This document shows, one piece after another, positions 1-64,000 of a stretch of DNA of 64,000 nucleotides (position 1 is its first letter; the number at the start of each line of letters is the position of its first letter). Location of the stretch: contig JAJQRF010000010.1 in the NCBI GenBank assembly GCA_021228405.1, forward strand, positions 62,001 through 126,000, in the 5' to 3' direction. A program made the position numbers and the translations under genes. Source of the DNA: Pyrinomonadaceae bacterium. Lineage in GTDB: Bacteria > Acidobacteriota > Blastocatellia > Pyrinomonadales > Pyrinomonadaceae. Below the pieces are notes generated by a model. That model was not told where the DNA came from and searched no databases. It saw only the letters and a program-made list of their open reading frames with translations.

Positions 1-63
1 AAAGGTGCAAGCGAAATGTTTTCCTGCACCTGAATTGTTTTAGGCACTTTTATAAAAAATTGA

Positions 64-116
64 TTTAAATAAAACAAGCGAAAATCCAAGCTGTAGAAGC
101 TCCTGATTTTCGCTTG
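64..116 (-). terminator. intrinsic terminator after the TPR gene
   Basis: Arms CAAGCGAAAATC (75-86) and GATTTTCGCTTG (105-116) form a 12-bp stem. Read on the minus strand the stem is followed by TTTTATTTAAATC. It lies just past the stop at 127, so it probably ends the TPR transcript. Confidence 0.7.
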
Positions 117-126
117 CCGGTCGTTT

Positions 127-1953
127 CTATTTTGCGTTCAGCATCAAAACTTCGAGTTTTTGAGCTTCGCCCGGCGCAAGATTTTTCAATTTGTCGATTA
201 TCTTTTGCGCTTCCTTTTTATTTTTGTTGCGAATTTGCGATTCGGCTAAACCAGACCACGCCGCGACATAATTCGGGTCTTTATCGACCGCCTTTTGAAA
301 ATACGTGATCGCATTCGGAACATCGCCGTTTTTACGGTAAGCTACACCGAGTGCGTAAAGTGCAAACGTCCAATCTCCGCGTTTATCCGTAACCTGCTTC
401 AAAACGTCGATTGCCGCCGGATATTCGGCGAGGTCGATATAAATACTTCCCAGATTTACGAGCGGTGCTTCGACAAATTTCGGATTCAACGAGATTGCCT
501 TCAACAACGCAACTTTTGCTTTTTCAAGCTTCGGTTTGCCTTCCGCTTCATTTCTCGAAGCCATATCGATACGTCCCGCGCTGTAATATGCCCAGCCGAG
601 ATTGGTGTAATCAGCCGCGTTCGGACTTAATTCGACGGCTTTTTCCAGACTCGTGATCGCCGTGTTCCACTTGCAACGCACCGCTTTGCGCATATTTATT
701 TCGCATTGTCTGCCGATTACGTAACCGATCTTGCTGTAAATCTCGGCGGTTTCATCCTTGCTGTAATTCGGGTCGCGCTGGATGAAAATGGTTGCCATAT
801 TATAATTGCTTTCGGCATTGTTGTAATCGGGAATCTGACGATAAGCGTCGCCGAGATTGACGTAAACATCGATGTTATCGTTTTTTAATTTCTTCGCGGC
901 TTCAAACGCCTTCACCGAATCCGTGTATTTGCCTATTTCATAATAAATATTTCCGAGTTCAAAATTAGCTTCAAAATACTGCGGTTTAAGTTTAACGGCT
1001 TCACTGAACGCGATGGCGGCATCTTCATTCTGATTCAATCTTTGCAGTGCTTCACCGACCCTGAAATGTAATTCGGCATTGCCCGAATCGGCTTTGAGAG
1101 CCTGACGAAACGCAGTCAGGGATTCCTGATTGCGATTTTGTGCATAGCGAACCAATCCTAAAAAGTATTGCGTATCGGCATCATCGGGCGACACGGCAAG
1201 CGCGCGGGATAAAAACGTATCGGCTTTGGCGATTTCGCCTTTTTGGTAATAAAGAATGCCGAGCGGGACGTTGATTTCCGTCAAATCCTTATCAAAGGAT
1301 AAAGCCTTTTCATAATTTGCAATGGCTTCGTCGTCTTTTTCAAGTGCGGAATAAACTTCGCCCAGTCCGAAAAACGCAACTGCGTTTTTCGGGTTATTCG
1401 TCAAAGCTTCTTCAAAATATCCTTTTGCCGTTTCGGGCTTTTCTTCCACAAGGAAAGAATTTCCCTTTAATGAAAGAGCTTCGCTCAAACCTGATTTTGC
1501 ACTCGCATTTTTAGCGTCGAGCGTGACGGATTCACGGAAAAATTCGATAGCCTTATCCGTGTTTTCCTGATCGATATAATATTCCCCGACTCCTGCAAAT
1601 ATTTTTGAGGCTTCCGCTTTCGGCATCGAATTTGTGGCAGCCGGAATATTATTCGGATCGAACGACTTGGTTCTGGAACGGCGCGGCGTTACTTTGGCGA
1701 TAGCGACAAATTGTTTCGTTACTTTTCTGGCGGTTTCAACCCGTTGCGCCTTCGTTCGTTTCACTTTTGCCGTCGAAACAAACTTTCTCGGCGCGGATTT
1801 AGCCGACGATCTGAAAACAAAGACGCTCGAACCGCCCGTAATGTCACTTACCGAAACAAGTTCCTGTCCTTTCACCGGTAAACTTCCGATAAAAAAGCTG
1901 AATACCAAAAAAGAACCGATGAATCCTTTCTGCCAACCGAATTTTTTGTGCAT
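127..1953 (-). CDS. exported tetratricopeptide-repeat protein
   Basis: A 608-residue protein. The start chosen is the ATG at 1953, preceded by GGAAGAGGAAA at good spacing; the longer frame to 2019 adds 22 residues without an obvious ribosome site. The N-terminus (MHKKFGWQKGF, then a hydrophobic stretch ending near VKGQ) looks like a signal peptide. Residues about 60-100 are basic and low in complexity. From about residue 120 to the end there are tandem 34-residue TPR units with the usual A-x-x-x-F/Y pattern (for example AIEFFRESVTLDAKNASA, AIANYEKALSFDKDLTE). TPR arrays are protein-docking scaffolds; the partner cannot be read from sequence. The next gene upstream, also on the minus strand, has its own terminator, so this is probably a single-gene transcript. 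Confidence 0.85.
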   Translation of the reverse strand: MHKKFGWQKGFIGSFLVFSFFIGSLPVKGQELVSVSDITGGSSVFVFRSSAKSAPRKFVSTAKVKRTKAQRVETARKVTKQFVAIAKVTPRRSRTKSFDPNNIPAATNSMPKAEASKIFAGVGEYYIDQENTDKAIEFFRESVTLDAKNASAKSGLSEALSLKGNSFLVEEKPETAKGYFEEALTNNPKNAVAFFGLGEVYSALEKDDEAIANYEKALSFDKDLTEINVPLGILYYQKGEIAKADTFLSRALAVSPDDADTQYFLGLVRYAQNRNQESLTAFRQALKADSGNAELHFRVGEALQRLNQNEDAAIAFSEAVKLKPQYFEANFELGNIYYEIGKYTDSVKAFEAAKKLKNDNIDVYVNLGDAYRQIPDYNNAESNYNMATIFIQRDPNYSKDETAEIYSKIGYVIGRQCEINMRKAVRCKWNTAITSLEKAVELSPNAADYTNLGWAYYSAGRIDMASRNEAEGKPKLEKAKVALLKAISLNPKFVEAPLVNLGSIYIDLAEYPAAIDVLKQVTDKRGDWTFALYALGVAYRKNGDVPNAITYFQKAVDKDPNYVAAWSGLAESQIRNKNKKEAQKIIDKLKNLAPGEAQKLEVLMLNAK

Positions 1954-2062
1954 TATTTTCCTCTTCCAAGTTTTTACTACTTTCTCATTCGTAAAACAAG
2001 CCATTTCGACCAATGGCAACTATTTGATGACGATTTTTCAAAATGATTTTGCAGTTATATAA

Positions 2063-2099
2063 AAAGGCGGTTTGAATAATCAATACTCAAACCGCCTTT
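2063..2099 (-). terminator. intrinsic terminator after the delta-60/FG-GAP gene
   Basis: A perfect 13-bp stem, AAAGGCGGTTTGA with TCAAACCGCCTTT. On the minus strand it is followed by TTATATAAC. It lies 19 bp past the stop of the gene at 2118. Confidence 0.8.
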
Positions 2100-2117
2100 G
2101 CATCATCGATTCAATTG

Positions 2118-5100
2118 TTATTGAACGAAAGAGTTTTGGATGGGAAGGTCACTGTTTGCTCCGAACGTCAGTGCCTGAAATCCGCTCGTCGATCTCAGCA
2201 GATACCACGTCCCGTCGGCGGGGCGATACACGCCGACATCCGCTCGTCCGTCGCCGTCGTAGTCCGCCGCCACCGGTTTGTCGCCCGCTTGTCCGAACGT
2301 CAAAATCGTGTTCGTGTTGTTACTGCTGTTGTAGATCGCCCACAGTCCGTTTCTGAAGATCGCCGCATCCGTTTTCCCGTCGCCGTCATAATCGGCAGGA
2401 ACTAATTTGTCGCCCGCCAAGCCCCACAATGCCGCCCGCAAGTGAACACCGTTCTGACTGCTTGCCGCATAAAACCACTCTCCCGTCGAAGGACGGAACA
2501 CGGCAGGATCAGACTTGCCGTCGCCGTCGAAATCGCCGATCACGGGCTGATCGCCGACCGCACCGAACACAACCGAAGTAAAACTGCTGGTGCCGTTGAT
2601 AAGCCGATACCAGGTGCGGTTTGCCGGACGGAACACGACGAAATCGGCTTTCCCGTCGCCGTCCACATCAGAAGGAAGCGGCACGTCGCCTGACTGTCCC
2701 CAGGTCGTCACGGTTTGCAGGTTATTGTTGGCGGAAGCCGCGTAAACCCAGATACCCGAAGAAGGACGGAAAATAGAAATATCGGTTTTGCCGTCGCCAT
2801 CAAAATCGGCGGGAGTCAAAACATCGCCGCTTGCGCCGAAATATGAATAGCTGAATTGATAATTACTGCCAAGCAATTGATACCAGACAAAATTCGACGG
2901 ACGAAACACGCCGATGTCGGATTGCCCGTCACCGTCGAAGTCAAACGGCGTTATCGATCTCAGCGGAACATTTTGCAGTCTTGCGATGCCTGTCCGTGTG
3001 ATGTTCCCGATCGATGAGAAATTTCCGCCGATGACAGTTTTCCCGTCTGCCTGTAATGCCAAAGAAAGAACTGAAGAATTTGCGCCCTCACTTAAAAATA
3101 ATTTATCTAAATTTCCATTAGGTTTAAGTCTGACAATGTTTTTTCGCGGATTGTCGTTTAATTTATCAAACGTTCCGCCGACAATTATCGAACCGTCCGA
3201 ATGCAAAAGCATTTTAGATAAAACCGTCGTGTTTCCGCTCAAAGTGAAATTTGTCGTTTGAAACCCTGTGTCTGCGCTTCCGTTCGGGTTTAGTCTGAAA
3301 ATCTGATTTGAACGGATCAAATATTTACCGTCCGGTTGGCGAATGATTTCGTTAACGTTGCCGACATTTCCGGCGTTAAACCCTGTGTCGGTGCTTCCGT
3401 CAGAGTTGAGCCGTGCTATGTTTGTCCGCGCAAATCCGTTGATACCTGAAAAAATGCCGCCGACGGTTATTTTTCCGCCTGATTCAATGACTATCGAACG
3501 AATTGCGGCTGAATTTAAGATAACCGAAAAGCTGTTATCCAAACTTCCGTCCGTATTCAGTCTGACCAAAGCATTTCTCGCTTGCCCGTTTACGTTCGTG
3601 AAAGAACCGCCGACGAGTATTTTTCCGTCGCTCTGAACGCTGACGGCATCGATTCCGCCCGTGAACGCGGCTGTAAACGTGTTGTCTAAACTTCCGTTCG
3701 CATTCAAGCGGGCAATATTCTGAATCGGCGTGCCGTTATAGCTCGAAATTATTCCGCCGATCAATATTTTGCCGTCGTTTTGCAGTGCAATGACCGAAAC
3801 GACCGAATTCGGTCCGCTCCCCGTGTCAAATGTCGCATCAGCCGTTCCGTCAGGATTCAAACGTGCCAATCTTATATTGTTGACATTATTAACTTTTGAA
3901 AATGTTCCTGAAATGATGATCTTCTGATCGGTTTGAACAGCCAGAGTCTGAACCGAACCGACGGCGGCTAAAACGGGATTTCTGAATGTAACGTCGATAG
4001 TTCCGTCAACGTTCAAACGCCCGTATTGCGGAATATTTCCCGTTAATTGCCCGTAATAAACGATTTTTCCCGATGCGTCCAGACTCCAGTCATTCAGACC
4101 GATAAAGTTTGCCGCAAAACTGCTGTCAGCCGTTCCGTCCTGATTGAATCTGAAAAATACTCCATTGGCAAAATCGCCCTCAACCAATATTTTCTGATCC
4201 GGCTGAACACGAACTTTTTTGACGACACGCGAGATCGTCAACGGATAAGTCAACGAAGGATTAAACGAAAAATCGAGTCCTTGATTAGCATTAAGCCGTG
4301 CGACACCGTTTCGCTCAACTCCGTTCACGGTCGTAAAATAACCGCCAAAATCTATTTTCCCGTCGTCCTGCACGTCAAAACTCGTTACCTGCGGTCTTAT
4401 CTGAAGCGTCAGATCGTAAGTTAGAACGGGCGACTCGAAAGCCGTATCTTTACTGCCGTCCGTATTTAATCTGAATAAAAATCCGTTTGTGTGTGCGCCG
4501 CCGATCAGCACTTTTCCGTCCGGCAAAACCTTAAGCTGTCCGAAGGCTTGTCCGCCGCGAATATTAAAATTCAGCGTCGCAAACGAAGTGTCGATGCTTC
4601 CGTCGTTGTTGAGCCTGTTCAGGTTTGCCACCGTGACAAACGGTGCGGCACTGTATTTAATGCCGTAAGCCCTGCCGTCCGGCGCAGCGGCTAAAATCCT
4701 GACCGCGCTCGAAACTCCCGTCACATCCGAATTAAGTGCCGAAACGTATGAATTGTCGAGGCTTCCGTCCGAATTGAAACGATAAATGCGCGGAAGTCCG
4801 TTATTCGTTCCAGCGACGATAATTTTGCCGTCAGGCTGGACGACGGCACTCGATATGCCTGTGAAAACAACACTGCACTGATTGCATAAAAAGGAATCGT
4901 CGAGCGAACCGTCGGAATTTAAACGAGCGATAAAAGGACGCGCAACGCCGTTGACGTTATTGACTTTGTAAATAAGAATTTTTCCGTCAGGTTGGAGCGT
5001 TAAATAGCCGCTTATATCCGTGTCGGTTCCGTTTGAAAGCGAAGTATTAAAGCTTTGATCGATCTGGTTCGACTGTGCCGACAGATTCTGCACAAAACCA

Positions 5101-5168
5101 CAAAACAAAAGATTAGCCAAAAATATGAAAAGAGCAATTTTTTTTTCGGGAATAAATTTCACAGACAT
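2118..5168 (-). CDS. secreted delta-60 / FG-GAP (VCBS) repeat protein
   Basis: A 1016-residue exported protein. The ATG at 5168 follows AAAGGAGAAACTCT, a strong ribosome site. The N-terminal signal peptide has a hydrophobic core (IALFIFLANLLFCGFV) and ends near LSAQS. Residues about 35-700 hold many roughly 50-residue delta-60 beta-propeller-like repeats with the signature L-N-x-D-G-S-x-D-x-S-F alternating with Q-x-D-G-K-I-L-V-G-G. Residues about 715-1016 hold about six FG-GAP/VCBS repeats with Ca-binding-like D-F-D-G-D-G-x-x-D motifs and V-F-R-P-S/A. Both repeat classes fold as propeller or beta-sandwich surface domains. No catalytic motif and no C-terminal sorting signal was seen. Probably a surface or matrix protein. 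Confidence 0.9.
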   Translation of the reverse strand: MSVKFIPEKKIALFIFLANLLFCGFVQNLSAQSNQIDQSFNTSLSNGTDTDISGYLTLQPDGKILIYKVNNVNGVARPFIARLNSDGSLDDSFLCNQCSVVFTGISSAVVQPDGKIIVAGTNNGLPRIYRFNSDGSLDNSYVSALNSDVTGVSSAVRILAAAPDGRAYGIKYSAAPFVTVANLNRLNNDGSIDTSFATLNFNIRGGQAFGQLKVLPDGKVLIGGAHTNGFLFRLNTDGSKDTAFESPVLTYDLTLQIRPQVTSFDVQDDGKIDFGGYFTTVNGVERNGVARLNANQGLDFSFNPSLTYPLTISRVVKKVRVQPDQKILVEGDFANGVFFRFNQDGTADSSFAANFIGLNDWSLDASGKIVYYGQLTGNIPQYGRLNVDGTIDVTFRNPVLAAVGSVQTLAVQTDQKIIISGTFSKVNNVNNIRLARLNPDGTADATFDTGSGPNSVVSVIALQNDGKILIGGIISSYNGTPIQNIARLNANGSLDNTFTAAFTGGIDAVSVQSDGKILVGGSFTNVNGQARNALVRLNTDGSLDNSFSVILNSAAIRSIVIESGGKITVGGIFSGINGFARTNIARLNSDGSTDTGFNAGNVGNVNEIIRQPDGKYLIRSNQIFRLNPNGSADTGFQTTNFTLSGNTTVLSKMLLHSDGSIIVGGTFDKLNDNPRKNIVRLKPNGNLDKLFLSEGANSSVLSLALQADGKTVIGGNFSSIGNITRTGIARLQNVPLRSITPFDFDGDGQSDIGVFRPSNFVWYQLLGSNYQFSYSYFGASGDVLTPADFDGDGKTDISIFRPSSGIWVYAASANNNLQTVTTWGQSGDVPLPSDVDGDGKADFVVFRPANRTWYRLINGTSSFTSVVFGAVGDQPVIGDFDGDGKSDPAVFRPSTGEWFYAASSQNGVHLRAALWGLAGDKLVPADYDGDGKTDAAIFRNGLWAIYNSSNNTNTILTFGQAGDKPVAADYDGDGRADVGVYRPADGTWYLLRSTSGFQALTFGANSDLPIQNSFVQ

Positions 5169-5324
5169 AGAGTTTCTCCTTTAAGAAGAATGAAAATTGA
5201 CAGCAATCCGGCTGAAGCGGCTGAAGACCTTTAGATTATGTAGAAGACTTATTGGCTGAATTTACACTAAATCGACTTAGACGAAATACTATTCGATGCA
5301 AAGGCAGATTCATTTTTAATAGAA

Positions 5325-5452
5325 GCTATCTCAAAAATACAAAAAGTATCGTTAAGCAAGCGGTCTGCGACCGCGTTAACCGCTAATTTGTTACTTGAAA
5401 CGCGGTCACAGACCGCTTGCTTAACCCTCAATTATATTTTTGAGATAACTTG
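5325..5452. repeat. imperfect inverted repeat, MITE-like
   Basis: Outer arms AGCTATCTCAAAAATA (about 5324-5339) and TATTTTTGAGATAACTT (5436-5452) flank inner arms GTTAAGCAAGCGGTCTG (5351-5367) and CAGACCGCTTGCTTAAC (5409-5425). The whole could fold as a hairpin of about 125 bp. No reading frame lies inside. This is a typical non-coding palindromic element; no target duplication was recognised. Confidence 0.7.
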
Positions 5453-5573
5453 TAGAAGGATTATACTTTCGGTCATTGACCAAAGTAAAGATTTTTTTGT
5501 TCTGCCCGCTCATTTATTTTTTGCCCTGATTGGAAGCAATAACAGTATTTTCAATTCAATCCGCCTCAACTCC

Positions 5574-5790
5574 TGACCAATGAAGATGGTTTCTTGAGCC
5601 GTGAACATCATCCATTGACCAATGAATCTCATTTCTTGAGCCGTGAATCTCATTCATTGCCCCGTGGACGGCGTTTCTTGAGCCGTGAATCTCATTCATT
5701 GCCCCGTGGACGGCGTTTCTTGGTCAATAAACCTAATTCATTAAGCCGTGAACGTCATCCATTGGTCAATGGATGACGTTCACGGCTTAA
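5574..5790. repeat. degenerate 21-bp tandem array ending in a perfect hairpin
   Basis: Ten consecutive 21-bp units start at 5574, 5595, 5616 and so on to 5763. Each unit joins a head (TGACCAATGA, TGAGCCGTGA, TGCCCCGTGG or TGGTCAATAA) to a tail (such as ATCTCATTCAT or ACGGCGTTTCT), and heads and tails recombine freely. The last part, 5741-5790, is a perfect 24-bp inverted repeat around a GT centre. In one plus-strand frame the array reads as 7-residue repeats (LSRESHS/LPRGRRF). No convincing ribosome site was found, so coding is doubtful. Confidence 0.85.
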
Positions 5791-5845
5791 CAAAAAATGA
5801 ATATTTACTCGTATTTCTTGGAATTTAGAGAAATCGACTGTTTTT

Positions 5846-6631
5846 TTATCGGCTGATATTGTTCTTTCGTCTTTTCACCATAAAATTTCTAAGCTGACGA
5901 AACGGAAAGCGGTTGGCAAAACGGCGGAATTCGTCGTTGGTCTGCAATGAAAAAAGATAGCTTTGATGATTGTCGATCAACCTTTCAAGAATGTGCGGAT
6001 TTTTATGCAGCGGAAAATCGCCGATCTCGACGACGAAAACGATGTGCGGAAGAATGTATGCGCGATACGAAATTCCCTTTTCATCCAGATAATTCAAGCT
6101 GTCGGCGATTCCGATGTAAGTAATGTGCGAATCGTGAAACATAATCGCGCCGTTTTCCGCCAGAACGCTCTGACAAAATTTGAAATCGCGCAAAACCGCC
6201 GCATCCGTATGTTCGCCATCGATAAAGCATAGATCGATCTTGTCGGGAACCTGCGAAGTCGAAATCTCGGAAGAATCGCCGTCGATGGTGATGATCTTGT
6301 CCATTTTTTCGGGCGCAACTTCGTTAAGTTTTTCGAGCATTCGCGCCGTCGAGTTGTTTTCGTATAAATAATCGATGCCGCGCGCGTCGGGCTGAATCGC
6401 CGGACGCTTATCGATCGAATAGATTTTCGCGCATTTATCGTCGAGAAGATGCGGCTGAATGCTCCCGCCGAGATACGAACCGATTTCCAGATAATTGTAA
6501 TTCGGCTTTAATTCACGCGTCGCCGATTGAATTGCTAGAAGTGTTTTTTTGTCGGGTTCGGTCGATTGGCTGTAGATTTTCTCAAAAAGTTTCGGATCGA
6601 GATTTTCGATCAGGGCTTCAAAATTATTCAT
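5846..6631 (-). CDS. class I SAM-dependent methyltransferase (Methyltransf_24 type)
   Basis: Start set at the ATG at 6631 (MNNFEALIENL); the frame stays open to 6745 but the extra part is Phe/Lys-rich and unlike the family. The protein has about 261 residues. The SAM-binding loop is Y-L-E-I-G-S-Y-L-G-G-S; an acidic residue follows strand 2 (IYSIDKRP), then I-D-G-D-S-S-E and the D-L-C-F-I-D-G-E-H-T strand-4/5 motif, which in the family binds metal or SAM. The C-terminal part has MFHDSH, as in family members fused to sugar or cephalosporin-hydroxylase-like O-methyltransferases. The substrate is unknown, possibly a surface glycan or small metabolite. It stands alone between a tandem array and the divergent EF-G gene. 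The ribosome site is weak, so the start is uncertain. Confidence 0.75.
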   Translation of the reverse strand: MNNFEALIENLDPKLFEKIYSQSTEPDKKTLLAIQSATRELKPNYNYLEIGSYLGGSIQPHLLDDKCAKIYSIDKRPAIQPDARGIDYLYENNSTARMLEKLNEVAPEKMDKIITIDGDSSEISTSQVPDKIDLCFIDGEHTDAAVLRDFKFCQSVLAENGAIMFHDSHITYIGIADSLNYLDEKGISYRAYILPHIVFVVEIGDFPLHKNPHILERLIDNHQSYLFSLQTNDEFRRFANRFPFRQLRNFMVKRRKNNISR

Positions 6632-6924
6632 ACTGAAATTTTCGCAAACATTAAGATTAAAGCAAAAATCGATCTGAAACAAAAACACTTTAATAATCTT
6701 TTCTGATTTGCAGATAAATAATCCGTAATCTTGCCCTTTTTTCACTTAGGGTATAAATTTAATTCTTACCTACAAACCGTGTTTCAGTTCTTTGTAAGGG
6801 ACGCAGAATTTGGTCATTTTCCGATGAACAGATCGTTTTTGTATTTTAAATTCCGAATGGCAAACAGAAAACGGACACGGCGCAGGCTAATTCTAAATAT
6901 AAAAATAAGGAGATTTTGCCGACT

Positions 6925-9030
6925 ATGAAAGCATTTTCAACAGAAAACTTAAGAAATTTAGCTGTCATTGGTCACGGCGACTCAGGTAAAACTCAGTTAG
7001 TGAGTTCAATGCTGCACATCGCCGGGGCGACACAACGTTGGGGTAAGGTTGATGAAGGAACGACCGTTACGGATCATGACGAGGATTCCATCGAAAGAAA
7101 GGTTTCGCTCAACAACAATTTTGCACATCTCGAATATAAAGACACCAAATTCAATTTGATCGATACGCCTGGCTACGCCGCTTTCGTTTCGCACGCGCGT
7201 CCGGCTTGCCGTGTCGCCGATTGCGCGCTGGTGGTCGTTGACGGCGTGAACGGAATCGAAGTTCAGACGGAAAAAACGTGGAGTTACGCGAACGAGTTTC
7301 TGCTTCCGCGTTTTATGGTTATCAACAAGCTCGATAAGGAACGCGCCGATTTCGGTCACGCGCTCGACACGGCAAAAGAATCTTTTGCACGTTCGATCGT
7401 GCCGTTTACTTTGCCGATCGGTTCTGAAGAAAACTTCAAAGGTGTCGTCGATGTCGTTCATCAAAAAGCTTATTCGTTTGACGAAAACGGCAAAGCGACC
7501 GAAATTCCGATTCCCGAACAAGGAAGCGAACTCGTCCAATCGACGCGTGAACGACTGATCGAGATCGTCGCCGAATCGGACGACGAATTGATGGAAAAAT
7601 ACTTTGAAAACGGTACTTTGGACGAAGAAGACATTTATCCGAATCTGGCGAAAGCCATTGCGAAAAGCCGTCTGTGCCCGGTTTATGCGGTTTCGTCCGC
7701 CACGCTCGTCGGCTTGTCCATTCTGCTCGATCACATCGTCGAATTTGCGCCGAATCCGGCAACGCACGAATCCGAAAAAGGCTACGCCGACAATGAAATG
7801 ACGAGCGAAAAGATCGCGCGGAAATACAACAACGACGAACCGTTCAGCGCGTATGTTTTCCGCACCATCGCCGACCCGTTTGCCGGCAGAATCAATATTA
7901 TGAAAGTCGTTTCGGGCAAAATTGCGCACGACGCGACGGTTTTCAATTCAACCCGCGAAACGCCCGAACGCCTCGGCGGTTTGCACGTGATTCAAGGGAA
8001 AACTTTGGATAAGGTCGACGCGGCACAAACGGGCGACATTATTGCGGTCGTGAAGCTGAAAGACACGCAAACGGGCGACACGCTCTGCGACAAAGCCAAC
8101 CCGATCGTTTATCCGCCCGTTCAATATCCCGAGGCGGCGATCGCGTTCGCTATCGAACCCAAATCACGCGCCGACGAGGAAAAGATTTCCGTCGCACTGC
8201 ACAAAATTCTGGAAGAAGACCCGAGTTTGCACTTCGACCGTGACGCACAGACGAAGGAATTCATCCTTTCGGGAACGGGACAGCTGCATATCGAAACGGT
8301 TGTCGCCAAACTGCACAAGCGTTATCACGTCGAAGTCGCACTTCATCCGCCGAAGGTTCCGTATAAGGAAACGATCACGGCGCAGGTGGAAGTTCAGGGC
8401 AGACATAAGAAACAATCGGGCGGACGCGGTCAGTTCGGCGATTGCAAATGTATCTTTGAACCGCTCGAACGCGGCGGCGGCTTTGAATGGGTGGACAAAA
8501 TTTTCGGCGGATCGGTTCCCGCAAACTTCCGTCCGGCGATCGAAAAAGGAATTATCGAAGCCGCGCAGGGCGGAGCGGTTGCAGGTTATCCGTTAGTGGA
8601 TTTCAAAGTCACTTTGATAGACGGCAGTTTTCATCCCGTTGACTCGGACGAACACAGTTTTCGCGCCGCCGGCAGAAAAGCGTTTCGCGCCGCCATCGAA
8701 AAAGCCAGACCGACGCTTCTCGAACCCATTATGGATGTCGAAGTGTTCACTCCGCTCGAATTTTCGGGTGATATTATGGGCGATTTGAACTCCCGGCGCG
8801 GCAGAGTGTCGGGAATGGATATGCGCGGTAAACAGCAAGTCATCAAAGCGCAGGTTCCCTTGTCCGAAATGCTCGATTACCAGTCGAAACTGAACTCGAT
8901 CACGCAAGCGCGAGGCAGTTATCATATGCAGTTTTCGCATTACGACCCCTTACCGGGCAATCTCGCCGGAAAAGTGGTCGAAGAAGCCAAAGCCGCCGGC
9001 AGAATCAGATCGCACGAAGACGACGAGTAA
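6925..9030 (+). CDS. EF-G-like translational GTPase (FusA2 type)
   Basis: A 701-residue ribosome-associated GTPase with all five EF-G domains. The ATG at 6925 was chosen, with AAGGAG 12 bp upstream; an in-frame TTG at 6916 sits too close to that site. G1 is GHGDSGKT, G3 is DTPGYAAF and G4 is NKLD. Unlike canonical EF-G, the switch I region lacks the RGITI segment and reads D-E-D-S-I-E-R-K-V-S-L, which is the FusA2/EF-G2 paralogue pattern. Domain IV is recognisable from G-G-R-G-Q-F-G-D and domain V from L-E-P-I-M-D-V-E-V. There are no ribosomal protein neighbours, so this is not the str-operon copy. FusA2-type factors have been linked to slow growth or stress; the role here is inferred. Confidence 0.9.
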   Translation: MKAFSTENLRNLAVIGHGDSGKTQLVSSMLHIAGATQRWGKVDEGTTVTDHDEDSIERKVSLNNNFAHLEYKDTKFNLIDTPGYAAFVSHARPACRVADCALVVVDGVNGIEVQTEKTWSYANEFLLPRFMVINKLDKERADFGHALDTAKESFARSIVPFTLPIGSEENFKGVVDVVHQKAYSFDENGKATEIPIPEQGSELVQSTRERLIEIVAESDDELMEKYFENGTLDEEDIYPNLAKAIAKSRLCPVYAVSSATLVGLSILLDHIVEFAPNPATHESEKGYADNEMTSEKIARKYNNDEPFSAYVFRTIADPFAGRINIMKVVSGKIAHDATVFNSTRETPERLGGLHVIQGKTLDKVDAAQTGDIIAVVKLKDTQTGDTLCDKANPIVYPPVQYPEAAIAFAIEPKSRADEEKISVALHKILEEDPSLHFDRDAQTKEFILSGTGQLHIETVVAKLHKRYHVEVALHPPKVPYKETITAQVEVQGRHKKQSGGRGQFGDCKCIFEPLERGGGFEWVDKIFGGSVPANFRPAIEKGIIEAAQGGAVAGYPLVDFKVTLIDGSFHPVDSDEHSFRAAGRKAFRAAIEKARPTLLEPIMDVEVFTPLEFSGDIMGDLNSRRGRVSGMDMRGKQQVIKAQVPLSEMLDYQSKLNSITQARGSYHMQFSHYDPLPGNLAGKVVEEAKAAGRIRSHEDDE

Positions 9031-9100
9031 GTGATAACGGATAACTGATAACGGAAAATGGAAAATGATTAAGCTGAAATGGCGCAAAATCGTTTTCCAT
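9031..9100. repeat. short-unit simple repeat after the EF-G stop
   Basis: Immediately after the stop, 9-10 bp words repeat (GATAACGGATAACTGATAACG, then GGAAAATGGAAAATG), and a complementary TTTTCCATTTTTCATTTTT follows at 9091. The same GGAAAATGGAAAATG motif recurs at 9725. The function is unknown; the two halves could pair as a weak hairpin. Confidence 0.6.
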
Positions 9101-9138
9101 TTTTCATTTTTAACATTTAACTTATAATAAAAAGCGTT

Positions 9139-9699
9139 ATGGAATTAGCAATTAAAAGATTTCAGTTCACGGTTGACGATTTTAATGCGATGACCGAACA
9201 AGGAATGTTCAGACCGACCGACCGTTTGGAACTGATCGAGGGAGAAATTATCGAAATATCGCCAATTGGAAGACTCCACGCTCGCTGTGTTGATTTATTG
9301 AACCATTTTCTGAACAAATATACTGCCGAAAATGTCATTATTCGGGCGCAAAGTCCGATTATTCTTGATGATTTGAGCGAACCGCAACCCGATATTTCCA
9401 TTTTGCGTTTTCAGGCGGATTTTTATAAACAATCGCATCCCAAAGCCGCCGATATTTTGCTCATTATCGAGGTTTCCGATTCCACGGTCGAATACGATCG
9501 AACTTTAAAGTTTCCCAAATATGCCAGCGCGAAAATTCCCGAAGCGTGGCTGATAAATTTAGAAGCCGAAAGAATCGAAGTTCATTCCAATCCGAAGGAA
9601 AACATTTACGGAATGGTCAAAATCTACCAACGCGGCGAAGAAGTTTTGTCCGAAACAATGCCCGAATTGAAACTCAAAGCCGACGATATTTTAGGTTAG
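9139..9699 (+). CDS. Uma2-family putative endonuclease (DUF820)
   Basis: A 186-residue protein with the Uma2 PD-(D/E)xK fold. F-T-V-D-D-F-N-A-M at the N-terminus and L-E-L-I-E-G-E-I-I-E are family hallmarks. The nuclease core is E-P-Q-P-D-I-S-I-L (acidic residue 1) and I-L-L-I-I-E-V-S-D-S-T, followed by D-R-T-L-K-F-P-K-Y-A, giving D...E-V...K. Uma2 proteins are abundant in cyanobacteria and Acidobacteriota; their target is not known and transposon or restriction roles are only proposed. No clear ribosome site precedes the ATG. Flanked on both sides by simple repeats. Two further Uma2 genes lie at 35702 and 37371. Confidence 0.85.
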   Translation: MELAIKRFQFTVDDFNAMTEQGMFRPTDRLELIEGEIIEISPIGRLHARCVDLLNHFLNKYTAENVIIRAQSPIILDDLSEPQPDISILRFQADFYKQSHPKAADILLIIEVSDSTVEYDRTLKFPKYASAKIPEAWLINLEAERIEVHSNPKENIYGMVKIYQRGEEVLSETMPELKLKADDILG

Positions 9700-9794
9700 T
9701 TCTTAAAAATTGAAATTTGAAAGCGGAAAATGGAAAATGATTTTAAGCAATTGTCACAAAATCGTTTTTCATTTTCCATTTTTCACTTTTTTAG

Positions 9795-10258
9795 TAGTCG
9801 GACAAACTTCAGTTTGTCCCTTCGCGTTCGGATTCTCTGAACTTAAAGCGGCAAACTGAAGTTCTGTTCAAAATAAAACTAACACAAAAGTTCTGAAAGG
9901 GCTTTGCCCGCTGATGTGCGGAAAGACTTTGCCTTTCCGTAAATCGCTTTCTAAAGATTTGAGGCTCCGCCTCCGAATCAAACAGGATGCAAAGCCTCGG
10001 AAATCGGGAAGAATCTCCCGGAAAGACAAAGTCTTTCCGCACATCGGGCGGCAAAGCCGCAATTGTTAGATTTAATTTGAACTGAACATAAGTTCGCCGG
10101 ACTTTTTTCGGCTCGAAATCGTTTTCTATTTTTCAATTTGGACTTTTTCGATAGCCGGACAAACTTCAGTTTGTCCCTTCGTGTTCAGATTCTCTAAACT
10201 TAAAGCGGCAAACTGAAGTTTGCCGGACTTTTTTCGGCTCGAAATCGTTTTCTATTTT
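9795..10258. repeat. direct repeat pair, first copy split by an insertion
   Basis: A roughly 107-bp sequence starting TAGCCGGACAAACTTCAGT and ending GAAATCGTTTTCTATTTT is complete at 10152-10258. A first copy begins at 9795, stops at AAACTGAAGTT (9863) and resumes at AAGTTCGCCGGAC (10090). The unit contains the palindrome CAAACTTCAGTTTG, which also occurs near 13300 and 50019. It has no coding frame and is a dispersed repeat family of this genome. Confidence 0.85.
9864..10089. mobile_element. 226-bp MITE with 5-bp target duplication
   Basis: The insert lies between two AAGTT copies (9859-9863 and 10090-10094). Its ends are inverted (TGTTCA at both termini, plus a related AAAT-AAA-CTAACA block inside). 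The interior is a long palindrome: GCTTTGCCCGCTGATGTGCG (9901-9920) and its partner at 10039-10058, with GGAAAGACTTTG pairing with CAAAGTCTTTCC. There is no transposase, so it would have to be mobilised in trans. The intact target sequence is present at 10152-10258. Confidence 0.8.
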
Positions 10259-10365
10259 CCGTTTACTCTCTTGTTTTCAACAAAAAATCTTGTAAATAAT
10301 CCGATTTTCCACTAAAATCGTCACGAAGTTTTATGAAATAATCTAAATCTTGTGAAGGTGTCGCC

Positions 10366-13197
10366 ATGCTCTCACGTAAAGGTCGCATATATTCTTTCGG
10401 TTCGCTGACTTTGGTTGGTTTAGTGTCGTCTTTGGTCGGCGTTTTAACACAATCGCCCGAAGCGGGTGTTGCGGCAGGTGCGGTCACAGTCACGGCGGCA
10501 CAAAGCGGGATTCTTTCGATTCTGCAAGATAAAGGTTTCGACCTGACAATCAAACTTCTCGAAGCGTGCGGAGCGATCGGACTCGAATTAGGTGCCGATG
10601 ATGCGCGGCAAGTCTTACTCGAAGTTTCAAAAAAGCTCAAAGACAATGACGGAGCGCAAAATCACGATATTGCAAAAGCCGTTCGCCAAGCGATTCTTTC
10701 CATTCTTGAAAGTGAAAAGGAAGAATTAACGGATAAAGACGACAAAGCCTCGATCGAACTAATACTAGAAACGACACAAGCAACCTGGGCTTGGGTCGTT
10801 TTGCTCGAACAAGATAATTTAGTAAGCATTTCCGAGGAAAAAATTCCTTATTTTTTTTCGGTCAAAGCTAATGAAATTACTAAAATAGAATCGCCGGTTA
10901 AAGAAAGTGAATGGAAACTTATTTTACTTGAAATTGCGCGTCAAAATGATTGCAATTTAACTGAAATTTCGCTCAATAAACTTGCACATTCTTTATATTC
11001 AAAATTTCCGCAATCACTCCGCGAAGTTTTTGTACAAGATTTTGCAAACGAAGGCGTTGCTTACGGCAAATTATTGCTCGCTTTGGTCAGCGATATAAAC
11101 GCTTCACAGGCTGAAATTCTCGATGAAATTATCAATGTTTCTAAAAAACTGGATAAATACCACTACGAAAATAGAGAATGGTTCAAAGCACTTTTACAAG
11201 CGATCAAAAATTTATCCAATCCGCCCGATAATTCATCTAATCCGTCCAAAATTCCGACCAAACTTCCCGTTTCGCGGTTTCCGATGCGCGTTCAGTTTTT
11301 TACGGGACGCAAAGATGTTTTGATCGGCATCAAAGATTCGTTGAAAACGCACAAAACTGCCGCGCTTTGCGGTGTTCACGGGCTTGGGAAATCTTCGGTC
11401 GTGACGGAATTTGCTTATTTGAATGAAAATAATTACAAACATATTTTCTTTATTCGCGCCGTCGGTGCGGATTTCGACATTTTTATCGGCGAAATTGTCA
11501 GCGATCTAAACATTCCGACCGATGAACAGACTACGCCTGCTCAAAAACTGCAAATATTTCAACATTGGCTGGCGGAAAATGATAATTGGCTGTTGATCTT
11601 GGACAATGTTGACGACGTTTTGGCGATAAAAGATTGCAGATTCACCAATCACACAGGCGATGTGGTTTTTACGGCAAATAAATCAGATATTTATGATCTG
11701 GGAAAGCAAGTCAAAATTTTTAAAATGGCGACCGACGAAGCCGCTCAACTTCTTTTGCGTCATAAAAATAAAGATGCCTCAATCACATTGGAAAAGGTTT
11801 CAACCGTTGAAGCCGAAAATGCGCGAAATATTGCCGAACATTTTGGCAATTCACCGCTGGCAATGTCTTTTGTCGGTTCTTATTTGAATAAAAAACGCAA
11901 AACTTTTGCCGAATTTCTCGATAATTACCAAGATCGTGAGAAAAATCTTTTAGCAAATTACGAATTTTTATCGAATTATTTTGAACATTTCAAAGATGCT
12001 GAACGAAAAGCGGTTGCAACGGCTTTTTTGAATACATTCGGGTATATTACGACGGCAAAAAATGATTCCGAAAAAGAAACATTTATCGCTCGCGCGGTTG
12101 ATTCCTACCTGAAAATCAGTGCTTTTGTTGCGCCTGAAAATATTCCCGAAGATTTCTTTATCGAATGTTTGAAAAAACTCGACCCCAAATACATAAATTT
12201 TGTCGAAGATGAAGATTTAATCGATGAAGTAAAGGAAAGACTTTACGAATTTGCCATTTTCGACCGCGATGTCGACCAAAAAACCTTTTCAACGCACCGT
12301 TTAGTTCAAGAAGTAATGCGTTTTAAACTAAAAAATGAAGAAGATCGTTTATTAGAGATCATTTCAGAAACTTTAAATGCAGTTGTTCCCTTTTTTGATT
12401 ACACGAACAAAGAAAAAGTAGAACCTTATTTGGCACATTTGGAAAGTTTTATTGAATATCTGGTCAAGGCAAAAGAAAATTCAGCCGATATTACAAAATT
12501 GGATAATCAATCAACTAATGTGTTGAGTTATAAAATTGCTAGATATAACAAAGATTTTGGGCAATATAACACAGCTAAAAAATATTGTCTTATCTGCCGT
12601 GATATTTGTGAAAAAATTTACGGAAACGAACATCAAGAAACAGCATCGAGCTACTGTAATTTAGGTAATGTTTATTATTCACAAGGCGATTATCCGAATG
12701 CCGAAGAAAATCATCTTAAAGATTTAAAGATTTGCTTAAATATCTTTGGTGAGAATCATCCTTTGACGGCATCGAGCTACAATAATTTAGGTAATGTTTA
12801 TTATTCACAAGGCGATTATCCGAAAGCCGAAGAATATTATCTTAAATCATTGCAGATTAAGTTAAATATTTTTGATGAGAATCATCCCGATATGGCAATG
12901 AGCTACATGGGTTTAGGTCTTGTTTATGATTCACAAGGCGATTATCCGAAAGCCGAAGAAAATCATCTCAAAGCATTGCAGATTAAGTTAAATATTTTTG
13001 GTGAGAATCATCCCTCGACGGCAATGAGCTACAATAATTTAGGTCTTGTTTATGAAAATCAAGATAAATTGATCGAATCTGAAGAATACTATGTAAAAGC
13101 GTTGGAAATTTATCGAAAGTTTTTGTCTGAAAATCATCCTTATATTCTTCAAGTAAAAAATAATTTAAAAATAGTGCGAGAAAAAATGGGAAAGTAA
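10366..13197 (+). CDS. NB-ARC/TPR STAND ATPase, candidate defence or signalling protein
   Basis: 943 residues, ATG preceded by GAAGGTG at 7 bp. Residues 1-60 are rich in Gly, Ala and hydrophobics (GSLTLVGLVSSLVGVL and later stretches) and could be a membrane-active N-terminal module; residues 60-300 are mostly helical with no match I can name. The NB-ARC ATPase follows: G-R-K-D-V-L near 325, Walker A GVHGLGKSS at 336-344, Walker B LLILDNVDD near 409, then F-G-N-S-P-L-A-M-S-F, the GxP motif. Residues about 757-930 hold four nearly identical 42-residue kinesin-light-chain-type TPRs (YNNLGNVYYSQGDYPKAEE). Bacterial STAND ATPases of this plan include antiphage sensors, the TPRs reading a ligand; the role here is inferred. 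The second half is more AT-rich than neighbours, and the gene is bracketed by palindromic repeats. Confidence 0.85.
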   Translation: MLSRKGRIYSFGSLTLVGLVSSLVGVLTQSPEAGVAAGAVTVTAAQSGILSILQDKGFDLTIKLLEACGAIGLELGADDARQVLLEVSKKLKDNDGAQNHDIAKAVRQAILSILESEKEELTDKDDKASIELILETTQATWAWVVLLEQDNLVSISEEKIPYFFSVKANEITKIESPVKESEWKLILLEIARQNDCNLTEISLNKLAHSLYSKFPQSLREVFVQDFANEGVAYGKLLLALVSDINASQAEILDEIINVSKKLDKYHYENREWFKALLQAIKNLSNPPDNSSNPSKIPTKLPVSRFPMRVQFFTGRKDVLIGIKDSLKTHKTAALCGVHGLGKSSVVTEFAYLNENNYKHIFFIRAVGADFDIFIGEIVSDLNIPTDEQTTPAQKLQIFQHWLAENDNWLLILDNVDDVLAIKDCRFTNHTGDVVFTANKSDIYDLGKQVKIFKMATDEAAQLLLRHKNKDASITLEKVSTVEAENARNIAEHFGNSPLAMSFVGSYLNKKRKTFAEFLDNYQDREKNLLANYEFLSNYFEHFKDAERKAVATAFLNTFGYITTAKNDSEKETFIARAVDSYLKISAFVAPENIPEDFFIECLKKLDPKYINFVEDEDLIDEVKERLYEFAIFDRDVDQKTFSTHRLVQEVMRFKLKNEEDRLLEIISETLNAVVPFFDYTNKEKVEPYLAHLESFIEYLVKAKENSADITKLDNQSTNVLSYKIARYNKDFGQYNTAKKYCLICRDICEKIYGNEHQETASSYCNLGNVYYSQGDYPNAEENHLKDLKICLNIFGENHPLTASSYNNLGNVYYSQGDYPKAEEYYLKSLQIKLNIFDENHPDMAMSYMGLGLVYDSQGDYPKAEENHLKALQIKLNIFGENHPSTAMSYNNLGLVYENQDKLIESEEYYVKALEIYRKFLSENHPYILQVKNNLKIVREKMGK
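12634..13095 (+). repeat. near-identical 126-bp TPR-coding repeats
   Basis: Inside the STAND gene, the 126-bp unit (ACGGCATCGAGCTACAATAA region, then TTAGGTAATGTTTATTATTC) recurs about four times with very few differences. Such DNA-level identity suggests recent duplication or gene conversion, so repeat number may vary between strains. Confidence 0.75.
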
Positions 13198-13288
13198 TCA
13201 ATTACGAATTTCAAATTACGAATTACGAATCGGATTTGGGTGATGATTGAAATTTTTGTTGGAGAATATTTTGAGGTCGGTGCATTTT

Positions 13289-13354
13289 GTTCAGAGTTCA
13301 AACTTTAGTTTGGAATTTTTCGGGTAAATTCAAACTGAAGTTTGAACTCTGAAC
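13289..13354. repeat. palindromic repeat of the CAAACTTCAGTTTG family
   Basis: GTTCAGAGTTCAAACTTTAG (13289-13308) pairs with the region ending TTTGAACTCTGAAC (13341-13354), giving a 66-bp hairpin about 90 bp past the STAND stop. It could act as a transcription terminator. A related core occurs at 9795, 10152 and 50014. Confidence 0.8.
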
Positions 13355-13399
13355 GGTTTTTTCTGCACAATTTTTTATTTTTTTGGCTCTTTTTTTTGC

Positions 13400-13609
13400 T
13401 GAATTGGCACAAATTTTTATTTTTTGTGCCAATTCTTCATTTTTTTGTTGCAGAATTTCTTTTTTTTGGCACATTTTTTTAAAATTTGTGCCAATTTCTT
13501 CTTTAAATTGGCTAAAAAAATTGAAATTTGTGCCAATTTTTCTTATTAATTGGCACAAATTTTCTTTTTTTGTGCCGATTATTTTGCAAATTGTGCCGTA
13601 AATTAAGAT
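13400..13609. repeat. degenerate 21-bp tandem array with strand-flipped core
   Basis: Ten 21-bp units start at 13400, 13421, 13442 and so on to 13589. The core appears as TTGGCACAAATT in some units and as its reverse complement AATTTGTGCCAA in others, so the array can fold on itself in many ways. It is very T-rich on the plus strand. The minus strand is open for 86 codons as an imperfect heptad protein (KKEILQQKNEELAQKIK), but with no convincing ribosome site. Confidence 0.85.
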
Positions 13610-13848
13610 TTTTTGAAAAAATTTTATCGTTAAATGATTTATTTCAGGGCATTTGTATTAATATAGTAAAATTTTGTTATAAATATAATGCAAAATTTAG
13701 TCGGGTTGGGTGTCATATAGAAAATGATCGAAAGAAAATGTTTAATTCCGAATGTTTTTGATTTCGGTTATGGCTTCCCCTAGTTCTTGAAAAGTTAAAG
13801 ATAGGGTTTTTCGCAAATAATTTTGCAGAATTAAATGGAGAAACTTTT

Positions 13849-13869
13849 ATGTCGAAGAAATATTATTAA
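13849..13869 (+). CDS. six-residue leader MSKKYY, or the broken N-terminus of the next gene
   Basis: ATGGAGAAACTTTT carries GGAG 8 bp before the ATG at 13849. Six codons (MSKKYY) are followed by TAA directly joined to the ATG at 13870, in the same frame. It is either a leader peptide whose termination reloads ribosomes on the next gene, or a premature stop in an originally longer N-terminus. Confidence 0.5.
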   Translation: MSKKYY

Positions 13870-14460
13870 ATGACACCGATCGAATTGTCGGTTTTTATGA
13901 CGAATTTGAATGCAATGGCAGAGGCAAAGAAAGCCGAACTCAGCATTTCCAACGCTTTGTTGTCCGATCTGACCGAGGGTAAAACGGATTTGGATGCCGG
14001 TATCGACGAACGGCAAGCAACGAAAGAAGCCGCTTCCGCCGCCGTGACCGGTTTGAAACAAAAATATAAACGGGCGTTAGCCGCGATTGCCGCGTTGAAT
14101 AAAACGCTGAAAGGAAATAAGAATGCGCCCGCCGAATTGATCGAAATGTTGGGTTTGGATGTCGATGACAACAGTTTGACGGCGATCGTTCCCGTTGCGC
14201 CGACCGATCTGGTCGTTACGGGAAGCTCGAACGGCATAAATCTGCTCAAATGGAGTTCGGGCGGAAACAAACCGCGCACGACTTATATCGTCGAAGCAAA
14301 AATAGGCGATGCACCCGATTATGTTTTTGTCAAAGCAACCACGAAAACGCGCTTTGAACACAAAAATCAAACGCCCGGCGTAAAGGCTCTGTATCGCGTC
14401 AAAGCCGTTCACGGCGATCTCGAAAGCGATTGTTCCAACGAAGCCGTCGTTTATAACTAA
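13870..14460 (+). CDS. hypothetical protein with fibronectin-III-like C-terminus
   Basis: 196 residues, no signal peptide. Residues 1-85 are helical (MTPIELSVFMTNLNAMAEAKKAELS, then AAVTGLKQKYKRALAAIAAL). Residues about 105-196 form a beta-sandwich of fn3 type: P-T-D-L-V-V-T-G, then I-N-L-L-K-W-S-S, Y-I-V-E-A-K, L-Y-R-V-K-A-V-H-G and a final S-N-E-A-V-V-Y. The only ribosome site sits before the upstream mini-ORF, so translation probably depends on it. Its helical N-terminus plus beta C-terminus resembles the unrelated-looking protein at 26986 in plan only. Function unknown. Confidence 0.75.
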   Translation: MTPIELSVFMTNLNAMAEAKKAELSISNALLSDLTEGKTDLDAGIDERQATKEAASAAVTGLKQKYKRALAAIAALNKTLKGNKNAPAELIEMLGLDVDDNSLTAIVPVAPTDLVVTGSSNGINLLKWSSGGNKPRTTYIVEAKIGDAPDYVFVKATTKTRFEHKNQTPGVKALYRVKAVHGDLESDCSNEAVVYN

Positions 14461-14478
14461 ACGGAAAATTATTCAGCT

Positions 14479-14512
14479 AAAAGCGCAAGCCATTTGGTTT
14501 GCGCTTTTTTAT
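14479..14512 (+). terminator. intrinsic terminator
   Basis: AAAAGCGCAAGC pairs with GTTTGCGCTTTT and is followed by a T-run. It starts 18 bp after the stop of the fn3-like gene. Confidence 0.8.
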
Positions 14513-14536
14513 TATGTGCAGAAATGAGCCAAAAAA

Positions 14537-14717
14537 ACTCCCCTCCTTTCAAAGGAGTGGTGGACGCGCTTCGCGGACGGGGTGGTTTTTATTTAGTAAT
14601 AGCTAATCTTATTTGAGAATGCGGCGGTTTGATTTTTACTTTAATCAATCGAAATTCTAAACTTGCCGCAACCACCCCGTCGCGTTGCGACACCTCTCCT
14701 TTGAAAGGAGGGGAGCT
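14537..14717. repeat. large inverted repeat between convergent genes
   Basis: Left arm 14537-14587 starts AACTCCCCTCCTTTCAAAGG and ends GGGGTGGTT; right arm 14670-14717 starts AACCACCCCGTCGCG and ends GGAGGGGAG. The arms are about 50 bp and flank an AT-rich centre of about 80 bp. The arms differ in the GACGCGCTTCGCGGAC segment. It is non-coding and resembles dispersed palindromic repeats known from several phyla. It separates the fn3-like gene from the convergent PBP gene. Confidence 0.8.
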
Positions 14718-14762
14718 TTGTTTTATTGATTTGATTTTATTTTTCGGTGTTTGGGATTTTGT

Positions 14763-17594
14763 TTATTTGCCGACGTGGAAAGTGCAAAAGTCCTTTGGTT
14801 CGCTTCCCTGTTTAAATGTTTGCGCTTTTTTGTCGGGACAATTTTTCGTCGCGCGCATTCCCGTCAGCGGACAGATCATTATCGTTAATTGTTTATCTGA
14901 TTCGAGCACGGTGTTGTCGTCTTTTAAGTTCGGCGCGTTCGGTTGATTGCCTTTTTTGTTTTGTTCTTCTTCCCAGGTGGCAAAAGGTGTCGCGGTGGCT
15001 TGCGGTTTCGGTTCGCCGTTGTCGTCAGTCGGCTGTTCGTCGGTCGGGAGCAAAACTTTATTGGGCACTGTGCCCATTATAAAAAGCTCGACGCGGCGAA
15101 ATTCGGCGGGAACGTCCGTGACGTAAATCTCTTTCGGTTCGGGATTGTCCAAAATTTCTTCCGTTTGAGCCGAATTTGTCGGTTCTTTGGCTTTTTTCTT
15201 TTCCTTTTCGTTCTCGATTTTTACTTTTTGGGCTTCCGCGTCGTCTAATTCGCGTATTAATTTGCCGTTGCGGGTGTCGATCTCGGCTTTTTTGATCCCG
15301 ACGGGCATTTGCCAATCACCATTCCATTCGGGATGTCGTTCCAACGCTTCTTTCATAAAATCCGCCCAGACGGGCATTGCCGAATCCGAACCTTTCATTC
15401 CCAGATCGTCGCCGTTATCGAATCCGACATAAACGACGCAAACCAATTCGGGCGTAAAACCTGCAAACCAACCGTCGCGCGAAGTTCCCGTTTTTCCCGC
15501 AAAAGCCGTTTTGCCTTCCGTGTTGCGAAATCCCCAGGCTTGCGCTTCCGCCGCCGTTCCGCGATTTATCACGTCCTTCATAATGTCGTCCATAATGTAG
15601 GCGACATCGGGACGCAAAACCGTTTTCTTTTCCGTCGTCGGCGCGACGATGAGCTTTCCTTCGCCGTTCGTGATCTGCGTGATCGGCAAAGGCGACACTT
15701 TTTCGCCGAGATTGGCAAATGCCGTGTATGCCGTCGCCATCTGCAAAGGCGTTGCTTCCGCCGTTCCCAAAGCCATTGACGGATATGCTTTTTCGACTTT
15801 CGGAAGTCCGGCTTTTGCTGCCAGATTCATCACTTTGCCGATGTTCAACTGCATCGCAAGGTCAACCGTGATCGTGTTTTTGCTCTTTACGAGCGCGTCA
15901 CGAAGCGTAATTTCCTTGTTTGAAAACGTATCGCCGTAATTGTTGGGCGCGTAAGTGTCTTGGTTGAACGTGAAAACTTTTTTCTCATCCTTGAAAATGC
16001 TCGCGGGGGTGTAAATTCCGGTTCCCGAATCATAAGCCGAATTGATCGCGGTTGCATAAACGAAAGGTTTGAACACCGAACCCGGCTGGCGCATCGCATC
16101 CGTCGCGCGATTGAATTGATTTTCGAGATAATTCTTACCGCCGACCATTGCGACGATCTCGCCCGTTTTCGGACGGATCGCAACGAGTGCGGCGTTCAGA
16201 TTATCGGCTTTTTTGGGGAAATATTTCGAGAGTTTATCCAATCTTTTATTGACAATCTCATAAGCCGCTTTTTGCAGGTCAGGATCGATCGAAGTATATA
16301 CGCGAAGATGTTTGACGGCTTCGGGATCGGAAACCAGTTTCGGCAATTCTTCGATGGCGTATTGCGAAAAATACGGCATTCCCTGCAAATCGCGCTGTGC
16401 CGAAATCTGATGAAGCGTTAATTTCGTATTTCTTGCTTCGTTTTGCTGTTCGGGCGAGATCGCATTCGCTTCGAGCATCGAAGAAAGCACCTGATTGCGC
16501 CGTTCGGTCACGCGTTCGATATTTTTATACGGATTATAACGATTCGGACTGCGGATTATTCCCGCGAGAAATGCCGCTTCCGATAAAGTTAATTGTGAAA
16601 CGTCCTTGCCGAAGTAAACGTTCGACGCTTCGCCGACACCGTAGATCGAAACGCCCGATTGCTGTCCGAGATAAATCTGATTAACGTAAAGCGTAAAAAT
16701 CTCTTCTTTGGAAAGACGCGTTTCCAAAATGACAGACATCAACGCTTCTTTGGCTTTGCGCGTCAGAGTCTGTTCGTTTGAAAGCAGAAGATTTTTGACC
16801 AATTGCTGTGTGATCGAAGAACCGCCTTGATTTGCGAGCGGTGAATTATCTTCTTCCTTTTCGTATCGCCGCCAAAGTGCGCGGGCGATACCGCGAATGT
16901 TGACACCGTAATGCTCGAAAAATGCGCGGTCTTCGGTGACGGTGATCGCTTTCACGAGATGCGGCGGAATGTCGTTAAAAGTGATCGCTTTGCGCCGTCC
17001 GTCGCCTTCTTCGGCAATCGAATTTAAGATTTTGGGTTCAAGTTTTGTTTGTTTGAGCGAATTTCCCGATTCTTTTTCAGAGATCGAAGCGACGGTTTTT
17101 CCGTCTTTTGAAAATTTGACCGTAATTGACGGAAAAACCTGCTTTCCGTCGATCTTTCCCGTAATTCCCGGTTCGATCTCGATCTGATTTTCGCTCGCTT
17201 GATAACGGCTTCGGGAAGCGTCGGCTTGATTATTTTTCTCGACGTAACCTGCCGATTTCAAATAAGCCGTCATTTCTTCAAGCGAGAAATTTTCGCCCGC
17301 GATGAGGTTTTTCGGTGCGGAATAAATGCCCGCCGATTGCGTGTAAACTTCGCCGCTCAAAAGTCTGCGGTCGATCTTGTCCGAATATTCAAACCAAAAA
17401 TAAGTCAGCGTCAAAAACGCCGCGAGAATTGTAAAAGCCGCGAGCGAAATTGTCAGCGGATTAAAGAAAACGCGCAAAATTCTGCGCCAAAGCGGTTTTT
17501 TCGGTGCTTGAAAGGCTTTCACCGGATGCTTGTCGCGCCAATACTTCGGCGGTTTTTTCGGTTTTCGGCTTTTAACTGTTAATGGATTTGGCAT
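14763..17594 (-). CDS. mrcA: class A penicillin-binding protein (PBP1A family)
   Basis: 943 residues; polymerises lipid II glycan strands and cross-links peptides in the periplasm. Basic cytoplasmic N-terminus, one membrane segment about residues 45-72 (PLTISLAAFTILAAFLTLTYF), then a UB2H-like region, then the GT51 transglycosylase (E-D-R-A-F-F-E-H-Y-G with catalytic Glu; G-G-S-S-I-T-Q-Q-L-V-K-N; R-K-x-K-E). The transpeptidase has S-x-x-K in PGSVFKPF, S-x-N in KSKNT and KTGTS. The C-terminal 150 residues are Glu/Lys/Pro-rich and end in a short domain with three Cys (C-P-L-T-G, K-N-C-P-D, D-F-C-T-F-H) not found in the E. coli protein. The start lacks a clear ribosome site. Confidence 0.93.
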   Translation of the reverse strand: MPNPLTVKSRKPKKPPKYWRDKHPVKAFQAPKKPLWRRILRVFFNPLTISLAAFTILAAFLTLTYFWFEYSDKIDRRLLSGEVYTQSAGIYSAPKNLIAGENFSLEEMTAYLKSAGYVEKNNQADASRSRYQASENQIEIEPGITGKIDGKQVFPSITVKFSKDGKTVASISEKESGNSLKQTKLEPKILNSIAEEGDGRRKAITFNDIPPHLVKAITVTEDRAFFEHYGVNIRGIARALWRRYEKEEDNSPLANQGGSSITQQLVKNLLLSNEQTLTRKAKEALMSVILETRLSKEEIFTLYVNQIYLGQQSGVSIYGVGEASNVYFGKDVSQLTLSEAAFLAGIIRSPNRYNPYKNIERVTERRNQVLSSMLEANAISPEQQNEARNTKLTLHQISAQRDLQGMPYFSQYAIEELPKLVSDPEAVKHLRVYTSIDPDLQKAAYEIVNKRLDKLSKYFPKKADNLNAALVAIRPKTGEIVAMVGGKNYLENQFNRATDAMRQPGSVFKPFVYATAINSAYDSGTGIYTPASIFKDEKKVFTFNQDTYAPNNYGDTFSNKEITLRDALVKSKNTITVDLAMQLNIGKVMNLAAKAGLPKVEKAYPSMALGTAEATPLQMATAYTAFANLGEKVSPLPITQITNGEGKLIVAPTTEKKTVLRPDVAYIMDDIMKDVINRGTAAEAQAWGFRNTEGKTAFAGKTGTSRDGWFAGFTPELVCVVYVGFDNGDDLGMKGSDSAMPVWADFMKEALERHPEWNGDWQMPVGIKKAEIDTRNGKLIRELDDAEAQKVKIENEKEKKKAKEPTNSAQTEEILDNPEPKEIYVTDVPAEFRRVELFIMGTVPNKVLLPTDEQPTDDNGEPKPQATATPFATWEEEQNKKGNQPNAPNLKDDNTVLESDKQLTIMICPLTGMRATKNCPDKKAQTFKQGSEPKDFCTFHVGK

Positions 17595-17697
17595 TTTCGG
17601 TTTGTTGTTTTAGATTTAGTGAGAAATCTTTTCGAGGTGGTTGCCCGATTAAATTCTAATTGTTGCAGAGGGTTAATGTCTAGTCTTTTTGAAAGCA

Positions 17698-18714
17698 ATG
17701 GATATTTTTAAAACAATTTCCAAGATCACGAAGCGCAGATTGTATAACGCATCAATCGCGATTTTGTTTGCACTCTGTTTCGGAGCGGTCGGATTTCATT
17801 ATTTTGAAGGCTGGAATTGGATCGACAGTTTCTATATGGCGACCGAAACCGTCACGACCGTCGGTTACGGCGATCTGCCGCCGCGTTCGCGCAACGGGAA
17901 AGTTTTTGCAATGGTTTTTATGCTCCTCGGCGCGGGAACGGTTCTTTATGCTTTGACTGTTTTGGCGCAATCGGTTCTGCAATCGGAGCTCGTCGAAGCC
18001 CTCGATCTGAGAAGAAAAACTAAGGAAATGGATAAATTAAAAGATCATTTTATCGTGTGCGGCGCAGGTCGCGTCGGGCGGCGCGTGATCCGCAATCTGC
18101 AAAAGGAAAAACTTCCCTTCGTGGTCATTGAACAGGACGAAAGACGGCTGGCGGAGTTTGAAAATGAAAATATTCAAATTTTGATCGGCGATGCGACACT
18201 CGAAGATAATCTGATTCAAGCGGGAGTAAGACGCGCACGCGGACTGGCAAGCTGTCTGGCAGACGATGCGGCAAATGTTTATGTCGTTTTAACCGCGCGC
18301 GGAATGAATGAAAAGCTTCACATCGTCGCCCGCGCCGTCGAAGAACAAGCCGAACCGAAGTTGATTCGCGCCGGAGCGAGCCGCGTCGTCGCACCGACCA
18401 TCATCGGCAGTCAATCGATGGCGCGCGCGCTTTTAAAACCTGCGATCGCTGATTTTATGGAATCGATCGTCGCCGAAACACTCGATCTCGTTTTTGAAGA
18501 AGTCGCTATCGGCAAACATTCTCCCTACGCAAACAAACGTTTGCGCGAAACGAATATCAGCCGTCAACTCAGCTTGATCGTGATCGCCATCCGCCGCGCC
18601 GACGGCGAACTTTCATTTAATCCGATCGGCGAAACCCTGATCGAAGAAGGCGATCTTTTGATCGTGGTCGGCAAGGCGGATTCAATGAAAATGCTGATCG
18701 AAATGAATAAATGA
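17698..18714 (+). CDS. potassium channel protein with RCK (TrkA-N/TrkA-C) domains
   Basis: About 338 residues from the ATG at 17698; an in-frame TTG at 17689 is possible. Two membrane helices (ASIAILFALCFGAVGFHY and VFAMVFMLLGAGTVLYALTV) flank a pore loop with the selectivity filter T-V-G-Y-G-D, as in MthK-type two-TM K+ channels. The cytosolic part starts at about residue 115 with a Rossmann TrkA-N domain (V-C-G-A-G-R-V-G-R-R-V), acidic strand-2 end (VIEQDERR), then a TrkA-C domain (about 255-338) ending L-L-I-V-V-G-K-A-D. Family members gate K+ flux in response to Ca2+ or nucleotides. It is divergent from the PBP gene, with a short shared promoter region. Confidence 0.92.
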   Translation: MDIFKTISKITKRRLYNASIAILFALCFGAVGFHYFEGWNWIDSFYMATETVTTVGYGDLPPRSRNGKVFAMVFMLLGAGTVLYALTVLAQSVLQSELVEALDLRRKTKEMDKLKDHFIVCGAGRVGRRVIRNLQKEKLPFVVIEQDERRLAEFENENIQILIGDATLEDNLIQAGVRRARGLASCLADDAANVYVVLTARGMNEKLHIVARAVEEQAEPKLIRAGASRVVAPTIIGSQSMARALLKPAIADFMESIVAETLDLVFEEVAIGKHSPYANKRLRETNISRQLSLIVIAIRRADGELSFNPIGETLIEEGDLLIVVGKADSMKMLIEMNK

Positions 18715-18765
18715 AACCGAATTCATCGTCCGATTTCATTTATTCTTCGATCTCATCACAAATTA

Positions 18766-19359
18766 TTAAATCCGATTTCTAATGACGCTCATATCGTATT
18801 CCGGTTTTTCAATAATCATTCTTTGACTCGCGGGATAAGTGTTGTTATCGGCTAAATACCGCATCACGTTGTGAGCAAGCGTCCGGTCGAGCGTTTCGCG
18901 GTCGCTTCTCAAAGCATTCACCGCAATATTTCTTCCGATCTCGTTATTTCGATAATCCATTGCGTGACGCGCGGCGGTGTTTCCCGAAATCGTCACAAAC
19001 GGCGGATCGTTTTCGTGTGCGTCGCCGAAAGCTTTCGCCCACCAAACGCCGTATTGAATCGCACGTTCCCAACGTTCCGCTTCCGAACCGCCCAACAAAT
19101 TATCGAAAAATTCGCCGATTCTGCCGCCGCCGTTGACATATTGTTCTGTATAAGCCCAAAGTGCCAGATGTTTTACCATCAAAGCGTTCCAGTAAGCGTG
19201 TTTGAAAGCATTTTGTTCGGTGTCGTCCGGCGAATGCGTTCTGCCGTCGTCGAAAAGTGTGTTTGCCAAATGTTCCGCGATTTTCGCGCAATTATAACCG
19301 ATTGCCGCCCGTGTCGGATCGGCAACCGCAAGTGCCGCTTCAGCAGGTCTGATTGCCAT
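18766..19359 (-). CDS. DUF6973-like protein
   Basis: 197 residues, no signal peptide. The conserved core is N-A-F-K-H-A-Y-W-N-A-L-M, then A-K-A-F-G-D-A-H-E and A-M-D-Y-R-N-N-E-I-G-R, the pattern I associate with DUF6973, found as a free protein and as a C-terminal domain of some secreted or toxin-like proteins. The spaced H, E, D and N residues could form a metal or catalytic centre, but no activity is established. Convergent with the potassium channel gene. Single gene. Confidence 0.7.
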   Translation of the reverse strand: MAIRPAEAALAVADPTRAAIGYNCAKIAEHLANTLFDDGRTHSPDDTEQNAFKHAYWNALMVKHLALWAYTEQYVNGGGRIGEFFDNLLGGSEAERWERAIQYGVWWAKAFGDAHENDPPFVTISGNTAARHAMDYRNNEIGRNIAVNALRSDRETLDRTLAHNVMRYLADNNTYPASQRMIIEKPEYDMSVIRNRI

Positions 19360-19563
19360 AATTTCAAATTCCTCTAATTATTAATTTTAACGATTGCTTG
19401 AAATGCAATCTTTTGGGGGGAAACATTGATTCAATTACTGCAAATTATTTTTCTCTGTATAATTGACAGATTTTTTACTTTTTTTTGCCAAAGTTTTCAT
19501 TTTTTCGGCAAATCTCCGATTCAGGTTTTCCGCTCATTGAATTAGGCGTTAAAATCGGATGAT

Positions 19564-20412
19564 ATGAGAATTCTCGTTACGGGCGGCAGTGGTTTTCTGG
19601 GTTCGCATCTTTGTGATTATCTTAAGGCTGACGATTTTTCGCGGCGTTCCAATCTCGACATCTTAAATTTGCAGAATGTTCAGCTTGTCGAAGCATATGA
19701 TGTCGTTATTCATCTCGCGGCGGAGTTGGACAAATCACCCGATTCAGCCGAAAACGTTTTTTTAACCAATGTCGAAGGCACGGTCAATCTTTTGCGGGCG
19801 ATGCGCGAAAATACGGTTTTCATTTACGCTTCGACAAAGGACGTTTACGGGCGTTTTGCCGATAATTATCAGCAAGTTCCCGAAAATTGCCCGACCGTTT
19901 ACAGCGGACAATCCGCGCTCGAATGGTCGAAACTGATCGCCGAAAGATACGTCGAATATTACGCTCACGCACGAAATTTCCGCTCGTGCATTTTCCGTCT
20001 TTCAACCGTTTACGCCAGAAAATCCCTCGGAAACACGCCGAATTTTGTGACGCATTTCGCCGATATGATAAATGACGGCGCACCTTTGCGGCTTCCCGCA
20101 AACGGAAATCCGCGCCGTGATCTGCTTCACGTTCAGGACTTTGCCAAAGCCTGCGAAGCTTTCACGGATTCGGTCATCAGGCACGGACTTTACAATCTCG
20201 GCGGCGGATCGAAAACCGCTTTGACCTTGCGCGAGTTGGTCGAAAAACTTGAAGAAGTTTCAGGACTTCAAGCCCTGATCGACGAAGAAAACCCTTTGTC
20301 TGCGCCCATACCGATGAATTATGTTTCCGACTTGAATTTGATAACTCAAGAATTGGATTGGAAACCCGAAATTTCCCTCGAAGACGGACTGAAAACACTT
20401 TTTTATACCTGA
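19564..20412 (+). CDS. NAD-dependent epimerase/dehydratase family protein
   Basis: 282 residues, extended SDR fold. The Rossmann motif is T-G-G-S-G-F-L-G-S-H; D-V-V-I-H-L-A-A matches the family H-L-A-A motif, and D-V-Y-G the usual V-Y-G. The expected catalytic Y-x-x-x-K appears as L-E-W-S-K, so Tyr is replaced by Leu while the preceding S/T is present (STKDV). The C-terminal substrate-binding part has R-R-D-L-L-H-V-Q-D. Such enzymes usually modify nucleotide-activated sugars. It precedes waaF and gmhB, so a role in surface polysaccharide is likely, but the lost Tyr makes a standard epimerase reaction doubtful. Confidence 0.8.
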   Translation: MRILVTGGSGFLGSHLCDYLKADDFSRRSNLDILNLQNVQLVEAYDVVIHLAAELDKSPDSAENVFLTNVEGTVNLLRAMRENTVFIYASTKDVYGRFADNYQQVPENCPTVYSGQSALEWSKLIAERYVEYYAHARNFRSCIFRLSTVYARKSLGNTPNFVTHFADMINDGAPLRLPANGNPRRDLLHVQDFAKACEAFTDSVIRHGLYNLGGGSKTALTLRELVEKLEEVSGLQALIDEENPLSAPIPMNYVSDLNLITQELDWKPEISLEDGLKTLFYT

Positions 20413-20419
20413 TTTATTT

Positions 20420-20493
20420 GCCCACGAAACACACGAAAGACACAAAAAAATTAGTTTGTTTTTTATTTCGTTTCTTTCGTATATTTCGTGGGC
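20420..20493. repeat. palindromic repeat between epimerase and waaF
   Basis: GCCCACGAAACACACGAAAG (20420-20439) pairs with CTTTCGTATATTTCGTGGGC (20474-20493), with A- and T-runs between. It is a hairpin able to terminate or attenuate transcription into waaF. This type of CACGAAA palindrome is dispersed in many genomes. Confidence 0.75.
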
Positions 20494-20519
20494 TGAAATC
20501 TTTGCGTTAAAATATCTTA

Positions 20520-21548
20520 GTGAAAATTCTCGTACGCGGCACAAATTGGATAGGCGATGCGGTGATGACAATTCCCGCTTTGCGGGAGCTTCGGCGGATT
20601 TTTCCTTCCGCCGAAATTTCTCTGCATACGCGGAAATGGGCAAAAGGGATTTTTCAGGATGCTTCGTTTATTAATGAAATAATTGCATTTGACAAGTCAG
20701 GCTCAAAGATAAAAGATTCGCTCGTGCAATCGAAACAAATAAAAAAACGAAACTTCGATCTTTCGATTCTGTTTACAAACTCTTTTGAATCCGCGCTCGT
20801 TTACAAACTCGCCAACATCCCGCGCCGTTTCGGTTATGCAAAGGAAGGCAGAAGTTTTTTGTTGACCGACTCCGTTGCGATGCCGGATTGGAAAAATCAG
20901 CGGCACGAAGTCTTTTATTATTTGAATTTAGTTGCCGAGATCGAAAATTCGTATTTTCAACGAAAAACGATTTTGGAAAATGCGCCGAATGTAAATCTGG
21001 AAATTTCGGAAGAAAGAAAAGCAGAGGCGCGGACAATTTTGGAGAAGAACGGTGTCGATCTTTCAAAAAAGATCGTCGCACTCGGAGTGGGTTCGACAAA
21101 TTCGCGCGCTAAACGCTGGCAGACCGAGAGTTACGCAAAATTAAATGACCTTTTGCAGAATGAATCGGATTGCAATGTGATATTGGTCGGCGCGTTTGAC
21201 GAGATCGAAGTTTCCGACAAAGTTCTCAACAAATCCGAAAAAAAACCGATAATTCTGACGGGTAAAACCGATCTTTCCGAAGCGGTCGCGGTTTTGTCCG
21301 AAATCGATCTGCTTATTTCAAACGATATGGGCTTGGCGCACGTCGCGCCGGCGGTCGGCACGAAAACTTTAGTGATCTTCGGTCCGACAAACGAAAAAAC
21401 GACACAGCCGCTCGGGTCGGAGATTATCCGAAAAAACGTCGATTGCGCGCCGTGTATGTTGCGCGATTGTCCGATCGATCATCGCTGTATGACGCAAATT
21501 TCTCCATCGGAAGTTTTTGAAAAAGCCCGAAAAATGTTAGTAATTTAA
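20520..21548 (+). CDS. waaF: LPS heptosyltransferase II (glycosyltransferase family 9)
   Basis: 342 residues, GTG start. Transfers heptose from ADP-heptose to the LPS inner core at the inner face of the cytoplasmic membrane. Family motifs: R-G-T-N-W-I-G-D-A-V-M-T-I-P-A-L at the N-terminus, R-F-G-Y near 100, G-V-G-S-T-N-S-R-A-K-R-W before the second domain, and S-N-D-M-G-L-A-H-V-A-P-A-V-G in the ADP-sugar site, with F-G-P-T-N following. C-A-P-C-M and R-C-M at the C-terminus are usual for the WaaF branch. It is followed 8 bp later by gmhB, which makes a precursor of its donor, so the two are very likely one operon. Confidence 0.9.
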   Translation: MKILVRGTNWIGDAVMTIPALRELRRIFPSAEISLHTRKWAKGIFQDASFINEIIAFDKSGSKIKDSLVQSKQIKKRNFDLSILFTNSFESALVYKLANIPRRFGYAKEGRSFLLTDSVAMPDWKNQRHEVFYYLNLVAEIENSYFQRKTILENAPNVNLEISEERKAEARTILEKNGVDLSKKIVALGVGSTNSRAKRWQTESYAKLNDLLQNESDCNVILVGAFDEIEVSDKVLNKSEKKPIILTGKTDLSEAVAVLSEIDLLISNDMGLAHVAPAVGTKTLVIFGPTNEKTTQPLGSEIIRKNVDCAPCMLRDCPIDHRCMTQISPSEVFEKARKMLVI

Positions 21549-21556
21549 TAGGAAAA

Positions 21557-22126
21557 ATGCTGACCGGAACAAATCCAAATTCAAAAACTCGGAAACCGAA
21601 AACCAAAACCGTTTTCATCGACCGCGACGGAACTTTGATCGAAGAAGTAAATTTTCTATCGCGAGTTGATGATCTGCGTTTTTTTTCCTTTACAGACGAA
21701 TCGGTTCGCTTATTAAAGGAAAACGGTTTTTTGATAATTGTCGTGACAAATCAATCGGGCATCGGACGAAAAATTTTTACCGAAGCGGCAATGCACGAGA
21801 TACACGAAAAAATTCAAAACGATCTCACCGTCAAGCTCGACGGATTTTATTTCTGCCCGCATTTGCCGACCGACGGATGCACTTGCCGGAAACCGAATCT
21901 CGGAATGATCGAGAAAGCCTGTGCGGATTTCGATGTCGATCTGGAAAATTCGTGGATGATCGGCGACAAGATTCTCGATGTCGAACTCGGTTTGAAGGCA
22001 AATATCAAAACCGCGCTCGTTTTGACAGGCTACGGCGCGGGCGATCTGGAAAAGCTCGAAAAGAAACCCGATGTCGTTGCCGAAAATCTTCTCGAAGCTG
22101 TCAAAACCATCGTTTCTCAAATATAA
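21557..22126 (+). CDS. gmhB: D-glycero-beta-D-manno-heptose 1,7-bisphosphate 7-phosphatase
   Basis: 189 residues, HAD superfamily. Removes the 7-phosphate in ADP-heptose synthesis. HAD motif I is F-I-D-R-D-G-T-L; motif II is V-V-T-N-Q-S-G-I-G; motif III/IV are C-R-K-P and G-D-K-I-L-D. The Zn site of the GmhB branch is visible as C-P-H-x-P-x-x-x-C-x-C. The first 18 residues (MLTGTNPNSKTRKPKTK) are a basic, low-complexity extension and the real start could be further in. Ribosome site AGGAAAA lies just upstream. Same operon as waaF. Confidence 0.9.
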   Translation: MLTGTNPNSKTRKPKTKTVFIDRDGTLIEEVNFLSRVDDLRFFSFTDESVRLLKENGFLIIVVTNQSGIGRKIFTEAAMHEIHEKIQNDLTVKLDGFYFCPHLPTDGCTCRKPNLGMIEKACADFDVDLENSWMIGDKILDVELGLKANIKTALVLTGYGAGDLEKLEKKPDVVAENLLEAVKTIVSQI

Positions 22127-22204
22127 TAATGCCGTCAATTATTTGATAAACTTCGGCTTAAAAACCAATTCTCACCCGACAATCAGTATTTTTTCAATTA
22201 TTTT

Positions 22205-23950
22205 ATGTTCGATTTCAACGAAAGATTTCTAAACGCCATTTCAAAACAAACGACGCGCATTCAAACGCTTATCATCGGTCGTTTGCTGGTGATTTTTCTT
22301 CTGCTCGTCGCCAATTGGGTTTGGCACAGCGGCACTTTGAAACTTTCCTTCGACAATTTCCCGCAAGGACTTTTTCTCGTTTTTCTCATTTCCGTCGGCT
22401 TAACCATCGTCTATTTTTTCGTTCTGCGGCTCAGTAAAAGTTTCAATTGGCAGATCAGAATCCAGTTTTTTCTCGACGCGCTTTTGATAACGTGGCTCGT
22501 TTGGCGGACGGGCGATCTGACTTCGCCTTATATCACACTTTACATCGTTTTAATCAGCGTTTCGAGTATTTTTTTAAGAGCGCAGGAAACGCTTTTGACG
22601 GCGGCGGGCTGTGTTTTACTGTTCACTTCTCTCTCGATTTTAACGATGACTTCGGTCATAAATTCTCCGAACTCGGCGTTCGATCCTTCAAAATCCATTC
22701 AGATCATCGCCTTTCACGTCGTTGCTTTTCTGGTCGTCGGAATGCTCGCTTCGAGGCTTTCGGACAGGCACGCTTCGGGCGAACAACTCAAGAAAACTGC
22801 GAAAACGCTCGCTGATCTACAGCTTTTACACGAACGAATTATCGAATCGATTCGTTCTGGTTTGATTACGACCGACCTTGACGGCACGATTTACACTTTC
22901 AATACGGCGGCTTCGGAAATTACCGGGTATAGAGCCGATGAAATGCTCGGCAAACCGATTTCCGCGCTTCTCGGCGATATGGAAGCCGCGATCGCTTTAT
23001 CCATCGAAACGACCGAAACAGGCGAACAACAGCCGCGTTTTGAAGCCGATCTGATGACTCCCGAAGGTTTCGTCGTGCGCGTCGGTTACGGGATTTCGCC
23101 GCTTTTCAGCGAGGAAAATGAAGCGACGGGCTTGATCGTTACGTTTCAGGATTTGACGGAAATCCGTTCGATGGAAGAAAACGTCCGCCGCAAAGACCGT
23201 TTGGCGGCGGTCGGACGCGTCGCGGCAGGTTTGGCGCATGAGATCAGAAATCCGCTCGGTGCGATGCGCGGCGCGATTCAGGTTTTGGAATCGACCACAC
23301 AACTGAATAAAACGCAAAACGGCTTGATGGAAATTATTTTGCGCGAATCCGACCGTTTGAACAGCATCATTACGAATTTTCTGACTTATGCGCGTCCGCG
23401 TGTCAGTAATTTTTCCGAGATCGATGTCTGCGAAGCGATCCGCGATACCTTTACGCTTTTGCAGCACAGTCCCGACATCAAGGAACATCACAAACTCGAA
23501 ACCGAACTTCCCGATCATCCGGTGATGATAAATGCCGACCCGACGCAGTTGAAGCAGATTTTCTGGAATCTGGCGCGAAATTCGATTCAGGCGATGCGCG
23601 ACGGCGGAACTTTTTCGATCCGTTTGCTCGAATCTCAGTTAAATCGCGTCAAGATCGTTTTTGCCGACACGGGCTGCGGAATGTCGCCGCAACAGGTCGA
23701 ACAGCTTTTCGAGCCGTTTTCAAATTCGACGACGGGCGGAACGGGCTTGGGACTTTCCATCGTTTACCAGATCATCCGCGACCATCACGGCACGATAAAC
23801 GTCCGCAGTATGGAAGGCGAAGGAACGCTGATAACCGTCGAACTGCCCGTCGATAAACGCAATCAGAATGTTTCCATCGAGAAGGTGATCGATGAGATCG
23901 GCGAAAAACCGTTGCCGCTCGAAAGTTTTTTGCACGTTAAAAATAAATAA
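22205..23950 (+). CDS. pilS: PilS-like sensor histidine kinase
   Basis: 581 residues. Six hydrophobic helices in residues about 18-190, as in PilS; then a PAS domain (about 210-325: L-I-T-T-D-L-D-G-T-I-Y-T-F-N), HisKA with H-box A-H-E-I-R-N-P-L-G-A, and HATPase with N-box N-L-A-R-N-S-I-Q-A-M, G1 D-T-G-C-G-M and G2 G-G-T-G-L-G-L-S. It sits directly upstream of a sigma-54 response regulator and two prepilin genes, the classical pilS-pilR-pilA order, so it probably controls pilin transcription. The 111-bp gap to pilR is compatible with one operon. Confidence 0.92.
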   Translation: MFDFNERFLNAISKQTTRIQTLIIGRLLVIFLLLVANWVWHSGTLKLSFDNFPQGLFLVFLISVGLTIVYFFVLRLSKSFNWQIRIQFFLDALLITWLVWRTGDLTSPYITLYIVLISVSSIFLRAQETLLTAAGCVLLFTSLSILTMTSVINSPNSAFDPSKSIQIIAFHVVAFLVVGMLASRLSDRHASGEQLKKTAKTLADLQLLHERIIESIRSGLITTDLDGTIYTFNTAASEITGYRADEMLGKPISALLGDMEAAIALSIETTETGEQQPRFEADLMTPEGFVVRVGYGISPLFSEENEATGLIVTFQDLTEIRSMEENVRRKDRLAAVGRVAAGLAHEIRNPLGAMRGAIQVLESTTQLNKTQNGLMEIILRESDRLNSIITNFLTYARPRVSNFSEIDVCEAIRDTFTLLQHSPDIKEHHKLETELPDHPVMINADPTQLKQIFWNLARNSIQAMRDGGTFSIRLLESQLNRVKIVFADTGCGMSPQQVEQLFEPFSNSTTGGTGLGLSIVYQIIRDHHGTINVRSMEGEGTLITVELPVDKRNQNVSIEKVIDEIGEKPLPLESFLHVKNK

Positions 23951-24061
23951 TTTCAAGTTTTCTCTTGAATTAAAAATCAAATTTCGTAAAAATAGAAAAG
24001 GTAGAAAATCTTCTGCTGTTTTACCGAACTTCCCGATGCCCTTCTGATTTTCTAAAATTCG

Positions 24062-25459
24062 ATGTCAAATTTACTGATCGTTGATGATGAACAAAGCTAC
24101 CGACAGCTTTTAACGCTTGTATTTGAGAACGACGGACACCTGATTCGCACGGCTATGAACGGACGCGAAGCATTGCAGATGCTTCAGGACGAACCCGCCG
24201 ACGTGATAATTTCCGACGTTAAAATGCCCGATATGGACGGCATCGAACTGCTTCGCGCCGTTCGTGAAACGTTGCCCGACACGGCGATGGTTTTGATGAC
24301 CGCGTTCGCATCGGTCGAAACCGCCCGCGAAGCCTTCAAGCTCGGCGCGGACGATTTCATCCAAAAACCGTTCGATGTCGAAGAGCTGAAAATTATCGTC
24401 CGCAAGGCACTTGAAAAGCAGGTTCTGGTAAATGAAAACCGTCTTTTCAAACGTCTTCAACGCGAAAAAGGCAGTATCAAGAACATCATCGGAAACTCGG
24501 CAAAGATGCAGGCGATCTTTCAAATGATCGAAACCGTTGCCGAAGTTCAATCGACGGTTCTCATCACGGGCGAATCGGGAACGGGTAAGGAATTGGTCGC
24601 CCGCGCCATTCACGATATGTCGCCGCGCGCCGAAAAGCCCTTCGTTTCGATCAACTGCGGCGCATTTACCGAAACTTTGCTCGAAAGCGAACTTTTCGGC
24701 TACATCAAAGGTTCGTTTACGGGCGCGAACGCCAACCGCAAAGGACTTTTTGAAGCCGCGAACAAGGGAACGATCTTTCTGGACGAGATCGGCGAAATGT
24801 CGCCCGCGATGCAGGTCAAGCTTTTGCGCGTGTTGCAGGAACGCCGCGTGCGTCCGGTCGGCGCACACGAAGAATTGCCGATCGACACGCGCGTGATCGC
24901 CGCGACCAACCGCGATCTGAAGCAGATGTCGAACGACGGAACTTTTCGCGAAGACCTTTTTTACCGCATTTCGGTCATCCCGATTCATCTGCCGCCGCTC
25001 CGCGAACGCGCCGAGGACATTCCCGAACTCGTCGAACATTTCGTCAATAAATTCTGCGACCAGACGGGACGCAAAGTTTCGATCTCGCCGAAAACCGTGA
25101 TGTATCTCGAAAATTACACGTGGCACGGCAACGTCCGCGAGCTTGAACACACGATCGAACGCGCCGTCGCGCTCGAACGCGGCGACGAGATTCAACCCGA
25201 ACGGCTTCCCGAACATATCACGAACTATAATCCCGAACGCATCAAGTCGGAATTCAATTTGCCCAATGACGGCATCAATCTGGTCGCTCATCTCGACAAT
25301 CTCGAGAAAACCTACGTTGTCGAGGCTTTGCGCAAGACCGGCGGCAACCAGACCAAAGCCGCCGAACTTTTACAGATGCAGGTCAGATCGCTCCGCCATT
25401 TGCTCGATAAACACAGCATCCGAACGCTTTCGGCGCAGATGCGCAACCACGACAATTAA
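24062..25459 (+). CDS. pilR: PilR-like sigma-54-dependent response regulator
   Basis: 465 residues, NtrC family. Receiver domain 1-120: D-D-E near the start, phospho-acceptor in I-I-S-D-V-K-M-P-D-M-D-G, K in Q-K-P-F. AAA+ domain about 140-375: Walker A G-E-S-G-T-G-K-E, the sigma-54-contacting loop G-S-F-T-G-A, Walker B-like F-L-D-E-I-G-E-M, and R-finger region F-R-E-D-L-F-Y-R. The C-terminal Fis-type helix-turn-helix is G-G-N-Q-T-K-A-A-E-L-L-Q-M. Partner of the kinase upstream. A sigma-54 promoter lies before the second pilin gene (26312) and a weaker one before the first. Confidence 0.93.
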   Translation: MSNLLIVDDEQSYRQLLTLVFENDGHLIRTAMNGREALQMLQDEPADVIISDVKMPDMDGIELLRAVRETLPDTAMVLMTAFASVETAREAFKLGADDFIQKPFDVEELKIIVRKALEKQVLVNENRLFKRLQREKGSIKNIIGNSAKMQAIFQMIETVAEVQSTVLITGESGTGKELVARAIHDMSPRAEKPFVSINCGAFTETLLESELFGYIKGSFTGANANRKGLFEAANKGTIFLDEIGEMSPAMQVKLLRVLQERRVRPVGAHEELPIDTRVIAATNRDLKQMSNDGTFREDLFYRISVIPIHLPPLRERAEDIPELVEHFVNKFCDQTGRKVSISPKTVMYLENYTWHGNVRELEHTIERAVALERGDEIQPERLPEHITNYNPERIKSEFNLPNDGINLVAHLDNLEKTYVVEALRKTGGNQTKAAELLQMQVRSLRHLLDKHSIRTLSAQMRNHDN

Positions 25460-25483
25460 AGTTTTTCGTTTCGTGCGGATTTT

Positions 25484-25500
25484 CGCGCACGATTATTGCA
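25484..25500 (+). promoter_or_regulatory. candidate sigma-54 promoter for the first pilin gene
   Basis: GCGCACGATTATTGCA matches TGGCACG-N4-TTGCA except at the first two bases (GC for TG). The -12 GC falls at 25498-25499, placing the start of transcription near 25511, inside the 5' arm of the pilR terminator. The -25 mismatch makes this a weak call. Confidence 0.45.
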
Positions 25501-25507
25501 TAGCCAA

Positions 25508-25545
25508 AAATCCGAAGGCTTCGACGGCTTCGGATTTTATTTTTT
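25508..25545 (+). terminator. intrinsic terminator after pilR
   Basis: AAATCCGAAG (25508-25517) pairs with CTTCGGATTT (25528-25537), followed by TATTTTTTT. It isolates the pilin gene at 25561 from readthrough of pilSR. Confidence 0.85.
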
Positions 25546-25560
25546 TCGCTCCCCAATTTT

Positions 25561-26052
25561 ATGAAACCAAATCAAAATGGATTTTCTTTAATCGAACTGT
25601 TAATTGTCCTGACGATCTTAGGAATTCTCGCCGCGATCGCGATTCCGAATCTGATGGGCGCACGGCGCAACGCCAACGAAGCCACGGCGGTTTCCTCTCT
25701 CCGCACTATCGCTTCCGCCGAAACGACTTACCGGAGCACGCTCGGCAAAGGAAATTTCGGCAATATGAATGATTTGGTTGATGGCGGATTGCTCGATCCG
25801 GCTTTTTCTTTCGGCAGACGAACGGGCTATACCTATATTCTGACGAAAGTTGACGAAAGCGCGGCACAAGTTCCGATCTTCGATGTTTCGGCAGTTCCGA
25901 TCAAACACGGGGCGAGCGTCGGCGGAACGGGAACGAGGAGTTTTTATACCAACGAATCGGGAGCGATCTATTTTAATTTTCTGGCGACCGCGCCTTTCCC
26001 GACCGGAAATCAGGATCGAACGGTCAATGACGGTGCGCCGATCAATAATTGA
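25561..26052 (+). CDS. type IV prepilin-like protein
   Basis: 163 residues. Short leader MKPNQNG then F-S-L-I-E-L-L-I-V-L, with G(-1)/F(+1) cleavage by prepilin peptidase and Glu5, followed by the hydrophobic helix (TILGILAAIAIPNLMGAR). The C-terminal part parallels PilA of the next gene (T-G-T-R-S-F-Y-T-N-E-S-G-A-I-Y), so the two are paralogues. No pair of C-terminal cysteines. A role as a minor pilin is plausible. No clear ribosome site is seen before the ATG; the preceding CGCTCCCCAATTTT is pyrimidine-rich. Confidence 0.85.
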   Translation: MKPNQNGFSLIELLIVLTILGILAAIAIPNLMGARRNANEATAVSSLRTIASAETTYRSTLGKGNFGNMNDLVDGGLLDPAFSFGRRTGYTYILTKVDESAAQVPIFDVSAVPIKHGASVGGTGTRSFYTNESGAIYFNFLATAPFPTGNQDRTVNDGAPINN

Positions 26053-26086
26053 TTCAGACAGTCCGGCTTTTCAGGAAAAACGAAAG

Positions 26087-26116
26087 AACAGGTTTCAAAG
26101 CCTGTTTTTTTTATTT
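26087..26116 (+). terminator. intrinsic terminator after the first pilin gene
   Basis: AACAGG and CCTGTT form a short stem around TTTCAAAG, followed by a long T-run. Confidence 0.75.
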
Positions 26117-26311
26117 TTCAACGGAAATTTCACAATCGTTCAAAATGACCTTAAATTCAATGTTTTTATGACAAATTTCGTCACTGAGCCAATGCCAATT
26201 ACTGTAATCGAAAGTTCGTTTCAACCGCGATTTCTCCGCCGATAAATTTCTTAAAATACTGAAACTCAATAAATACAGGGCTTTTGAATCGATACGTCGC
26301 ATTTTTCAGTT

Positions 26312-26328
26312 TTGGCACGGTTGTTGTT
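26312..26328 (+). promoter_or_regulatory. sigma-54 promoter of pilA
   Basis: TTGGCACGGTTGTTGT fits TGGCACG-N4-TTGC with one mismatch (T for C). The GG (26314-26315) and GT (26326-26327) are separated by the canonical 10 bp. Transcription should start near 26339, leaving a leader of about 73 nt. A PilR-type activator is encoded just upstream. Confidence 0.8.
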
Positions 26329-26411
26329 AAAGGTAATTGTGCCTGAGAAAAGGTAGAAAAAGACTAAACATAAAAATAGAAAAAGAAAAATTAGGAGATT
26401 GTGAATTAAAA

Positions 26412-26918
26412 ATGAAAAAGAATCAACAAGGTTTCTCGCTTATCGAACTTTTAATCGTCGTTGTTATTATCGGTATTATCGCCGCTATCGCTATTCCGAA
26501 CCTGCTTGCATCGCGTCGTGCGGCTAACGAATCGTCAGCTATCGCTTCGATGAGAACGGTAACGGGCGCACAAGCTACATATCAGTCGACCCTCGGCGGC
26601 GGCGAATATGCTGACGGTGTTGCTTTAGCATCGGGCGGATTGGTTGACACCGTTTTGGGATGCTCAACATCGGCGGCAACCGGATGCCGCAAGAGCGGAT
26701 ACAACTTCACCATCAACCGCACGGTCAGCTCGACAACGCAAGCTCCGCAGTTCGATGTGAAAGCACAACCCGAACAGTGGGGAACAGGTGTCACCGGATC
26801 GGGAACCCGTTCGTTCTACACGAATGAAACAGGCGTTATCTATGCGATCACCGCCTCAACGATCACAACCGCACCGTCAACCGACCGCGCCGGCACCAAC
26901 GGAACGCCGATCAGCTAA
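26412..26918 (+). CDS. pilA: type IV major pilin
   Basis: 168 residues from the ATG at 26412, the only start that gives a normal class III leader (MKKNQQG). AGGAG lies 14 bp upstream, rather far. Cleavage G/F, Glu5, helix F-S-L-I-E-L-L-I-V-V-V-I-I-G-I-I-A-A-I-A-I-P-N. A Cys pair (C-S-T-S-A-A-T-G-C) in mid-protein may form a disulfide loop. G-T-R-S-F-Y-T-N-E-T-G-V-I-Y near the C-terminus is shared with the pilin at 25561. The strong sigma-54 promoter, own terminator and position after pilSR mark it as the main pilin. It forms the type IV pilus fibre. Confidence 0.9.
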   Translation: MKKNQQGFSLIELLIVVVIIGIIAAIAIPNLLASRRAANESSAIASMRTVTGAQATYQSTLGGGEYADGVALASGGLVDTVLGCSTSAATGCRKSGYNFTINRTVSSTTQAPQFDVKAQPEQWGTGVTGSGTRSFYTNETGVIYAITASTITTAPSTDRAGTNGTPIS

Positions 26919-26940
26919 ACTTCGGTTTAATCTAAAGATC

Positions 26941-26977
26941 AAAAGCGGAATCGTGCAAACGGTTCCGCTTTTTTTCA
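26941..26977 (+). terminator. intrinsic terminator after pilA
   Basis: AAAAGCGGAA pairs with TTCCGCTTTT around TCGTGCAAACGG, followed by TTT. It ends just before the convergent gene at 26986. Confidence 0.85.
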
Positions 26978-26985
26978 TTTTAAAT

Positions 26986-27678
26986 TTACGAATGTGCGAC
27001 GACGGTTTTCGTATCGGACGTATTTCCGACGGTTTGATTTTTGTCGATCAAAGTTCCCTTCATTTCGAGCGTCACGGCAAGCCCGTTCGGGTCGGGCGTT
27101 ACCTGCAGAATGTAGGGCGAAGAAGTCAGCGTCAGCTCCGTCCACGCCGAAACGCCTTTCGTGCGGTATGAAAGCCGGAACGCGTCCTGTTTCTGCAAAC
27201 TGAACTTGATTTCGAGCCTGTATGCCGATAAATCATCAACCTCGAAATCGCCCGTGAGTTCTTCGGGCGAAAGATTATCGCCTGTTTCGACATAGAAACC
27301 GAGATCGAGTCCGATCGCATCGGTAAATCCGTCCTGTAATTCGATGTATTCGATCAATTCTTTAAGTTGTTGTTCGATGCCGGGTTTCGCCGGAAGCGGC
27401 GGAATCACGAACGTCAACGCCGGCGTAGCGGGAAGCGGTTCGTTTTTATCGCCTTCAAACAACAGCCTGACAAACTCGGTGATCGACGTTTTCGTATCGG
27501 CAAGCTGTGCCTTGAGCAGTCGCCAACCCTGGTATGCCGCCGCCAGTTGTTCGAGGTTCGATAACTGATCGGTCGAAACGTTCACCACGGTTTTCCAGCC
27601 GTTCAATTTGCTGTTCATTTTAATAACCAACAGTTCAAATCCTTCCTCATCGAGCGGAATTACTTTTCTTATAGCCAT
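26986..27678 (-). CDS. hypothetical protein
   Basis: 230 residues, good start with AAGGAGAATCT before the ATG at 27678. No signal peptide and no membrane helix. The N-terminal 70 residues are helical (KVIPLDEEGFELLVIKMN, LEQLAAAYQGWRLLKAQLAD). The centre contains a Pro-rich linker (P-L-P-A-T-P-A-L-T-F-V-I-P-P-L-P-A-K-P) and the C-terminal half is predicted beta-rich (YRLEIKFSLQKQDAFRLSYR, VTLEMKGTLIDKNQTV). Not recognised. Single gene, convergent with pilA. Confidence 0.7.
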   Translation of the reverse strand: MAIRKVIPLDEEGFELLVIKMNSKLNGWKTVVNVSTDQLSNLEQLAAAYQGWRLLKAQLADTKTSITEFVRLLFEGDKNEPLPATPALTFVIPPLPAKPGIEQQLKELIEYIELQDGFTDAIGLDLGFYVETGDNLSPEELTGDFEVDDLSAYRLEIKFSLQKQDAFRLSYRTKGVSAWTELTLTSSPYILQVTPDPNGLAVTLEMKGTLIDKNQTVGNTSDTKTVVAHS

Positions 27679-27860
27679 AGATTCTCCTTAGTTTGGGTTT
27701 AAAATTGGATATTTAGAATTATATTTTAAATCACTTGTCAATACTTTCTGCATCGGTGTCGTGCGGTTCAAAAGAAACCGGTCATAAGAAGATAAGTGAA
27801 CAGCCAAGCCCTGTTGAACTTTACGGCTTGTTTGAGATTTTGCAGATACGGATTAGAATC

Positions 27861-28080
27861 CTGCGGCTTCTGCAAAATTCCTGTAGAAGCCACAAAATTC
27901 CTGTGGAGCCTGCAAAATTCCTGTGGAGTCTGCAGGAATCTTGCAGAGGCTGATCGAATTCCTGCAGAGTCTGCAAAATTCCTGCAGCTTCTGCAAGATT
28001 CCTGTGGAAGCTGCAGGATTCCTGCAGAGCCTGCAAAATTCCTGTGGAAGCTACAGGAATCCTGTGGAGTCTGCAAAATT
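27861..28080. repeat. degenerate 20-bp tandem array
   Basis: Eleven units of 20 bp (one phase shift of 1 bp near 27960). The head is CTGTGGA, CTGTAGA or CTGCAGA, the middle AGCCTGC, GTCTGC, AGCTGC or TTCTGC, and the tail AAAATTC, AGGATTC or AGGAATC, in varying combinations. CTGCAG palindromes occur in many units, so both strands look alike. Because 20 is not a multiple of 3 the frame rotates from unit to unit, yet frames of about 100 codons stay open on both strands. No ribosome site was found. Confidence 0.85.
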
Positions 28081-28317
28081 CGATCTTTTCCTTAAAACCG
28101 TTAATTTTCAATAAAAATGCCCGAACCAGTTTTTTTGTTCAAATCTAATACCGGGCAGACATTCAATTAAAAAGTGCTTTCGTCAATCCTGATCGGAACT
28201 GTGTTTTTTCAACTAAACTCTTGACAGCATTAATCACTTAGTCCAAAATTTTAATTGGGTCTTTTAGACGATCCGCCCTGCAAAATTCAACTCCGTAAAC
28301 CAAATCCGACTTAAACA

Positions 28318-29121
28318 ATGAATCAGGAAAATTCTGTCAGAATTTCGATTTCCAACACGATCAGATCGATTGCCCTAAATACTTTTCGCGAAGCCGTGCG
28401 CGACCGCGTTTTGTATAATCTCGTCGTTTTTGTTTTGCTCATCACGGCTTGCGCCATTTTCCTGGGCGATCTGACCGCCGGACAGGAACCGCGCGTGATC
28501 GTCAATCTCGGCTTGAGCGCGATGCTGATTTTCGGCGCGTTTATCTCGATCTTCGTCGGCGTGTCATTGGTCAGCAAGGAAATCGAAAAACGGACGGTTT
28601 TCGCCATTTTCGCGAAACCGATCGGGCGCGGCGAATTTATCGTCGGCAAATATCTCGGGCTGTGCCTGACCTTGCTCATCAACGTTCTGGTAATGGGCAT
28701 CGGCGTTTCGCTCGCGCTCTGGTATGTCGAGGGCGGCGCGCTCGTCGGTTCGATCTGGGGCACGATCGTTTTGATATTTTTACAACTCACGATTCTGACC
28801 GCCGTCGCCATTCTTTTCTCGTCGTTTTCATCGCCCGCGCTTTCGGCTCTGCTCGCTTTTTTCGTTTTCGTGATCGGCAATTTCAGCGCGTCGTTAAAGG
28901 ATTTGGCAACGCATTTAGGTTCGAGCGGTGCGAAAATCTTTTTCGGTATAATTTACTATTTACTGCCGAATCTCGCGCATTTCAGCTTTATCACCAATGC
29001 CGCCAACAACGAAACGCCGCCCGCCGCGATGCTCGGCGGTGCGTTTCTCTACGCCGTCGTTTACAACATAATTCTCATCTCGTTGACCGTGCTGATCTTC
29101 AGCCGCCGCAATTTCAAATAA
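28318..29121 (+). CDS. ABC-2 type transporter permease
   Basis: 267 residues with about six membrane helices: YNLVVFVLLITACAIFLGDL, LGLSAMLIFGAFISIFVGVSL, LTLLINVLVMGIGVSLALW, IVLIFLQLTILTAVAILFSS, LLAFFVFVIGNFSAS and a last helix YNIILISLTVLIFSRR. The S-K-E-I-E-K-R-T-V-F-A-I-F-A-K-P segment after helix 2 is the hallmark of NosY/ABC-2 permeases. The ATPase of the same operon lies three genes down (31707). Exports an unknown substrate, possibly linked to a surface or cell-envelope function. Gene order: permease, TPR protein, membrane protein, ATPase. Confidence 0.88.
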   Translation: MNQENSVRISISNTIRSIALNTFREAVRDRVLYNLVVFVLLITACAIFLGDLTAGQEPRVIVNLGLSAMLIFGAFISIFVGVSLVSKEIEKRTVFAIFAKPIGRGEFIVGKYLGLCLTLLINVLVMGIGVSLALWYVEGGALVGSIWGTIVLIFLQLTILTAVAILFSSFSSPALSALLAFFVFVIGNFSASLKDLATHLGSSGAKIFFGIIYYLLPNLAHFSFITNAANNETPPAAMLGGAFLYAVVYNIILISLTVLIFSRRNFK

Positions 29122-29125
29122 ATTT

Positions 29126-30052
29126 ATGAAACAGACAATCATTTGCATCGCTTTGATCGTTGGCGGTTTTGCGGCGGTTTTCGGTTTGTCGAATTATCTC
29201 GAAGCCAACAAGCCGCCGCTTCCCGACAATTACGTGGACGGCGATCTTGCCTTTCAAGGCAAAAAAATGCGCGGTTTCGTCTTTGGCGCGGAAGGTCTGC
29301 TCGCCGATCTTTACTGGATGCAAGCCCTGCAATACATCGGCACGAAGGCGTTGAACAGCAAAACGAAGGTTGACATCGAAAACCTGAAACCGCTCAACCC
29401 GCGTCTTTTATATCCGTATCTCGACAACGCGACCGACCTCGACCCGAAATTTACCGCCGTTTATTTTTACGGTTCGATCGTGCTTCCGGCGGTCGATTCG
29501 GAACAGGCGATCAAATTTACCGAAAAAGGAATCCGCGACAATCCCGAAAATTGGCTTTTGTATCAACACCTCGGCTACATTTACTGGAAGCTCGGCGATT
29601 ATCAAAAAGCCGCCGAAGTTTACGAACAAGGCACGAAAATTTCCGGCGCGGCTCCGTTCCTTAAATTGATGGCGGGAAAAATGCGCTCCGACGGCGGAAG
29701 CCGCGACACAAGCCGCTTGCTCTACCGTCAGATGTATGAAGAAGCAAAGGACGAAGCCCTGAAAAATAATGCTCTGCGCTGGCTCTTAAAACTCGATGCC
29801 GACGACGAAATGGACGCGATCCGTCACGCTTTGGAGAATTTCAAAAAACAAAATAACCGCTGTGTCAACAGCCTGACCGAAATTCTGCCGCAGCTGAGAA
29901 GCGTTAAATTGCCGAACAATAATCAATTCCGCCTCGATAAATCGAACAATCTGCTCGATACGACCAACGCCCCGTATCTGCTCGACAAGGAAAATTGCGA
30001 CGTGAAGATCGATTACGATAGATCGCAACTGCCGAAAGTTCTTACGAAATGA
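29126..30052 (+). CDS. membrane-anchored TPR protein
   Basis: 308 residues; starts 4 bp after the permease. The N-terminus is a single hydrophobic segment (IICIALIVGGFAAVFGLSNYL) that may be an anchor or signal. Residues about 110-200 contain TPR-like units (VYFYGSIVLPAVDSEQAI, WLLYQHLGYIYWKLGDYQKA). The C-terminal part has a Cys in N-N-R-C-V-N-S. Its stop overlaps the next start by 4 bp (ATGA), so translation is coupled. Likely assembles with the neighbouring ABC and membrane proteins. Confidence 0.8.
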   Translation: MKQTIICIALIVGGFAAVFGLSNYLEANKPPLPDNYVDGDLAFQGKKMRGFVFGAEGLLADLYWMQALQYIGTKALNSKTKVDIENLKPLNPRLLYPYLDNATDLDPKFTAVYFYGSIVLPAVDSEQAIKFTEKGIRDNPENWLLYQHLGYIYWKLGDYQKAAEVYEQGTKISGAAPFLKLMAGKMRSDGGSRDTSRLLYRQMYEEAKDEALKNNALRWLLKLDADDEMDAIRHALENFKKQNNRCVNSLTEILPQLRSVKLPNNNQFRLDKSNNLLDTTNAPYLLDKENCDVKIDYDRSQLPKVLTK

Positions 30053-31710
30053 AATCCGTAAATAACAAAAACTTGGTTTACCTGTCCGGCATCGTTCTGT
30101 GCGCCGCGCTCTTCGTGCTTCCCGTCTGGTTTTACGGCGTGCCGCGCAGTAACGACCTGAACCAGCATTATCAATTTGCCGCTTCGATCGAAGATTCGCT
30201 CAGAAACGGCAGTCTTTACCCGAACTGGGCGGCGCAGGAAAACGAAGGCTACGGCGGAATCGGACTCAGATTTTATCCGCCTGTCGCTTATTACGTTCTC
30301 GCGTTTGGCAAAATTTTGACGAACGATTGGTTTACGGCAAGCTGTCTGGCGTTTCTTTTCTGGACGATGCTGGCAGGTTTCGGCGTATTTTGGCTGGCGC
30401 GTGAATTTTCGTCCGCGAAAGCCTCGTTCGCCGGCGCGGTGATGTATATTTTCGCGCCGTATCACGCAACCGAGCTTTACGGCTCGTTTATGTATGCCGA
30501 ATTTGCCGCCGCCGCCATTTTGCCTTTTTGCTTTTTATTTCTCACGCGAATCTTACACAAAAACGACCGCTCCGACATTTTCGGCTTTGCCATTTCTCTG
30601 GCAATTCTCATTTACACGCATTTGCCGCTTTCCGTCATCGCCTGTCTGAGCTTTGCGGTTTACGTTTTATTTTCGCTCAAAAGAGAAACCTTTCTGCCGA
30701 TCTCTAAGAAACTTTCGTTCGCGTTTTTGCTTTGTTTACTCGCAAGTTCCTTTCAATGGGTCAAAGTCGTTTCGGAAATGAAATGGCTGAAACACGCGAC
30801 CGAAAAATTTTCAGCAACCGATTTTTACGATTATCGTGAAAACTTTCTGCTCTCGTTCAAATATCTCGCAGGTTTGGATGCCGATATTCATCATCTCTGG
30901 TTTTTCGATCTGCTTTTCGCCGTCACGCTCGTTTTTGCCGTTCCGTTTGCGATCATCGCTTTTCGATACGCCGATGCCGAAAAAAAGAAAATGCTGAAAA
31001 ACGTTTCGGCGTTGGCAATTTTTACCGTCTTTATTCTCACGCCGCTCAGTTTGTTTGTCTGGAATAATGTTTCGATCCTGCAAAAAGTCCAGTTTCCCTG
31101 GCGTTGGCTTTCGATATTTTCGGTCTGCGCGGTCATTTTCGTTTCCGCCGGATTCGATCACGCGCTCGAATTTGCCAAAACCAAAAAGCGTCCGCTTTTT
31201 TTGATTCTCTGCGGCTTTCTGTTCATCGGCATCGCGTTCAGCATTAATCAGGTCATCCGGCAAGCACTGTTTATTCCCCCGAACGAATTTACAAATCTCA
31301 CGGCAAACATCATTTCGCGCCCGAATAACGAAGAATGGCTGACGATCTGGGCAAACAAGGACACTTCAAAAATAAAAGAAAATGTGCGGATAACCCGTAA
31401 CAGCGATATTTTTGAATGGAAACCGACGGCGAAAAGTTTCCGTGTCGCAAGCGGAAACGAAGATTTTGCCCGAATTTCACAATTTTACTATCCGTTTTGG
31501 TATGCTAAGATCAACGGTGCCGACGCGGAAACGAAACCTGCCGACGACGGCGCGTTGCTCGTTAAAATTCCTCAAAACGAAGCAAACGTTTCGCTCGAAT
31601 TTATCGAACCGCCGGGCACGAAAATCTCTCTTATCGTTTCCCTTTTGACTTTTATCATCTCGTTTTTCCTTTATTTTTGGACGAAATCTAAGTTTACGAA
31701 AAGTTTATGA
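30049..31710 (+). CDS. polytopic membrane protein (6-pyruvoyl-tetrahydropterin-synthase-related / GT-C-like)
   Basis: 553 residues with about ten membrane helices and a soluble C-terminal part before a final helix. N-terminal R-S-N-D-L-N-Q-H-Y-Q-F and N-E-G-Y-G-G-I-G-L-R-F-Y-P-P follow the loop pattern of GT-C glycosyltransferases and the PTPS-related membrane family; the acidic D in the first loop is the catalytic position in GT-C enzymes. Not a pterin enzyme despite the database name. Overlaps the genes on both sides by 4 bp, so it is translated with the ABC genes. It may add a sugar or modify an exported lipid-linked product. Confidence 0.75.
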   Translation: MKSVNNKNLVYLSGIVLCAALFVLPVWFYGVPRSNDLNQHYQFAASIEDSLRNGSLYPNWAAQENEGYGGIGLRFYPPVAYYVLAFGKILTNDWFTASCLAFLFWTMLAGFGVFWLAREFSSAKASFAGAVMYIFAPYHATELYGSFMYAEFAAAAILPFCFLFLTRILHKNDRSDIFGFAISLAILIYTHLPLSVIACLSFAVYVLFSLKRETFLPISKKLSFAFLLCLLASSFQWVKVVSEMKWLKHATEKFSATDFYDYRENFLLSFKYLAGLDADIHHLWFFDLLFAVTLVFAVPFAIIAFRYADAEKKKMLKNVSALAIFTVFILTPLSLFVWNNVSILQKVQFPWRWLSIFSVCAVIFVSAGFDHALEFAKTKKRPLFLILCGFLFIGIAFSINQVIRQALFIPPNEFTNLTANIISRPNNEEWLTIWANKDTSKIKENVRITRNSDIFEWKPTAKSFRVASGNEDFARISQFYYPFWYAKINGADAETKPADDGALLVKIPQNEANVSLEFIEPPGTKISLIVSLLTFIISFFLYFWTKSKFTKSL

Positions 31711-32645
31711 GCTACATTATCGAAATCGAAAATCTGACCAAAGATTATGAAGTCGGCTTTTGGAAAAAGAAAAAAGTCCGCGCTCTCGACGGTTTGAACT
31801 TACGGGTCGAAAGCGGGCAAATCTTCGGATTTTTAGGCGGAAACGGCGCGGGAAAAACGACGACCATCAAGATTCTGATGAGTTTGATATTTCCGACCGC
31901 CGGAAGCGCGAAAATTCTGGGGAAAGACATTTCCGACACGAAAATACACTCGCGCATCGGCTATTGTCCCGAAAATCCGTATTTTTACGATTACCTGAAA
32001 GCATCCGAACTGATGAACTATTTCGGCGAGCTTTTCGGCTTTGATTCAGCGACGCGTAAACGAAAAACGGCAGAATTATTAACCAAAGTCGGCTTGGACG
32101 AAAAAGACTGGAACAAGCAACTCCGCAAATTTTCCAAAGGAATGCTCCAACGCGTCGGCTTGGCGCAAAGTTTGATAAACGATCCCGAAATCGTCTTTCT
32201 CGACGAACCGATGTCGGGACTTGATCCGATCGGACGGCGCGAAATCCGCGAACTGATCGCCGGACTCCGCGAAAAAGGCGTGACGGTTTTTATGTCAACG
32301 CATATTTTGTCCGACATCGAAGCATTGTGCGACAACGTGGCGATTTTGAATAAAGGAAAACTTTCCGCGACGGGAAATCTGAACGATCTTTTACAGCAAA
32401 GCGGCGAACGGCAATCTTTTGAAATAAACGTCAAAGGTGTGACGGCTGAGGCTTTAAAAAATGAAATTTCGCAAATTCCGGGCGCAAGCATCAATTCAAA
32501 AGCGAACGGCGCGAACATTCAGGTTTTAGAGGAAACCGACATCGACAAAGTTTTGCAGATCGTCCGCGAAAAAGGCGGAACGCTGGTTTCGATTCAGCCC
32601 GTCAAACAATCGCTCGAAGAACTTTTCGTCGCCAAAACCAATTAA
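31707..32645 (+). CDS. ABC transporter ATP-binding protein
   Basis: 312 residues. Walker A G-G-N-G-A-G-K-T-T, Q-loop region Y-C-P-E-N-P, signature F-S-K-G-M-L-Q-R (a variant of LSGGQ), Walker B I-V-F-L-D-E-P-M-S-G-L-D-P, H-loop S-T-H-I-L. The last 90 residues form the C-terminal accessory domain seen in NatA/NosF-type ATPases. Pairs with the permease at 28318. The last gene of the operon; the next gene is convergent with a 4-bp overlap at the stop codons. Confidence 0.92.
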   Translation: MSYIIEIENLTKDYEVGFWKKKKVRALDGLNLRVESGQIFGFLGGNGAGKTTTIKILMSLIFPTAGSAKILGKDISDTKIHSRIGYCPENPYFYDYLKASELMNYFGELFGFDSATRKRKTAELLTKVGLDEKDWNKQLRKFSKGMLQRVGLAQSLINDPEIVFLDEPMSGLDPIGRREIRELIAGLREKGVTVFMSTHILSDIEALCDNVAILNKGKLSATGNLNDLLQQSGERQSFEINVKGVTAEALKNEISQIPGASINSKANGANIQVLEETDIDKVLQIVREKGGTLVSIQPVKQSLEELFVAKTN

Positions 32646-33154
32646 TTTTCGGTTCTGATCGCCGTCACCTTCCAGCGAATATTGGCACGGTCGTCTTTTT
32701 TGTCGAAACCGTCGAGCGTCAGAGCAACCGGAATCAATTGTCCGGGCGTTAAGACCGAATGTTGAACGGGCACGACCAGAATTCTTTTTTCTTTCAGAAC
32801 TTCGTTTTTCTGCGTGACGACGGAAACGTTTATTTCCAATCCGTTAATGGTTCTATTGCCTTTATTGCGAATCGTGCCGTTGATCGCCATCATCACGGTT
32901 CCGAAAGCGGTCGGCGATTGCACGGTTTTGTCGAAATCCGTTTCGATAATTAAATCCTTCGTTATTTCGGCAAATTGCGGAGTCCCTTCGAGAAACGCGC
33001 CTTCCAGTTTCTGTGCTTTTTGTTCCTCGAACGAAGGTTGAAGCGACAACAACCCGAGTCCGACCGCGATCAAAACCGCCGCAATCAGGAAAGCGACCAA
33101 AAAATTCTTATTAATTCCCCGTTTTTCCTTTTTCTCTTGTCCGAATATTTCCAT
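32642..33154 (-). CDS. membrane-anchored FxLYD/DUF2393-like protein
   Basis: 170 residues. A charged start (MEIFGQEKKEKRGINKN) precedes one membrane helix (FLVAFLIAAVLIAVGLGLL). The C-terminal domain (about 60-170) is beta-sandwich-like: G-T-I-R-N-K-G-N-R-T-I-N-G-L-E-I-N-V and V-L-T-P-G-Q-L-I-P-V-A-L-T-L-D-G-F, the pattern of small extracytoplasmic FxLYD-type domains. Function unknown. Shares a short divergent promoter with priA. Confidence 0.7.
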   Translation of the reverse strand: MEIFGQEKKEKRGINKNFLVAFLIAAVLIAVGLGLLSLQPSFEEQKAQKLEGAFLEGTPQFAEITKDLIIETDFDKTVQSPTAFGTVMMAINGTIRNKGNRTINGLEINVSVVTQKNEVLKEKRILVVPVQHSVLTPGQLIPVALTLDGFDKKDDRANIRWKVTAIRTEN

Positions 33155-33223
33155 ATCGATGTTTAGATGCCGATTTCTGTAAAAAGTTCCAATAGGTTAT
33201 CATTTTAGGCGAAGAACCTTAAA

Positions 33224-35707
33224 ATGTTTAATCCAGCCGCGAAAGAAATTCCATTGCAGCAATTTGTCGAAGTCGCTCTGCCCGTTCCTTTGCGCCAGAC
33301 CTTTACTTATCGTCTGCCTTTCGGTTTGCACGAAAACGTCAAACTCGGTGCGCGCATTCTCGTGCCGTTCGGAAAACGACAGATCACGGGTTATGCCGTC
33401 GCGCTTCACACGGAACTTTCGGAAGAATTGGAAATCGAAACCGATTCGATCAAGGAAGTCATCGAACTGATCGACGAAGAACCTTTAATCACTGAAGAAA
33501 TCTTAAAATTGACGCAATGGACGGCGGATTATTACGCGTCGGTTTGGGGTGAAATGCTCAAAGCATCGCTTCCCGCCGGAATCAATTCGACGGTCGAACA
33601 GGTCGTTTCGATCACGGCAAAAGGACGCGACGAGCTTTTAACCGTAACTTCCGCCAAAACCGTCAAAGTCCAGATATTGCAGAATCTCGCGGCAAACGGC
33701 GAAACTTTCACGAAGGAATTAGCCAACGTTTACGGCACTTCGCAAACGCAGCGCGCGATTCGCGAGCTTACCGCCAAGGAATGGATTTCGGTTCAGCATA
33801 AAACGCTTTCGGCAAACGTCAAACCGAAACGCCGCAAAGCCGTCCGTCTGCTCGCGCCCGAAAATCACGAAAACTCGAAACCGCTCACCGAAGCGCAGAA
33901 TAAAGTTATCGAAACTATTCTGGAAAACGAAGGCGAAATGCTTTTTACCGATCTGCTCGAAACCGCCGATGTCGGCGCGTCTTCGATTCAAACGCTCGCA
34001 AAACGCGGTTTCCTGGAGATTTTCGTGCAGGAAGTTTTGCGCGACCCGTTGAAGGATGCAAAGATTCCCGACCTTTTGAACCTGACTTTGACGGATGAAC
34101 AAGCGACCGTTTTAACCGGGATCGAAACGGCTTTACAAACGGAAAAATATAAGGCGTTTCTGCTTCACGGCGTAACGGGAAGCGGAAAAACAGAAGTTTA
34201 CATTCGGGCGATGAAAACTGTGCTCGAACGCGGAAAATCGAGTTTGATGCTCGTTCCCGAAATCGCGCTCACGCCTGTTTTTTCGCGTCGGCTTCGCGCC
34301 GTTTTTGCGGACGAAGTGGCGATTCTTCATTCAAATCTTTCAAACGGCGAACGCTTCGACGAATGGCGCAGAATCCGTCAAGGCAAAGCGCGCATCGTCA
34401 TCGGAACGCGTTCGGCGGTTTTCGCGCCGCTGCAAAACATCGGTTTGATAATCGTTGACGAAGAACACGACGGTTCGTATCGCCAACACGAAATGCCCTT
34501 TTACAACGGGCGCGATGTCGCCGTCGTCCGCGCAAATTACGCCGATGCGGTCGTCGTTTTGGGTTCGGCAACGCCCGCGCTCGAAACTTATCACAACGCG
34601 AAAAACGGAAAATATCATTACCTGCAATTGCCGAATCGCGTCGGAAATCGCCCGCTTGCGAAAGCTGAGATCATCGATCTGCGCGAAGTTTTCAAGATTC
34701 AGGGAAAAGATTCCGTGTTTTCCGCCGAGCTTGTTTCCGCCATCGAAGAAACGCACGAAAAAGGCGAACAATCGATAATTTTGCTCAATCGGCGCGGGTA
34801 TTCACAGTTCGTTTTATGTCGAAGTTGCGGCGAAAATATTCGCTGTCACAATTGCGACATCACGCTTACGTTTCACAAACGCGAAAACCGTCTGGTTTGT
34901 CATTACTGCAATCACCGCGAAAAAACGCCGCGTTCGTGTCCAAGTTGCAAAAGTCAACATTTGTTTTTCTTGGGCGAAGGAACCGAACAAATCGAAGATA
35001 TTTTGAAACGAAGATTTTCGCATCTGCGAATCGTGCGCGTTGACCGTGATACGACCGGAAAACGCAGAGAAATGGAAAGAGTTCTCGAAAAATTCAGCGA
35101 ACACGAGATCGATATGCTCGTCGGCACGCAGATGCTTGCGAAAGGTCACGATTTCCCGAACGTTACGCTCGTCGGCGTAATTTCGGTCGATGCCGGACTC
35201 GCTTTGCCCGATTTTCGTTCAGCGGAAAGAACTTTTCAATTATTGACGCAAGTCGCCGGACGCGCCGGACGCGGCGATCTGCAAGGTCGCGTGATAATTC
35301 AAACCTATTATCCCGAACATTACGCCATCAAACACGCTCAAACGCAAAATTACGAAGCGTTTTACGCGCAGGAAATCGCGTTTCGTCAAAAATTGAGCTA
35401 CGCGCCGTTCGTCGCTCTCGCGTCCATCTTGATAAAACATCCTAATTACAATTACGCCTTCGACAACGCGCAGATTTTGAAGGATTGTTTGCTGAAAGCC
35501 GACACGGAAAAAAATTGTCGAGTTTTGGGCGTTGCGCCCGCACCGCTTTCGCGCTTGAAAAACGAGTTTCGTTTGCAGATTTTGATAAAAGCGCGAAACC
35601 GCGCAAAGTTGCGGCAAACTTTAGACCTCGCGCTTCACGACGCGCAGGAAAGATTTTGCGATCTGAAGATTATCAGCGTCGAGATCGACCCGATGAATTT
35701 GTTATGA
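33224..35707 (+). CDS. priA: primosomal protein N' (PriA replication restart helicase)
   Basis: 827 residues. Loads the replicative helicase at collapsed forks. N-terminal DNA-binding domain begins F-V-E-V-A-L-P-V-P-L-R-Q-T-F-T-Y; the helicase has Walker A G-V-T-G-S-G-K-T-E, the D-E-E-H box, G-S-A-T-P-A-L-E and the G-T-Q-M-L-A-K-G-H-D-F motif. The Zn-binding insertion has C-R-S-C, C-H-N-C, C-H-Y-C and C-P-S-C, the usual eight Cys. Complete and typical in length. Start at the ATG 33224, with AAGAACC upstream as a poor ribosome site; a later start is less likely since conserved sequence begins at residue 15. Confidence 0.95.
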   Translation: MFNPAAKEIPLQQFVEVALPVPLRQTFTYRLPFGLHENVKLGARILVPFGKRQITGYAVALHTELSEELEIETDSIKEVIELIDEEPLITEEILKLTQWTADYYASVWGEMLKASLPAGINSTVEQVVSITAKGRDELLTVTSAKTVKVQILQNLAANGETFTKELANVYGTSQTQRAIRELTAKEWISVQHKTLSANVKPKRRKAVRLLAPENHENSKPLTEAQNKVIETILENEGEMLFTDLLETADVGASSIQTLAKRGFLEIFVQEVLRDPLKDAKIPDLLNLTLTDEQATVLTGIETALQTEKYKAFLLHGVTGSGKTEVYIRAMKTVLERGKSSLMLVPEIALTPVFSRRLRAVFADEVAILHSNLSNGERFDEWRRIRQGKARIVIGTRSAVFAPLQNIGLIIVDEEHDGSYRQHEMPFYNGRDVAVVRANYADAVVVLGSATPALETYHNAKNGKYHYLQLPNRVGNRPLAKAEIIDLREVFKIQGKDSVFSAELVSAIEETHEKGEQSIILLNRRGYSQFVLCRSCGENIRCHNCDITLTFHKRENRLVCHYCNHREKTPRSCPSCKSQHLFFLGEGTEQIEDILKRRFSHLRIVRVDRDTTGKRREMERVLEKFSEHEIDMLVGTQMLAKGHDFPNVTLVGVISVDAGLALPDFRSAERTFQLLTQVAGRAGRGDLQGRVIIQTYYPEHYAIKHAQTQNYEAFYAQEIAFRQKLSYAPFVALASILIKHPNYNYAFDNAQILKDCLLKADTEKNCRVLGVAPAPLSRLKNEFRLQILIKARNRAKLRQTLDLALHDAQERFCDLKIISVEIDPMNLL

Positions 35708-36292
35708 TTCCGCGTCGAATTTTACTTGCAGATAAACATCGGAAACAGCAATTTCACAGCCGACCGATTCCATTTTGACAACTTCATCAGCGTTTTCATA
35801 AATCCGCAAAAGCCACTGATTCGGAGTTTGTTTGATGTAATGTTGAATAAAGATTTTCTTTTGTTCGACCAGAAGACATTCCTGCAAACTTTCGATCTTT
35901 CTGAAATCTTCGAGCTTTTCGGTGCGGTCACGAAGTTTTGTCGAAGCCGATAAAACCTCGATAATGACCGTCGGATTGAGCAAAACGTCGAATTCGTTGT
36001 CGGCAAATTCAGGCTCACCGCAGACGACCACGACATCGGGATAACCGTAATGTTCGGGATTCATCCGGACACGCATATCGTTTGCGTAAACTTCGCAAGT
36101 TTTCCCGCGTAATTGTCCGACAAATGCAAAGGTCAAATTAGTTCCAATCAAATTATGTTCGCGGCTTGCGCCAGCCATTGCGACGATCTCGCCGTTGATA
36201 TATTTGTGTTTCTCAGCGGCTTCGCGCTCGAATGCGAGATATTCTTCGACCGTGTAATATTCTTTCGACTGGGCGAGATTGCTCTGACTCAT
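35702..36292 (-). CDS. Uma2-family putative endonuclease
   Basis: 196 residues from the ATG at 36292 (a longer frame reaches 36328). Y-T-V-E-E-Y-L-A-F-E and H-K-Y-I-N-G-E-I-V-A-M-A-G, N-L-I-G-T-N-L, the nuclease core Y-P-D-V-V-V-V-C-G-E and V-I-I-E-V-L-S-A-S-T, then D-R-T-E-K-L. The catalytic D...E-V...K are all present. The stop overlaps the priA stop region by 6 bp on the opposite strand. It is the sub-type with K-I-E-S-L-Q-E-C-L-L-V, closely related to the copy at 37371 and less to that at 9139. Confidence 0.85.
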   Translation of the reverse strand: MSQSNLAQSKEYYTVEEYLAFEREAAEKHKYINGEIVAMAGASREHNLIGTNLTFAFVGQLRGKTCEVYANDMRVRMNPEHYGYPDVVVVCGEPEFADNEFDVLLNPTVIIEVLSASTKLRDRTEKLEDFRKIESLQECLLVEQKKIFIQHYIKQTPNQWLLRIYENADEVVKMESVGCEIAVSDVYLQVKFDAES

Positions 36293-36370
36293 ACTTGAAA
36301 TATTATTTGATTTTCCCGATTTTGCCAAGAATTTCTCAAGCTGTTAAGAAAAGTAAAAACCAACCTTTTT

Positions 36371-36460
36371 TGAACGCGGATTGGGCGAATCAAGCGGATT
36401 TAAACCGATTTTTATAAATATCTGCTTCTAAATCCGTCGAATCTGCCCAATCCGTGTTCA
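36371..36460. repeat. palindromic repeat, 32-bp arms
   Basis: Left arm begins TGAACGCGGATTGGGC (36371) and right arm ends GCCCAATCCGTGTTCA (36460). With GCGGATTTA and TAAATCCG as inner parts, the arms pair over about 32 bp around a 26-bp AT-rich centre. Non-coding, upstream of the Uma2 gene. Confidence 0.8.
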
Positions 36461-36473
36461 GCATCTTAAAAAT

Positions 36474-36506
36474 CGAAAGGGCTGAAACTTCATCTCAACC
36501 CTTTGT
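36474..36506 (-). terminator. intrinsic terminator after the secreted protein gene
   Basis: On the minus strand CAAAGGGTTGA pairs with TCAGCCCTTT across a 10-nt loop, followed by CGATTTTT. It lies just past the stop at 36515. Confidence 0.65.
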
Positions 36507-36514
36507 TAATTTAT

Positions 36515-37102
36515 TTAATTTTCCGAAGCCGTGATTTCGACGTTTCGCCATTGGATCATCATATTAAAGACGCTTTTCGCAAATTCGACCTTCATAAATC
36601 CGTGCATATTTACGCTTTGATCGGTGTAGATCGTTCTCATCGGCATTTGTCTGGAATCCGTCACGGTGATCGCGCCCGTGATGGTGATCGGGATGTATTT
36701 TACGATCGGTCTGCCGTAAGGAAACTGGATCGGGATCGACCAGTCCCCGGCGGTAATCGTCAAACCGCCGAGGCTTGCCCATTCGCCCAAACCTTGCGGA
36801 GTTCCGTTTGTAAGCCAGTTGTCAGTATAAAAACTTCCCGAAAAAGCCGCTCCTTTCCGGCACGGAACGCAATCGACAAACGGCGCATTGAAAATGCCGC
36901 GTGTCGCCTGACGATAAAATTCACCGCCGTTTTCGTCGGTTCCGCTCATCGAAAAGCCGCCGTAACCGTTCATTACGAGCGTTCGGTCGGTAACAATATT
37001 GATCGAATTGATGTTTACGGAACGATTCTGATCTTGGCAGAAGATGTTGGTAATTGATCCGGCAACAAGGAATACTAGTAGGAATAGTAAAACTTTTTTC
37101 AT
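36515..37102 (-). CDS. secreted hypothetical protein
   Basis: 195 residues. Signal peptide MKKVLLFLLVFLVAGSITNIFC ends near Q-D-Q-N; the Cys could make it a lipoprotein but the lipobox context (N-I-F-C) is poor. The mature part is predicted beta-rich with Gly and Thr and a C-V-P-C pair near residue 84 that might form a disulfide or bind a metal. No family recognised. Start supported by AGGAAATATG (GAGGAAAT upstream of the ATG). Probably single-gene. Confidence 0.75.
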   Translation of the reverse strand: MKKVLLFLLVFLVAGSITNIFCQDQNRSVNINSINIVTDRTLVMNGYGGFSMSGTDENGGEFYRQATRGIFNAPFVDCVPCRKGAAFSGSFYTDNWLTNGTPQGLGEWASLGGLTITAGDWSIPIQFPYGRPIVKYIPITITGAITVTDSRQMPMRTIYTDQSVNMHGFMKVEFAKSVFNMMIQWRNVEITASEN

Positions 37103-37332
37103 ATTTCCTCGGAAAAAAAATTATGACTTGGACTCAATTTAGGAATACAGCTAACTTGAGGAAGTTTATCCTAAATATGTCGAAAGTCAAAGATTTTCCT
37201 GAAATATTTTGATTTGTTAACAATTTTGCTGATGGGCGACGAAGATATTAGGGTGAGCAATACTTTTCTCCGATGAGCAAGTTTTTTTCACGACGAACAG
37301 CAAAATTATATGAATGAGCAATCAAAGATAAA

Positions 37333-37366
37333 AAAAGGGAAAGTTTTTTAATCACTTTCCCTTTCG
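37333..37366 (-). terminator. intrinsic terminator after Uma2
   Basis: AAAGGGAAAG pairs with CTTTCCCTTT; on the minus strand a T-run follows. Just past the stop at 37371. Confidence 0.8.
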
Positions 37367-37370
37367 TTTT

Positions 37371-37982
37371 TTAGTTTACCGCCTTTGAACTTAGTTCGGC
37401 TTGCCTGAATTTTATTTGCGAATAAATTTCCTGCAATGAAACCTTGCAGTTGATCGATTCGAGCGCGACGACATCATCGCGTTCGTTGTAAATGCGGTAA
37501 ATCCATTGCTTGGCGTTTTGCCGCGCATAGTGTTCGACGCGCATTTCGTCTTGCTTGACGAGTAAACATTCCTTGATGCTGTCGAGCGCGAGATAACTTT
37601 CCAGCTTTTCGGTTTTGTTCGATGAATTGGTCAAAGAGGAGAAAACTTCGACGACGATCGCGGGATTCAACAAGACATCGTAATTGGCATCCGTAAAATT
37701 AGGTTCGCCGTTGACGATGACGACATCGGGGTAACAGATGCTTTTGTTCTTTAACTGAACGCGCATATTGTTTACATAAATGTCGCATTTATGTCCGTGC
37801 AGACGACTGCCGACGGCAATCGCCATATTTGTAGCGATCAAACTATGCCACCTGTTCGAGTTCGGTTTCGGCATAATTTTGCCGTTGACGAACTCTTTGT
37901 GCGACATATTTTCGCGTTCGACGCGCAAATATTCTTCTGCGGAATACTGTTTATTCCCTTCATTTAAAACTTTTTCACTCAT
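37371..37982 (-). CDS. Uma2-family putative endonuclease
   Basis: 203 residues. Y-S-A-E-E-Y-L-R-V-E, H-K-E-F-V-N-G-K-I-M-P, then C-Y-P-D-V-V-I-V-N-G-E-P and A-I-V-V-E-V-F-S-S-L-T, and N-K-T-E-K-L-E-S-Y: catalytic D, E and K are in place. ATG at 37982 preceded by AGGAGCAGTATT, a good ribosome site. Second Uma2 of this region, 1.1 kb from the one at 35702, separated by a secreted protein gene. Confidence 0.88.
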   Translation of the reverse strand: MSEKVLNEGNKQYSAEEYLRVERENMSHKEFVNGKIMPKPNSNRWHSLIATNMAIAVGSRLHGHKCDIYVNNMRVQLKNKSICYPDVVIVNGEPNFTDANYDVLLNPAIVVEVFSSLTNSSNKTEKLESYLALDSIKECLLVKQDEMRVEHYARQNAKQWIYRIYNERDDVVALESINCKVSLQEIYSQIKFRQAELSSKAVN

Positions 37983-38115
37983 AATACTGCTCCTGTTTTT
38001 TCGGTTTATTATTTTGAGGGGAGTATGGATTTAACAAAGGTTGGTTCTTTGCTGTAATGTTTTATTTACAAATCAAGTGTGGCATATCACAATGTAATAT
38101 TTCAAGAATAAATAT

Positions 38116-39144
38116 ATGAAACTTTCCGAATTAGCCGAAAAAACTTTTGCCGTGATCGTGCAGGGCGACGAGGATTTAGAGATAATCTCCGCCGCCGGAT
38201 TGGATTTAGCGAAGGAAAACGAAATTACCTTTCTCGCCAACCCGAAATACACGCCGCAGATCAGGGAAACGAAGGCAAGCGCGATCTTTTTGAACGAAAA
38301 AGAAGCTTGCGAACGCGAGGACATCGCCGTTCTGCGCGCGAAAGACCCTTATCTGGCTTACACCCGCGCCTTGCGAATCTTCAATCCCGACACGGAAATT
38401 ATTCCTTCGATTCACAAAACCGCCGTCATCGACGAAAGCGCGAAAGTTTCCGACTCCGCCGAAATCCGCGCCAATGTCGTGGTCGGAAAAAACTGCGAGA
38501 TCGGCGCGAAGGTCAAAATTTTTCCGAACGCGACAATTTACGACGGCGTGAAGATCGGCGCAAACTCCGTCATTCACTCGGGCGTTTCCGTTCGTGAAAA
38601 CTGCGAAATCGGTGCAAATTGCATCATTCACAACAACACGACGATCGGTTCGGACGGTTTCGGCTATGCGAAGGACGAAAATAAAGCGTGGCTGAAAATC
38701 CCGCAGGTCGGGCGCGTCGTTTTGGAAGATGATGTCGAGATCGGCGCAAATACGGCGATAGATTGCGCGTCGGTCGGCGAAACACGCATTAGGAAAGGCG
38801 CGAAGATCGACAATTTAGTTCAAATCGGTCATTCCTGCACGGTCGAAGAAGATGCTTTGATTTGTTCACAAACCGGACTTGCAGGAAGCTCGGTCATCGG
38901 CAAACGCGTGATCTTAGCGGGACAAGTCGGCATCGCGGGACATTTAAGAGTCGGCGACGACGTTATCATCACCGCCAAAAGCGCGACGAGTCACGATGTC
39001 GAAAACGGGAAGATCATTTCGGGCGTTCCCGCCTTCGACAACCGCGACTGGCTGCGTTCGACCGCCGCCTTCCGCCGTCTTGGAGAAATTGCAAGAACGA
39101 TCCGCGAGCTTGAAAAAAAGATCAAAGAATTGGTTGAAAGATAA
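38116..39144 (+). CDS. lpxD: UDP-3-O-acylglucosamine N-acyltransferase
   Basis: 342 residues. Third step of lipid A synthesis: adds a second 3-hydroxyacyl chain to UDP-3-O-acylglucosamine. N-terminal uridine-binding domain about 1-100 (E-I-T-F-L-A-N-P-K-Y). From about 110 the left-handed beta helix is made of hexapeptide repeats (I-R-A-N-V-V, I-G-A-K-V-K and so on). The active-site His is in C-I-I-H-N-N-T-T-I-G-S-D-G-F-G-Y, and L-V-Q-I-G-H-S-C is the second conserved block. A helical C-terminus ends in L-E-K-K-I-K-E-L-V. No other lpx gene is in this window. Confidence 0.95.
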   Translation: MKLSELAEKTFAVIVQGDEDLEIISAAGLDLAKENEITFLANPKYTPQIRETKASAIFLNEKEACEREDIAVLRAKDPYLAYTRALRIFNPDTEIIPSIHKTAVIDESAKVSDSAEIRANVVVGKNCEIGAKVKIFPNATIYDGVKIGANSVIHSGVSVRENCEIGANCIIHNNTTIGSDGFGYAKDENKAWLKIPQVGRVVLEDDVEIGANTAIDCASVGETRIRKGAKIDNLVQIGHSCTVEEDALICSQTGLAGSSVIGKRVILAGQVGIAGHLRVGDDVIITAKSATSHDVENGKIISGVPAFDNRDWLRSTAAFRRLGEIARTIRELEKKIKELVER

Positions 39145-39173
39145 TAAATTAGGCAATATTTCAGCCCGATTTA

Positions 39174-41261
39174 TTACAACGCTTTCAGACTTATCAGTAA
39201 TCGGGAGTTGAGCTTAACATCGACGCGCCGATCTTTCGGTTCGGGTTTATTATCGGTTCGACCTGCCGCTTTCGCTTCGTTTTCGCCTTTTCCGACGACT
39301 TTTATTTGCGAGTCGGGAATCTTGAAATTGCTTCCGAGAATATCCCTGATGGCTTGCTCCGTATTTGACGCTCTCAAAGCGGAAAGCGTTAAATTACGCT
39401 CATCCGTATCGACCCGATCCGTGTGTCCGATGATCTCCAAACTGCTCGACGGCGTTGAAAAAGCGACCAATTCATTTGCACAAACTATCCGCAAAGCCTG
39501 TCGCGCATCTTCGGTCAAAACTGCACTGCCGAGGCAAAAATGCGTGTCGTTTTTCAGTTTGTAGTCCGCCGCATAATCGGTGATCGCAATGCTCTTCGTG
39601 GCATCGAAATCCTTGAAGGTCTTCGACCTGATCTTTCCGAAAGGCAAGGCTTTTCCGCCCGCTTTCGGAGCTTTGGGTTTCAGCTTTAAATCCACGTCCG
39701 TATAACCGACATCCATCGGCGGCAGATAGCCCGAACCGAAAATTTGCATAAATCCTGCCGCCGCACTACTGCCGAACGAAATGCCTATTTCACCCAATCG
39801 AATCGTTCCCGGAAAATCCGGTTCGACCCATTCGTGATAAGTTTCGGCTCTGCCGACCATTTCATCTCTGAACGAAACATCCAAACCGCCGCCGAAAAAG
39901 TGAACGCCGAAAGTTTCCTTCCATTTTCTGCCGTTTAGTTTTTCGATGGTGATCTTCCCGAAATAACCGCCGATAATGATCGCAGCTCCCGTCAATTTCA
40001 ACGTGACTTTGTATTGGTGCATCGGAGCCGACGGGTCGGCATTGTTGTTGCTCGATCGCAAACCGAGATATTTTTCGATAGGTTTTAAAGTGTATCCGTT
40101 TCGGCTGTTGACATCGAGCATTATCTGAATCCAATCGAGTTGTGAACGCGTGATTTGCTTAAATTTCCATTTATTATTGGTCAAAATGGTCTTGGCATAA
40201 AACTGTGCCAATTCGAGGTCTTCGTCGTTTACGCCGTAAAATCCGTTCGTAAAAACGTCGGCTATATAGTAGCCCACTTTTGCCGCCGCCGATGCCATTG
40301 CACTTTTATCGGCATATTTTATTCCTGCCGGAGTCGAAAAATATTTCTCCAGTTGAGCCGCAACTTTATCAGTCGAAAGTCCTCTCACCAGATTCTTTAT
40401 CTGTGCCAGAGTCAGCGGAAATTTTTCGTGAAGCCAAACGAGCTTATCAAAACTGCTCGTGTTCATTAAAGTCGGATTATCGGAGATTTTCGTCAGCGTG
40501 CCCTTTTTTCCGCTGAGTTCCCATTCGATTGTTCCGCTCTTCGGTCGGAAATATCCCCAATTCCCGCTCGGATCGCGGCGATCGAAAAATAAATACGAGC
40601 CGTCAGACTGCAAATCTCCGTAAAACTCCGTGAACGGTCTGCTCACCTCGTCATCGTCCTCGTGAAATATCCAGCCTTTCGGTCGCTGATCGGGATATAG
40701 AACCTTTGTTATAATTCCTTCGATATGCCGTCCGGCTTGGTTTATTCTGATCGTCCAATCCGTCTTGATTTTCCCGTTGATATTGATCTGATTTTCATAG
40801 TGCCCCGTAATGTCGATTTTCGGTTTGTCGGGTTTCGGGTCTGACAAAATACGTTCGACTTTCTGACAGACAACGCCGCCTTTCTGCGCCAGCGGCGGCG
40901 AAGGTCTTGCCATCAAGCCGCGAATACTGCTTTTTACCTGTCCCCAGAATTGCACGTATTTCTTTTCCGCGACCGGATTTTTTATGTTGCAGTAACCGCG
41001 TTCCTTCCCGTATTTGGCGTGAAAAAGCATTTTGGTCAGCGTTGCAATGTCGCGGATTCCGTGATGGATCGCCAGAATAATCGCATTGTTCCAATCTTCT
41101 TCTTGAAGCGCGTTCTGCACATCGGACGGAAGTGTGGCGAAAAACTTTTCCCAGTTTTTTCGGCAAGTTTCCAATTCGGGAGTTTCTCTTTCTGGCTTCA
41201 TAAAATCGGAATTTCTCAAAAGAAGTCCGATCTCGCTTTCAAATCTCAATCTTTCTCGCAT
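39174..41261 (-). CDS. large protein with C-terminal OmpA-like peptidoglycan-binding domain
   Basis: 695 residues, last gene of a four-gene minus-strand operon. No signal peptide is visible. Residues about 18-120 are helical and Trp-rich. Residues about 150-260 contain a G-H-Y-x-N-Q-I-N-I beta-rich domain ending in G-T-L-T-K-I; the middle (about 290-490) is of unknown type. The C-terminal 140 residues are OmpA-like: L-E-I-I-G-H-T-D-R-V-D-T-D-E-R-N-L-T-L-S-A-L-R-A, then V-V-G-K-G-E-N-E-A and a terminal R-R-V-D-V-K, so the peptidoglycan-binding D/R pair is kept. Starts 15 bp after the gene at 41277. The role with its neighbours is unknown. Confidence 0.7.
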   Translation of the reverse strand: MRERLRFESEIGLLLRNSDFMKPERETPELETCRKNWEKFFATLPSDVQNALQEEDWNNAIILAIHHGIRDIATLTKMLFHAKYGKERGYCNIKNPVAEKKYVQFWGQVKSSIRGLMARPSPPLAQKGGVVCQKVERILSDPKPDKPKIDITGHYENQININGKIKTDWTIRINQAGRHIEGIITKVLYPDQRPKGWIFHEDDDEVSRPFTEFYGDLQSDGSYLFFDRRDPSGNWGYFRPKSGTIEWELSGKKGTLTKISDNPTLMNTSSFDKLVWLHEKFPLTLAQIKNLVRGLSTDKVAAQLEKYFSTPAGIKYADKSAMASAAAKVGYYIADVFTNGFYGVNDEDLELAQFYAKTILTNNKWKFKQITRSQLDWIQIMLDVNSRNGYTLKPIEKYLGLRSSNNNADPSAPMHQYKVTLKLTGAAIIIGGYFGKITIEKLNGRKWKETFGVHFFGGGLDVSFRDEMVGRAETYHEWVEPDFPGTIRLGEIGISFGSSAAAGFMQIFGSGYLPPMDVGYTDVDLKLKPKAPKAGGKALPFGKIRSKTFKDFDATKSIAITDYAADYKLKNDTHFCLGSAVLTEDARQALRIVCANELVAFSTPSSSLEIIGHTDRVDTDERNLTLSALRASNTEQAIRDILGSNFKIPDSQIKVVGKGENEAKAAGRTDNKPEPKDRRVDVKLNSRLLISLKAL

Positions 41262-41276
41262 AAATTTTCACCTCAT

Positions 41277-42815
41277 TTATACTTTTTGTTCGATCTTTGC
41301 CGTTTGCGGATCGCCGAGATCGATGCCCGTCAAGCTTCTGTATGCGGTGCGGTAGCCTTCGACCTTTCCTTCGATCAAATTTATCCAAAGTTCCAATTCG
41401 CCGCCGATTTCGATCTTCTCCTGGTCGATGACTTCGAGATCGAGCAAAATGTCCCGCGCATTATTGGCGCAATCGCGGTGCAGATTGTAGCGGTTCGACT
41501 CCGAAGGCATAATCTGACTTTGCTTTATCAAAATGTCGTAAGCCGCCGGAATATATTCGTAAGGTTTGTCGTATTCGGGCGGTATGCCGAGCGTGGTGCG
41601 CAGATCGCGAATCAAAGCCATTCCCGCGATCACCCAAACGATGCCGTGCAAGGTATGCGAATAATTTCGCCCGTAATCGAACGGGTCAAAGGCTTTTTTC
41701 AGCAGTCCGATCGTGTCTTTGATCGAAATCAAGGTGGCGACCGATGTTTTTGAAACCGGGCTGTTGATTCCCTGAATCGCGGTCGCAAGTCTTTTATCCT
41801 TGTAAAATTCGAGCGTCGTTTGGATGAATTTATGAAACAGATTCGTAAACGCGTCGTTAACGACCGTGTCGAGATTCAAACCTCTGCCTTCGTCCAAAAT
41901 CCAGCCGATTCCGCGTCGATATGAAACGTTTCGATCTCTGACCGTCGAAGAAAGCCCGATCTTCGTTTTGCGAACCATCGACTCCAAAACCAGCGCGATA
42001 TGGTCGTCTTTTCCTTTGTTTACGGCGGCATTCACCGAGCCGTTGGAAAGCGGAAGTTTGCCTTTGATCGCGTAATCGTCGAGAATCGCGCCGAGAATCT
42101 TAAAGATTCCCATGCGGTCGAAATAGAACAGCCAGACCAGATCGGCAATAAATAAACGGCGAATCTTTCCAAACCTGATTTCGTCCGTTATTTCGTATAA
42201 ATGACGGCTTCCCGCGATCTTCACGCACGAAGGCGGCAGACACCAGAACGGCGGAAACTTCAACTGAAAACTTCGCTGATTGTTGACCGCTTCAACCCTT
42301 TCGTTTCCGCAATCGGTCGCTCTGACATTAGGAAACCATTTGCCGCTGCAATCCAATAATTTCGGGTCGATCAACTCTTCCAGAACAAAGTCTTCGGCGG
42401 CAACACTGTTGTCGCAAAATCTGAAATAATCCTTGAAATAAGCGGTTATTTCGTCGTCATTGGCATCGCCGACCGTGTTTATCAGGGACAATAAAACATC
42501 CGTGCATTCGGGCATCGGGACGCTGATCGGCTTGATAAATTTCTGGGCGCGCGAATTCGGAATTTCGGCTTCGCCGGTTAATCGCAGATTTATTTTTCTC
42601 TTCAAATCTTCGATTTCCGCGCTTTCGTTGTCCGCAGTTCCCAAAGCCGCCGTTCTCTGCATTGAAGGGATTTGTTCGCCCGTCAGCAAACGGCGAACGA
42701 GTTCTTCGAGAGCGTTTAACTTATCGTCCTGAACGTATGTTTTCTCGACGGCAGTTGTTTTTTCTTCGGCAGTAGTATTTTTTTCCTGATTCGATTCTGA
42801 TTCTGTCTTAGGCAT
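41277..42815 (-). CDS. hypothetical protein of the four-gene operon
   Basis: 512 residues. The first 75 residues are Glu/Thr/Lys-rich and probably disordered, with a coiled segment (LNALEELVRRLLTG). The rest appears globular and mostly helical (LFIADLVWLFYFDRMGIFKIL, YSHTLHGIVWVIAGMALIRDL), with three Cys between 150 and 200. No signal peptide, no known motif. Ribosome site AAGGAGAATGAAAA just upstream of the ATG. Not recognised; conserved operon context would be the way in. Confidence 0.7.
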   Translation of the reverse strand: MPKTESESNQEKNTTAEEKTTAVEKTYVQDDKLNALEELVRRLLTGEQIPSMQRTAALGTADNESAEIEDLKRKINLRLTGEAEIPNSRAQKFIKPISVPMPECTDVLLSLINTVGDANDDEITAYFKDYFRFCDNSVAAEDFVLEELIDPKLLDCSGKWFPNVRATDCGNERVEAVNNQRSFQLKFPPFWCLPPSCVKIAGSRHLYEITDEIRFGKIRRLFIADLVWLFYFDRMGIFKILGAILDDYAIKGKLPLSNGSVNAAVNKGKDDHIALVLESMVRKTKIGLSSTVRDRNVSYRRGIGWILDEGRGLNLDTVVNDAFTNLFHKFIQTTLEFYKDKRLATAIQGINSPVSKTSVATLISIKDTIGLLKKAFDPFDYGRNYSHTLHGIVWVIAGMALIRDLRTTLGIPPEYDKPYEYIPAAYDILIKQSQIMPSESNRYNLHRDCANNARDILLDLEVIDQEKIEIGGELELWINLIEGKVEGYRTAYRSLTGIDLGDPQTAKIEQKV

Positions 42816-42827
42816 TTTTCATTCTCC

Positions 42828-44093
42828 TTACTTTTTCTTTTCTAAATTGTTTTTTTCACCGAGTTTTAATAACCATTCGGACATAATTTTGTCCATTTTT
42901 TCCTCGTCCACCTTTTTTTCGTCCTTGTAAATGCGAAATGCGGCAAGCTGGGCGGCGGGCGAAAGACCTTTCAGATTTATCTTTCCCTCCGCCGACCGTT
43001 TCAGCGTATTTTTCAGATTTGCCGGGGCAATCGCCGAAAGATCGAAAAGAGCCGAGATCGGTTTTCTGCCGAGTGTGCGAAATCTCGTTTTCAACAAAAC
43101 TCTGCCGATCACGGGCACGAATTTCCGCATTTCACCAATCACACCGCGCATTTCAACGGGCGCATCTTTCAGCGGATAAAGTTCGAGCCATTCGCTTTCC
43201 CAATCGTCCCAAACTCCGCTTCCCCAAACCTGCCTGCACCAATCAAATGAAATCAGCGCGCGCAGATACGGCGGCGGATGCGGATCGCCCCACGAAATCC
43301 GAAAAACCTGATGCGAAGGCAAAGCCAAAATCTCCCTGATGGTTGCCGCTTGCGCGATTCCGCTCAAACAAAACGTCCAAAAGTCGGGACCGATTTCCGA
43401 ACTCCAAAGCCTGAACGAATCCCGAATCAACCCGCTCGCTCCCGCATTTTTAAGGGCTTTGTTAAAGGCTTCGGGAATCGTCGCAATCAGATTCAGCCGG
43501 ACCATCGCTTCGTGTCCTGCTTCGTGAAAAATCGATGTCAGATTGCATTTTTCCTTGAGCCGCGAATACGGAATCTGGATCAATGGAATCGGATTTATGC
43601 CGCGTCCGGGCAGATTCACGCCTTCGCGCAAGGTCGATGCGCCGAAACCGCGGTCGCAGTAAACGAGCGGCGGTTCGACGACCGACAACGCCGGATGATC
43701 TTTGCGGATGGCTTCGTCGGCGAGCACGTCGCAACCCGCGAGCATTCTCCCGATTTCCGAAAGATGCCTTTGCGTCAGTAGATCGGCGTAAGTATCAAAG
43801 AACGTGTAGGCTTTCGACATTTCTATTTCAATCTCGCCCAGACTTTCATTGAAATTTCTTGCCGAATCGATTTTCCCGGTCTGCGGCGAATAAAGCTTTG
43901 TGACTTTTTTCAGCCGCCGCATCAATCTGATCTCGACCGCCTTCAGTTCGGATTCGATCACGAACCATTGCCGCTCGGAAATGTCGTGCGCTTCAGGTAA
44001 AGCGACCGATTTACGCAGTTTCGACAAAGATTCGATTCGCAATCTGAGCGACGAAACGCGGTTTTTAAAGCTGGTTGTTGCCGTTTTCATCAT
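42828..44093 (-). CDS. putative zinc metallopeptidase (HExxH) of the four-gene operon
   Basis: 421 residues, no signal peptide. N-terminal 130 residues are helical and Arg/Leu-rich. The likely metal site is I-F-H-E-A-G-H-E-A-M at about residue 195, and W-S-S-E-I-G-P-D-F-W about 40 residues on could give the third ligand Glu, a gluzincin-like spacing seen in several small peptidases. The C-terminus is Lys/Glu-rich. Activity is not proven; if active, the natural candidate substrate is the acidic-leader protein encoded 1 bp upstream. The start is at 44093 with the preceding stop next to it, so translation is coupled. Confidence 0.65.
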   Translation of the reverse strand: MMKTATTSFKNRVSSLRLRIESLSKLRKSVALPEAHDISERQWFVIESELKAVEIRLMRRLKKVTKLYSPQTGKIDSARNFNESLGEIEIEMSKAYTFFDTYADLLTQRHLSEIGRMLAGCDVLADEAIRKDHPALSVVEPPLVYCDRGFGASTLREGVNLPGRGINPIPLIQIPYSRLKEKCNLTSIFHEAGHEAMVRLNLIATIPEAFNKALKNAGASGLIRDSFRLWSSEIGPDFWTFCLSGIAQAATIREILALPSHQVFRISWGDPHPPPYLRALISFDWCRQVWGSGVWDDWESEWLELYPLKDAPVEMRGVIGEMRKFVPVIGRVLLKTRFRTLGRKPISALFDLSAIAPANLKNTLKRSAEGKINLKGLSPAAQLAAFRIYKDEKKVDEEKMDKIMSEWLLKLGEKNNLEKKK

Positions 44094-44094
44094 T

Positions 44095-44967
44095 TTATTT
44101 CCGCTGTATCACGACAATGACTTCACCCGGTTGAGCATAAATGCGGCGCACTTTTTTCTTGTGAAGTCCGCCGACTTGCCGCCGTCCGTGATGCCGTCCG
44201 TGATGCGCCCGATGATGCTTTTTCACGGCTTTTTGGAAAGCATTTGTCGCCAACCGGCTGGCTTCGAGCGGGTTATCGACGTTTTCATTGATGTCCTGCG
44301 CAAGATTTTCAAAGGCTTCCCGCGCAACTTCGGCGTATCGGTTAAATGCGTCACGATTTGCGTCCGAATCCATTCCAGATTCAAAGCCGAATCCCTTCAA
44401 AACAGGCATCAATGCCGCTCCCGCCGGATGTGCGGAAAGCGCGGCTTTAAGTGCGGGTTTTATCAACGCGCCGAGATTTCCTTTAAGCAATCCGCTGACA
44501 GGTCCGAGCATCGATTTCAAAGCCTCTATCGATGGAAGATTGATTCCCGCTTTTTTCGCCAGATCGACTCCCTTTTTCGCGATCTTTTGCGCCAGTCCTT
44601 TTGCCTTTTTCAGAACTCCGCCGAGAAAGAATTCCTGCTCCATTTCGGTCAGCAGGTTGTCAACGGCTTCGTCAATCTCCGATTCCGATTCAAACTCCCT
44701 TTGCGACAATTCAAAAAATCGTTCGCCATAATCCGAATTATCCGTTTCGAGCCACTCATATTCGTTTTGCGGTTCTTCGGCGTATTCTTCTATTTCAAGA
44801 TCGTCGATTTCGTAATCGTCCGATTCATAATTTTCATCTGTTTCGTAGCTTTCCAATTCGGATTCTTCTGTTGCTCCCGTATTTTCAAACTCGAACTCAT
44901 CATCCATTTCGAGTTCAAACTCGGCTTCCATTTCCGATAGTTGCGATTCTTTAGCGTTTCTATACAT
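44095..44967 (-). CDS. acidic-leader / cationic-core protein
   Basis: 290 residues, first gene of the operon, ATG at 44967 after AAGGAGAACGGAA. Three parts: residues 1-110 are extremely Glu/Asp/Tyr-rich (E-F-E-L-E-M-D-D-E-F-E-F and repeated E-S-D-x-Y-E); residues about 112-200 are Lys/Gly/Leu-rich and amphipathic (F-F-L-G-G-V-L-K-K-A-K-G-L-A-Q-K, then L-K-S-M-L-G-P-V-S-G-L-L-K-G); the tail is His/Arg-rich (K-K-H-H-R-A-H-H-G-R-H-H-G-R-R). I recall a broadly similar acidic head plus glycine-rich core in uncharacterised proteins of several phyla, but cannot name the family. Plan suggests charge-neutralised packing or a precursor, which is an inference. Confidence 0.65.
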   Translation of the reverse strand: MYRNAKESQLSEMEAEFELEMDDEFEFENTGATEESELESYETDENYESDDYEIDDLEIEEYAEEPQNEYEWLETDNSDYGERFFELSQREFESESEIDEAVDNLLTEMEQEFFLGGVLKKAKGLAQKIAKKGVDLAKKAGINLPSIEALKSMLGPVSGLLKGNLGALIKPALKAALSAHPAGAALMPVLKGFGFESGMDSDANRDAFNRYAEVAREAFENLAQDINENVDNPLEASRLATNAFQKAVKKHHRAHHGRHHGRRQVGGLHKKKVRRIYAQPGEVIVVIQRK

Positions 44968-45135
44968 TTCCGTTCTCCTTTTTTTGTAACAAGGATTGTG
45001 AAAACCGTTTTAATTTATTTTCGGTTATGTTAAAATCTCATCTTTACGGTTATCCGCCCTATACAATAAATTTCAGACCTGAAAATAGTCCTTTGTTTTC
45101 TGTTAGAAGATTCTTAGAAAATTATTAGGGAGCGT
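44968..45135. promoter_or_regulatory. divergent intergenic region
   Basis: 168 bp between the acidic-protein gene and the wHTH-STAND regulator, AT-rich, holding both ribosome sites. Both genes must start here. No clear -35/-10 pair was identified; the shared region makes regulation of the operon by the regulator plausible. Confidence 0.4.
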
Positions 45136-47895
45136 ATGTCATTCAAAACAAACAATTTCGAGTTTGACGACTTTTCTCTCGATACGATTGAAAAAGTTTT
45201 ATTGCGCAAAGGAAAACCTGTTCAGATCACTCCGAAAGCCTTTGAACTTCTGCAGATTCTCGTAGAAAATCATCATCATCTGGTCGAAAAATCGGTCTTG
45301 ATGAATACTGTCTGGAAGGAAAGTTTCGTCGAAGAAGGCAATGTCACTTTTACCGTCTGGCAGTTGCGAAATGTCCTCGAAGACGACCGCCATCATCCGC
45401 GTTTTATCGAAACCGTGCCCAAACGCGGTTATCGTTTCATCGGCAATGTGCGGGAAATCCGATCTGAAAACAAGCCGCTTTCGGAAATTTCTTTTGAGCC
45501 GATTCCCTACAAGCCGGCAAATTTCCTGAATCAGGATTTCTTAAATACCGAACAAAATCTGAATTTTTCCGCTTTCCCGGAAAACGATCCTGATACTCAA
45601 ACCGGTCAAACGACGATTTCGATTTCGGGACATAAAACTCTTTTCGGACGGACTTCCGAGATCGAAGCGATTGACGATCTGTTGAAACGCGAAGATGTCA
45701 GATTGATTTCGCTGACTGGAATCGGAGGTTCGGGAAAAACGAGTTTGGCGCGTGTCGTCGCCGAAAGATGCCGCGAATATTTTCCCGATAATATTTATTT
45801 TGTTGAGCTTGTGCCGATATTCGATGCCGATTTTGTCGTTCCCGCCATCGCGCAGACGCTCGACGTAAAGGAATCGGGCAACAAGTCTTTGCAGGAAACT
45901 TTGCAGAGTTTTTTGTCGAAAAGAAAAACCCTGCTGATTTTGGATAATTTTGAGCAGGTAATTTCAGCCGCGCCGATTCTTTCAAAGATCATTTCCGCAA
46001 CTTCTTACTTGAAGATTTTGGTGACAAGTCGCGCTTCGCTCCGGCTTTCGATTGAAAACGAAAAGATCGTTTCCCCGCTCGAAGTTCCGTTCTTCGGGAT
46101 CGATAAAAAGCATTTTGCGGAATTGGCGCAGTTTTCATCGGTGCAAATGTTTGTCGAACGGGCGCAAACGGTCAAGCCTAATTTCGTTTTGAATGAAAGA
46201 AATGCGCAGGACATTGGAGAAATCTGTGCACGTCTGGACGGGTTGCCTTTAGCTTTGGAGCTTGCGGCGGCGAGAATCAGGCTTCTCAAACCGTCGGCGA
46301 TCCTGAAACGGTTGGAAAACCGTCTGCAATTGCTGACTTCGGGAAGCAAGGATTTGCCGGCACGTCAGCAAACCCTGCGCGATACCATCGAATGGAGCTA
46401 CGAGCTTTTGACCGAGCAGGAAAAGAACATTTTCAGACAAGTTTCCGTTTTTGCGGGTGGATTTTACGCCGAAACCGTCGAAGCCGTTTGTGAAAATCCG
46501 CAAAACGGCACGGAAATTCTTGATGGTTTGGAATCTTTGCTCACGAACAATCTGCTTGTTCAAACGGAAGATATGGACGGCGAAACGCGTCTGTCGATGC
46601 TTGAAACAATCAGAGAATTTGCGTCCGAAAAACTTGCCGAAAATGCCGTGGCGGAAAAAACCATTCGCCAGCGTCACGCCGAATATTTTTTGAACTACGC
46701 GAAAAAGATCGAACGCGAAGTCGTTGGAGTGAAGCAGGTTTTTCTGCTTAATCAAATGGAAGCCGAGCGCGACAATTTTCGGGCGGCAATGACTTGGTTT
46801 CAGGATACTTCAAATGAAAACGAGCTGAAACTCGCCGCTTCGCTCGCGCCTTTGTGGTCGTTTCGCGGTTATTTGAGCGAAGGAATCGAACGTTTGAGCG
46901 CAGTTTTGGCAAGAAATCCTAACGCTTCGACCGCCGTTCGTGCCAAAGCGTCGGCGTGGCTCGGACAATTGATCTGGGTCAAAGGCGATTACGTCAAAGC
47001 GATCGAAGTTTGCGAAAACGCGCTTCGATTGGCGAATGAAATCGATTACCCGATCATTGCCGCGCTCGCCAATTTCATTCTCGGAATGTCGCATTGGTAT
47101 AAATATAATGATTCGGAAACTGCAATTTCGCACCTCGAAACGGGTTTGGCACTTTACCGAAAGCTCGAATTCGATTCGGGAATCGTGTTTATGCTCGTCG
47201 TGCTTGCCGCCATCGCGCAATCGAAAGGCGAATTGCTCAAAGCCGAAGAATTTTTAAAGGAAAGTTTCGCGGCGGCTGAAAGAACCGAAAATAATCTCGC
47301 GCTTTCGATCGCCAAAGTAAACTACGGGCGTTTGGAAATCGCCAAAGGAAACCTCGAACGCGCCAAAGAACTTTGCCGCGACAGCTTAAAACTTCGCGGC
47401 GAGATTTCCGACCGTTGGGGTTTGGTGCAATGCCTCGAACCTTTGACGAATATTGCTTTGAAAGAAGGAAATGCACGTCACGCCGCGAAAATGCTCGGCG
47501 CGATCGACGTTTTGCTCGAATCGCTCGGCGCGTCGCCGCCTTTGATTCTTCGCGCCGACCACGAACCGAACATCGCCGCCGCCCGCAAATTTCTCGATGA
47601 AAAAACATTCGATGAATTTTTCAATTCAGGTCGCAAACTGGCAACCGCCGAAATCGTCGAACTCGCTTTCGATGACAGTTTCAGCAATGAAAATTCGTCC
47701 GCGCAATTATCAAACGACACGAAAATTGCTCAAGAAAACACAACGAAAACCGATATTCACACAAACACAAAAGGAGAATCTGAAATTCTTGATAAAAAAC
47801 CGCCCGAAAGCAATTTTACTTTTATAATCATTGCCTCGGTCTTCGTTGTTATCTTGCTAATTTCGATTTTTCTCTATTATTTGCTTCGCACTTAA
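45136..47895 (+). CDS. wHTH - NB-ARC - TPR regulator with C-terminal membrane anchor
   Basis: 919 residues, AGGGAG before the ATG. Residues 1-105 are an OmpR-type winged helix (Trans_reg_C): I-T-P-K-A-F-E-L-L-Q-I-L-V-E-N, V-W-Q-L-R-N-V-L and the wing K-R-G-Y-R-F. A STAND ATPase follows: Walker A G-I-G-G-S-G-K-T-S at 195-203, Walker B L-L-I-L-D-N-F-E-Q, and G-L-P-L-A-L-E-L-A-A-A-R as the GxP motif. Residues about 480-870 are TPR-like helices. A single membrane helix (FIIIASVFVVILLISIFLYYLL) ends the protein, so the DNA-binding head would act from the membrane, as in CadC but with the helix at the other end. Divergent from the four-gene operon by 168 bp. Confidence 0.85.
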   Translation: MSFKTNNFEFDDFSLDTIEKVLLRKGKPVQITPKAFELLQILVENHHHLVEKSVLMNTVWKESFVEEGNVTFTVWQLRNVLEDDRHHPRFIETVPKRGYRFIGNVREIRSENKPLSEISFEPIPYKPANFLNQDFLNTEQNLNFSAFPENDPDTQTGQTTISISGHKTLFGRTSEIEAIDDLLKREDVRLISLTGIGGSGKTSLARVVAERCREYFPDNIYFVELVPIFDADFVVPAIAQTLDVKESGNKSLQETLQSFLSKRKTLLILDNFEQVISAAPILSKIISATSYLKILVTSRASLRLSIENEKIVSPLEVPFFGIDKKHFAELAQFSSVQMFVERAQTVKPNFVLNERNAQDIGEICARLDGLPLALELAAARIRLLKPSAILKRLENRLQLLTSGSKDLPARQQTLRDTIEWSYELLTEQEKNIFRQVSVFAGGFYAETVEAVCENPQNGTEILDGLESLLTNNLLVQTEDMDGETRLSMLETIREFASEKLAENAVAEKTIRQRHAEYFLNYAKKIEREVVGVKQVFLLNQMEAERDNFRAAMTWFQDTSNENELKLAASLAPLWSFRGYLSEGIERLSAVLARNPNASTAVRAKASAWLGQLIWVKGDYVKAIEVCENALRLANEIDYPIIAALANFILGMSHWYKYNDSETAISHLETGLALYRKLEFDSGIVFMLVVLAAIAQSKGELLKAEEFLKESFAAAERTENNLALSIAKVNYGRLEIAKGNLERAKELCRDSLKLRGEISDRWGLVQCLEPLTNIALKEGNARHAAKMLGAIDVLLESLGASPPLILRADHEPNIAAARKFLDEKTFDEFFNSGRKLATAEIVELAFDDSFSNENSSAQLSNDTKIAQENTTKTDIHTNTKGESEILDKKPPESNFTFIIIASVFVVILLISIFLYYLLRT

Positions 47896-47942
47896 ATTGA
47901 AAGTTTTGCCGAAATATTCTTTAAATATTATCCGAAACTCAT

Positions 47943-48049
47943 CTGACAAATATTTTTTTAAGCGTTCAAAGTCCCGCCTTCAGGCGGCTTTATCTAAGCG
48001 AAAAGCATTCTCAAGGAGGGACTCTGAACGCTCTCCGATTATTTGTCAG
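47943..48049. repeat. 107-bp inverted-repeat element, MITE-like
   Basis: Termini CTGACAAAT (47943) and ATTTGTCAG (48049) are inverted. Inside, AGCGTTCAAAGTCCC pairs with GGGACTCTGAACGCT, and CCGCCTTCAGGCGG makes a local hairpin. No reading frame. Between the regulator stop and msrB. Confidence 0.75.
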
Positions 48050-48156
48050 GTAAATTCTAAACAAACCCGGAATTTGCAACGCAGAATCTGCATCTAAATA
48101 ATATATTTTTGAATATTGCCGATTTTTTTGTCAGTATTGAATTGGAGATGAAATTT

Positions 48157-48636
48157 ATGACACCTGAAACACAAAAAGAAGGAAGAATTTATTCTGAAAG
48201 CGGTTTCGACATTACGCCGTTGGATGCGGAAACACGAAATCATCTGGCGCAGGATTTGGATGCCGAAGCTTACCGCGTTTTGATCGACCACGGAACGGAA
48301 GCACCTTTCTGCGGAAACTTGACCGACAACAAAGAAGACGGAACTTACGCCTGCAAACTCTGCGGACTTCCGCTTTTTTCGTCGGATTCAAAGTTTAATT
48401 CGGGCACGGGCTGGGCTTCGTTTTATCAGCCTTTCGACAAGGAACATTTGAAAAACATTCGCGATACGAGTTACGGAATGGTCAGAATCGAAATCCGCTG
48501 TGCCCGTTGCGACGGTCATCAGGGACACGTTTTCCCCGACGGTCCGCCGCCGACAGGTTATCGTTACTGTCTAAATTCCGCCTCGCTCAACTTTTTCCCG
48601 AAAGGCGAAGAAGTCCCGCAGAAAGCGGAAATTTAG
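48157..48636 (+). CDS. msrB: peptide-methionine (R)-S-oxide reductase
   Basis: 159 residues from the ATG at 48157 (GGAG 9 bp upstream; a longer frame from 48109 has no site). Repairs oxidised methionine. The Zn site is C-K-L-C and [12 protein letters not shown] is the substrate pocket; [17 protein letters not shown] is conserved; the catalytic Cys is in R-Y-C-L-N-S-A-S-L. No recycling Cys at the usual position near G-W, so the partner reductant may act directly. No signal peptide; cytosolic. Followed by a strong terminator. Confidence 0.95.
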
Positions 48637-48656
48637 AGAGTAAAAGTTAAAAATTT

Positions 48657-48697
48657 AAGAGTGCCCTGATTCGTTTTCCGTCAAGGCACTCTTTTTT
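48657..48697 (+). terminator. intrinsic terminator after msrB
   Basis: AAGAGTGCC pairs with GGCACTCTT, followed by TTTTATT. A strong stem. Confidence 0.85.
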
Positions 48698-49394
48698 ATT
48701 TATTTTTAATCTCAAACGAGTTAAAACATCTGCCCGCTATAAACGCGAATAAAGACGAATCAATGATAAATGCAATTGAAGAGCGGACTTAAATTCTTAC
48801 ACTTTAAATTTAGCTTATATCATTTATTTGAAAATTCGCTGACGGTTTCCTGCTCCGAACCACATTTATCAAATAAAAAACCGAAATTTTCAAACTATCG
48901 GGAAACAAAAGTATTTTTCGGTTGATAACGCTTATATATCTTATGTTTTTGCGCAGACTTGTTCGATTGGCGGAAAAACATCAGGTTTAACTGCAAAATA
49001 TATAATTATTTTGCGTCACATTTTACAAGTCGAATTTAAAGTCTCCCAACTTGCCTGTAAATTCTACGAATCAGCTTGTTTTCGGGAACTTTTATTAATT
49101 AAAAATTCAGCTTGACTGTTTGTTTTCTGTGTTTTAAGTGCAGAAAAAAACAGCTTCGTTCATTTTGGTTGAAATTTAACCTTTGACCGGAAAAATTCGC
49201 TTTTCCGGTTTAACTACCCTTTTTTCGGCTTTTACCGTGTGGACATTTTTCGCCCGATTTCCAAATGTGCAGACGGTTTAAGGCTCGAAAAAGTTAAAGC
49301 AAATCAACCACCTGAGAAACAGAAGACCAGGGAATTCTTCCAACTAATCTTCCAAAATCTTTGGTGTCAACAAAAAACTTAGGAGCTTATAAAA
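48698..49394. other. 697-bp gap without a recognised gene
   Basis: AT-rich, no frame with family resemblance. A small hairpin ACCGGAAAA/TTTTCCGGT lies at 49186-49209. AGGAG precedes the next ATG. The long leader could hold an RNA or an extended promoter, but nothing could be named. Confidence 0.5.
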
Positions 49395-49901
49395 ATGAAA
49401 AAACAAACGATTATAATTACTTTGGTTTTGATGATGCTCGGCGCATTTTCAATTTCGGCAACGGCACAGGCAACGCACAGCGTTTGGACGAACGACAACG
49501 GATTGGTGATTCGTGACGCGCAAACGGGTTGTTCGTATCAATCGTTACGAGCTTTCGATATGGCGACTTCGTGGACGGAACCCGCGCCCCCGACTTACCC
49601 CGCAGTGGCGCATTTTCGCGGAGTTTCAAAGGCTTACGCTTATTCTTCGGCTTGCAACACGGATCATTTTTACGAATTTCGCTTAGTCCGCGCTTCGTCA
49701 ACAACGGTCGATGATATTGTCGGACGCTGGAATGTCTATCGTGACAATGTTCTGGTCTGCAACGGATGCGCCGGAACCGCTTACGGTTTGAGCCAAGCGG
49801 CAGGTGTCGGAAATTATTACAAGGTTTACATTGACGATCCCGTTTTCGGTCCGCAAACGTGGCTCTATTCGGGCTATATCGATCAGCGTAAGGACTTCTA
49901 A
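49395..49901 (+). CDS. secreted hypothetical protein
   Basis: 168 residues. Signal peptide MKKQTIIITLVLMMLGAFSI ends near ATAQA. The mature protein has four Cys (in T-G-C-S-Y, S-A-C-N-T and C-N-G-C-A), likely in disulfides. Aromatic and Gly/Thr-rich, predicted beta. Not recognised. AGGAG lies 11 bp before the ATG. It stands alone, with a long upstream gap and a bidirectional terminator downstream. Confidence 0.75.
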   Translation: MKKQTIIITLVLMMLGAFSISATAQATHSVWTNDNGLVIRDAQTGCSYQSLRAFDMATSWTEPAPPTYPAVAHFRGVSKAYAYSSACNTDHFYEFRLVRASSTTVDDIVGRWNVYRDNVLVCNGCAGTAYGLSQAAGVGNYYKVYIDDPVFGPQTWLYSGYIDQRKDF

Positions 49902-49940
49902 ACTTAAAGTTTATCCGTTGCTTTCGAGGAACGGTAAATA

Positions 49941-50000
49941 AAAAACGCGGCGTGTGAAGATATATAAAAATATCGGCAAATCTTCACACACCGCGTTTTT
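49941..50000. terminator. bidirectional terminator
   Basis: Arms AAAAACGCGGCGTGTGAAGA (49941-49960) and TCTTCACACACCGCGTTTTT (49981-50000) pair over 20 bp with one mismatch and are flanked by A- and T-runs, so it can serve both the plus-strand gene and the minus-strand operon. Confidence 0.8.
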
Positions 50001-50013
50001 GTTTTGTTTCGGA

Positions 50014-50074
50014 GTCCGACAAACTTCAGTTTGTCGTTTGCTTCAGCAAAGCAACAAACTGTAGTTTGTTGGAC
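50014..50074. repeat. palindromic repeat of the CAAACTTCAGTTTG family
   Basis: GTCCGACAAACTTCAGTTTG pairs with CAAACTGTAGTTTGTTGGAC. It matches the cores at 9801 and 10159. It lies past the stop of the amidohydrolase at 50096. Confidence 0.75.
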
Positions 50075-50095
50075 AGTTTTATATTGAAAAACCTA

Positions 50096-51463
50096 TTATT
50101 TTCTGTCTTTAAATGCGTCGTATAATTCCGTGTGACGACTGGTTAAAGGTAAAAGACGACCGTTGATAAATAAATATCTGACGTTCGTGCGCGGGTCTAA
50201 CAAATCTCCGTCCGTGACCACGATATTTGCGATTTTTCCCTGCTCGATCGAACCGACTTTATCGGAAATTCCAAGAATTTGCGCGGGATAAAGCGTGACG
50301 GATTTGAGTGCGTCTTCCTTCGACAAACCGTAACCGCCCGCAACGCCCGCCTGATACGGAAGATCGCGGACATTTGCGCCGTCGTCGCCGGTCGAAATCG
50401 CAAATTGGACACCTGCCTTCTGCATTTTCGACGGTGCTTCAAATAAATAATCGTAAGCATCGTCGTCGCGCACGGGCAAGCTGAACATATTCGTGTAAAC
50501 AACCGCGATATTGTTCTTTTTCAAACCGTCCGCCGCTTTCCAGGCTTCCTGTCCGCCGACGATGATTCCTTTGACCTTCATTTCTTCGACAAATTTGATG
50601 ACTCCGCGAATATCTCTTTCGCGTTCAGCCGTAAAAATGATCGGTTTTTCGCCGCGAATATACGGAATCATCGCTTCGAGATTGAGATTGACTTTCGGAA
50701 ACGGCAAAGTTTTATCCTTTGCGTAGGCTTCTTTCGCCAAATTATAAGTTTCGGCTTCTTTGATCGCTTTTTTAATGTCCTCGAGTTGAGTATCGCGGCG
50801 TTTTACCGCTTCGTTAAAATCGACGATTTGCGGTCCCGTGATCGGATTGAATCCGCCGAAAGTCGAGATGCGCGGAAAATTCATCACGAGCCCGAATTCG
50901 GGAACGAAAGACATTTCGGATTGCGTTGCACCGTTCAAATTAATGATCGCGGCTTGTCCTGCAACGATTCCGCCCGTCGGCATCGAAAGCACGGTCGTTA
51001 TGCCATTAACGCGGGTCACGTTGATATGCGCCGAATGCGGGTTGATTCCCTTGATGGCTTTGGCATTGGCGTTGATATTTCCCGTTTCCGCCACGTCAAC
51101 CGACGCATTCAAACCGCCCGAGATTTCGACGAGTCCCATATTCGTCGCCGCGTCGATCATTCCCGGGTAAACGCTCAAACCTTTTCCGTCGATTCGTTCC
51201 GCGCCCGAAGGAATCGAAACATTTGCACCGACGGCGGCGATTTTTCCGTTTTGAATCACGACCGTTCCGTTCTCGATCACCGCGCCCGAAACAGTCACGA
51301 CTCTTGCGCCGATGATCGCAAAAGTTCCCGCCTTACCCGTTAAATTTTGCTGTGTCCCGCCGCTTTGCGCGTTGACGGTAAACATTGAACAGTAAGCGGT
51401 AAGCAGAAGAAAAGCGAAAGTTTTGAATAATTTTGAATTTTGAATTTTGAATTTTGAATTCAT
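50096..51463 (-). CDS. exported amidohydrolase-like protein lacking the HxH motif
   Basis: 455 residues, third gene of the operon; its ATG (51463) overlaps the preceding stop as TAATG. The N-terminal residues M-N-S-K-F-K-I-Q-N-S-K-L are encoded by a 9-bp simple repeat (51428-51462). Signal-peptide-like stretch to about V-N-A-Q. The composite beta domain (A-R-V-V-T-V-S-G-A-V-I-E-N-G-T-V) and TIM barrel are present, and the C-terminal Y-P-A-Q-I-L-G-I-S-D-K-V-G-S-I-E-Q-G-K is typical. But the first metal motif reads Y-P-G-M-I-D-A-A-T-N where active enzymes have D-x-H-x-H, so metal-dependent hydrolysis is doubtful. It may pair with the active homologue next door. Confidence 0.82.
   Translation of the reverse strand: MNSKFKIQNSKLFKTFAFLLLTAYCSMFTVNAQSGGTQQNLTGKAGTFAIIGARVVTVSGAVIENGTVVIQNGKIAAVGANVSIPSGAERIDGKGLSVYPGMIDAATNMGLVEISGGLNASVDVAETGNINANAKAIKGINPHSAHINVTRVNGITTVLSMPTGGIVAGQAAIINLNGATQSEMSFVPEFGLVMNFPRISTFGGFNPITGPQIVDFNEAVKRRDTQLEDIKKAIKEAETYNLAKEAYAKDKTLPFPKVNLNLEAMIPYIRGEKPIIFTAERERDIRGVIKFVEEMKVKGIIVGGQEAWKAADGLKKNNIAVVYTNMFSLPVRDDDAYDYLFEAPSKMQKAGVQFAISTGDDGANVRDLPYQAGVAGGYGLSKEDALKSVTLYPAQILGISDKVGSIEQGKIANIVVTDGDLLDPRTNVRYLFINGRLLPLTSRHTELYDAFKDRK
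51428..51462. repeat. 9-bp simple repeat forming a gene start
   Basis: Four copies of TTTTGAATT in tandem lie in the first codons of the amidohydrolase gene and encode N-S-K-F-K-I-Q-N-S-K. Such repeats are normally intergenic; here translation runs through it. Confidence 0.75.
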
Positions 51464-52860
51464 TACCGGTTTCCTCCGTCAGTTTGGTCTGCGTCGTCGC
51501 GGTCTGCGATGCGTTTTTCGCCCGGAACTTTCGGCGGAGTTCCGCCGCTTCCGGGTGCTTTGTTGGCATCCAATTTTTCGAGTTCGGTTCTTTCCTTTTC
51601 GAGTTCGGCACGTTTTGCAATATCTTTGTTGCGGTCGAAATAAACTTCGCCTTCGATCATCGTCGTTTCGACACGTGCATACGGGCTGAAAGGATGTTCG
51701 CTCCAGATGACGAGATCGGCATCTTTTCCGACTTCGATTGAACCCGTTCTTTTATCGATCCCGAGTTGTTTGGCAGGATTGAAGGTAATCATTTTCAAAG
51801 CTTCTTCTTCGGGAACGTTGCCGTATTTCATAACTTTGGCGGCATCGATGTTCAAGCGGCGCATCCGCTCGTCCGAATCGGAATTGATCGAAACCAACAC
51901 ACCGTTTTTCCAGAGAATCGCGGCGTTATACGGAATCGCGTCGTAAGCTTCGAGCTTGTAGCCCCAATAATCCGCAAAGATCGAAACGCCCGTTCCGCGT
52001 TTGGCGATTTCCGGCGCGATCTTGTAAGCTTCGAGTCCGTGTTGAAGCGTCGCGACTTTGAAACCGAATTCGTCCGCCAAAAGAAGCAGATTCAGATGTT
52101 CGTCCGAACGGTAGCCGTGCGCGTGAACGAGCCGTTTGCCTTCGAGAATTTCAACCAGCGGTTCGAGTTCCAAATCTTTGCGCGGCGGAACTTTCGTTTT
52201 TTTCGCTTTGTAATCGTCCCAAGCCTGTTTGTAATCCTTTGCCCGCAAAAAAGCGTCGCGCATCGTTTCGACAACGCCCATTCGCGTGCGCGGATAGCGC
52301 GGAGTTTGTCCCTGAATCTGAAAATTCGAGCGTTTGACGTTTTCGCCCATTGCGAATTTGATTCCCGGCGGCGCGTCCGCGATCACGAAATCCTCGACGG
52401 GTTTTCCGTATTTGAATTTGACGGTCGAATTTTGTCCGCCGATCGAATTTGCCGAGCCGTGCAAGAGATTTGCCGACGTTACGCCGCCCGCAAGTGCGCG
52501 GTAAATGGCAATATCGTGCGGATTTAGAACGTCGCGCACGTTCGTCATCGAAGTCACCGAAAACGAACCTTCATTGATCGCGTCGAGCATCGTGTGCGAG
52601 TGTGCATCGACGATTCCGGGCGTGACAAATTTCCCGCTCGCATCGAAAATCTGTGCATTTGCCGCCGCTTTCAGATTCTTGCCGATTTTCGTTATCTTGC
52701 CGTTTTGAATCAAAATGTCGGTGTTTTCCAGAGTGCCTTTCGCGGCGGTCATAACGGTCGCATTTTTTACCAAAACTTCGGTTTTCGATTGCGCGAAAAC
52801 GATTGCCGGCGAAATCGAAACGATTGAAATCATTAACAGAAAGACGAATAATTTTCTCAT
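51463..52860 (-). CDS. exported metal-dependent amidohydrolase
   Basis: 465 residues; signal peptide MRKLFVFLLMISIVSISPAIVFAQ. The first metal motif is intact: P-G-I-V-D-A-H-S-H. Further ligands: H-A-H-G, then L-Q-H-G near 265, and the terminal Asp in S-I-N-S-D-S-D-E. The imidazolonepropionase-type C-terminus is N-P-A-K-Q-L-G-I-D-K-R-T-G-S-I-E-V-G-K-D-A-D-L-V. The substrate is unknown; family members hydrolyse cyclic amides, dipeptides or similar. A 60-residue Lys/Glu/Gly-rich tail follows. The only member of the trio with a complete metal site. Confidence 0.88.
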   Translation of the reverse strand: MRKLFVFLLMISIVSISPAIVFAQSKTEVLVKNATVMTAAKGTLENTDILIQNGKITKIGKNLKAAANAQIFDASGKFVTPGIVDAHSHTMLDAINEGSFSVTSMTNVRDVLNPHDIAIYRALAGGVTSANLLHGSANSIGGQNSTVKFKYGKPVEDFVIADAPPGIKFAMGENVKRSNFQIQGQTPRYPRTRMGVVETMRDAFLRAKDYKQAWDDYKAKKTKVPPRKDLELEPLVEILEGKRLVHAHGYRSDEHLNLLLLADEFGFKVATLQHGLEAYKIAPEIAKRGTGVSIFADYWGYKLEAYDAIPYNAAILWKNGVLVSINSDSDERMRRLNIDAAKVMKYGNVPEEEALKMITFNPAKQLGIDKRTGSIEVGKDADLVIWSEHPFSPYARVETTMIEGEVYFDRNKDIAKRAELEKERTELEKLDANKAPGSGGTPPKVPGEKRIADRDDADQTDGGNR

Positions 52861-52921
52861 CTTTATATATCCTTGTTTTTTCCTAACTTTTAATTTTCAA
52901 CTTTTACTTTATTAACTCAAA

Positions 52922-54559
52922 TTAAGGATTTTTCGTTCCCGAAAAAGGAATCGTGCCCTGCGGCGAATCGATCGTTCCGCTGATCTGGTTTCCCGTGACG
53001 GTTCCCTTCACGAAAATATCGAACGTCGTTCCGCCGTATTCGACGGTCGAAGAATACGAAAATCCTTCCGCCGTAACTTTACCGTCCTTGATCGGCGAAG
53101 TTCCGAGTTGTGTTTGCAGGGTTCCTGTCAAAACCGCGCCTTGCTGTGTCAAAGCCATCGTTCCCGTCAAGCTTTGTCCCGGAATATCGATGGAAATCGT
53201 GTAATTTCCGCCGACATTGGCAACCGCAGGTTGTGCGGTCGGTGTTCCGCCCGACGGTGTCGCAGGTTTCTTCGGCGGTTCCTTCTGCTCGAAAAGTTTT
53301 CCGTCAACGAAAACGTGCGTGATCGTTTTCTCCTTGCCTAAGATGTCGCCGCGAACGACGGTCAAATTAGCGATCTTGCCCGTTTCGATCGTTCCCAAAC
53401 GGTCGGAAAGTCCGAGAATCTGCGCGGCATTCAGCGTCATTGCCCGAATTGCCGCATCTTTCGCCAAACCGTTTTCGACCGACTTTGAAGCGTTCGCAAA
53501 GAAATCTGAAGTCGTTCCGCCGCCTGTTTGAAACGCGAAATTTACGCCTGCGTTTGCTAATTTTGCCGCTGTTTTCGGCGTTTCGGCGCGCAAACGCAGA
53601 GTTTCGAGCGATTCGGGATCGGCTTCGGGCGATGCGGAAGCGGTTCGTTTCGGGAAATTCAGCGAAAGCAGAACGGGAACATTTTGCGCTTTTAACCGGT
53701 CGGCGACCTTCCACGCTTCCTGCCCGCCCGCGATGATCGCTTTTAGTTTAAATTCCTTCGCCAAATCCAAAGCGCGAACGATCTCGTTTTCCGAATTCGC
53801 ATTTAAAACGACGGGCATCGAACCGTTCAGCACGGGAAACAACGCTTCCAAAGATTTATCGTCATCGGGTCGCTTCATTCCCTTCGGATTCGCGTCATAC
53901 ATTTTCTGCAAGTCCTGCAATCTCTGCGCGTCGAGCATCATCTGGCGCAAAGCCGAAAAGGTGCCGAGCAACGAGTTCGGATAACCGAATCCGCGCAGTG
54001 TTGTAAAAGTAATGTGCTGGGCAAAGGGCGATTTGACGACCATTGCCGAAACCGAATCGCCCGCGAGATTGATAACTGCCGATTGCCCGTTAAAGATGCC
54101 GTTTCTTCCGACGGTCAGAACGGTCGTAAAACCTGCGTTTCTGATCGCTTCAAACTGCGCTTCGCCCGCTTTCAGATCGTTGATCGTCATATCTTCGGGA
54201 CGTAAACCCTCGGCATAATTTGAATTGGAAGTCGCGGCAGGCGGGGCTTGCGGTTGCGGTCCGCCGGCTTGCGAACGCGGCGCGGGCGCGGAAATGCCGA
54301 CGCTCGTTAAAGAATCGATCAGCCCCGGATACACCGTCAGACCGCTGCCGTCAAAAATTCGCGCATCGGCGGGAACTTTTGCGTTTGCGCCGACCGCTTC
54401 GATCAATCCGTCACGAATTACGATTGATCCCTTTTCGATGTTTTCGCCCGAAACGGTCACGATGCGGGCGTTTGTCACCGCATAGCTTTGCGCAAAAGCC
54501 GAACCGACGAAAAGCGAACCTATCGCAACGAGGGCGAATAAAATAAACTTTGATTTCAT
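52922..54559 (-). CDS. exported amidohydrolase-like protein with extra beta domain, lacking HxH
   Basis: 545 residues, first gene of the operon. Signal peptide MKSKFILFALVAIGSLFVGSAFAQ. The TIM barrel and composite domain are recognisable, but the first motif is Y-P-G-L-I-D-S-L-T-S instead of D-x-H-x-H. After the usual C-terminus (G-T-I-E-T-G-K-I-A-N-L-T-V) a Pro/Thr linker (P-P-K-K-P-A-T-P-S-G-G-T-P) leads to a 95-residue beta domain (L-T-G-T-M-A-L-T-Q-Q-G and T-V-T-G-N-Q-I-S-G-T-I-D-S) of a type also seen in other exported enzymes. Probably a non-metal or non-catalytic partner of the enzyme at 51463. Confidence 0.82.
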   Translation of the reverse strand: MKSKFILFALVAIGSLFVGSAFAQSYAVTNARIVTVSGENIEKGSIVIRDGLIEAVGANAKVPADARIFDGSGLTVYPGLIDSLTSVGISAPAPRSQAGGPQPQAPPAATSNSNYAEGLRPEDMTINDLKAGEAQFEAIRNAGFTTVLTVGRNGIFNGQSAVINLAGDSVSAMVVKSPFAQHITFTTLRGFGYPNSLLGTFSALRQMMLDAQRLQDLQKMYDANPKGMKRPDDDKSLEALFPVLNGSMPVVLNANSENEIVRALDLAKEFKLKAIIAGGQEAWKVADRLKAQNVPVLLSLNFPKRTASASPEADPESLETLRLRAETPKTAAKLANAGVNFAFQTGGGTTSDFFANASKSVENGLAKDAAIRAMTLNAAQILGLSDRLGTIETGKIANLTVVRGDILGKEKTITHVFVDGKLFEQKEPPKKPATPSGGTPTAQPAVANVGGNYTISIDIPGQSLTGTMALTQQGAVLTGTLQTQLGTSPIKDGKVTAEGFSYSSTVEYGGTTFDIFVKGTVTGNQISGTIDSPQGTIPFSGTKNP

Positions 54560-54749
54560 AAACTTTTTTCGCGGAAGTGGAAAAGACAGAATTACAGAAT
54601 TATAGCTTTGAAACTATCGAAAAATGTCTTTTCAAATTGTAAATTGGTAATGCTTTGAACTGATGTTACGGATTTTAGCAAATTAAGTTTCAGTTTGAAA
54701 AGACAAATTTCTGTTTACCTTTCGGAAATTTACATTTACCATTAAAAAT

Positions 54750-55145
54750 ATGAGCGCGATAGTTTTGTTCGACGGGGTTTGTAATTTCTGCAACGGTTCG
54801 GTGAATTTTATTATCGAACACGACAAGGCAGATTATTTCAGGTTTGCGCCTCTGCAATCGGAAATCGGGCAAAATCTTTTAGAGAAACACGGCATCGACA
54901 AATTTGAAACGGATTCCGTGATCGTGATCGAGGACGAAAAGGCTTACACGCATTCGACGGCGGCGTTGAGAGTGGCGCGAAAACTTGACGGGATTTGGAG
55001 TTTCTTCTATATTTTCCGTTTCGTTCCCGCGTTTATCAGGGATTTCGCCTACAAACTTTTTGCGAAATACCGTTACAAACTTTTCGGCAGACAAGATGCT
55101 TGTATGATGCCGACACCCGAAATTCGCGCCAGATTTTTAGGATAA
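54750..55145 (+). CDS. thiol-disulfide oxidoreductase of the DCC family (DUF393)
   Basis: 131 residues. The family motif D-G-V-C-N-F-C-N-G gives it its name (D-x-C-x-x-C) near the N-terminus, followed by F-I-I-E-H-D, F-R-F-A-P-L-Q-S and the T-H-S-T-A-A-L-R-V block; it ends in the C-terminal Y-R-Y-K-L-F-G-R region. It has a thioredoxin-like fold. Cytosolic by sequence. Function in vivo is unclear. Next to a DUF427 gene 9 bp downstream, probably one operon. Confidence 0.9.
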   Translation: MSAIVLFDGVCNFCNGSVNFIIEHDKADYFRFAPLQSEIGQNLLEKHGIDKFETDSVIVIEDEKAYTHSTAALRVARKLDGIWSFFYIFRFVPAFIRDFAYKLFAKYRYKLFGRQDACMMPTPEIRARFLG

Positions 55146-55154
55146 GATAAGATT

Positions 55155-55436
55155 ATGAAAGCAATTTGGAACAATCAGATCATCGCCGAATCGGACGAAA
55201 CCATCGTCGTCGAAGGCAATCATTATTTTCCGCACGATTCGATCAAGGCGGAATTTTTCGCACCGAGCCAGACGCACACGGTTTGCGGGTGGAAAGGCAC
55301 GGCGAGTTATTACGATGTCGTCGTCGATCAGCGAATCAACAACGACGCGGCGTGGTTTTATCCCGAAACGAAGGAAGAAGCGAAGAACATCGAAAATTAC
55401 GTCGCTTTTTGGAAAGGCGTTGAAGTGGTCGAGTAA
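55155..55436 (+). CDS. DUF427 domain protein
   Basis: 93 residues, whole length is the DUF427 fold: M-K-A-I-W-N-N-Q-I-I-A-E-S-D-E-T, then G-N-H-Y-F-P and the family box T-V-C-G-W-K-G-T-A-S-Y-Y, ending A-W-F-Y-P-E-T-K. Function unknown. Short gap to the DCC gene and the same strand, so co-transcribed. Confidence 0.9.
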   Translation: MKAIWNNQIIAESDETIVVEGNHYFPHDSIKAEFFAPSQTHTVCGWKGTASYYDVVVDQRINNDAAWFYPETKEEAKNIENYVAFWKGVEVVE

Positions 55437-55450
55437 ACAAAAAGGGGGTT

Positions 55451-55744
55451 CGAGTTGCTTGCCAACCATTTCGAGTCGGCTTCCAACGCCTTCGAGTTAG
55501 CTTCCAACGGGTTCGAGTTAGCTTCCAACTACTTTGAGTTGCTTGCCAACCATTTCAAGTCAGCTTTCAACGCCTTCGAGTTGCGATTTAACCCGTTCGA
55601 GTGGGCTTTCAACGCCTTCGAGTTGCAATTTAACCCGTTTGAGTAGCGATTTAACCTGTTCGAGTTGGCTCTCAACCTGTTCGAGTTGAGATTTAACTAT
55701 TTCGGGATGCGTGTCAACGGGTTCGGGAAACGTTTTCACCGTTT
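55451..55744. repeat. degenerate 21-bp tandem array
   Basis: Fourteen 21-bp units start at 55451, 55472, 55493 and so on. Each unit has a head CGAGTT (or TGAGTT, CGGGAT), a middle (GCTTGCCAAC, GCTTCCAAC, GATTTAAC, GCTTTCAAC) and a tail (CATTT, GCCTT, CCGTT, CTGTT), freely combined. In the minus-strand frame much of it reads as L-E-x-V-x-S/K-Q heptads (about 67 codons from 55763), interrupted by stops; in the plus strand it reads F-E-L-x-x-N-x. It lies directly before mutS2. No ribosome site. Confidence 0.85.
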
Positions 55745-55788
55745 CGGGGGCAAAGATTCCCACTTTTATTATTTTAGATTTAAGTTTT

Positions 55789-58284
55789 ATGAATCAAACA
55801 ACCTTTTCATCGCTGGAATACAGCCGACTGCTCGCGCTCTTTACGTCGCAGGCGCAAACGCCGATGGGCAAGGCGCGGTTTGAAAAGCTCGCGCCGCTGA
55901 CGCATTTGCCCGAGCTTGAAAAACAGCTTCGAGCCGTTTCCGAAACCATCAAACTCAACGAGGAAAAGCAGGTTTCGTGGTCGTTCAGCGGTTTGGAAGA
56001 CCCGGCGGACGCGGTCGCCATTCTGCGCATCAAAGGCGCGACGCTCGAACCCGTGCGGCTTTTGGAAGTGACCCGCGTCTGCAATCAGGCACTTTTTGCG
56101 CGTTCGATGATCGCGCCCGAAAAGGAATTCGTCCCGACGCTCTGGGAGATCGTCGCCAGCATTCCGCCACAGCTTTTTGCCGCGCTTGAAAAGATCAATA
56201 AAAAACTTCTGCCTTCGGGCGAGATCGACGATTCGGCATCGCCTGAACTCCAACGTCTGCGCCGTGAGATCAACGCGCAACGCGCACGTCTGCAAAAATC
56301 GCTCGAATCCGCGATGCGAAGCGCGGGCGATGCGATCCAGGATCAGATCGTGACACAGCGCAACGAACGTTACGTGATTCCCGTCAAAGCCGATTTTCGC
56401 GGCAAGGTCGGCGGCGTGGCGCACGGTTTTTCGTCGTCGGGCGCGACCGTCTTCATCGAACCGCTCGACGCGATCGAAGCAAACAACGAACTGCAAAACC
56501 TGAAAGGCAAGGAAGAACGCGAAATCGCGCGAATCTTGTTTTCATTGACCGAAGAACTCCGCGAACAGCTTCCGTCCATCGAACTCGCCGTTTCAGCCGT
56601 CGCCGAACTCGATTTTATCAAGACGAAAGTCGAATTTGCCCGCAAATTCAAAGCCATCGTGCCGACAATTTCCGACGACGAAACGCTCGATCTAGTTGAC
56701 GCAAGACATCCTCTTTTAGAAGAAAATATTCGTTCGTCGTTAGTTGTTAGTGGTTCGTTGCAAAAACAAAAAACAAACAACGCACAACGCACGACGAACG
56801 ACGAACAAGCCAAAGAAATCGTTCCGGTTTCATTCAAATTAACCAAACGCAATTCGGTGATGATTATTTCAGGCGCGAACGCGGGCGGAAAAACGGTCGT
56901 GATGAAAACCGCCGGATTGTTGAGCCTGATGGCGATTTCGGGCTTGCCCGTTCCGGCGCGCGAAGCAACGATTCCCTTTTATAAATCGGTGCTCGCGGAC
57001 ATCGGCGATCATCAATCCTTAAGCGCGAATCTTTCGACGTTTTCATCGCATATTTCAAATATCGCCGCGATGATGCGCGATTGTTCCGCGCCTTCGCTCG
57101 TTCTGCTCGATGAAGTCGGAACAGGCACCGACCCCGAAGAAGGTTCGGCGTTGGGCGTGGCGATCGTCGATTATTTCCGCCGCAACTGCGGCGCGCAGGT
57201 CATCGCTTCGACGCATTATCGGGGGCTTAAAATCTATGCCGCGAACGATGAGAACGTCATCAACGCGTCGGTCGAATTCAATGAGAAAACGCTTCAACCG
57301 ACTTACAGATTGCTGGTCGGATTGGCGGGCGCGTCTTCGGGAATCGAGATTGCGCGTCGTTTCGGAATCCGCGACGACGTGATCGCCGTTGCACGTCAAA
57401 ATCTCGATATTTCGGCGCGTGAAGCCGAAAATTATCTGCGGAAATTGCAGGACGAAACGCGCCAGGCTGAAGATTTGCGCGTCGCGCTCGAAGAAGAACG
57501 CGAGGCGACCGCGACGAAATATGCGATGCTCGACATCGAGGCGGGCAAAAAGGAAAAGGAACGCAAACGCCAGTTTGAAAAAGAACTCGCGCAGACCATC
57601 GAAAATTTCGATAAACAATCGCGCGCCTTTATCAGTTCGATCGAGGACAAAGCCCTGAAAAACAAACTCGAAAAGGAACGCATCGCCCGCAAAGCGGAAT
57701 TAAATCGAGCGGTTTTGAATAAAGTCCAAAGCCCGTCGAAAGGCGGTCGCTGGTCGGCTTTCAGTAATCAAAATCAAACAACGAAAGACGAACGACGAAC
57801 GACGAACGACGAACCGATCAAAGTCGGTTCAAAAGTCCGCACGAGCTTCGGAAACGTCGGCGTGGTCGAACGAATGGACAAGGAAGTTGCCGAAGTTCTG
57901 GTCGGCGGAATGCGTCTGCGCGAACGCCTCAAAAATCTGCAAGCTGTCGGCGAACCCGAAAACGATCAATCGCAATCGCTCGGCGAAAAGCTCCAAAATC
58001 AGGCGAAAGGCTCGAATCTGCGCCTTGATGCCGAAGACGCAAACGCCGAACTGAACCTGATCGGCAAAACGACCTCGGATGCCGAATACGATCTCGACCG
58101 TTTTCTGGACGAAGCCTATCTCGCCGCCCTGCCGCGTGTGCGCATCATTCACGGTTTCGGCACGGGCGCATTGAAAAATTTCGTCCATCATTTTCTAAAA
58201 TCGCACCCGCACGTTTCCCGCTTTAACTTTGCCCCGCAGGATCAGGGCGGAAACGGCGCAACGGTCGCGGAACTGAAACAATAG
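55789..58284 (+). CDS. mutS2: MutS2 family ATPase/endonuclease
   Basis: 831 residues from the ATG at 55789 (a longer frame from 55711 runs back into the array). Implicated in ribosome rescue or suppression of recombination, depending on species. Core and lever helices 1-300, then ABC-type ATPase: Walker A G-A-N-A-G-G-K-T at 362-369, L-V-L-L-D-E-V-G-T-G-T-D-P-E-E-G, H-loop S-T-H-Y. A long coiled coil precedes the Smr nuclease domain, about 745-831, with L-N-L-I-G and H-G-F-G-T-G. Two low-complexity insertions (about 316-342 and 660-675) are encoded by simple repeats. The 3' end has a diverged duplicate at 59281. Confidence 0.95.
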   Translation: MNQTTFSSLEYSRLLALFTSQAQTPMGKARFEKLAPLTHLPELEKQLRAVSETIKLNEEKQVSWSFSGLEDPADAVAILRIKGATLEPVRLLEVTRVCNQALFARSMIAPEKEFVPTLWEIVASIPPQLFAALEKINKKLLPSGEIDDSASPELQRLRREINAQRARLQKSLESAMRSAGDAIQDQIVTQRNERYVIPVKADFRGKVGGVAHGFSSSGATVFIEPLDAIEANNELQNLKGKEEREIARILFSLTEELREQLPSIELAVSAVAELDFIKTKVEFARKFKAIVPTISDDETLDLVDARHPLLEENIRSSLVVSGSLQKQKTNNAQRTTNDEQAKEIVPVSFKLTKRNSVMIISGANAGGKTVVMKTAGLLSLMAISGLPVPAREATIPFYKSVLADIGDHQSLSANLSTFSSHISNIAAMMRDCSAPSLVLLDEVGTGTDPEEGSALGVAIVDYFRRNCGAQVIASTHYRGLKIYAANDENVINASVEFNEKTLQPTYRLLVGLAGASSGIEIARRFGIRDDVIAVARQNLDISAREAENYLRKLQDETRQAEDLRVALEEEREATATKYAMLDIEAGKKEKERKRQFEKELAQTIENFDKQSRAFISSIEDKALKNKLEKERIARKAELNRAVLNKVQSPSKGGRWSAFSNQNQTTKDERRTTNDEPIKVGSKVRTSFGNVGVVERMDKEVAEVLVGGMRLRERLKNLQAVGEPENDQSQSLGEKLQNQAKGSNLRLDAEDANAELNLIGKTTSDAEYDLDRFLDEAYLAALPRVRIIHGFGTGALKNFVHHFLKSHPHVSRFNFAPQDQGGNGATVAELKQ
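56735..56815. repeat. simple repeat inside mutS2 (first)
   Basis: GTTAGTTGTTAGTGG followed by ACAAACAACGCACAACGCAC and ACGACGAACGACGAAC, in frame, encoding S-L-V-V-S-G-S-L and N-N-A-Q-R-T-T-N-D-E. It sits just before the Walker A region. Confidence 0.75.
57766..57814. repeat. simple repeat inside mutS2 (second)
   Basis: AACGAAAGACGAACGACGAA and further ACGACGAA units, encoding N-Q-T-T-K-D-E-R-R-T-T-N-D-E. In the linker before the C-terminal half. Confidence 0.75.
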
Positions 58285-58295
58285 TAGGGAGTTTT

Positions 58296-59273
58296 ATGAA
58301 GAATTTCTTTGTAGTTTTTTTACTTGTTCTCTTTACAAGTATTTTTTGCTTTGCACAGACGGAAGAGCCGGAACAGCCTGAAGAAAATTGGCTGAAAGAA
58401 TATAAAATTTACAATATGGATTTTATCAACTTTCGCTACGACCTGTATTCAAAAGGCGATCTCAAACGATTCAGAGAAATGCTCGATCAATTTAAGAGTG
58501 TCAAATCGAACGATAAATGGGACGGAACTTATATTGACGGTCAGGAAGTCGGGTTTACAACTTTTACGTGGAATACGGAAGTCGGTTTTGTAGATTTTTA
58601 TGTTTACACCTGTTATCCCGAACTACGGGTTTTAAATTACGGCAGAGTCGAAAATACTCCAAGCTACATTCAAATCTACCGTGAAAACTCAAAACCGTAT
58701 GAGGGAATTAACAGCAAAAAATATATCAAAGTTAAATGGGGCGAAGCTCAGTTTTTGGTTGAAGAACCGTCGCTCTCGGCATTTGCCGAAAAAGCCGTCG
58801 GTATTTACGTCGAACCCGAAGAAACGGAAAACGGCGATAATCATAAATGGTATAAATATTTGTCGCGCGGAATGAAGGAAGATAAATTAAACGGACTTCC
58901 CGAATTTCCGGGCGAGTATAAACATTTAAAGCGTTTACCCGTTCAGGCGAAAATAATTTCGGTCGGAAAGAGAAAACTCGTCAAGGATTTTGAAGACCCG
59001 CTTAGTAGCGAACAATCCGCCGTATATGAAATCCGTTTAGATTCGGGTGAAAAAGCAGGTATCAGAAAAGGTCTAAAACTTTATATTGAAAAAACCGGAG
59101 AGGAAGTGAAAATAATCAGCGTCGGTCAAAACAATGCAATCGGAAAATTGGTCAGAAATATCGATGAGGATGGAAAAGATTCTTGTGTTGACGGTAATTA
59201 CCGGAAAACACTTTGTCAAAAAATTAAACCGTCATTTATCGCCAAAAGCATTGTCGGTCAAATTTGGTATTAA
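58296..59273 (+). CDS. secreted hypothetical protein (module inserted after mutS2)
   Basis: 325 residues, ATG after TAGGGAGTTTT. Signal peptide MKNFFVVFLLVLFTSIFCFAQ, then an acidic start (T-E-E-P-E-Q-P-E-E-N-W). Predicted mixed alpha/beta, rich in Tyr, Lys and Glu, with no known motif; two Cys in the C-terminal third. It is markedly more A-rich than mutS2. It lies between the mutS2 stop and a duplicated mutS2 3' end, so it was probably brought in by an insertion event. Function unknown. Confidence 0.75.
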   Translation: MKNFFVVFLLVLFTSIFCFAQTEEPEQPEENWLKEYKIYNMDFINFRYDLYSKGDLKRFREMLDQFKSVKSNDKWDGTYIDGQEVGFTTFTWNTEVGFVDFYVYTCYPELRVLNYGRVENTPSYIQIYRENSKPYEGINSKKYIKVKWGEAQFLVEEPSLSAFAEKAVGIYVEPEETENGDNHKWYKYLSRGMKEDKLNGLPEFPGEYKHLKRLPVQAKIISVGKRKLVKDFEDPLSSEQSAVYEIRLDSGEKAGIRKGLKLYIEKTGEEVKIISVGQNNAIGKLVRNIDEDGKDSCVDGNYRKTLCQKIKPSFIAKSIVGQIWY

Positions 59274-59280
59274 ACTATTT

Positions 59281-59315
59281 GAAACGGCGTAATGATCGCA
59301 GAATTGAAGCAGTAA
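59281..59315 (+). repeat. diverged duplicate of the mutS2 3' end
   Basis: 35 bp matching 58250-58284 at 27 positions. All differences are transitions, and the last five codons (A-E-L-K-Q-stop) are kept with synonymous changes. No promoter or start; a remnant. Confidence 0.75.
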
Positions 59316-59338
59316 AATTATTGACAAAATCCGGAATG

Positions 59339-59587
59339 ATGCGGAAAATCACAGTATGAACGCAACGATCGGACTTATCATTGCCGAAAAATGTCGAGAT
59401 CAGCGAGTTTGAGGTGAAATTGACAGTTGCCTCGAAGCTTTACGAGTTCGGCAGACTTTCATCGGGACAAGCCGCCGAAATAGCGGATTTATCATAACGT
59501 GCATTTCTCGAAATTATCGGCAAATATAATGTTCCGGTTTTCGGTTATGACGAAAACGAGCTGGAAGAAGATTTGCAAAATCAATGA
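59339..59587 (+). pseudogene. decayed UPF0175-type antitoxin
   Basis: One frame gives V-K-L-T-V-A-S-K-L-Y-E-F-G-R-L-S-S-G-Q-A, then A-E-I-A-D-L-S, then R-A-F-L-E-I-I-G-K-Y-N-V-P-V-F-G-Y and D-E-N-E-L-E-E-D-L, the classic UPF0175 pattern. Two in-frame stops break it (TGA after the sixth codon and TAA after A-D-L-S). The end overlaps the toxin remnant as ATGA. Confidence 0.8.
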
Positions 59588-59824
59588 ACCGGGCGGTTAT
59601 CATTGCCGATGCAAGTTGTCTGATCGTTTTGCAAAACATCCGCGAATTATCATTGCTTCAAAAATTATTCGGCGAAGTTTTCATCACTACAGCAACTCGG
59701 CATAATCTTACTTGCCAAGAAAAAAGGTCTGATCGATTCCGTCGAAAATTTATTGCAAAAACTCGAAAGTGCCGATTTTAGAATCCCGGAAAAATTAAAA
59801 GCCGGGATTTTGGATGAAAATTAA
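59584..59824 (+). pseudogene. decayed DUF3368 PIN-like toxin
   Basis: Starts M-N-R-A-V-I-I-A-D-A-S-C-L-I-V-L-Q-N, the usual PIN Asp. After F-G-E-V-F-I-T the frame changes, and the normal C-terminus appears in another frame: I-I-L-L-A-K-K-K-G-L-I-D-S-V, then L-E-S-A-D-F-R-I-P-E-K-L. About 65 central residues are missing. Partner of the UPF0175 remnant upstream. Confidence 0.8.
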
Positions 59825-59862
59825 TGTTTGATTTAAGACTATAAATAAGCAAACCGAAAAAG

Positions 59863-59937
59863 GCTCGACGACCAATATTTTATTGATGATCTGAAAAATC
59901 GCGCCCTCCTGGTGCGGATCGTGGAGAATCAAGGAAA
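59863..59937 (+). repeat. dnaG 5'-end fragment, first copy
   Basis: About 70 bp match the start of dnaG (61437-61506), for example GACCAATATTTTATTGATG, CTGAAAAATCGCGCC and TGGTGCGGAT, with only a few substitutions. The start codon is lost (AGG for ATG). Confidence 0.85.
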
Positions 59938-59986
59938 TTCTTTTAATTTAGAATTTTTCGCGTAAAATAGATTAGGAGAAATTAAT

Positions 59987-60235
59987 ATGCAAACTGAATT
60001 AATTGAACAAATCATACATTTACCGATTCCTGAACGAATCGAGATAATCGAGCGGATTTCAAGAAGTCTGCGTGAAGATTTGCGCGAAAGTGACTATGGA
60101 AATGATAAATTAGAACGCCGCAAAACGGCTTATGAACGTTTGCGCGGAATTGCCTCGGTTAAAGGAAAAACTCCGCCGACGGACGAAGAAGTAAAGGAAG
60201 ATTACATCGACTATATTTCGGAGAAATATAAATGA
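59987..60235 (+). CDS. antitoxin of a PIN toxin-antitoxin pair, first copy
   Basis: 82 residues, AGGAGAAATTAAT before the ATG. N-terminal L-P-I-P-E-R-I-E-I-I-E-R-I-S-R-S-L resembles addiction-module component proteins; the C-terminal G-K-T-P-P-T-D-E-E-V-K-E-D-Y then Y-I-S-E-K-Y-K is nearly identical to the second copy and probably binds the toxin. The stop overlaps the toxin start (ATGATG/TGA). Likely represses its own operon and neutralises the toxin. Confidence 0.82.
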   Translation: MQTELIEQIIHLPIPERIEIIERISRSLREDLRESDYGNDKLERRKTAYERLRGIASVKGKTPPTDEEVKEDYIDYISEKYK

Positions 60236-60651
60236 TGCGCGTTCTGCTCGATACGAATGTCGTTTTGGATTTCGTTCTTCAACGGCAACCATTTTTTATC
60301 GAAGCAGACGAGATTTTTTTTCGTTTGAGGAACGATGAATTTGAAGGTTTTGTTTCGCCGATCACGCCGATCAATGTTTTTTACACGACGCGAAAAGAAA
60401 TAGATAAAACAACGGCTTTTATTGCAATCGAAGAACTTTTGAATTTAGTCGAAATTTCAAAAAGCAACAATCAAATTTATCAAACCGCGCTTTCAATCAA
60501 CTTCAATGATTACGAAGATGCCGTCCAGCACGAATGCGCCGTTGCCGAAAATCTTGACGCAATTGTGACGCGAAACCCGAAAGATTTTAAGAATGGTTCG
60601 GTAAAAGTATATTCTCCTGACGATTTTCTCAAGTATTTGCAAACGATTTAA
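60235..60651 (+). CDS. PIN-domain toxin (VapC-like), first copy
   Basis: 138 residues. M-R-V-L-L-D-T-N-V-V-L-D-F-V-L-Q-R is the PIN N-terminal Asp strand; further acidic positions in Y-E-D-A-V-Q and I-V-T-R-N-P-K-D-F complete the fold. Ribonuclease toxin by family. The ATG at 60235 is chosen by homology to copy two; an ATG 3 bp earlier is equivalent. Its TAA stop overlaps an ATG that begins the second dnaG 5' fragment, an arrangement identical to that at the true dnaG. Confidence 0.85.
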   Translation: MRVLLDTNVVLDFVLQRQPFFIEADEIFFRLRNDEFEGFVSPITPINVFYTTRKEIDKTTAFIAIEELLNLVEISKSNNQIYQTALSINFNDYEDAVQHECAVAENLDAIVTRNPKDFKNGSVKVYSPDDFLKYLQTI

Positions 60652-60705
60652 TGCTCTACGACCAATATTTTATTGATGATCTGAAAAATCGCGCTGATTT
60701 GATGT
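60651..60705 (+). repeat. dnaG 5'-end fragment, second copy
   Basis: ATGCTCTACGACCAATATTT and the following bases match dnaG from its ATG for about 55 bp with a few transitions, then diverge. The ATG is kept and overlaps the toxin stop, but the frame (M-L-Y-D-Q-Y-F-I-D-D-L) soon ends in unrelated sequence. Confidence 0.9.
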
Positions 60706-60760
60706 TGAAAATTAATCTGAATCGAAGTTGGTGTTACAATTATTTTCGGAGGTAAACATA

Positions 60761-61018
60761 ATGACGCAACAGCAGATAGTTCAGGAATTCAAGACTTATC
60801 CGAAGGCGCAAAAATCGGTTATTATCAGACAGCTTTTACGAATTTTTGAAGAAGATTTGGAAGAAAATACGCAAAACGGGAAAGAACTTTCAATCGCGGA
60901 ACGCACAGCAATAGTCGATAGTTTACGCGGAATTGCGGCAGTCGAGGGCAAAACGCCGCCGACGGATGAAGAAGTAAAAGAGGATTACATCAACTATATT
61001 TCGGAGAAATATAAATAA
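60761..61018 (+). CDS. antitoxin of a PIN toxin-antitoxin pair, second copy
   Basis: 85 residues from the ATG at 60761, with the strong ribosome site CGGAGGTAAACATA; the longer frame to 60728 adds an unlikely leader. S-L-R-G-I-A-A-V-E-G-K-T-P-P-T-D-E-E and Y-I-S-E-K-Y-K at the C-terminus match copy one closely, while the N-terminal half has diverged (Q-Q-Q-I-V-Q-E-F-K-T-Y). This may give the two pairs different operator or toxin specificity. Stop overlaps the toxin start as TAATG. Confidence 0.82.
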   Translation: MTQQQIVQEFKTYPKAQKSVIIRQLLRIFEEDLEENTQNGKELSIAERTAIVDSLRGIAAVEGKTPPTDEEVKEDYINYISEKYK

Positions 61019-61434
61019 TGCGCGTTTTGCTCGATAACGATGTCATTTTGGATTTTCTTCTGCAAAGACAACCGTTTTACAGTTCAGCAAACCGGATTTT
61101 TATTCACCTGCAAAATAAAGAAATTCAGGTTTATATTTCGACGATTACTCCGATCAACGCTTTTTACACGACACGCAAGGAAAAAGGCAAAGACATCGCA
61201 TTCAGAGCGGTTGAAGGTTTGCTGAAAATCGTCGAGGTTTGCCGCACGAATAAATCGGTTTTACAAGATGCCTTCACGCTGAATTTCAGTGATTTTGAAG
61301 ATGCCGTTCAGTGCGCTTCGGCGATTGCCGAAAATCTGGACGCAATCGTCACGCGCAACGCAAAAGATTATAAACTTTCTCCGATAAAAGTGTTTTCTCC
61401 CGACGATTTTCTTCAACATTTGCAAACTATTTAA
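61018..61434 (+). CDS. PIN-domain toxin (VapC-like), second copy
   Basis: 138 residues, a paralogue of copy one (L-L-D-N-D-V-I-L-D-F-L-L-Q-R, S-P-D-D-F-L-Q-H-L-Q-T-I at the end). PIN acids: Asp in L-L-D-N, F-E-D-A-V-Q, V-T-R-N-A-K-D-Y. The TAA stop overlaps the ATG of dnaG by one base (TAATG), and no ribosome site for dnaG is seen, so primase translation is likely coupled to that of the toxin. Confidence 0.85.
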   Translation: MRVLLDNDVILDFLLQRQPFYSSANRIFIHLQNKEIQVYISTITPINAFYTTRKEKGKDIAFRAVEGLLKIVEVCRTNKSVLQDAFTLNFSDFEDAVQCASAIAENLDAIVTRNAKDYKLSPIKVFSPDDFLQHLQTI

Positions 61435-64000
61435 TGCTCTACGACCAATATTTTATTGATGATCTGAAAAATCGCGCCGATCTGGTGCGGATTGTAGAAA
61501 TGCACGTTCCGCTTAAAAAAAAAGGCGCGAATTGGTGGGGCAATTGTCCGTTTCACGGTGAGAAAACGGCTTCGTTTTCGGTCAATCCCGCGAAGGGTTT
61601 TTTCAAATGTTTCGGCTGTTTGGAAGAAAATGAATTGATTTGGACGGATAAAGGCTTAAAGCCAATCGGAAAAGTTTGCTATTGCGATAAAGTTATTGAT
61701 CTAAATGGCAACTTAAGGTCAATAATTAATCTTATTCATAAAACTTCCGACGTTTTGCTTGGAGTTTCCACGGCTTTATTTCGTTATGACAAACTCTGGC
61801 TGACTCCCGACCATACGTGTTTGTTCGTTCGTCAGGAGGAAGCAATCGCCAACCTGCCCTATTTATGTCAAACCAAAGAAAGATTAAAATTTTATTCTGC
61901 TCGAAAACGCGCTAAACGCTCGATTATTTATAAAGACAAATTGAAGCTCACCGAAGGAAGAGCCGATGAAATGAAAATCGGAGATTATCTGGCTTTTCCT
62001 GTTATTCCCGAAATTTCACGTAAAAATAATCCTTTGAAAGCCAAAGGAATCATCAACCCTAAAAAAAATCGTGTCAACGGCTATCGAATCGAAGAACTCC
62101 CGGTTAATGAGAAGACAGCCCGACTTTACGGGTTATGGTTGGCTGAAGGCTCGGTCGGACGCGGATTTGTGCGCTGGACTTTGGGCGCGAATGAACTGCA
62201 TTATGGCGATGAAATTGTTTCAATTCTCAAAAGCGAGTTTAATTTGACGGCATCGGTTTCTCATCACGGCACTCACAAAAATATCTGCGAGGTGAATTGC
62301 AGTAAAACGGATTTAGCCAACCAACTCATTCACTTTTTCGGTAAGGGCGCGTCAAATAAAAAAATCCCTGCCGAATGTCTTTATTGGACGACTGAGGTTC
62401 AAAAGGCTTTATTAAAAGGTTATCGTGACGGCGATGCGAACAAAACCGGCATTTCGCGCTCGACATCGCGTGAACTCTCTTATGGACTTTTTGCTCTGGC
62501 AATTCAAACAAAGGAATTTATATCTCTTTTACGAAACGACGAGTATATTGATAAAAACGGGCAAATTCACCGACAATTTTGGACACAATACCCGCGAATG
62601 CGCGAAAGCTTGCGCGGCTTTTATGAAAAAATTAACGATACTGAATATTACCTAACACAAATCAGCGATATTCAAGAGAAAAAAGAAACTGCCAGGGTTG
62701 TCGATATTACGGTCGAAGAAACGAGTTCCTTCACAACTAAATTGGCGACCGTTCATAATTGCGGAAAAGGCGGAAATGTTTATTCGTTTTTGATGGAACT
62801 CGAAGGTTTGAATTTTCCCGAAGCGATCAAACGTGCGGCGGAAATTTCGGGTGTTCCGCTGCCCGAACCGATCGACGATAAAAATTACGAACGCAATAAA
62901 AAACGCAAGCAGGAACAAAAAGCCGTTGCCGATCAGGTCATCGAACTCAATAAATACGCGCTCGATTTCTGGGAACATCATCTGACGGAAAACAATCCGC
63001 ATTCAAAAGCGGCGCGTGAATATCTGGAAAGACGCGAGATTTCGGCGGAAACTATCAAAAAATTCCGCATCGGCTATGCGCCCGACAGTTGGGACGCGCT
63101 GATGTCGCTTTTGAAGGAAAAAGGCGCGGACGAAAAACTGATCGAAATGTCGGGGTTGGTTTCGGTCAATGAAGAAAAGAAACGCGTTTACGACCGTTTT
63201 CGCGGGCGCGTGATGTTTCCCGTGCTGAACGTTGACGGAAATCCGATCGCGTTCGGTGCGCGGATACTCGACCAGGGCGAACCGAAATACCTCAATTCAC
63301 CCGAAACTCCGGCTTATATCAAAGGCGATCATCTTTACGGGCTTTTTCAATCGAAGGAAAATATCCGCAAGCAAAAATATGCGATTCTGGTCGAAGGTTA
63401 TCTCGATCTGATCGCACTTTACCAATTCGGCATCACGAATTGCGTCGCAAGTTTGGGAACGGCTTTCACCGAACAGCAATCGAGATTGCTCGGCAGATTT
63501 GCGAAGAAGGTCGTTGTCAATTATGATGGAGACAAGGCAGGTGTTAAAGCGGCACGAAGGGCGATCGAAACTCTGTTAGCGGATGATTTTGAAATCAAAA
63601 TTTTAGTTTTGCCGAACGGTCAGGACCCCGACGATTTCATACGCGCAAACGGGTTTGACGCTTACAAAAAACAACACAAAGACAACGCAACCACCTATCT
63701 CCAATTCGTTTTAGAAACTGCTGTTTCGACGCGCAATCTTTCCGTTCCGAAGCAAAAAGCCGAGGCTATCGAAGAAGTTTTGCCGATCATTTCGACTGTT
63801 TCAAATCCGATTCAAAAACGCGACTCGTTCGACCAGGCGATGACTTTTCTGCGGGTTGACGATGCGATTTTGAAGCGCGATCTGTGGCAATCGGTCAAGA
63901 TCGGTTCAAAGATCGAAACTCAAACCGTCAAACAGCAAGTTGCCCGTGCCACGCAAGCCAAAATGACTGTCGCCGAACAGCGTTTGCTTGAACTGCTTAT
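61434..64000 (+). CDS. dnaG: DNA primase, interrupted by an intein; runs off the window
   Basis: Partial: open from the ATG at 61434 to the window end (855 codons, of which 381 are intein). Makes RNA primers for replication. Mature N-terminus M-L-Y-D-Q-Y-F-I-D-D-L; CHC2 zinc site C38-P-F-H41, C59-F-G-C (fourth Cys is Cys+1 after splicing). The polymerase and TOPRIM core follows the intein: V-E-G-Y-L-D, Y-D-G-D-K-A-G and L-P-N-G-Q-D-P-D-D-F. The helicase-binding C-terminus lies beyond the window. No ribosome site; the start overlaps the toxin stop. The gene normally neighbours rpsU/rpoD; here its upstream side is a toxin-antitoxin array. Confidence 0.95.
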   Translation, partial: MLYDQYFIDDLKNRADLVRIVEMHVPLKKKGANWWGNCPFHGEKTASFSVNPAKGFFKCFGCLEENELIWTDKGLKPIGKVCYCDKVIDLNGNLRSIINLIHKTSDVLLGVSTALFRYDKLWLTPDHTCLFVRQEEAIANLPYLCQTKERLKFYSARKRAKRSIIYKDKLKLTEGRADEMKIGDYLAFPVIPEISRKNNPLKAKGIINPKKNRVNGYRIEELPVNEKTARLYGLWLAEGSVGRGFVRWTLGANELHYGDEIVSILKSEFNLTASVSHHGTHKNICEVNCSKTDLANQLIHFFGKGASNKKIPAECLYWTTEVQKALLKGYRDGDANKTGISRSTSRELSYGLFALAIQTKEFISLLRNDEYIDKNGQIHRQFWTQYPRMRESLRGFYEKINDTEYYLTQISDIQEKKETARVVDITVEETSSFTTKLATVHNCGKGGNVYSFLMELEGLNFPEAIKRAAEISGVPLPEPIDDKNYERNKKRKQEQKAVADQVIELNKYALDFWEHHLTENNPHSKAAREYLERREISAETIKKFRIGYAPDSWDALMSLLKEKGADEKLIEMSGLVSVNEEKKRVYDRFRGRVMFPVLNVDGNPIAFGARILDQGEPKYLNSPETPAYIKGDHLYGLFQSKENIRKQKYAILVEGYLDLIALYQFGITNCVASLGTAFTEQQSRLLGRFAKKVVVNYDGDKAGVKAARRAIETLLADDFEIKILVLPNGQDPDDFIRANGFDAYKKQHKDNATTYLQFVLETAVSTRNLSVPKQKAEAIEEVLPIISTVSNPIQKRDSFDQAMTFLRVDDAILKRDLWQSVKIGSKIETQTVKQQVARATQAKMTVAEQRLLELL
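61617..62759 (+). mobile_element. DnaG intein with LAGLIDADG homing endonuclease
   Basis: 381 codons without a stop. Block A: C1-L-E-E-N-E-L-I-W-T-D-K-G. Block B: T63-P-D-H66. LAGLIDADG motifs: L-Y-G-L-W-L-A-E-G at 170-178 and L-L-K-G-Y-R-D-G-D-A at 265-274, with the catalytic Glu and Asp. Block F: V-V-D-I-T-V-E at 361-367; block G: V-H-N at 379-381, followed by Cys+1. All splicing residues are present. The intein splits the zinc finger between C-F-G and C-G-K-G-G, so splicing is required to make a working primase. Amino acid content and codon use look like the host. Confidence 0.95.

What the first reader, a model, noticed from the sequence alone, without database searches (positions are those of the whole stretch)
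39174..44967. Uncharacterised four-gene operon: acidic-leader protein, HExxH zincin, unknown, OmpA domain
The first product joins a Glu/Asp-rich head to a Lys/Gly-rich amphipathic core and a His/Arg tail; the second is a likely peptidase; the last has a peptidoglycan-binding OmpA domain. Together they could process, carry and display a membrane-active protein, or form a particle. None of the four has a signal peptide, so export would need another route such as lysis or a contractile system. This is the best candidate here for a new multi-gene system.
Basis: inference. Interest (0 to 1): 0.75.

Follow-up and report, generated by a model that had tools for sequence, protein, structure and literature searches.

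The report
Unnamed tagged-cargo operon: core plus enzyme
This operon is a real and widespread but undescribed bacterial gene system: three unnamed proteins travel together across many phyla, followed by swappable wall-cutting or toxin-like proteins that share a short start tag, which suggests an unknown way of sorting or delivering proteins without a normal secretion signal.

Summary
The four ORFs are real, form one tight operon and lack signal peptides. Genes 1-3 form a conserved core. P2 was the search bait; P3 follows it in 78 of 89 loci, usually within about 30 bp, and an acidic P1-like ORF lies upstream in 78, across at least 12 phyla. None of the three matches Pfam, NCBIfam, PADLOC or a PDB sequence. 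P2 is a confidently modelled gluzincin-like metalloprotein (HEAGH...E). P1 has a conserved polar architecture: negative head (62/62), positive body (61/62), glycine-zipper repeats (64/71).

Gene 4 is not a fixed partner. In the window's own clade, P3 is followed by unrelated proteins (PhoD, VanY, M15, M74, trypsin, AHH nuclease, OmpA) sharing an N-terminal tag, [EQ]Rxx[FL]xxE[ILV]xx[LV]. A strict form occurs in 13/22 downstream genes and 0/117 other genes of those loci. P1 carries a related motif. In other clades most cargo has peptidoglycan-binding, wall-hydrolase, OmpA or trypsin domains.

Best reading: an undescribed tagged-cargo system in which P1-P3 handle signal-less, mostly wall-targeting enzymes, probably as a weapon. 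Carrier, export route and role are unproven. A contractile-injector link found no support in Hymenobacteraceae (3/18 vs 20/132).

The parts
44095..44967 (-). P1: charge-polar protein; acidic head (44638-44967), Gly/Ala-rich helical core with GPVSGLLKG glycine zipper (44233-44637), basic His/Arg tail ending in a predicted beta-hairpin-like stretch (44098-44232)
   Evidence: family conserved upstream of P2; the hairpin is inferred from sequence only
44905..44940 (-). P1 N-terminal motif LSEMEAEFELEM, same [LFM]ExE[FILY] core as the cargo tag
   Evidence: core pattern in P1 9/9, cargo 10/16, same-locus background 0/99, wider background 13/1160
42828..44093 (-). P2: gluzincin-like zinc metallopeptidase, N-terminal 3-helix bundle plus catalytic part
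   Evidence: AF2 pLDDT 93.5; catalytic part resembles BepA (M48, Z 7.7) and PepO (M13, Z 7.5); invariant residues
43512..43526 (-). HEAGH zinc motif of P2 (third ligand probably E233, 43395-43397)
   Evidence: invariant in 42 relatives except for the middle A/T/V position
41277..42815 (-). P3: all-helical protein of unknown fold; ordered domain residues 222-511 (41283-42152)
   Evidence: AF2 pLDDT about 90 in that part, no significant PDB match; next gene after P2 in 78/89 loci
39174..41261 (-). P4: variable cargo of this locus, OmpA-like peptidoglycan-binding C-terminal domain (39249-39533)
   Evidence: Pfam OmpA 7.8e-12; full-length relative only in L016, C-terminal half in L022
41220..41261 (-). 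N-terminal tag of P4, MRERLRFESEIGLL
   Evidence: tag shared by 16 downstream proteins; only one match to MRERxRFExE in the whole own genome at up to 1 mismatch
45136..47895 (+). Divergent winged-helix/NB-ARC/TPR regulator, candidate regulator of the operon
   Evidence: Pfam; divergent relatives with 51-53% identity over the DNA-binding region upstream of P1 in L017 and L020

Best explanation
P1-P2-P3 is the conserved core of an undescribed tagged-cargo system, and P4 is the cargo of this copy. Shown: the core is conserved in order; downstream proteins are unrelated in their C-terminal domains but share a short N-terminal tag; P1 has a related motif; cargo is dominated by cell-wall binding, wall-cutting and protease domains, with a few nuclease or deaminase toxin-like domains, and lacks signal-peptide-like N-termini. 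Inferred: the tag is a docking helix that puts each enzyme on a shared partner (P1 or P3). P1 is a glycine-zipper, membrane-active carrier kept soluble by its acidic head, and P2 trims P1 and/or the tags. The loaded complex acts outside the producer on cell walls, after lysis or another non-classical release, as a weapon against other bacteria.
For: Core conservation: 291 P2 relatives matched, 80 loci kept; P3 in 78/89 loci, mostly within 30 bp; P1-like acidic ORF upstream in 78 loci. P2 clade of the window is supported (98/96) and spans Acidobacteriota, Myxococcota, Bacteroidota and Planctomycetota. Tag: 13/22 downstream genes vs 0/117 others; aligned, Arg/Lys, Phe/Leu, Glu and Leu/Val at fixed positions in 16/16. 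Cargo domains: PhoD, VanY, M74, M15, AHH nuclease, OmpA; over 59 cargo proteins PG_binding 23, trypsin 11, OmpA 9, Amidase_2 5, VanY 3, glucosaminidase 1, APOBEC-like deaminase 1. No signal-like N-termini: window-clade cargo 0/14 above threshold, others 1/59. P1: heads negative 62/62, bodies positive 61/62; GxxxGxxxG in 64/71; bodies only, 62 versus about 27 in shuffles.
Against: No transport machine, membrane protein or lysis gene is in the conserved core, so the export route is unknown. No dedicated immunity gene was recognised. P1 has no strongly hydrophobic segment (best 19-mer 1.18, none of 70 above 1.6), which weakens a classical membrane-pore reading. In other clades the core travels with a BioF-like PLP enzyme, amidohydrolase and M20 peptidase, which a pure weapon does not explain. 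The tag patterns were designed after seeing the sequences. No experiment supports tag binding, P2 cleavage or secretion.
Confidence: 0.42

Rival explanations
1. The cargo is loaded into contractile injection machines (eCIS or T6SS) encoded elsewhere; the tag is their loading signal and P1-P3 are accessory chaperones.
For: eCIS marker Pvc16_N in 23/49 positive genomes versus 13/199 Acidobacteriota; within Acidobacteriota 2/5 vs 11/194, p 0.035. The own genome has an eCIS-like locus on another contig and a T6SS TssK.
Against: No association within Hymenobacteraceae: 3/18 vs 20/132, p 1.0. Of 26 eCIS-negative genomes only 2 have the sheath family searched and 8 the TssK family, although divergent systems could be missed and MAGs are incomplete. 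The system is unlinked to the eCIS in the own genome.
Confidence: 0.15
2. P1 is a ribosomally made precursor. P2, and in other clades the PLP, amidohydrolase and M20 enzymes, mature its conserved cationic C-terminus into a peptide product or signal; downstream enzymes are accessory.
For: Conserved acidic leader and conserved C-terminus (SGRWVRRGNRIILxGV in the main clade); adjacent peptidase; BioF/CqsA-like PLP enzyme, amidohydrolase and M20 peptidase nearby.
Against: The window clade lacks those enzymes; it does not explain the shared tags on wall enzymes; the body is long and conserved, unlike typical short cores.
Confidence: 0.18
3. The module serves the producer's own cell: envelope remodelling or programmed self-lysis, with wall enzymes held by P1-P3 until needed.
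For: Cargo is mainly peptidoglycan-binding or hydrolysing and lacks export signals; no dedicated immunity genes recognised.
Against: Patchy distribution (18/150 Hymenobacteraceae; 5/199 sampled Acidobacteriota at most) and toxin-like cargo (AHH nuclease, APOBEC-like deaminase) fit an accessory conflict system better.
Confidence: 0.2

Closest known systems
RIX-domain polymorphic T6SS effectors (PMC10435454)
   Same: A shared N-terminal sequence precedes unrelated C-terminal toxic or cargo-binding domains in signal-less proteins
   Different: RIX is an arginine-rich region of about 55 aa reported only from Vibrionaceae and Moritellaceae and tied to T6SS; here the conserved part is about 13 aa, Glu/Phe/Arg based, next to a P1-P2-P3 core across phyla, with no T6SS found in many carriers
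eCIS-associated toxins (PMC11297309)
   Same: Signal-less cargo, some with peptidoglycan-binding domains, thought to be sorted by their N-terminus
   Different: That paper reports no conserved sequence in the eCIS signal; here the tag is conserved in sequence, unlinked to eCIS genes, and shows no eCIS co-occurrence within one family
Cdz glycine-zipper bacteriocins of Caulobacter (PMC5380434)
   Same: Glycine-zipper proteins; horizontally patchy
   Different: CdzC/D are 84-86 aa, have their own type I secretion system and immunity protein CdzI; P1 is about 220-300 aa, charge-polar, with neither found beside it
Gluzincins M48 (BepA) and M13 (PepO)
   Same: HExxH plus downstream Glu, weak structural match of the catalytic part
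   Different: No sequence family match; distinct N-terminal helical bundle

Membership tests
Zincin, gluzincin type | HExxH with a Glu third ligand in a metallopeptidase-like fold | tested here: met
   H190, E191, H194, E233 invariant; model pLDDT 93.5; BepA Z 7.7 over 164 aa and PepO Z 7.5 over 175 aa. The Z values are middling and Foldseek gave none significant
Zincin, gluzincin type | Zinc binding and peptidase activity | not testable with these tools
   needs purified protein
OmpA family (P4 C-terminus) | OmpA-like domain above Pfam cut-off | tested here: met
   45.8 bits vs cut-off 27.2, residues 577-671; PDB OmpA relatives
eCIS cargo | Linkage to or co-occurrence with eCIS genes | tested here: inconclusive
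   enriched across sampled genomes but not within Hymenobacteraceae; not linked in the own genome
T6SS RIX-type effectors | RIX domain of about 55 aa at the N-terminus | not tested
T6SS RIX-type effectors | T6SS in the carrier genome | tested here: inconclusive
   TssK in 9 of 27 searched genomes, own genome included; divergent TssK could be missed
Cdz-type glycine-zipper bacteriocin | Glycine-zipper repeats | tested here: met
   GxxxGxxxG in 64/71 P1 proteins
Cdz-type glycine-zipper bacteriocin | Dedicated type I secretion genes and small membrane immunity protein beside the toxin | tested here: not met
   none among the window neighbours or among recurrent neighbour clusters, judged from ORF lists; very small ORFs were not listed
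Known anti-phage defence systems | Core proteins match PADLOC models | tested here: not met
   no hits for P1-P3; P4 only a ZorB/MotB hit over its OmpA domain

The most novel reading that the evidence does not exclude
A previously undescribed, phylum-crossing protein-delivery system in which a short N-terminal tag docks diverse wall-cutting enzymes and toxins onto a charge-polar glycine-zipper carrier (P1) handled by P2 and P3, without any known secretion machine.
Probability: 0.3. Interest if true: 0.88.

Novelty: categorically new. Interest (0 to 1): 0.72.

Why it matters
Three unnamed protein families that travel together through at least 12 phyla, with a rotating set of signal-less cell-wall enzymes sharing a short tag, point to a sorting or delivery principle not in the curated family libraries searched. 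The tag gives a handle for finding cargo and for simple fusion experiments, and could expose new antibacterial enzymes. The claim that it is new rests on the absence of library matches and on limited literature searches.

Tried and rejected
Pfam, NCBIfam, PADLOC and PHROGs searches of P1-P3: nothing significant for the window proteins. PDB sequence profiles: no real relatives; P1 hits designed helical proteins, which looks like composition. P3 fold search: Foldseek nothing significant; VIA Z at most 5.2, rows mostly helical bundles including F-BAR and alpha-pore toxins, not interpreted. Phage origin: no P2 relative in the phage records or in viral contigs, where 49 pattern hits were not confirmed. 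P4 on plasmids: no match; P2 relatives on rhizobial and burkholderial megaplasmids led to the first neighbourhoods. eCIS as carrier: weakened by the family-level control. A long antisense ORF over P1 (43900-44940, +) was treated as spurious. Literature searches for the architecture found no description. The first locus search failed because the alignment was too diverse. P1 was not folded because the two structure jobs went to P3 and P2. Promoter and terminator scans were at or below chance.

Full report
Observation. The four ORFs exist exactly where stated, on the minus strand with 1, 12 and 15 bp between them. P1 has a head of net charge -41, a near-neutral Gly/Ala-rich core and a +13 His/Arg tail. 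P2 carries HEAGH. P4 ends in an OmpA domain. P1-P3 match no Pfam or NCBIfam family. None of the four has a signal-peptide-like hydrophobic start (hydropathy only).

Distribution. Of 199 Acidobacteriota genomes 5 gave a P2 match, 2 of the four outside the own genome only at E 4e-4 and 8e-4; none of the other 13 genomes of the own family matched. An alignment-based search of one genome per species found 291 P2 relatives and kept 80 loci, from Acidobacteriota, Myxococcota, Bacteroidota, Planctomycetota, Pseudomonadota, Actinomycetota, Nitrospirota, Chloroflexota, Calditrichota, Gemmatimonadota, Verrucomicrobiota and others. In Hymenobacteraceae 18 of 150 genomes carry it and the rest show nothing. 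This all-or-none pattern, and a supported clade mixing four phyla, suggest lateral transfer.

The core. P3 relatives were found in 78 of 89 P2 loci, usually within about 30 bp of P2. An acidic P1-like ORF lies upstream in 78 loci by an automatic search that chose acidic candidates, so that count is generous. P1 sequences align from end to end: start MHD(I/L)DRT in the main clade, acidic aromatic repeats, ELAxELLEVxxExELDxFLG, a Gly-zipper stretch, and a C-terminus GRWxRRGxxIIL. Heads are negative in 62/62 and the rest positive in 61/62. GxxxGxxxG occurs in 64/71; counting bodies only, 62, against about 27 for shuffled bodies. Some loci, mostly actinobacterial, have a much larger protein in the P1 place and no detected P3.

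P2 and P3. The P2 model is confident (pLDDT 93.5). Its catalytic part aligns to BepA and PepO with middling Z of 7.5-7.7, which with the invariant HExxH...E supports a gluzincin; Foldseek alone found nothing significant. P3 has a confident all-helical domain at 222-511 without a convincing known fold.

P4 is cargo. In the window's own clade (L016-L023) the genes after P3 encode unrelated proteins: PhoD phosphatase, VanY, M15 with PG-binding, M74 endopeptidase, AHH nuclease, OmpA and trypsin. Their N-termini align as [EQ]Rxx[FL]xxE[ILV]xx[LV]: Arg/Lys, Phe/Leu, Glu and Leu/Val at fixed positions in 16/16. A strict pattern finds 13 of 22 downstream genes and 0 of 117 other genes of the same loci. 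The pattern was designed on these sequences, so the p value overstates the case; the absence from the other genes of the same loci is the more telling part. P1 N-termini share the [LFM]ExE[FILY] core (9/9 P1; background 13/1160). In the other clades, cargo sits between a BioF-like PLP enzyme and an amidohydrolase/M20 block, and an FExxPF-type start is enriched (13/59 vs 17/1014). A trypsin of L090 starts MTERLTFEAEPFE, between the two tag types. Over 59 cargo proteins, PG_binding (23), trypsin (11), OmpA (9) and Amidase_2 (5) dominate. In the own genome a strict tag pattern occurs only at P4.

Contractile machines. The eCIS marker Pvc16_N is in 23 of 49 positive genomes and 13 of 199 Acidobacteriota, and the own genome has an eCIS-like locus with sheath and tube genes. 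Within Hymenobacteraceae the association vanishes: 3/18 against 20/132. Of 26 eCIS-negative carriers, 2 have Phage_sheath_1 and 8 TssK. A contractile carrier is therefore not required as far as these markers can tell, but divergent systems could be missed and several genomes are MAGs.

Mechanism. Shown: conserved core, swappable cargo, shared tag, charge-polar glycine-zipper P1, gluzincin-like P2. Inferred: the tag docks cargo on P1 or P3; P2 trims P1 or the tags; the product acts on cell walls outside the producer. The export step is unknown. Rivals are contractile loading, a peptide-maturation system, and self-directed wall remodelling or lysis.

Novelty. The sorting logic resembles RIX effectors and eCIS-associated toxins, and P1 resembles Cdz glycine-zipper bacteriocins, but no machine or immunity component of those systems was found beside this core. 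Literature searches of the open library found no description; subscription papers were not searchable.

Noticed in passing
window 18766-19359 (-): 197-aa protein with a DUF6973 domain (3e-21), not examined further
   Followed up: partly
window 10366-13197 (+): 943-aa NB-ARC/STAND-like ATPase with C-terminal TPR repeats, of the kind seen in bacterial conflict or signalling proteins
   Followed up: partly
window 2118-5168 (-): 1016-aa exported-looking protein with DUF5122 beta-propeller and FG-GAP repeats
   Followed up: no
L101 (own genome C4:316001-336000) and end of L100: eCIS-like locus of the window's genome (sheath, tube, spike, gp25, baseplate genes), plus a T6SS TssK on C18
   Followed up: partly
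L059:10692-11822: APOBEC/SNAD4-like deaminase domain in a bacterial cargo-position gene of Adhaeribacter (Pfam 1.9e-9)
   Followed up: partly
L012:20276-21001, L043:14400-15086, L086:15507-16277, L087:9636-10316: Second P1-like proteins with an added Cys motif (CxCPxC/CxCxxC) in the cargo position
   Followed up: no
L008:6605-8995, L025, L074, L075, L078, L081: Large (about 750-900 aa) P1-position proteins, some with SPF motifs near the N-terminus, mostly in Actinomycetota
   Followed up: partly
L013 (Bradyrhizobium plasmid), 9264-29309: Distant P2 relative (WP_176535413.1) amid S8, patatin, PLD, CHAT, M4 and GMC genes
   Followed up: no
loci of the main clade, e.g. L047:16737-18131 (-): Convergent sigma-54 activator gene in many loci (cluster of 48 loci, though that cluster also holds ordinary response regulators)
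   Followed up: partly

Follow-up and report, generated by a model that had tools for sequence, protein, structure and literature searches.

Serial displacement in Rhs/CDI systems leaves strings of orphaned ends. Their orphan 3′ regions are named in the available text of a study of the T6SS immunity-gene arrays of Vibrio cholerae, which are tentatively ascribed there to homology-facilitated illegitimate recombination (PMC5361080). As far as that text goes, these arrays share with the locus described below serial modules beside a conserved anchor, stacking of displaced pieces, an explanation that invokes no recombinase and alleles of one genome that do not cluster (PMC5361080). However, what is displaced in V. 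cholerae are the effector genes of a conflict locus, whereas here duplication affects the 5′ start of dnaG, an essential replication gene, as well as the mutS2 3′ end, and leaves the gene complete. Likewise, the serially displaced orphan ends of Rhs/CDI are 3′ ends of toxin genes, and those seen here derive from a housekeeping 5′ end. Integrase-free hotspots, like this locus, hold variable cargo between fixed core genes and no recognised mobile elements, but in the accessible descriptions double recombination is proposed for them, with no mention of gene-end copies. Islands at dusA, according to the portion of the report at hand, insert into the 5′ end of the gene and replace it with their own sequence, as here, but depend on a tyrosine integrase and att sites of 19–28 bp, whereas no integrase was found here (PMC4482086). 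Finally, single-crossover integrants from E. coli conjugation also carry a duplicated homologous segment (109–950 bp); in the part of that work available, the incoming DNA was shortened and circularised before integration, and the system, unlike ours, was a laboratory plasmid at lacZ with no natural stack (PMC3240628). What we describe resembles module stacking of the T6SS/Rhs kind and the integrase-free hotspots, except that the site is an essential gene's 5′ end. Our literature search retrieved no report joining dnaG, mutS2 and toxin–antitoxin (TA) systems and a single one combining Pyrinomonadaceae with TA systems, and no insertion at the 5′ end of dnaG was recognised among the matches listed for integration sites.

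Small cassettes, often TA pairs, repeatedly insert at the start of dnaG in one family of soil bacteria, most likely by ordinary recombination for which the end of the gene itself serves as guide, and not through a transposase. The window (the whole stretch of 64,000 nucleotides analysed) contains the following features between mutS2 and dnaG:

55711..58284, + strand: mutS2, left flank of the hotspot (open reading frame, ORF)
58296..59273, + strand: cargo of class SEC325, a predicted secreted protein of 325 aa, adjoining mutS2 (ORF)
59283..59314, + strand: possible mutS2 3′-end remnant, tentative (nhmmer E 0.075, covering model positions 88–119)
59356..59586, + strand: UPF0175 antitoxin gene, degraded (two-piece HMM match; limits by eye)
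59584..59822, + strand: DUF3368 PIN toxin gene, degraded (two-piece HMM match in differing frames; end by eye)
59861..59925, + strand: dnaG start copy 1, nt 1–65, with AGG in place of ATG (BLAST; nhmmer E 3e-9)
59987..60235, + strand: pair 1 antitoxin (Pfam Unstab_antitox, E 5e-4, below its cut-off)
60232..60651, + strand: pair 1 PIN_3 toxin, stop overlapping the ATG of copy 2 (Pfam PIN_3, E 1e-21)
60651..60704, + strand: dnaG start copy 2, nt 1–54 (BLAST, 94% over 54 nt; nhmmer E 1e-7)
60732..60740, + strand: putative extended -10 promoter-like element TGTTACAAT in the gap between copy 2 and antitoxin 2 (read from the sequence)
60761..61018, + strand: pair 2 antitoxin (ORF; HMM built from interval antitoxins including this one)
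61018..61434, + strand: pair 2 PIN_3 toxin, stop overlapping the dnaG ATG as TAATG (Pfam PIN_3, E 3e-21)
61434..64000, + strand: dnaG primase, functional copy with an intein, continuing past the window end (Pfam)

The functional dnaG, which belongs to a frame of 1017 codons, is uninterrupted as far as the window reaches and keeps its Pfam domains Zn_ribbon_DnaG, DNAG_N and Toprim_2; thus, the loss of part of the anchor gene product typical of T6SS and Rhs loci is not seen. Each PIN toxin gene is preceded by an overlapping antitoxin gene, a layout suggestive of type II TA systems, although the pair 2 antitoxin has no Pfam match. The SEC325 protein of the window, called secreted from an N-terminal signal-like stretch judged by eye, likewise has no Pfam match; its relatives are present in the mutS2–dnaG interval of other genomes. 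The match at 59283–59314 falls short of the E cut-off of 0.01 that we used. At the position equivalent to the promoter-like element, loci L040 and L079 carry TGATACAAT.

When dnaG nt 1–65 were compared by BLAST with the genome they come from, three strong places were found, all inside the window: the gene at 61434 (118 bits), positions 59863–59925 (90% over 63 nt, query nt 3–65, 88 bits, E 1.4e-18) and positions 60651–60704 (85 bits). The next-best match in the genome scored 35.6 bits. The two copies named in a preliminary description of this DNA are therefore real, as are its two paralogous antitoxin–PIN pairs whose toxin stops overlap the ATG of a dnaG start, in both cases as TTTAATG. Its view that every unit consists of antitoxin, toxin and dnaG start found no support, since secreted-protein genes, another TA family and a mirror image at mutS2 also occur. 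Copy 1 itself stands, but it has lost its ATG and follows not a PIN_3 toxin but the older, degraded pair of the UPF0175/DUF3368 family upstream of the two complete pairs, whose toxin shows 71% identity over 38 aa. As a control, ends of the 43 window ORFs other than dnaG were searched for copies, which were found solely at the two paralogous toxins; the same kind of search on 159 ORFs that precede mutS2 in relatives gave three end matches, two in L146 (64–65% identity) and one in L121 (32 nt). Given the BLAST gap, these controls and the lack of copies outside the family (below), chance alignment was rejected.

The closest match of both window copies is the dnaG of their own genome, which lends no support to the possibility, raised earlier, that the copies derive from dnaG of different species. 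All three starts are identical over 37 nt (nt 8–44), whereas the two pairs differ by 18–30%. The two toxins are not sisters (AU test, p 0.0094); that modules of one genome are not closest kin was established for the window toxins only. The non-sister toxins together with the 37 identical nucleotides indicate separate arrivals, as the preliminary description had supposed. Doubling of a TA pair with its dnaG start in place, by unequal crossing-over followed by divergence, would explain why the pairs are paralogous (70% over 871 nt, at a spacing of 783 nt) and why L098 and L106 each carry several secreted-protein paralogues. This reading is unlikely in view of the toxin tree and the identical starts, and also of three loci with no second cargo copy, in which the sole repeat found is the dnaG start: L118 (98.3% over 59 nt), L041 (98.2% over 57 nt) and L078 (96.6% over 174 nt). 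The latter point to insertion rather than recent tandem duplication, which is thus disfavoured.

Across the 105 assembled loci, 19 copies of the dnaG start were detected at E<0.01; they are spread over 16 loci from 8 genera of one Acidobacteriota family; L120, with dnaG at a contig edge, was left out of this count, intervals below 40 nt have no room for a copy and were not scanned, and weak matches in L056, L061 and L140 (E 0.055–0.43) were not counted. By self-comparison, copies were present in 17 of 102 family loci, the weak L061 included, and in none of the 23 genomes that represent other families of the class. A mutS2 end lies upstream of dnaG in 89 of the 105 loci, at a distance of 1 to 4026 bp. 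As anticipated, unit number varies: the interval is empty in some relatives and holds one, two or more cassettes in others, drawn from four cargo classes, with at most two dnaG-start copies per locus, and secreted-protein genes and another TA family occupy the position taken elsewhere by PIN_3 pairs. As in a recombination hotspot, one fixed pair of core genes encloses differing cargo, and the 19 truncated dnaG starts are remnants of the anchor gene of the kind that lie between the modules of serial arrays.

The proposal that no recognisable transposase is involved was supported. No recombinase gene was detected by Pfam among the seven proteins of the window's interval. For relatives, 105 ORFs of 95 aa or longer were taken from intervals bounded by a mutS2 end, the window excluded; the 25 of 26 families listed for them include a single match to an IS200-like transposase, and none is an integrase. 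Among these proteins the hotspot shows no recognised mobile element apart from that single match, and similar DNA was not found in the plasmid and phage collections searched.

The PIN_3 toxin subfamily, defined by a profile made from the copies at the locus with a threshold of E 1e-10, has 26 copies in 119 genomes, all beside or between mutS2 and dnaG: 25 lie no more than 4 kb upstream of dnaG, and the remaining one directly 3′ of mutS2. Relatives of the SEC230 and DUF3368 cargo were found elsewhere in genomes too, so the PIN_3 subfamily alone is bound to the locus. Its presence in 13 of 29 genera could reflect an old, vertically inherited cassette with differential loss, with dnaG-start copies kept alike by gene conversion, which short repeats close together can undergo. 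We regard such descent as very unlikely, because cargo order and toxin kinship are mosaic inside genera g6, g9 and g17, and because remnants and start codons look imported in g4 and g11, as do start codons in g10.

The ends of the copies are uneven. Seven of 15 fall in one 4-nt window, dnaG nt 56–59 (p 5e-5 against uniform ends), or 4 of 12 after likely shared descent is collapsed (p 0.026), the independent copies having been picked by hand in both cases. The cluster occurs with three different cargo classes, as would be expected if the cassettes carried a dnaG start resembling an att site and were inserted at nt 56–59 by a recombinase supplied in trans; dusA islands likewise supply a new 5′ end to their target, as far as the available text shows (PMC4482086). 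We nevertheless consider site-specific integration quite unlikely. The other ends lie at nt 39–52, 65–74, about 131–153 and 171 (131 in L088, 153 in L090 and 70 in L092 are BLAST ends, for which an ungapped reading gives 93, 26 and 0), the sequence 3′ of the copy varies between cargo classes, the 3′ end of mutS2 behaves in the same way, the interval ORFs yielded no integrase among the families listed, and no member of the toxin subfamily turned up away from mutS2 and dnaG in the 119 genomes.

Copies of the mutS2 3′ end were detected in five loci, clearly (by HMM and self-BLAST) in L099, L049 and L100 and by HMM only in L085 and L091; what matches the mutS2 tail in L092 is the end of the native gene, which lies at a contig edge. 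In L100, the dnaG start is fused directly to a mutS2 end. Similarity between dnaG nt 35–70 and the mutS2 tail was considered as the cause of a fixed joint and is unsupported, since no general similarity was found over 89 loci (mean z 0.43), though L100 has such a joint.

We on balance favour the view that cassettes enter the mutS2–dnaG hotspot by recombination anchored in a gene end, which becomes duplicated. Donor DNA from related cells would bring cargo joined to a short stretch of the neighbouring gene's end (5′ for dnaG, 3′ for mutS2) and would enter by homologous recombination in that end. The second junction would be illegitimate, a few tens of bases away within the same gene; alternatively, the fragment would circularise and integrate by a single crossover, for which there is precedent in the conjugation integrants (PMC3240628, available part). 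By either route, the old end would become a truncated remnant, with the cargo between it and a full-length gene, which would be retained because only such products keep the essential dnaG intact. Repeated rounds would stack cassettes, the youngest closest to the gene. Whether DNA enters by transformation or by some other route, how the molecular step proceeds, in which order the cassettes arrived and what part selection plays are matters of inference; the genome itself carries ComEC- and DprA-like genes, which we count in favour of recombination.

In L042, all 7 mismatches between copy and gene lie within nt 1–18 of 58, and in L041 both lie within nt 1–6 (the p values for mismatch position are optimistic, the limits being placed at the last mismatch), as if only the first bases had come with the cargo. 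The start codon of dnaG in L039, L041 and L141 is unlike that of all genus mates, and the remnants in L039, L041 and L042 have ATG. In 17 genera, hand-picked after the cargo table was known, dnaG begins with GTG in 6 of 7 loci adjacent to PIN_3 compared with 5 of 36 others (Fisher p 5e-4; genus g8, which gave no start, L120, L044 and loci with no recognised ATG, GTG or TTG are excluded). The remnant in L092 appears, by eye, to be of a dnaG type other than that of its gene.

Several observations weigh against recombination in the gene end. The GTG association is weak across all genera (6 of 12 versus 22 of 87). For 11 of 19 copies, the top match is the dnaG of another genome, 8 of them in genus 9, yet in L041 the match to its own dnaG, shorter than the top match, has higher identity. 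Working dnaG starts with genus mates are mostly closest to their own genus and not to a distant donor; the idea that they come wholly from other genera was therefore dropped. The clustering of ends at nt 56–59 also counts against recombination anchored in the gene end, and a simple circle with a diverged donor predicts mismatches across the whole repeat, not only in nt 1–18. Moreover, published one-sided recombination generally deletes recipient DNA, according to the text available (PMC3240628). A bolder version strikes us as doubtful: the dnaG 5′ end, near nt 56–59, and in mirror image the mutS2 3′ end would act as a preferred site of capture, perhaps with the help of an enzyme, adding selfish TA and secreted-protein cassettes to the primase operon, with the newest cassette repeatedly taking over the translation start and expression of dnaG.

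The preliminary description had proposed an insertion mode that regenerates its target. It was right that dnaG keeps a complete start, but a new mode as such is unsupported. The toxin subfamily is bound to this locus, and the overall pattern is better explained by recombination anchored in homology than by a mobile element rebuilding its target.

The mutS2–dnaG stack is a readable record of serial insertions beside an essential gene, in which each remnant stands for one event, so that timing, donor and junction are open to study. It suggests that TA pairs may spread without a transposase by borrowing a gene end common to every relative. The cargo stop and the dnaG start are tightly spaced, and since the dnaG start sits on the toxin stop codon, loss of a cassette could disturb primase expression, which offers a testable reason why chromosomal TA pairs persist.

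The genome to which the window belongs (5.7 Mb, 20 contigs) was searched with the first 65 nt of dnaG. As proposed in the preliminary description, the dnaG start is present three times, all inside the window and all as strong matches:

59863-59925, dnaG-start copy 1, 90% identity over 63 nt
60651-60704, dnaG-start copy 2, 94% identity over 54 nt
61434, start of the working dnaG, matching the first 65 nt of dnaG

No fourth strong match was found in this genome, where the next best scored 35.6 bits. The remaining layout was likewise as described: two complete antitoxin/PIN_3 toxin pairs, 70% identical to each other over 871 nt, sit between the dnaG starts, and the stop codon of each toxin overlaps a dnaG-start ATG. 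Going upstream from copy 1, one meets a degraded UPF0175/DUF3368 pair, a secreted-protein gene and mutS2, in that order. We read the window as a record of at least three toxin-antitoxin (TA) arrivals, from two families.

The window dnaG also bears an intein of ca. 381 aa (61617-62759, limits set by eye), inserted at a zinc-ribbon cysteine; its Pfam Intein_splicing match (E 3e-8) is slightly below the cut-off. The dnaG frame is also long in genome G076 (999 aa), and is 616 aa in G074 and G075.

A family-wide search matched dnaG in 108 of 119 genomes, and 105 loci were assembled, the window counted among them. A mutS2 end is present in 89 of these, where 1 to 4026 bp separate it from dnaG. Scanning with a dnaG-start HMM detected, at E<0.01, 19 copies spread over 16 loci and eight genera (locus L120 excluded). 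By self-comparison, copies were seen in 17 of 102 family loci (that in L061 being weak) and in none of 23 genomes from other families. In a local control on 43 window ORFs, end copies were seen solely at the two toxins, which are mutual paralogues. Among 159 relatives' ORFs lying upstream of mutS2, the control found three end hits, a pair in L146 at 64-65% identity and a single one of 32 nt in L121; four additional hits in these controls stopped short of any gene end.

The cassettes carry four recurrent classes of cargo, namely PIN_3 pairs, UPF0175/DUF3368 pairs and two secreted-protein families, whose combination and order vary between loci. In 33 loci, the last cargo gene recognised ends ≤80 nt from dnaG; its stop codon falls no more than 5 nt ahead of the dnaG start and no more than 1 nt inside it in 27 of these, the exceptions being L051, L052, L079, L080, L106 and L107; L078, where the toxin match ends 190 nt away, is outside this list. 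The distance from copy to antitoxin start is near-constant (97-100 nt) in L039, L041, L042, L043 and L118, though copy ends and cargo differ. In L085, L089 (twice) and L100, a secreted-protein gene appears by eye to run on in frame from a dnaG-start copy, and GTG codon 18 of dnaG could act as its start codon, before a signal peptide. No integrase was found among the 25 of 26 Pfam families listed for 105 interval ORFs of relatives; one IS200-like transposase match was listed, whose source ORF was not among ten of the 105 scanned singly.

The PIN_3 toxin subfamily has 26 copies in 25 of the 119 genomes, of which 25 lie ≤4 kb upstream of dnaG and one (G072) directly 3′ of mutS2. Such confinement would not be expected of a freely moving element. 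Out of 80 loci with homologous toxins in genome_contigs, 11, all Acidobacteriota by record title, had a dnaG or mutS2 match in the retrieved flank; the other 69, many of them cyanobacterial, had none at E 1e-8, and plasmid and phage collections gave no match. At L059 (G028), the same PIN_3 pair adjoins dnaG, and the gene upstream resembles dnaX rather than mutS2, judging from its sequence.

In the toxin tree, toxin 1 of the window groups with those of G074 and G066 (support 85/97), and toxin 2 with that of G013 (92/75), inside a group with genus-9 toxins (96/88); constraining both window toxins together cost 34 log units (p-AU 0.0094). The three window dnaG starts have 37 identical nt in common, the chance of which at 70-82% identity is 2e-6 to 6e-4, and in L118, L041 and L078 the dnaG start was the sole repeat reported. 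These observations indicate that cassettes were added, and recent duplication of cassettes in place is disfavoured.

The suggestion that the copies derive from the dnaG of different species found no support in the window, both copies being closest to its own dnaG. Across the family, another genome's dnaG outscored the own gene for 11 of the 19 copies, eight of the 11 in genus 9. With position limits chosen post hoc and counted from the dnaG start, mismatches to the own gene all fall within nt 1-18 of 58 in the L042 copy (seven), nt 1-6 in the L041 copy (two) and nt 45-54 in window copy 2 (three). For L042 and L041, we infer that the cassette brought the first bases of the working gene with it and that the remainder is native. 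The L078 copy (5139-5309, 171 nt) has six differences, all at nt 100 or beyond (a limit also chosen post hoc); at each, the copy has G for A or C for T of the gene. In a hand-grouped set of genera, the working dnaG starts with GTG in 6/7 PIN_3-adjacent loci vs. 5/36 others (Fisher p 5e-4); when all genera are taken, this becomes 6/12 vs. 22/87. GTG is found in L039, L041 and L141 and ATG in their 1, 3 and 15 genus mates, while the remnants (truncated dnaG-start copies) of L039, L041 and L042 carry ATG. In L092, remnant and gene appear by eye to be of differing dnaG types.

A mirror image is seen at mutS2, copies of whose 3′ end were detected by HMM in L099, L049, L100 (two), L085 and L091 (L092 was removed from this list) and reproduced by self-BLAST in L099, L049 and L100 only. 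The L099 copy matches the gene at 94% identity over 53 nt, with the differences chiefly in the last bases; in L100, a dnaG start is fused directly to a mutS2 end. The window holds a weak candidate (HMM, E 0.075). In many loci, an extended -10 promoter-like TGCTACAAT lies within the last mutS2 codons preceding a TA pair; the window's own mutS2 is without it and contains two low-complexity stretches (56740-56815 and 57775-57815) with repeats like ACGACGAACGACGAA, encoding TTNDE-like peptides.

From these MAG assemblies, we infer gene-end-anchored recombination as the preferred mechanism. Either a one-sided homologous event would be completed by an illegitimate second joint, or a fragment would circularise and then integrate by one crossover; both routes would leave cargo between copies of a gene end, and selection would account for the complete dnaG in the surviving product. 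For the second route, an E. coli study reports the duplication product in 56/60 clones, with duplications of 109-950 bp in 14 sequenced clones (PMC3240628). One-sided events are proposed as the origin of T6SS module stacks (PMC5361080), and hotspots without mobile elements are described in PMC5635113. Copy ends cluster at nt 56-59 (7/15, or 4/12 after collapsing likely shared descent), which gene-end recombination, still the favoured reading, leaves unexplained; this clustering speaks for a less likely rival, insertion of cassettes by a site-specific process. The window's own genome encodes ComEC- and DprA-like genes, which are common and no proof of competence. The accretion at an essential gene is real, recurrent and unusually legible; its general kind is already known, and its place and form are new.
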